Assembly (NCBI GenBank): GCA_007127495.1
Contig: SKZG01000211.1
Coordinates: 1-14,065, forward strand
Direction of reading: 5' to 3'
Source: Planctomycetales bacterium
GTDB lineage: Bacteria; Planctomycetota; Planctomycetia; Pirellulales; Thermoguttaceae
DNA length: 14,065 nucleotides
Shown here: piece after piece, positions 1 to 14,065 of the stretch
Position numbering within the stretch: the first letter of the stretch is position 1
How the letters are laid out: every line of letters starts with the position of its first letter
The notes under the pieces: model-generated
Seen by the model: the letters and a program-made list of their open reading frames with translations, nothing else
Told to the model about the DNA's origin: nothing
Databases searched by the model: none
Translations under genes and position numbers: made by a program

Positions 1-1
1 C

Positions 2-1006
2 GACGCGGGCCAGAAACGCGACGTCATGGTGCTGGCCGCATGTTACGACCAGTCGACCTCGGAAAACCTTGTCGCGCGGTGGCATGCCCTGCGCAGCCGG
101 TTGGGGTTTCCCACCTGGCGGGCGGCATGGGACCTTTGCGTTGGCGGACTGGTTACGCTGGGCGTGTTGGTGCTCGTTGCCGCCACGGGCCGGTGGAATT
201 GGTTGCAGACGGTTTGGCCATATTTGGCGATTGCCGCCGGCTGGATCCCGCGCCTTTGGCGCCTGGCGAAGGCGCAATGGACGGCATGGAAGATTCGGCG
301 TCATACGCGCGTGCTCCATCACAACACGGCGTTTCTGCGAAAAGTGCTCATCCGGATGACCACCGCCCAGTTGGTGGGCCAGCCGCTGCCCTCCGAACAG
401 CGGAGCGACGACCGCTACGAACTGATCGCGAAGCTGCAATCGGTGCTGGGGGCTCTGCGATTCCGTGGCATGGTGGTGCTGGTGGATCGCGTGGACGAAC
501 CGTACCTGATCAACGGGTCTACGCAGCTCATGCGCGCCCTGATCTGGCCTATGCTCGACAACAAGCTGTTGAAACACCCGGGTGTTGGCATGAAACTGCT
601 CCTGCCCTCCGACTTGGAGCCCCTGATCGACCGCGAGGACCGCGAGTTCCACCAGCGAGCGCGCCTGGACAAGCAGAATTTGATCCGCTCGCTGGATTGG
701 ACCGGTCAGTCGCTTTACGACATGGCGTCGGCCCGCGTGAAGGCATGCGCCGCCGACGGCGCCTCGCCGTTGCTCACGGCGCTGTTCGAGCCGGCCGTGG
801 ACCAGCGCCGACTGATGGATGCGTTCGCGACCCTGCGGGTGCCCCGCAACTTGTTCAAGTTCATGTACCGGCTTTTCACGACCCATTGCAACGCCCACAC
901 TGACGAAAACCCCGTGTGGCAGATGTCCGGCGAAACGTTCCAGTCGGTACTGGCCCTCTATCAACGCGAACAGGACGCATTCGATCGAGGAATTGGGGCG
1001 GGTTAG
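2..1006 (+). CDS. Membrane-anchored P-loop NTPase-like protein, C-terminal part (5' end outside window)
   Basis: The frame is open from base 2 with no stop, so the ATG at 26 is probably internal and the N-terminus lies outside the window. Counting from that ATG, residues about 35-55 and 58-80 are two hydrophobic, Trp-rich segments that look like a membrane hairpin. Residues 150-159 (VVLVDRVDEP) look like a Walker B strand with acidic residues, followed by alternating hydrophobic strands and helices typical of AAA/STAND or KAP-type NTPases. A Walker A motif is not visible and would have to lie upstream. The C-terminal 100 residues look like a helical lid or winged-helix region. Seen: membrane segments and the Walker B-like motif. 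Inferred: an ATPase or GTPase acting at the membrane. I do not recognise a specific family or process. It ends 113 bp before a lipoprotein gene on the same strand. Confidence 0.6.
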   Translation, partial: DAGQKRDVMVLAACYDQSTSENLVARWHALRSRLGFPTWRAAWDLCVGGLVTLGVLVLVAATGRWNWLQTVWPYLAIAAGWIPRLWRLAKAQWTAWKIRRHTRVLHHNTAFLRKVLIRMTTAQLVGQPLPSEQRSDDRYELIAKLQSVLGALRFRGMVVLVDRVDEPYLINGSTQLMRALIWPMLDNKLLKHPGVGMKLLLPSDLEPLIDREDREFHQRARLDKQNLIRSLDWTGQSLYDMASARVKACAADGASPLLTALFEPAVDQRRLMDAFATLRVPRNLFKFMYRLFTTHCNAHTDENPVWQMSGETFQSVLALYQREQDAFDRGIGAG

Positions 1007-1019
1007 GCGATTTTCGCTC

Positions 1020-1048
1020 TTGACGCCGGCCGCCTTTTTCGCAAAACT
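1020..1048 (+). promoter_or_regulatory. Weak sigma70-like promoter candidate before the lipoprotein gene
   Basis: TTGACG (1020-1025) is followed 17 bp later by AAAACT (1043-1048). The -35 box is good but the -10 box is poor, so the lipoprotein gene may instead be read through from the upstream NTPase gene. Confidence 0.25.
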
Positions 1049-1119
1049 GGGCGGTGGTCGGCAACCGCGCCTTGCCGGCGCAGGCACCTGTTCACGGAAA
1101 CCCATACGCAAAGGAATGC

Positions 1120-1755
1120 ATGATCATGCGGCGCAACGCGATGACTACGCTGATTGTCGGAGTCTTGCTCGGCCTTGCCGGGTGTGGAAACTCATCGACA
1201 CCGTCCTCGACCTCGGCTCAAGGGATCGACCGGCAAGGCGCGGCGGAAGGCGGCGGGCCGACGGCCGATACGCCCCATGGCGCCGTAAATATCTTTCTCA
1301 GCGCGGTTTGCGCCGGCAACGACGAACAAGCCGCGGGCATGCTGACAGACCTCGCACGTCGCAAGACGACCGAAATGGACCTCGAAGTGGCTCCGGCCGG
1401 CAGCGACACAGCCCAGTTCCAAGTGGGCGAGGTGGAATATCTCGGCGAAGACGCCGCCCGAGTCGCGTGCGTTTGGAGCGATCTGGACGAGGCCGGCGGG
1501 CGGGCGGAAGAGCCCATCGTTTGGGCACTGCGCCGCGAGGCCGCCGGTTGGCGCATCGCCGGCATGGCGCCGACGGTCTTTCCCGGCGAACCGCCGCTGC
1601 TGTTGAACTTTGAGGATCCCGAAGAGATGCTCGAGAAACTCCAATGGGTACGCGAGGAGACGATGCGGCGCGCCCAGGCGGAGATGATGCAGAGCCAGCC
1701 GGGGGTTCCCCTCGAAGCCCAGCGCCAGGAAGACGCGGAAACCCCGATCCGCTAA
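1120..1755 (+). CDS. Planctomycete-type lipoprotein with a small alpha+beta domain
   Basis: The protein is 211 residues if started at the ATG at 1120, which follows AAAGGA; a second ATG at 1126 is also possible. An in-frame ATG at 1054 lacks a ribosome site and would put an implausible hydrophilic stretch before the signal peptide. The N-terminus has Arg-Arg, a hydrophobic core and a classic lipobox (L19-A20-G21-C22), so export and lipid attachment are expected. After a Ser/Thr/Gly-rich linker comes a compact domain beginning near HGAVNIFLSAV. Its layout (helix, then repeated strands, a conserved WR-IAGM strand) resembles NTF2/SnoaL-like lipoprotein domains, and I recall similar proteins with the same EMDLEVAP and LLLNFEDPE stretches in other planctomycetes. 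The tail (EMLEKLQW to the end) is charged and helical. Molecular function is unknown. Confidence 0.75.
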   Translation: MIMRRNAMTTLIVGVLLGLAGCGNSSTPSSTSAQGIDRQGAAEGGGPTADTPHGAVNIFLSAVCAGNDEQAAGMLTDLARRKTTEMDLEVAPAGSDTAQFQVGEVEYLGEDAARVACVWSDLDEAGGRAEEPIVWALRREAAGWRIAGMAPTVFPGEPPLLLNFEDPEEMLEKLQWVREETMRRAQAEMMQSQPGVPLEAQRQEDAETPIR

Positions 1756-1793
1756 GGCAAGCGGCAGAAACAATCTTACCGACCACCTTGTGG

Positions 1794-1839
1794 CCGAGTC
1801 TCGCCGAGACTCGGAATTCGGCGTCTCGGAGAGACGCCG
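1794..1839. repeat. Double-hairpin REP/BIME-like element
   Basis: Two perfect inverted repeats lie side by side: CCGAGTCTCG/CGAGACTCGG (1794-1803 and 1805-1814, 1-nt spacer) and CGGCGTCTC/GAGACGCCG (1819-1827 and 1831-1839, 3-nt loop), joined by AATT. The whole unit sits 38 bp after the lipoprotein stop codon. I recall similar paired hairpins as recurrent intergenic elements in planctomycete genomes, but cannot count copies here. No T-tract follows, so a simple intrinsic terminator is unlikely, though 3'-end protection of mRNA is possible. Confidence 0.65.
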
Positions 1840-2021
1840 CTACGGGATCGGCAGCCTATACAAGGGCGGAGCGCCGGGCACTATTCGGACAACAATGGAC
1901 AGCAAAAGCTCCCCAACACGAGGGGTTTGCCGCGTGTCTTGGGGTATCGTCGTTTCTGCAAGACAGTTCCGATTGGCCGGACAACGGAACAGTCCACCAC
2001 CCCACCTCCTTCCCGTAAATT

Positions 2022-2054
2022 GACGTAACTACTTCTGACATCTTGAGTTACGTC
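2022..2054. repeat. Perfect 9-bp inverted repeat, possible operator or hairpin
   Basis: GACGTAACT (2022-2030) and AGTTACGTC (2046-2054) are perfect inverted copies separated by 15 nt. The centre lies about 167 bp upstream of the -35 box at 2205, too far for a classical repressor site but compatible with an upstream activator site or an RNA hairpin. Confidence 0.5.
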
Positions 2055-2204
2055 CATTCTTCCAGGGGACAACTCTGCGCGATTCGAGCGAATGCGCGTA
2101 AAATTGGACCGACCGCGCACGGTAACCTATCCTTGGCAAAAGAGCGACGTATATCGCCCAAGCTGCGGATTTGCCCTGAGATGAAAATTTTACCATTCCC
2201 CCTG

Positions 2205-2232
2205 TTGACATCCAGTTGAACTATGCTAGCCT
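2205..2232 (+). promoter_or_regulatory. Sigma70-like promoter for the cysteine-rich protein gene
   Basis: A perfect -35 box TTGACA (2205-2210) is followed 16 bp later by TAGCCT (2227-2232), which keeps the key T, A and final T of a -10 box. A start near 2239 would give a leader of about 208 nt before the ATG at 2448. Confidence 0.5.
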
Positions 2233-2272
2233 ATTGTCTTAGGCCGTGCATTCGGTAGGAATGGAAAGCTCG

Positions 2273-2414
2273 GCCCGATTGGTTCAACAGGGCACCGATC
2301 GGGCGCGTTGTCCGTTGCCGCGTGCATGGCGAACGCATCGAAGAGGAACCCCGATTGCTGCCGTTGGGATCGGGGGGAGCGGAGTCACCGACGGCATGTG
2401 TTAGAGTTTCTAAC
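2273..2414 (+). promoter_or_regulatory. Structured 5' leader with three inverted repeats
   Basis: Three local hairpins are visible in the leader: GCCCGATTGG/CCGATCGGGC (2273-2282 and 2295-2304, one G-T pair), CCCCGAT/ATCGGGG (2349-2355 and 2369-2375) and GTTAGA/TCTAAC (2400-2405 and 2409-2414, 3-nt loop). No known riboswitch core was recognised. The last palindrome is only about 20 bp before the Shine-Dalgarno and could be a protein-binding site or an RNA hairpin. Confidence 0.4.
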
Positions 2415-2447
2415 GTTACGGTACCTGTTTCAATGGAGGTTTCAGAG

Positions 2448-3488
2448 ATGAAACGATTTTGCTTGATGAGTGCGGCGGTCCTGCTTGCCGCGCTCGGACT
2501 CGCCCTTCTGGGCATGGAGACGCAGGCTTCGGCCGACGAGGCATCGCCGGCTACCTGCGCACCGGTGGTTGTGGAGACTTGCGCTCCGGCCACCTGCGCT
2601 CCGAAGACCTGCCGCCCGGCACGCGTTCCCCGGACCTGTCGTCCGAAGCGTGTTCCGCGCACCTGTCGTCCGAAGACGTGCGCCCCGGCAACGGCCGCGC
2701 CCGTCACCTGCGCCCCGGTAGCGGTTGAACCCGTTACCTGCGCTCCGAAGACGTGCCGTCCGGCACGCGCTGCCCGGACTTGCCGTCCGGCACGCGTTCC
2801 GCGCCGTCCGAAGACTTGCGCCGCGGTCACCTGCGAGCCGAAGACGTGCCGTCCGCGCACCTGCCGTCCGAGGACGTGCGCCCCGGCAACGGCCGCGCCC
2901 GTCACGTGCGCTCCCGTAGCGGTTGAGGCCGTTACGTGCGCTCCGAAGACGTGCCGCCCGGCACGCGTTCCTCGGACTTGCCGTCCGAAGCGTGTTCCGC
3001 GCACCTGCCGTCCGAAGACGTGCGCCCCGGCAACGGCCGCGCCCGTCACCTGCGCCCCGGTAGCGGTTGAACCCGTTACCTGCGCTCCGAAGACGTGCCG
3101 CCCGGCACGCGTTCCCCGGACTTGCCGTCCGGCACGCGTTCCGCGCACCTGCCGTCCGAGGACCTGCGCCGCAGTCACCTGCGAGCCGAAGACGTGCCGC
3201 CCGCGGACTTGCCGTCCGGCCCGCGCGCCGCGCACTTGCCGCCCGAGGCGCGCTCCCCGGACTTGCCGTCCGGCCACCTGCGCTCCGGCTGCTTGCGCTC
3301 CGGCTGCGTGTGCGGCGGTTGTGGACGTCGTAACCGACGAGGCCCCGGCGACCGAAGCGGCGCCGGCTCCTGAGGCTCCGGCTGTGGAAGAGGCTCCGGA
3401 AGCGCCCGAGGCTCCGGAAGCCCCTGAGGCTCCGGAAGCTCCTGAGGCGCCTGAAGCCCCTGAGGCTCCGGCCCCGCCCGACGCTTAG
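2448..3488 (+). CDS. Secreted cysteine-rich TC-x-P repeat protein with EAP tail
   Basis: The start at 2448 is chosen because GGAGG (2435-2439) lies 8 nt upstream and it begins directly with a signal peptide (MKRF, long Ala/Leu core, likely cleavage after ASA near residue 31); an in-frame ATG at 2322 has neither. The 346-residue precursor then consists of repeats of TCAP, TCRP and TCEP joined by PARVP, PKRVP, PATAAP and PVAVEPV segments, with 36 cysteines by my count, many Arg and Pro, and almost no other hydrophobic residues. The last 45 residues are acidic, with nine consecutive EAP units, giving a basic Cys-rich body and an acidic tail. No enzyme domain is present. Inference: a disulfide-crosslinked or metal-binding structural protein of the envelope, which would fit a protein-rich planctomycete cell surface. 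A strong terminator follows. Its family is unknown to me. Confidence 0.85.
   Translation: MKRFCLMSAAVLLAALGLALLGMETQASADEASPATCAPVVVETCAPATCAPKTCRPARVPRTCRPKRVPRTCRPKTCAPATAAPVTCAPVAVEPVTCAPKTCRPARAARTCRPARVPRRPKTCAAVTCEPKTCRPRTCRPRTCAPATAAPVTCAPVAVEAVTCAPKTCRPARVPRTCRPKRVPRTCRPKTCAPATAAPVTCAPVAVEPVTCAPKTCRPARVPRTCRPARVPRTCRPRTCAAVTCEPKTCRPRTCRPARAPRTCRPRRAPRTCRPATCAPAACAPAACAAVVDVVTDEAPATEAAPAPEAPAVEEAPEAPEAPEAPEAPEAPEAPEAPEAPAPPDA
2667..3100 (+). repeat. Internal DNA duplications in the cysteine-rich gene
   Basis: A 92-bp stretch at 2667-2758 is repeated without change at 3009-3100, 342 bp later, and a diverged copy begins at about 2880. All offsets are multiples of three, so the frame is kept. 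The perfect identity suggests recent duplication or gene conversion inside the gene. Confidence 0.8.
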
Positions 3489-3606
3489 TTGAACCCTCGA
3501 CCGGATGTGGACGGGCGGCGCAGCGGGCTTCCAAAGTCGCTGTTGCAAGCCGTCTTCCGAGAGGAGCGATTGCCCTGTTGTCGCGACTCGCCCATCCGTG
3601 ATGATC

Positions 3607-3644
3607 CGAGCCGGGTCCATTCGTGGACCCGGCTCGCTTTTTTT
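3607..3644 (+). terminator. Strong intrinsic terminator after the cysteine-rich gene
   Basis: A perfect 13-bp stem (3607-3619 paired with 3624-3636, containing GAGCCGGGTCCA) closes a TTCG loop and is followed by C and seven T residues (3638-3644). It is oriented for + strand transcription and lies between convergent genes, about 120 nt after the + strand stop codon and just beyond the 3' end of the superoxide dismutase gene. Confidence 0.92.
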
Positions 3645-3687
3645 GGTCATTCAGACGATATACTCGCCGCGGCTTAAAGCTGCGTAG

Positions 3688-4404
3688 TCAGGCCTGGGCA
3701 AAGGTCTTCTCGACGAAGTCCCAGTTGACCACGTCCCAGAAGCCTTCGACGAACTTGGCCCGAAGGTTCCGGTAATCGACGTAGTAAGCGTGTTCCCACA
3801 CGTCGGCGGTCAAGAGAGGCTCCATCTGCTCCGTTAAGGGCACGTCGGCGTTACTTCCTTGTGTGATCGTCAGTTTCCCAGACGAGTCCTTCGCCAGCCA
3901 CGCCCATCCGGAGCCGAACAAGGTGACCGCGGCGTTAGAGAACTGCTGGCGGAACTCGTCGAACGAGCCAAAATCGCGCTGGATGGCCTTGGCGAGTTCG
4001 CCTCCGGGCTCGCCGCCTCCGCCGGGCACCATGCAGTTCCAGAAGAACGAATGGTTCCACGCCTGGGCCGCGTTGTTGAACACACCGCCCTCCGAATCGA
4101 TGACCACCTCGCGCAACGACATGGCCGCCTGCGGCGTTCCCTCAACCAACTTGTTCAGGTTGGTGAAGTAGCTTGCATGGTGCTTGTTGTAGTGAAAGTG
4201 CATCTGTTCCTCGGAAAGGAACGGCGCCAATGCGCCCAGTGCATAGGGAAGCTCGGGTTGTTGGAACGGCACGGGAGAATCTCCTTCAGGTTGGGATGGT
4301 GTGGCATTGGGTTTCGGATCGGAGTCGGCCGCGCCTGCGCAACCGAACACCGCTAGTCCTGCGCCCGTCGCAAGAGAACTAGCCAGGAACTGTCGACGTT
4401 TCAT
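3688..4404 (-). CDS. sodB: Exported Fe-type superoxide dismutase with Tat-like signal
   Basis: The enzyme converts superoxide to oxygen and hydrogen peroxide. The 238-residue protein has the four metal ligands of the Fe/Mn family at H71 (FHYNKHH), H118 (WNHSFFW), D201 and H205 (DVWEHAYY). The FNNAAQAWNH stretch with Q114 is the pattern of iron rather than manganese enzymes, since Mn enzymes usually carry their outer-sphere Gln later in the chain. The N-terminus differs from cytoplasmic SODs: it has RRQFL (residues 3-7), a hydrophobic stretch and GC at 21-22, then a Pro/Ser-rich linker to residue 50. That is a Tat-type signal, possibly with a lipobox (VFGC, atypical at position -2), so I infer an exported, perhaps lipid-anchored enzyme. 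GAGG lies 8 nt before the ATG. Transcription is probably monocistronic from the promoter at 4452-4480. Confidence 0.93.
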   Translation of the reverse strand: MKRRQFLASSLATGAGLAVFGCAGAADSDPKPNATPSQPEGDSPVPFQQPELPYALGALAPFLSEEQMHFHYNKHHASYFTNLNKLVEGTPQAAMSLREVVIDSEGGVFNNAAQAWNHSFFWNCMVPGGGGEPGGELAKAIQRDFGSFDEFRQQFSNAAVTLFGSGWAWLAKDSSGKLTITQGSNADVPLTEQMEPLLTADVWEHAYYVDYRNLRAKFVEGFWDVVNWDFVEKTFAQA

Positions 4405-4451
4405 CGTGATGCCCTCGCAGGAAAGAATCGGTCGAATACACAGACTTCGTT

Positions 4452-4480
4452 ATCTTACCGCGTCACCCCCGTGCAGGCAA
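4452..4480 (-). promoter_or_regulatory. Sigma70-like promoter of the superoxide dismutase gene
   Basis: On the - strand, TTGCCT (4475-4480) and TAAGAT (4452-4457) are separated by exactly 17 bp. A start near 4445 gives a short leader of about 40 nt to the ATG at 4404. Confidence 0.6.
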
Positions 4481-4568
4481 CCGAACGAACGCCGCGCAAC
4501 CCCGAGAAACCGCTGCACCAAGCAACGGAGAATACTGATTGGTGACTGCCCCACAAAGCTGCATCCTG

Positions 4569-4865
4569 CTAGCCAGAGTGGGGGCTCTTGCACTGCTTGA
4601 CCTGTTGCTGCATGGCTTTGCCGGGCTTGAACGTGACGCCGAGCCTTTCGGGAACGCTCACTCGCTCGCCGGTTTTGGGATTCAACGCCGTCCGAGCCGA
4701 ACGGCGTTTGACCTCAAAAACGCCGAAGTTGCGCAATTCGATGCGACCTTCATCGACGAGCGCACCAATGATCAGGTCGAAGAAGGTTTGGACAATGCTC
4801 TGGGCGTCTTCATAGGACACCTGGTACTTGGCGACCAGCTCCAGGACGATCTCTTTTTTTGTCAC
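4569..4865 (-). CDS. HU/IHF-family nucleoid DNA-binding protein
   Basis: This small basic protein bends and compacts DNA as a dimer. The family signature runs from RIELRNFGVFEV through RRSARTALNPKTGE, with the DNA-intercalating proline near residue 63, and the N-terminal helices begin TKKEIVLELV as in typical HU proteins. An ATG at 4880 gives five extra residues, but the sequence just after it, GGGAGA, is a good ribosome site 8 nt before a GTG at 4865. Starting there gives VTKKEIV, which lines up with the usual HU start, so I choose the GTG, giving 98 residues. The C-terminus carries a short extra tail ending in CKSPHSG. HU and IHF cannot be told apart from this sequence alone. The leader is about 190 nt long and contains a tandem repeat. 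Confidence 0.92.
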   Translation of the reverse strand: MTKKEIVLELVAKYQVSYEDAQSIVQTFFDLIIGALVDEGRIELRNFGVFEVKRRSARTALNPKTGERVSVPERLGVTFKPGKAMQQQVKQCKSPHSG

Positions 4866-4907
4866 GAATCTTTCTCCCATGCAAAGCGGCGGTTGGGCAG
4901 AAACCCT

Positions 4908-4982
4908 CAGCCGGGCAACGAACTCAGCCGGGCAACGAACTCAGCCGGGCAACGAACTCAGCCGGGCAACGAACTCAGCCGG
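4908..4982. repeat. 17-bp tandem repeat, four copies plus a partial fifth
   Basis: The unit CAGCCGGGCAACGAACT is repeated without change at 4908, 4925, 4942 and 4959, followed by CAGCCGG at 4976. It lies in the HU leader, 43 bp before the chosen GTG start. Copies are directly abutting with no spacers. Confidence 0.95.
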
Positions 4983-5061
4983 CGGTGAGCGATGTCAACC
5001 GGGTCCGTTCCTTCTAGTTACGACTGCCCCCGAAAGGGCGGTGGCGGTCCAACGTGTCCTA

Positions 5062-5090
5062 AATGTAGGCTCTGTCACGAGTAAAGTCAA
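5062..5090 (-). promoter_or_regulatory. Sigma70-like promoter of the HU gene
   Basis: On the - strand, TTGACT (5085-5090) is followed 17 bp later by TACATT (5062-5067). A start near 5055 would put the whole 17-bp tandem repeat into the HU leader RNA. Confidence 0.5.
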
Positions 5091-5094
5091 CCGG

Positions 5095-5140
5095 GGCCGT
5101 TTTTGGAGGCCGTTTTTGGAGGCTGTTTTTGGGGGCCGTC
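5095..5140. repeat. 13-bp tandem repeat
   Basis: GGCCGTTTTTGGA occurs at 5095 and 5108, a two-base variant (GGCTGTTTTTGGG) at 5121, and a partial copy begins at 5134. It sits just behind the HU promoter, with runs of five T every 13 bp. Confidence 0.85.
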
Positions 5141-5159
5141 GCCCATGTTGTCATCCACG

Positions 5160-5170
5160 GGGACTGTCCC
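5160..5170. repeat. GGGACTGTCCC palindrome
   Basis: A perfect palindrome around a central T, flanked by CCACG on the left and ACTTTT on the right. I recall GGGACAGTCCC as a frequent intergenic word in planctomycete-like genomes. A related GGGACGTCCC lies at 9724-9733. Confidence 0.45.
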
Positions 5171-5228
5171 ACTTTTCGCTCTTCGAATGTGTGCGACACC
5201 ACGCGTAGTTTGCCCGATCAGGTTCAGG

Positions 5229-6071
5229 CTATGGAACGATGCCGTTGTGCTGCGTTTGAGCCAGGCGTATGACGAGCAGCTTCTGCGTCGGCTCGCCCTC
5301 CGGTGTGGTGAAGTAGTTGTGGCCGAGGCTGCCGGGACGGTTGGGAAGGCAGGTGAGCACGAGCAGGTCGCCCGGCATGAAGTCAGCGGAAAAGCCCATG
5401 TCGTCGAAAGTATGTCGGGGCCGGCTCGTTTCCATCTGGAGCATACCCTGCCGACCAACCCAACGCTGGCGCGCCTGTTCGTAGTGCAGCTCGGGAACGA
5501 GGCTCAGACGAACGCGGCCGTCGGGTTGGGGAATCGCCGTCAACGCCAGCATACCCTGCGCCTGCCGATAGGTTCGCCCCCGCACTTCGCCCTGCTCCGA
5601 AATGAGGACGGGCAAGGAATCGTACACGGGCGACGCGACGATTTCGTTTCGCCGGCCCGGCCGCGCCTGAAGGTGGCGGCGCATGACCGTGGGCTCGGCT
5701 TCAAGGGAACTCAACTCGTTTTCGACGATCGTATCGCCGCTCGGCGCCGGCTTGTCGGTCAGTTCCAGCAGTTGCGAAAGGGCCACGGGGATTTGCCCGT
5801 AAACCAACCCAACTCGAAATCCGTTCGCCCACAAGCGCCGGCGGGTCTCGGCGGGAAGCCGCTGTTCATCCACTTCGTCCCAAAGCTCGCAGTTGAGCCG
5901 CTCGTCGGCCGGGGGACAGCGCACGAAGAAGATATCGAGCACGACGCTATCGGCTGACATCCGTGCGGGCTGCAGCGGCAGCTCGGCTTTCTGTTCCGGC
6001 AAGCGCGCACAGCCCAACAGGAAGCAAAACACCGTCAACAGCCCAGGGCCACGTGCCAGCATCGATAGCAT
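5229..6071 (-). CDS. Lipoprotein with secretin-like C-terminal segment
   Basis: The 280-residue protein begins with a hydrophobic signal and lipobox (L18-L19-G20-C21). A second ATG at residue 4 is also possible, and neither has a clear ribosome site. The mature part opens with VVLDIFFVRCP, has a helical region with two Trp, and a middle ending in EAEPTVMRRHLQ. The last 100 residues (RVRLSLVPELHYE, then FDDMGFSADFMPGDLLVLTCLPNRPGSLGH, then QKLLVIRLAQTQ) show the order of the C-terminal beta domain of secretins: a hydrophobic strand pair, a pGd-lvl turn, and a final hydrophobic strand like elvifitP. I recall this as a family conserved in Pirellulales. Inference: an envelope protein related to secretin or pilotin modules. 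True secretin function is doubtful because the protein is short and lacks repeated N domains. Confidence 0.72.
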   Translation of the reverse strand: MLSMLARGPGLLTVFCFLLGCARLPEQKAELPLQPARMSADSVVLDIFFVRCPPADERLNCELWDEVDEQRLPAETRRRLWANGFRVGLVYGQIPVALSQLLELTDKPAPSGDTIVENELSSLEAEPTVMRRHLQARPGRRNEIVASPVYDSLPVLISEQGEVRGRTYRQAQGMLALTAIPQPDGRVRLSLVPELHYEQARQRWVGRQGMLQMETSRPRHTFDDMGFSADFMPGDLLVLTCLPNRPGSLGHNYFTTPEGEPTQKLLVIRLAQTQHNGIVP

Positions 6072-6355
6072 CGACCAATCGGGGAAAAGCGAGGAGACCT
6101 TTGGATAGCGCTTACAGGACGAAGTTTCGCATGAAGCGGAAAACTGTCCGGGCCGCTCCGCGAACGGTTACGAAGTTTCGAGCGGCCCGCAACCCATTGC
6201 CGCTCCCGCAAGCGATGACCGGATGCAGAAGGTATCCGCCGGGCACGAGTGCGTCAATGCCGATCGGCCGTGCTCGTTCGTCCGGGTGGTGGGCTTTCAG
6301 GCAGAATCGGGGATCTGAGCTAGCCCCACTCCATGCCGGGCCGGTTGAGCCACGG
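6072..6355. other. 284-bp gene-free spacer with direct repeats
   Basis: No gene is supported. ACGAAGTTTCG occurs twice (6119-6129 and 6170-6180, 51 bp apart). The second copy sits within an 8-bp inverted repeat GGGCCGCT/AGCGGCCC (6150-6157 and 6181-6188). The rest is unstructured to the eye. Confidence 0.5.
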
Positions 6356-7069
6356 CTACCGTGGCGGGGCGATCCATGGCGGAGGGGCGTAACGCGGCGG
6401 CTTGTAGGGCTCGGTAGCGACGACCGGCGGGTTGTACGCCGGCCGGCCGTAGAAGATGCCCGACCGATCGTATCCCGGCCGGTCCAAAGCGGGTTTCTCG
6501 ATGGGCTTGCGCACGTAGTTCGGGCGGTCCAGGTACGTGGGGCGTTCGTACGAAGGCTTGGAAACCGAAGGCGGCACGTAATGGTCGATAAAGTACTTCG
6601 GCTTGTTGTCCAGCGGCGCAACGACCGGCGGCACGTGGTACATCGGCTTCCGCACCGGTTCCTGCGCCCGGCTGGGCTTCACGTACTGTGGCAGGCTGCT
6701 CCCATACCGGGGCCGGTTCCATTGCGGAAGATGTGTGTGCTGGCGGCTGTATGGGAGCCGGGTGCCGGTATCGAACAGCGGGTCCTGGCGCCTCGGGTAG
6801 CCGAAGATGTGGGCCGGCGGCTCGCGCGGCGATGGGCGGTCGGCCGCCTGGGCGGCGAACTCGGCCGGTTTCCGGGTCGCCGGCGGGCTGACTGCCTCCA
6901 GGGGCCGGTTCGTCGTGAACATCCATCCCCCGCCCGCGTACGATGTGGCGCCATGCCGTCCCTCCCCCAGCCCGTGCAACAGCAACACGACCGGGGCAAC
7001 GCAAAGCAACCATCGTACTACCAGGAACCACGCGGTCAGCGGCCTATTCGGTTCGCGTTGTATCAGCAT
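6356..7069 (-). CDS. Membrane-anchored Pro/Tyr-rich protein with [KR]PxY repeats
   Basis: The 237-residue protein has a positively charged start and one hydrophobic segment at about residues 11-35, likely an uncleaved anchor or signal. The rest is low complexity: rich in Pro, Tyr, Arg and Lys, with at least eight [KR]PxY units between about residues 119 and 212, then PPRYAPPPW and a Pro-rich end. No catalytic motif is visible and there is no cysteine outside the membrane segment. It starts 43 bp after fliM stops on the same strand, so cotranscription with fliM is possible, but the ribosome site is weak (GGAT). Inference: an extended, cell-surface or periplasm-spanning protein. The other frames are also open here because of base composition, so the assignment rests on the signal-like N-terminus and the ordered PxY repeats. 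Confidence 0.6.
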   Translation of the reverse strand: MLIQREPNRPLTAWFLVVRWLLCVAPVVLLLHGLGEGRHGATSYAGGGWMFTTNRPLEAVSPPATRKPAEFAAQAADRPSPREPPAHIFGYPRRQDPLFDTGTRLPYSRQHTHLPQWNRPRYGSSLPQYVKPSRAQEPVRKPMYHVPPVVAPLDNKPKYFIDHYVPPSVSKPSYERPTYLDRPNYVRKPIEKPALDRPGYDRSGIFYGRPAYNPPVVATEPYKPPRYAPPPWIAPPR

Positions 7070-7112
7070 TGCATATCCGGCGGGAGATTCGGGATTTCGT
7101 TCCCTCCGACCC

Positions 7113-8165
7113 TTACTCCGCGTTGGGCTCGGTGGGCGTCTCGACGGCCGATTCGATGAGCGCGGCTTTGTGCCCGCGAAACGCGCCGGGGCGGGCGCGG
7201 AACTTGGGGATTCCTTCTACAAAAACGGGCACGGTGCTGTGAACGTCCTTGCTCGTGGTGATGATGTCGCCCACTTGAAGGCTCACCAGGTCGCCCGCGG
7301 TAATATGCGTGCGGGCCAATTGGACCTTCAATTCGACCAGCGAGGTGCCTACCTTCCGGCTGATCTGCTCGATACTCTCCGTGGTGGCCGCCTTGCGTCC
7401 ATACGCCACCCAACTATTCGCTGAGAGCTTTCCACCAATGCGTTCGATCGCGTTGTACGGGACACACAAATTCATCATGCCCCGAATCTCACCGATTGTC
7501 AGCTCGAAGCTGATGAGTACCACCACTTCGTTGGGTGGGACAATTTGAACGAGCTGCGGATTGCTCTCCACGCGCACCACGCTGAGGCGCAGGTCGAGCA
7601 CGTTCTCCCACGCGTGGCGCAGTTCGTCGAGGAACAAGCCGGTAATGCGCGCGACCAGGCGGAGTTCGATTTCCGTGAGCGGCCGGCGGGCGAGGGTGCC
7701 GCCCTCGCGCCCCCCGCCCAACATCCGGTCGATAATCGGGTACAGGATCGAGGGGTTGATGTCGAGAATCAGGTTTCCTTCCAGCGGAGGCGCTTCCAGC
7801 AGATTGAAGCAGGTGGGGTTCTCCAGGCTGAAAACGAACTCGCTGTACGTAAGCTGGTCCACGCTGGTTAGCTTGACTTCAACGATGCTCCGCAGCAGCG
7901 CCGAAAGCGCCGCGCCGAAATTGCGCCCAAACCCTTCGTGAAGCGTTTGCAGCGCCCGCATTTGCTCTTTTCCGACGCGTTCGGGGCGTTTGAAGTCGTA
8001 GGGGGTGATTTTCGCGCGCGGCTTCGGTGGGATAAACGGGGCCGCTCCGCCCCCGCCCTTCGGCGCGGGGCCGCCGGTGGTCGCCGCCGCGCTTTGCTCG
8101 CCCCCCGCCGCCATGGCGCTGAGCAGGCTCTCGACTTCCGTTTGGCTAAGTACGTCGCCGCCCAT
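7113..8165 (-). CDS. fliM: Flagellar motor switch protein FliM
   Basis: FliM is the middle part of the flagellar C-ring (switch complex) at the inner face of the cytoplasmic membrane; it binds CheY-P and sets rotation direction. The 350 residues are normal length. The N-terminal LSQTEVESLL (residues 6-15) is the CheY-binding peptide, separated by a Gly/Ala/Pro linker from the middle domain that starts near ITPYDFKRPERV (53-64). LGGGREGG (149-156) is the conserved Gly-rich loop of that domain, involved in FliG contact and torque. The C-terminal FliN-like (SpoA) domain spans about 265-335. Other flagellar genes such as fliN or fliL do not adjoin it here. The upstream proA gene ends 77 bp away on the same strand, so readthrough is possible. 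The ribosome site is weak. Confidence 0.95.
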   Translation of the reverse strand: MGGDVLSQTEVESLLSAMAAGGEQSAAATTGGPAPKGGGGAAPFIPPKPRAKITPYDFKRPERVGKEQMRALQTLHEGFGRNFGAALSALLRSIVEVKLTSVDQLTYSEFVFSLENPTCFNLLEAPPLEGNLILDINPSILYPIIDRMLGGGREGGTLARRPLTEIELRLVARITGLFLDELRHAWENVLDLRLSVVRVESNPQLVQIVPPNEVVVLISFELTIGEIRGMMNLCVPYNAIERIGGKLSANSWVAYGRKAATTESIEQISRKVGTSLVELKVQLARTHITAGDLVSLQVGDIITTSKDVHSTVPVFVEGIPKFRARPGAFRGHKAALIESAVETPTEPNAE

Positions 8166-8242
8166 CGTTGCTCACGTCGGAAAGAATCGGTTGCTTCTGG
8201 TTTGCCGGATCGCCCGGCCCGGCGCGGGGGCGGCGCCCAAGG

Positions 8243-9517
8243 CTACTCCCGCAACTGCCCCTCGCCGTACACCACGTATTTATAGGTTGTCAGTTCGTTG
8301 ATGCCACACGGGCCTCGGGCGTGGAACTTGTCGGTGGAAATGCCGATCTCGGCGCCCAGACCGAACTCGCCCCCATCGTTGAACCGTGTGCTCGCGTTCA
8401 CCAGAACGGCCGAGCTGTCAATTCGCGTCACAAACTCACGCGCGGCGTGGATGTCGCGGGTGACAATCGCTTCGGTATGTTGGGAACTGTAACGGTTGAT
8501 GTGCTCGACGGCCTCGTCGAGTGAATCGACGACCTTGACCGACAGGATCGGGCCGAGGTACTCGGCCGCGTAGTCGGCGTCGGTGGCCGGCTTGGCGTCG
8601 GGCACGAGGGCTCGGGCACGTTCGTCGCCGCGCAGCTCGACGCCGTTTTTCAGCAGGGCCTCGGCCACGCGCGGCAGAAGCGACTCCGCCACGGCGGAAT
8701 GGACCACGAGCGATTCGGCCGCGTTGCACACGCCCATGCGCTGGCACTTCGCATTGAGCACCAGCCGCTCCGCCCAATCGGGATCCGCCCATTGGTCCAA
8801 ATACACATGGCAATTGCCCGCAAAATGCTTGATCACCGGCATACGCGCCTCTTCACTGACCCGCCGGATGAGCCCTTCGCCGCCGCGGGGAATGGTCACG
8901 GTGATGTATTCGGGCATGCGGAGGAAATGGCCGACGGCCTCGCGGTCGGTGGTGGCGACCAGTTGGACGGCGTGCTCCGGCAGGCCGGCCGCGACGGCGC
9001 AGCGGCCCAGCACGTCGGCCAGTGCCGCATTGCTGTGCATCGCCTCTTTGCCGCCTCGCAGGATGACCGCGTTCCCGGCCTTCACACACAGCGCGGCGGC
9101 ATCGGCCGTCACATTCGGCCGCGACTCGTAAATGAAGAACACCACGCCCAATGGAACGCGCACCTTCTCGACCAGCAGCCCGTTGGGGCGCACCGAGGAG
9201 GAGATGACCTCGCCGATCGGTTCCGGCAACAGGGCCACCTCTTCCAGCGCCGCGGCGATCGATTGGACGCGCTGCGGCGTGAGCCGCAAGCGATCGACCT
9301 GAGCGTCGGTCAGCCCGAAGCCGGGCGCCGCGTCGAGATCCTTCTGATTGGCCGCGGCCAGCCGGCCGGCCTGATCGCGCAGCGCCGCCGCACTGGTTCG
9401 AAGCCACTTCTGTTTCTTTTGGCCGGTAACGCGGGTGAGTTCGGCGGCGGCCCGGGCCGCTTGCCTTGCTACCTGCTCACAGTCATTGCGCAAATCATCC
9501 ATACCGACGGCATCCAT
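8243..9517 (-). CDS. proA: Gamma-glutamyl phosphate reductase (glutamate-5-semialdehyde dehydrogenase)
   Basis: ProA reduces gamma-glutamyl phosphate to glutamate-5-semialdehyde with NADPH, the second step of proline synthesis from glutamate. The protein is 424 residues from the chosen start, close to the usual 415-420. The active-site cysteine is C264 in the [10 protein letters not shown] stretch; [14 protein letters not shown] and [14 protein letters not shown] are the nucleotide-binding Rossmann segments; and the end ([17 protein letters not shown]) is the classic ProA C-terminus. The longest open frame starts at 9610, but a good promoter overlaps that start (9587-9615), so translation must begin further down. 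ATGs at 9517 and 9502 both precede the conserved N-terminal helix, and I prefer 9517 without strong evidence. proB is not adjacent in this window. fliM lies 77 bp downstream. Confidence 0.96.
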
Positions 9518-9586
9518 GGGGAACGCCCACTTCGCACGGGGGGCATGTTGCCCACGTGGCACCACGCTAAAACGCCCCGCCCGGCA

Positions 9587-9615
9587 AGTATCCCTTCTGT
9601 TGCCGGCCAAGTCAA
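9587..9615 (-). promoter_or_regulatory. Sigma70-like promoter of proA
   Basis: On the - strand, TTGACT (9610-9615) and GATACT (9587-9592) are 17 bp apart. The start would fall near 9580, giving a leader of about 60 nt and excluding the upstream in-frame ATG at 9610. Confidence 0.5.
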
Positions 9616-9723
9616 CGGAGATTCTGCCTGACCGAACGGAGTCATGCAGTCACTTGGGGCCAAAATGTTTCACTCAAGAGAGGGGGTATCGCAAGTGGAC
9701 CACGCGCAATTTGCCGTGAAAAT

Positions 9724-9733
9724 GGGACGTCCC
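9724..9733. repeat. GGGACGTCCC palindrome downstream of encapsulin
   Basis: A perfect 10-bp palindrome in the 151-bp spacer between encapsulin and proA, 28 bp after the encapsulin stop codon. It resembles the GGGACTGTCCC element at 5160-5170. No T-tract follows on the - strand, so it is not a standard terminator. Confidence 0.4.
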
Positions 9734-9761
9734 TCAGTCGGGGCCGTCAACGGTGACACGC

Positions 9762-10565
9762 CTACTTGGCCAGTTCGATGGCGGCTTCCGGCCGGAGGAC
9801 GCGGAAGGTGAACGACTCGGTCAGGAACAGCTCGACCTCGTGGCGATCGTGGGTGGCGAAGCCGACGGCCAAGTCCTGGCCCACCGTCAGCTCGAAATCG
9901 CCGCCGGCGGTGGAAAGGAGCACCCCACCTTGTAGTGCCTGGCTGGCGAGAATTTGCCCGCCAAGCATGTCAAGGATGATCCGCCCCGGAGGGAAGCCGC
10001 CCTTGCCGGCCTGGATGAGCCCGGCGTACGCGTCGACTCCGAGAACCAGCGCGTACGGGCCCGGAACTCCGGAAAGGCGAAGTTCCTTCAGCCCTTGCGC
10101 AACGGCTTGCGGGTACATTTCGGGGTTGTCCGGCAGCTTGACGGGTGCGTGAGCGGCCTCCTGCACAATGCCTTGAATGCCACCGGGCCCGAAGCCGGTA
10201 TAGACCGCGGCGTCTTCAAAAAGGGCGACTCGCTGCGCGGCCTCTTCCAGCGGCGCCAAGTCCAAGTCTTTGCAACCTCGAGAAGCGTTGTCCAATTCAA
10301 GCTGCGGGAGCGAGACCGGCACACGAACCTCCACCAAGGGAAGTACGGTGCGAATGCCCCAGGGCACTTTCTCGTCACTGCCGCCCTCTGGGATGTCAAT
10401 GCGCCCTAAATTGACCGCGGCATAATGCCAGCCGTGCGGGCCGGAGAAATCCACAAGAGTCCGTGCGGTAAGCTGCGCCTTCAAGATCGTGGCGGCTGCC
10501 GCATCGACTTCCTCCCACGCTTCGGCTGTGAGAGGGGCAAGGGAACGCTTAAGCAAATCGACCAT
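9762..10565 (-). CDS. enc: Encapsulin shell protein (family 1, HK97 fold)
   Basis: Encapsulin subunits assemble into an icosahedral protein shell in the cytoplasm that encloses cargo enzymes. At 267 residues the protein has the usual family 1 length (about 265). The N-terminal helix LLKRSLAPLTAEAWEEVDA, then ARTLVDFSGPHGW (residues 34-46), is highly typical; it forms part of the inner wall and the cargo-docking cleft. GRIDIPEGGSDEKVPWGIR (residues 54-72) matches the E-loop, and the middle contains the A-domain with the GFGPGGIQGI and YALVLGVDAY segments. The ending ESFTFRVLRPEAAIELAK is the usual C-terminus. AAGGAAG lies 6 nt before the ATG. It is the second gene after EncFtn, the arrangement known for encapsulated ferritin systems such as in Rhodospirillum rubrum. 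Small T=1 shells of 60 subunits are normal for subunits of this length; that is knowledge of the family, not seen here. Confidence 0.96.
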   Translation of the reverse strand: MVDLLKRSLAPLTAEAWEEVDAAAATILKAQLTARTLVDFSGPHGWHYAAVNLGRIDIPEGGSDEKVPWGIRTVLPLVEVRVPVSLPQLELDNASRGCKDLDLAPLEEAAQRVALFEDAAVYTGFGPGGIQGIVQEAAHAPVKLPDNPEMYPQAVAQGLKELRLSGVPGPYALVLGVDAYAGLIQAGKGGFPPGRIILDMLGGQILASQALQGGVLLSTAGGDFELTVGQDLAVGFATHDRHEVELFLTESFTFRVLRPEAAIELAK

Positions 10566-10639
10566 GGGATACTTCCTTTTTAATGAATGGGTCTACTGAA
10601 TTGTGTGCGCGAGGGCACTTAGGGCAAGCACGCAACCAC

Positions 10640-10683
10640 GGCGGCGCAGGCCTTGCGAACGGCTACGGCCCAGCCGCGCCGCC
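10640..10683 (-). promoter_or_regulatory. Hairpin between EncFtn and encapsulin genes
   Basis: GGCGGCGC (10640-10647) and GCGCCGCC (10676-10683) are perfect inverted copies around 28 nt that contain a further GGCT/AGCC pairing. It begins 20 nt after the EncFtn stop codon, has no T-tract, and lies about 75 nt before the encapsulin start. It may act as an RNA-stability or processing element between cargo and shell cistrons. Confidence 0.45.
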
Positions 10684-10703
10684 GAGCGCGCGGAACCCCT
10701 TCG

Positions 10704-11072
10704 TCAACGCACCTGTTTCGAAAACTTCCCGATGCCCATCCCCGCAGCCGGCTTCGTTTCGCCCTCACCGCCGCCGGTCGCCTCTTCTTCCAGGGCATGG
10801 ATCGGACCGGAGGTGAACAGGTACGTGCGCAACTGCTCGTCGAACTTGGGAATCTGTCGCCGCAGCCATTCAAGGCCCATGGCGGCATGTTCGATCTCTT
10901 CGTCGCGGTTGTGCAGCAGGATGGCCTTGAGCTGTTCATCGGCGCATACCTCCGCCCGCTGGTGATACCAAGCCACCGCCTCCAGTTCCTCAACGGTGGA
11001 ACTGAGCGCGCGGTGGATGTCGCGAGCCTCGGCTGACAATTCGGCTGGGGGTTCATGATAGGCAAGTGCCAT
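10704..11072 (-). CDS. encFtn: Encapsulated ferritin-like protein (EncFtn)
   Basis: EncFtn oxidises Fe(II) to Fe(III) at a ferroxidase centre formed between two subunits and delivers iron for mineralisation inside the encapsulin shell; it cannot store iron alone. The 122-residue protein has one helix pair: EELEAVAWYHQR (28-39) and HNRDEEIEHAAMGLEWLRR (54-72), then YLFTSGP. By alignment from memory with the R. rubrum protein, the ferroxidase residues correspond to E29, E59 and H62, with entry-site E28 and E31 and gate W35 all present. After a Gly/Glu linker the C-terminus reads AGMGIGKFSKQVR, the position and GIG core of the cargo-loading peptide that docks on the shell interior. GGGAG lies 11 nt before the ATG, and a promoter is visible at 11150-11177. 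Encapsulin follows 138 bp downstream. Confidence 0.95.
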   Translation of the reverse strand: MALAYHEPPAELSAEARDIHRALSSTVEELEAVAWYHQRAEVCADEQLKAILLHNRDEEIEHAAMGLEWLRRQIPKFDEQLRTYLFTSGPIHALEEEATGGGEGETKPAAGMGIGKFSKQVR

Positions 11073-11149
11073 AATGCGTAAATCTCCCTTTTTCCGGCTG
11101 TTCCGTTTCTCAGTGCGGTTTGTGAAGCACGTTGGGTACGGCGAGCCAT

Positions 11150-11177
11150 TCTATACACACCCCCCGCAGCAGTTCAA
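11150..11177 (-). promoter_or_regulatory. Sigma70-like promoter of the EncFtn-encapsulin operon
   Basis: On the - strand, TTGAAC (11172-11177) and TATAGA (11150-11155) are separated by 16 bp. A start near 11143 gives a leader of about 70 nt. No clear Fur or IscR box was recognised next to it. Confidence 0.55.
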
Positions 11178-11263
11178 GGCCCCCCTTTTGGTACAGTTGG
11201 CAGCCCAAATGAGGCAGAAGATTGATCAGGCTGCTCAGGCTGGGTTCAGGGAATGACGGACTA

Positions 11264-11662
11264 TCAGCAGCACCGCAGCAGCGTATGGTAGACCAACCGT
11301 TTGCATTCGAACCGGAATCGTGAACGGGGGGAGGTGTGGGACGATTCCATATAAATGTCCACACGTTTTCGGTGTTTGCCTCGGCGCCGCTGCCTTCCGC
11401 GCCGCTTGGGCTCGTTTTCCGGCGGATCATCGCGCGAGGAATAGAACCTCATCCAGTCCTCGGTCGGATAGTCGAGAACGGCATCAATGGCTTCGACCAG
11501 ATCGCCGGTGATGGCCGGCTCCTGGTCGTGAGCGTGAGATTGCGGCCGCAAGCGATCGTATCCAAGCTTGATCAGTCGATGGACCTGGAAGATGAAAAGT
11601 GCGTCGTAGTCGTCGGCGTTCGACGACACGCGGCTCGGCTGCTGCGAACGGCGTTCAATCAC
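11264..11662 (-). pseudogene. PD-(D/E)XK nuclease partner of the methyltransferase, apparently truncated
   Basis: The GTG start overlaps the methyltransferase stop by 8 bp, so the two are translationally coupled. Of 132 residues, the first 85 are helical and acidic (DDYDALFIFQVHRLIKLGY; LVEAIDAVLDYPTEDW), followed by a basic cluster (about 86-100) and then RVDIYMESS...FRFECKRL. D102, E119 and K121 fit the catalytic D-Xn-ExK pattern of PD-(D/E)XK nucleases. Such nucleases normally continue for another 80-120 residues of core and C-terminal helices, but here the frame ends 11 residues after the motif in VYHTLLRCC. No other frame downstream offers a convincing continuation. I infer loss of the C-terminal half, by frameshift or deletion, making restriction activity unlikely. 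A genuinely short family remains possible. Confidence 0.55.
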
Positions 11663-14065
11663 GTTCCGCTCCTGCGCCTTCGAGGGTTTCCGCGATCACT
11701 TCGCGCGCATCGAGCATCGCCTGGCTCTCGGTCCAATGAAAACGCTGCATGGGCTTGAAGATGAAGGTTCGCGTCCCTTCGTAGATGCGGAGGTTGCGGT
11801 CGAAGTAGACCCACTGGGCGCGCTGTTGGCGGAGCCGCTGCCGCGTGCGTTCCAGCTCGCGCGCGGTGCGGGCGTCGGCCCGAGCAACCAGCACGCCGCG
11901 GGCCGCCTTGCCGGCGGCCACCAAGTCGACGGCTACCATTCCCGAAAGCTCATCATACACGACGGCCACGTCGTGGCGCTTGGGCAACCGGCCGCCGAGG
12001 AAGGCATCGAGTTCCGCCTTCAGCCGCCGGGCATAGCCGCGCAGTTCCGGCTCCGTGGGCCTGCGCACGGCCGGCTCGCCGGTCCGCCCGTCGTTGAGTT
12101 CCAGGCGGATACGGACCAGGTCGTGGATCAACGCCCTTTCGCCCTCCGTGAGGGCTAGCGAATCGGCGACCATCGTGTTGAGTTCGTCGATGAGGGGGGA
12201 CAAGCGGTCTTCGTCCTCGGGGTCGAACGGCAGAGGGGGCTGACTATAATCAGAGGCTCCGTGCTTGCGAACATCTTTCATCCTGATGGGCTGAGTCTGG
12301 GCAAGCCGAGCGTGAAGATCGGTCCACGCCTTGAGTTGGCCGCGCGTCAGGTCGGCGATGCCGATGGGCATTTGACGCAAGGCGCGTAATGTCGCGAGTC
12401 CACGTTGGACCCCGAACTGTGTGGACGTGAGGAACTGATGGTAGAACGCGAAGTCGGAACTGAGGTACAACGACAGCGCCTTGAGGAAGTCCGTGTCGTC
12501 GGTCGCGCTACCGATACCGATCTGGCGAGGCGGCACGACCAGATATTCCTCGGTGTAGACTGCAAACGTTCTTGCCGCACTGACAATGACGTGCGGTGGG
12601 CGACAGACGGAAAGCGGCAGTGTTGCTCGCCCCTTGCGAACCCAGGTCAGCTCCGAATCGATCGGAACAACAGCCTTCGCAGGGAAGGAGAACACGTGGA
12701 GCAACCCTTTGAGAGCATCCGTGTCGAGCGTAACCCGATTGGGGATTGGCGGCAGGGGTTCGACTTCCTCGTCATTCTCAGACTTGGGAGGCTTGCGAAG
12801 CTGGAGGCCCTCCGATACCGCGAGGACGTTTTCGCGCTCCAATTCCCGCAAGCATGGGAAGTTGCGGCTGAGTTTGCCAAGCAAGCGGGCATCCATCGCC
12901 GAGCCCCACGTTGCCAGCTTCCACGGCAATCCGCTGCCATCCATCACGCGCGTGGTGGGAATGTCGCGAATCTCGCTCGCGTTAATGACGATGCTCCACG
13001 ACTCGTTGCGAGTGCGCTCCCGCACGGGCCGGGTGGGCTCCTGGTTGGCCACCAGCGGGTTGTAGGTTCGCACGATCTCGTCTTCGTCCACGGGGGCATT
13101 CGCGTCCGGCCGCGGCCGATAGAAGAACGCGGCGCCGGGAACTCGGAATCGCCCGGCCGAGAGAACTTCGGCAAGGTTCGCGAAGTTGACGACGGTATGG
13201 ACCTTCATCTCGCGGAAGAATGACGTTCGGAAATCCTTCGCCCGATCCTCGAACAACGTCATGGCGGGCAGGAACAGGGCGGCTTCGCCGTCCGACGCGA
13301 GATACTTTCCTGCCTCCCAGGCGAACGCCCGGGCTGCCTGGTTGCCGCCAACCGGGAATGCCTTCCGGTGTTCTTGCATCCATTTCCACAGCGCCTTCTC
13401 CTCCCGGCGCAGTTGCTTGGGCGCGAGCCCCTTCCAAGGCGGGTTGCCGACAACCCAATCGAACTTCGACTGCAAAGCCTCCTGCCGGGCCGTCGCCTCC
13501 CCGAAGAAGTCAAGGCAGAAGATGTTCTCGTTTCGCAGCTTGGGAAGTTTGAAGCCGTTTCGTGCGCCTTCCAAGTCCGGGGGATCGACGTAGTCGAGCA
13601 GCGCAAGGACGAGGCTCAATTCGGCGATGTTGCACGCGTCCGCCTCGCAGTCGACGCCGAAGATGCTCGTCGTCAACAGTTTACGGAGTTCGCGCGGCTT
13701 CGGATTGCTGCCCGGTGGAAACTCCTTCTCGATGAGCCGCCGGTAGCACTGGACCAGGAACGCCCCGGAGCCGCATGAAGGATCCAGCACCCGCATCCCC
13801 TTCGTGAGCGGCCGGTGCTCCTCCAATTCGGAAAGCATCAGGTTGATAACGGGAATGGGCGTGTAGTAGGCGCCGAGCTGCCGGCCCGCACTGTGTTCCC
13901 CGGCGGCGTCCGGCTTCTCGGCCGTCTTCGGCGCATGGAGGAACTGCTCGTAGACCACCGACAGGGTTTCGATCTGCACTTTAGGCGATCTTTGCAGCGC
14001 TGAGTGGAAACTGATCTTGCGTAAAAGGGCGGCTCTCCCGATGCTTGTGATTTCGGGCAAGGAAA
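11655..14065 (-). CDS. N6-adenine DNA methyltransferase, Eco57I/type IIG-like (5' end outside window)
   Basis: This large enzyme methylates adenine in a DNA recognition site using S-adenosylmethionine. Counting from the first visible TTG (14060), it shows motif X GAYYTP (63-68), motif I LDPSCGSGAFLV (92-103), the acidic motif II region FGVDCEADA (134-142) and the catalytic motif IV NPPW (206-209), the gamma-class order. A long region after about residue 300 is suited to a target-recognition domain, and the last 200 residues are rich in Arg, Leu and Ala helices. The frame runs to the window edge, and the first residues are not a natural N-terminus (no ribosome site, an internal-looking VQIETLSVVYEQFL helix), so the true start lies outside and an N-terminal domain may be missing from view. 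It overlaps the nuclease gene, suggesting a two-gene restriction-modification or phage-defence unit. Confidence 0.9.
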   Translation of the reverse strand, partial: SLPEITSIGRAALLRKISFHSALQRSPKVQIETLSVVYEQFLHAPKTAEKPDAAGEHSAGRQLGAYYTPIPVINLMLSELEEHRPLTKGMRVLDPSCGSGAFLVQCYRRLIEKEFPPGSNPKPRELRKLLTTSIFGVDCEADACNIAELSLVLALLDYVDPPDLEGARNGFKLPKLRNENIFCLDFFGEATARQEALQSKFDWVVGNPPWKGLAPKQLRREEKALWKWMQEHRKAFPVGGNQAARAFAWEAGKYLASDGEAALFLPAMTLFEDRAKDFRTSFFREMKVHTVVNFANLAEVLSAGRFRVPGAAFFYRPRPDANAPVDEDEIVRTYNPLVANQEPTRPVRERTRNESWSIVINASEIRDIPTTRVMDGSGLPWKLATWGSAMDARLLGKLSRNFPCLRELERENVLAVSEGLQLRKPPKSENDEEVEPLPPIPNRVTLDTDALKGLLHVFSFPAKAVVPIDSELTWVRKGRATLPLSVCRPPHVIVSAARTFAVYTEEYLVVPPRQIGIGSATDDTDFLKALSLYLSSDFAFYHQFLTSTQFGVQRGLATLRALRQMPIGIADLTRGQLKAWTDLHARLAQTQPIRMKDVRKHGASDYSQPPLPFDPEDEDRLSPLIDELNTMVADSLALTEGERALIHDLVRIRLELNDGRTGEPAVRRPTEPELRGYARRLKAELDAFLGGRLPKRHDVAVVYDELSGMVAVDLVAAGKAARGVLVARADARTARELERTRQRLRQQRAQWVYFDRNLRIYEGTRTFIFKPMQRFHWTESQAMLDAREVIAETLEGAGAERD

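Follow-up and report, generated by a model that had tools for sequence, protein, structure and literature searches.

The DNA analysed here, a stretch of 14,065 nucleotides from a Planctomycetales genome of the Thermoguttaceae (G000; 3.17 Mb in 592 contigs, 84% complete), is referred to as the window. The gene of main interest encodes a cysteine-rich protein, predicted to be exported, which is preceded by a promoter and a structured leader RNA and followed by an intrinsic terminator (Table 1). A lipoprotein gene lies upstream on the same strand and a superoxide dismutase (SOD) gene downstream in the opposite orientation. Elsewhere in the window, an encapsulated-ferritin-like gene lies beside a minus-strand ORF (9762-11072) which we take to be an encapsulin-shell-like gene.

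Table 1. Positions of the features found in the window
Feature	Position	Strand	Basis or remark
Lipoprotein with NTF2-like fold	1126-1755	+	Synteny, predicted structure
Promoter: -35 TTGACA (2205-2210), 16-nt spacer, extended -10 TGC-TAGCCT (2224-2232)	2205-2232	+	Cross-leader comparison
Structured leader RNA, ~210 nt	2239-2447	+	Conserved across genera, covariation; start placed from the -10 box
P1, 5' strand GCCGTGC	2243-2249	+	Partner GCATGGC at 2324-2330; permutation test
Conserved loop AACAGGG of hairpin arm	2286-2292	+	Possible pairing with CCTGTT (2424-2429), speculative and not universal
P4 helix, CCCCGAT (2349-2355) / ATCGGGG (2369-2375)	2349-2375	+	Covariation
P5 pseudoknot helix, GCCGTT (2360-2365) / GACGGC (2390-2395)	2360-2395	+	Pairing; interleaved with P4
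P6, weaker helix, 2404-2409 / 2438-2443	2404-2443	+	The window sequence can form five of the six pairs; overlaps the Shine-Dalgarno side
3' block ACGTTACGGTACCTGTT and Shine-Dalgarno GGAGG (2435-2439)	2413-2439	+	Conservation
Cys-rich TC-x-P repeat protein, predicted to be exported	2448-3488	+	ORF, 346 aa
Signal peptide MKRFCLMSAAVLLAALGLALLGMETQASA	2448-2534	+	Hydrophobic; cleavage site judged by eye
Acidic Ala/Pro/Glu tail without Cys	3318-3485	+	Composition; relatives have Ala/Pro-rich tails
Intrinsic terminator, 13-bp perfect stem (3607-3636) followed by T7	3607-3643	+	Terminator scan
Fe/Mn superoxide dismutase	3688-4404	-	Convergent with the Cys-rich gene; weak TAT-signal match below cut-off
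Perfect 17-bp tandem repeat, 4.5 copies	4906-4982		Just upstream of an HU-type gene
Exported-looking Pro/Tyr/Arg-rich ORF	6356-7069	-	Extensin_1 similarity weak, far below cut-off
Encapsulated-ferritin-like gene			Beside the ORF 9762-11072; Pfam EncFtn-like, 3.7e-40

The window protein contains 37 cysteines, one at residue 5 and 36 after the signal peptide, and threonine precedes 34 of the 37. Their contexts are TCRP (17), TCAP (13), TCEP and TCAA (two each), and ACAP, ACAA and FCLM (one each), with mature Cys-to-Cys spacings of 5, 8, 9, 10 or 12. The core (residues 32-290) is strongly basic, with 54 Lys and Arg versus 6 Asp and Glu, and the tail (residues 291-346) contains 16 Asp and Glu and no Lys or Arg. 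The whole protein has 11 EAP units, nine of them consecutive. The preliminary description of a signal peptide, dozens of cysteines in a basic background (mostly T-C-[ARE]-P) and an acidic C-terminal run of nine EAP units thus agrees with the protein, and export is supported by a hydrophobic N-terminus that is kept across relatives. The gene also contains an internal DNA repeat with a period of 342 nt, of which two copies, compared up to a register-shifting indel, differ by six synonymous and two non-synonymous codons.

A protein search was carried out in 60 genomes, G000 and 59 relatives. Homologues with the TC-x-P repeat, which the preliminary description had proposed to look for, were found in 25 of the 37 genomes of the same family and in none of the 23 from other families of the order; among the relatives, 23 of 58 genera had matches. 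A separate homology search with the window protein (P0001) gave at least five matches among the 7995 candidates scored, and G000 itself encodes a second TCxP protein on contig C177. The relatives have in common a signal peptide, TC-x-P-type pentapeptides and, mostly, a Cys-free Ala/Pro-rich tail. In a set of 56 unique complete proteins, 54 start with M[NK]R and none matches a simple lipobox pattern.

Outside the family of the window, the protein downstream of the leader typically starts with MNRALVFGIAIFFAVVGIALLGG..AGHGC, followed by HGC/GC repeats, CCAPEP repeats or mixtures of these, and an Ala/Pro tail ends these order-wide relatives, often as FRxVxFRR. A profile built from 20 such proteins (A4) matched 105 of 196 genomes of the order, including nine of the window's family, in which all nine matches lie directly behind an RNA match. 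No match in G000 reached the threshold of this profile, so that the window protein is tied to the order-wide family through these nine relatives, the leader and synteny. In a draw across the phylum the profile matched one of 199 genomes, and that one belongs to the order. Sixteen records were retrieved with an exact pattern, all but one planctomycete, 10 of them Pirellulales, Pirellulaceae or Thermoguttaceae; the order spanned by the wider family is apparently Pirellulales. One member (P0127) is annotated as a hypothetical protein of Blastopirellula retiformator, whose leader is too diverged for the RNA model. RNA and protein are both present in four single-contig genomes (G119, G134, G177 and G273).

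Cysteine makes up a median of 17.3% (range 8.8-27%) of the mature part of the 56 proteins. Its count is odd in 30 and even in 26, about equal numbers, indicating that complete intramolecular Cys pairing is not the rule. In the TCxP form (21 proteins) a Cys spacing of 5 dominates, the median number of CxxC motifs is 0 and 16 proteins have no His, versus medians of six His and three CxxC in the 35 proteins of other families. The idea that the CHGCH stretches mark a c-type cytochrome was rejected, as CxxCH occurs in 0 of the 21 TCxP proteins and 11 of the 35 others. As judged by sequence comparison, the order-wide family has the TC-x-P repeat as one of its local versions; what it keeps is Cys abundance, not the motif, and its mature part has been rewritten.

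The family was not recognised in Pfam scans of P0001 and eight relatives, save for borderline keratin matches, nor in NCBIfam scans of six proteins, one of which has a fused TIGR03000 domain. The preliminary description compared the protein to keratin-associated proteins, and the likeness is borne out for composition: both share Cys/Pro pentapeptide-like repeats, but the window protein is bacterial and has a signal peptide. Pfam Keratin_B2_2 scores 27.0 bits on P0001 against a cut-off of 27 with no passing stretch, and PMG falls below its cut-off; P0038 scores 25.8 bits with one stretch, and the other seven of eight proteins scanned gave no match. Since no single stretch passes, the match is read as composition, not homology, and in our reading the likeness is probably convergent. 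Two weak collagen-like matches, both to the tail, were obtained in a sequence search of the PDB. The chlamydial envelope proteins OmcA and OmcB, from the same superphylum as the planctomycetes, are also Cys-rich and form a disulfide network; no chlamydial Cys-rich outer-membrane family was matched in the Pfam (P0001 and eight relatives) or NCBIfam (six proteins) scans. Cys-rich YTV proteins have been found in planctomycete wall preparations, according to PMC8567305 (citing Hieu 2008; Mahajan 2020a). These are likewise planctomycete and Cys-rich, but YTV occurs in none of the 56 proteins of the present family, and 43 of the 56 have no Tyr. No description of this Cys-rich family or of its leader RNA was found among the open-access papers listed.

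The preliminary description also noted a long structured leader, and this claim has become the strongest part of the finding; what it lacked is that, by comparison of the upstream regions, the leader RNA is itself conserved, shows covariation and goes together with this gene. A covariance model of its 3' module (R1) matched 33 of the 60 genomes, 24 of 37 inside the family and nine of 23 outside. A broader model (R2) matched 61 of 296 genomes of the order and two of 294 in a phylum-wide draw, both within the order. Each matched genome had a single match (33/33 for R1, 61/61 for R2), a count that could miss weak second copies because scoring was confined to the top 65 or 13 candidates in each genome. 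An ORF for a predicted exported Cys-rich protein lies directly 3' of the leader in 64 of 66 loci inspected, which contain a few near-identical places (e.g. L086/L102 and L072/L098); the two misses, L088 (G031) and L112 (G074), are weak RNA matches without an ORF. Conversely, a local R2 search in 20 protein loci without a listed RNA match gave eight weaker matches, all on the gene strand and directly upstream, with E-values of ~1e-5 for L173 and L174 and 0.002-0.07 for L159, L163, L167, L168, L169 and L172; in the remaining 12, nothing matched up to an E-value of 1. Judged by eye, a related pseudoknot is present in L170, and the leaders of Blastopirellula type (L155 and L161) appear rearranged.

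The blocks of the leader follow in order: promoter, arm with the AACAGGG loop, P4/P5, the 3' block ACGCUACGGUACCUGUU, and then GGAGG. In the consensus, P4 (CUCCCC/GGGGAG) is interleaved with P5 (GCCGUC/GACGGC) to form an H-type pseudoknot. GGAGG is present in 68 of 68 leaders, GGTAC in 56 and ACCTGTT in 34. A kissing interaction between AACAGG and CCTGTT is plausible in many leaders and not universal, and a possible anti-Shine-Dalgarno CTCC in the 5' strand of P4 occurs in just 29 of 68. The short motif ACGTTACGGTAC has one exact and six one-mismatch sites in the window's genome versus 28 sites for a reversed control, and is therefore uninformative alone.

Of an initial 24 leaders, 17 were aligned and 15 taken into A1/A2, with L009 and L028 dropped as divergent; the other seven represent different leader classes. 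Sets A3 and A5 hold solely loci picked through model matches. The 15 leaders, aligned with MAFFT, had 89.6% of cells paired, with a covariation of 0.321 versus 0.253 in shuffled alignments and slid controls of 45-60% paired. The alignments of 35 and 67 distinct leaders, fitted to a model with P4 and P6 and without P5, gave 91.7% paired cells (covariation 0.372 versus 0.233) and 90.6% (0.394 versus 0.214; slid controls 38-61%), respectively. None of 500 shuffles equalled the score of the 67 leaders; such counts are not probabilities, as the structure had been derived from these very sequences and the shuffling disregards how the leaders are related. Within the 67 leaders, all six pairs of P4 changed on both sides and 92.5% of its cells were paired, while P5 was 99.3% paired, mostly through conservation, with two of six pairs changed on both sides, and P6 was 79.9% paired. 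For P1, pairing of each strand with its own partner beat re-dealt partners, a result equalled in 0 of 5000 permutations with 56 leaders (62 before removal of six near-identical ones, with L110 and L111 left out for a misplaced promoter or no match) and in 75 and 45 of 5000 in two subsets. Chance structure is ruled out by the covariation in 15, 35 and 67 leaders. An attenuator with a Cys-codon uORF was also rejected: by eye, no uORF recurring in position and Cys count was seen in the five leaders examined.

The promoter is shared as well: 62 of 64 leaders have TTGAC and TGnTAnnnT at a constant distance of 16 nt; of the two exceptions, L111 had no match and L110 was placed wrongly by the automatic assignment. 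A generic sigma-70 scan did not list the window promoter, whose -10 box matches TATAAT at three of six positions. Behind the gene, the perfect 13-bp stem and seven T at 3607 bear out the strong terminator announced earlier; the region 1750-4500 has three terminator-like sites, not above the shuffle mean of 3.2, and the other two have 5-bp stems.

Rfam searches at gathering score gave no match in the window; with the limit relaxed to an E-value of 1, 12 loci yielded seven weak matches, none covering the leader. The best reading of these comparisons is that the leader, which matches no family in Rfam 15, is a new structured cis-regulatory RNA for one exported Cys-rich protein. SAM-II and preQ1 are translation-controlling riboswitches with H-type pseudoknots. 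The present leader resembles this type in that a pseudoknot precedes the Shine-Dalgarno, islands are conserved and helices covary, but it has no Rfam match and only one gene family stands behind it in the inspected loci. A prior candidate is the Rhodopirellula-1 motif, described in Table 1 of PMC2864571 as a probable cis-regulatory motif in Planctomycetes; the table lists it for Proteobacteria as well, rates it ambiguous as RNA and gives no Rfam accession.

The gene upstream of the leader is also conserved across the order. Among 46 loci entered, without the window, two were too short to tell, and a homologue of the lipoprotein lies upstream on the same strand in 43 of the 44 testable ones, being absent in L047. 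The structural model of the lipoprotein (pLDDT 84.5) matches NTF2-like folds such as the CaMKII hub with E ~1e-4 and a query TM of ~0.3-0.37. Pfam similarities are weak (DUF4878 in five and DUF4440 in four of 21 members, best E ~0.007), with none above cut-off for the window's copy. Further upstream, the ORF at 26-1006 recurs in loci from 10 genomes. A unit linked to SOD was rejected, as SOD lies downstream of the Cys-rich gene in four other genomes only, in flanks of mostly 1.5 kb. As a separate observation, the minus-strand ORF at 6356-7069 could encode a further structural protein.

RNA, signal peptide and upstream lipoprotein gene are thus kept, and the mature Cys-rich part is rewritten. 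With moderate confidence, we propose that the structured leader RNA sets the synthesis of an exported Cys-rich protein of an order-wide family, which would be a component of the envelope or matrix. The leader would control translation: its pseudoknot would stabilise either an open or a closed form of the region around the Shine-Dalgarno (P6), and a costly Cys-rich product would thereby be made at the right level or time. After secretion by Sec and removal of the signal peptide, this product would, by virtue of its numerous Cys and basic residues, serve in bulk to crosslink or fill the cell envelope or a surface matrix; the crosslinking and regulation steps are those that we infer. Such a bulk role would fit the rewriting of the repeat with its Cys content (median 17%) kept. 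Planctomycete walls have been described as proteinaceous (PMC8567305), and a protein sacculus with disulfide bonds is mentioned in PMC2754498. The Mur-ligase middle domain is present in 60 of 60 genomes, with four matches in G000, which suggests that peptidoglycan precursors are made, and is no proof because two archaeal controls match too. The crosslinked envelope component put forward in the preliminary description stays plausible as far as the sequences go, with the rarity of the two oxidative enzymes searched for as its counterpoint: VKOR exceeded the cut-off in 12 of 60 genomes and DsbA in seven of 60, each in two of the 37 of the window's family and in none of the contigs of G000 (84% complete).

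A main rival, also raised in the preliminary description as a metal scavenger, is an extracytoplasmic metal or thiol buffer of metallothionein-like kind, in which the leader would be a metal- or thiol-sensing riboswitch. The abundance of Cys (8.8-27% of the mature part), the rarity of DsbA and VKOR within the family, and the SOD and encapsulated-ferritin-like genes in the same window are all consistent with it, as are the His/Gly/Cys forms of other families, which look metal-binding (median six His and three CxxC, n = 35). Against this, the CxxC clusters of metallothionein-like proteins are missing from the TCxP form (median 0, n = 21), 16 of whose 21 proteins have no His, and Cys abundance is therefore favoured over a fixed metal site; moreover, the core is strongly basic, the protein is predicted to be exported and not cytoplasmic, SOD adjoins the gene in just four other genomes with mostly 1.5-kb flanks, and no Rfam riboswitch is matched. 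We hold the buffer to be unlikely. Genes for S-layer or outer-membrane proteins have leaders serving as mRNA stabilisers or enhancers, and the present leader could likewise be a stabiliser or translation enhancer for the mRNA of a very abundant surface protein and not a sensor. This is compatible with the envelope reading, and the conserved promoter, GGAGG in 68 of 68 leaders, the single gene family in the inspected loci and the strong terminator all suit it. However, a covarying pseudoknot with conserved islands exceeds the needs of a stabilising hairpin, and P6 overlaps the Shine-Dalgarno, which leaves the stabiliser a serious possibility that falls short of an even one.

Two further readings concern the protein itself. 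The basic core (K+R 54) and the LLxRLKxR-type segments in 12 of 56 proteins would suit a precursor of cationic antimicrobial or competition peptides, with basic Cys-rich segments released outside the cell, but the gene is conserved throughout the order together with its neighbour and its leader, which makes this very improbable. The preliminary description had also considered a non-coding low-complexity stretch, and the extreme composition and repeats could indeed point to a spurious ORF. This is ruled out by the homologues, in which start, signal peptide and Cys content are kept across families despite diverged DNA, and by the leader, RBS and promoter conserved ahead of the ATG; going by these comparisons, an artefact is excluded for 2448-3488 and its likelihood is practically nil.

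A structured leader without Rfam match is here paired with a protein family unrecognised by Pfam and NCBIfam, both confined in our surveys to one planctomycete order, and the UTR and signal peptide appear far better conserved than the mature protein that they serve. Two questions become testable: which builders of the envelope exist besides peptidoglycan and YTV proteins, and how they are regulated. As a tentative and somewhat doubtful extension, the leader may define a regulatory RNA class of its own, perhaps a riboswitch that responds to a thiol, a metal or an envelope signal, kept for the whole age of the order solely to control one exported Cys polymer, whose sequence could be rewritten while it stayed full of Cys; this polymer could be one of the components that underlie older descriptions of planctomycete walls as rich in protein.

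Other upstream regions and protein variants were seen among the paralogues. The TCxP-type paralogues at L015, L019 and L024 are preceded by another leader, in which a promoter-like stretch (TGCTATA or GACTATA) lies much nearer to the ATG. Those at L004, L031 and L032 (starting with MNRR or MNHR) have yet another kind of upstream region in common, and one gene of this kind, with CCPRPRLLDKLAARRACRKARRCAP repeats, is found on contig C177 of G000. In the L024 paralogue the repeat Cys are mostly swapped for Ala (TAxPV repeats), so that the pentapeptide frame persists without Cys, and in P0039 a C-terminal TIGR03000 planctomycete domain is fused onto the Cys-rich part. The L085 record, labelled Candidatus Nealsonbacteria, contains a planctomycete leader and gene, and is probably a mislabelled bin.
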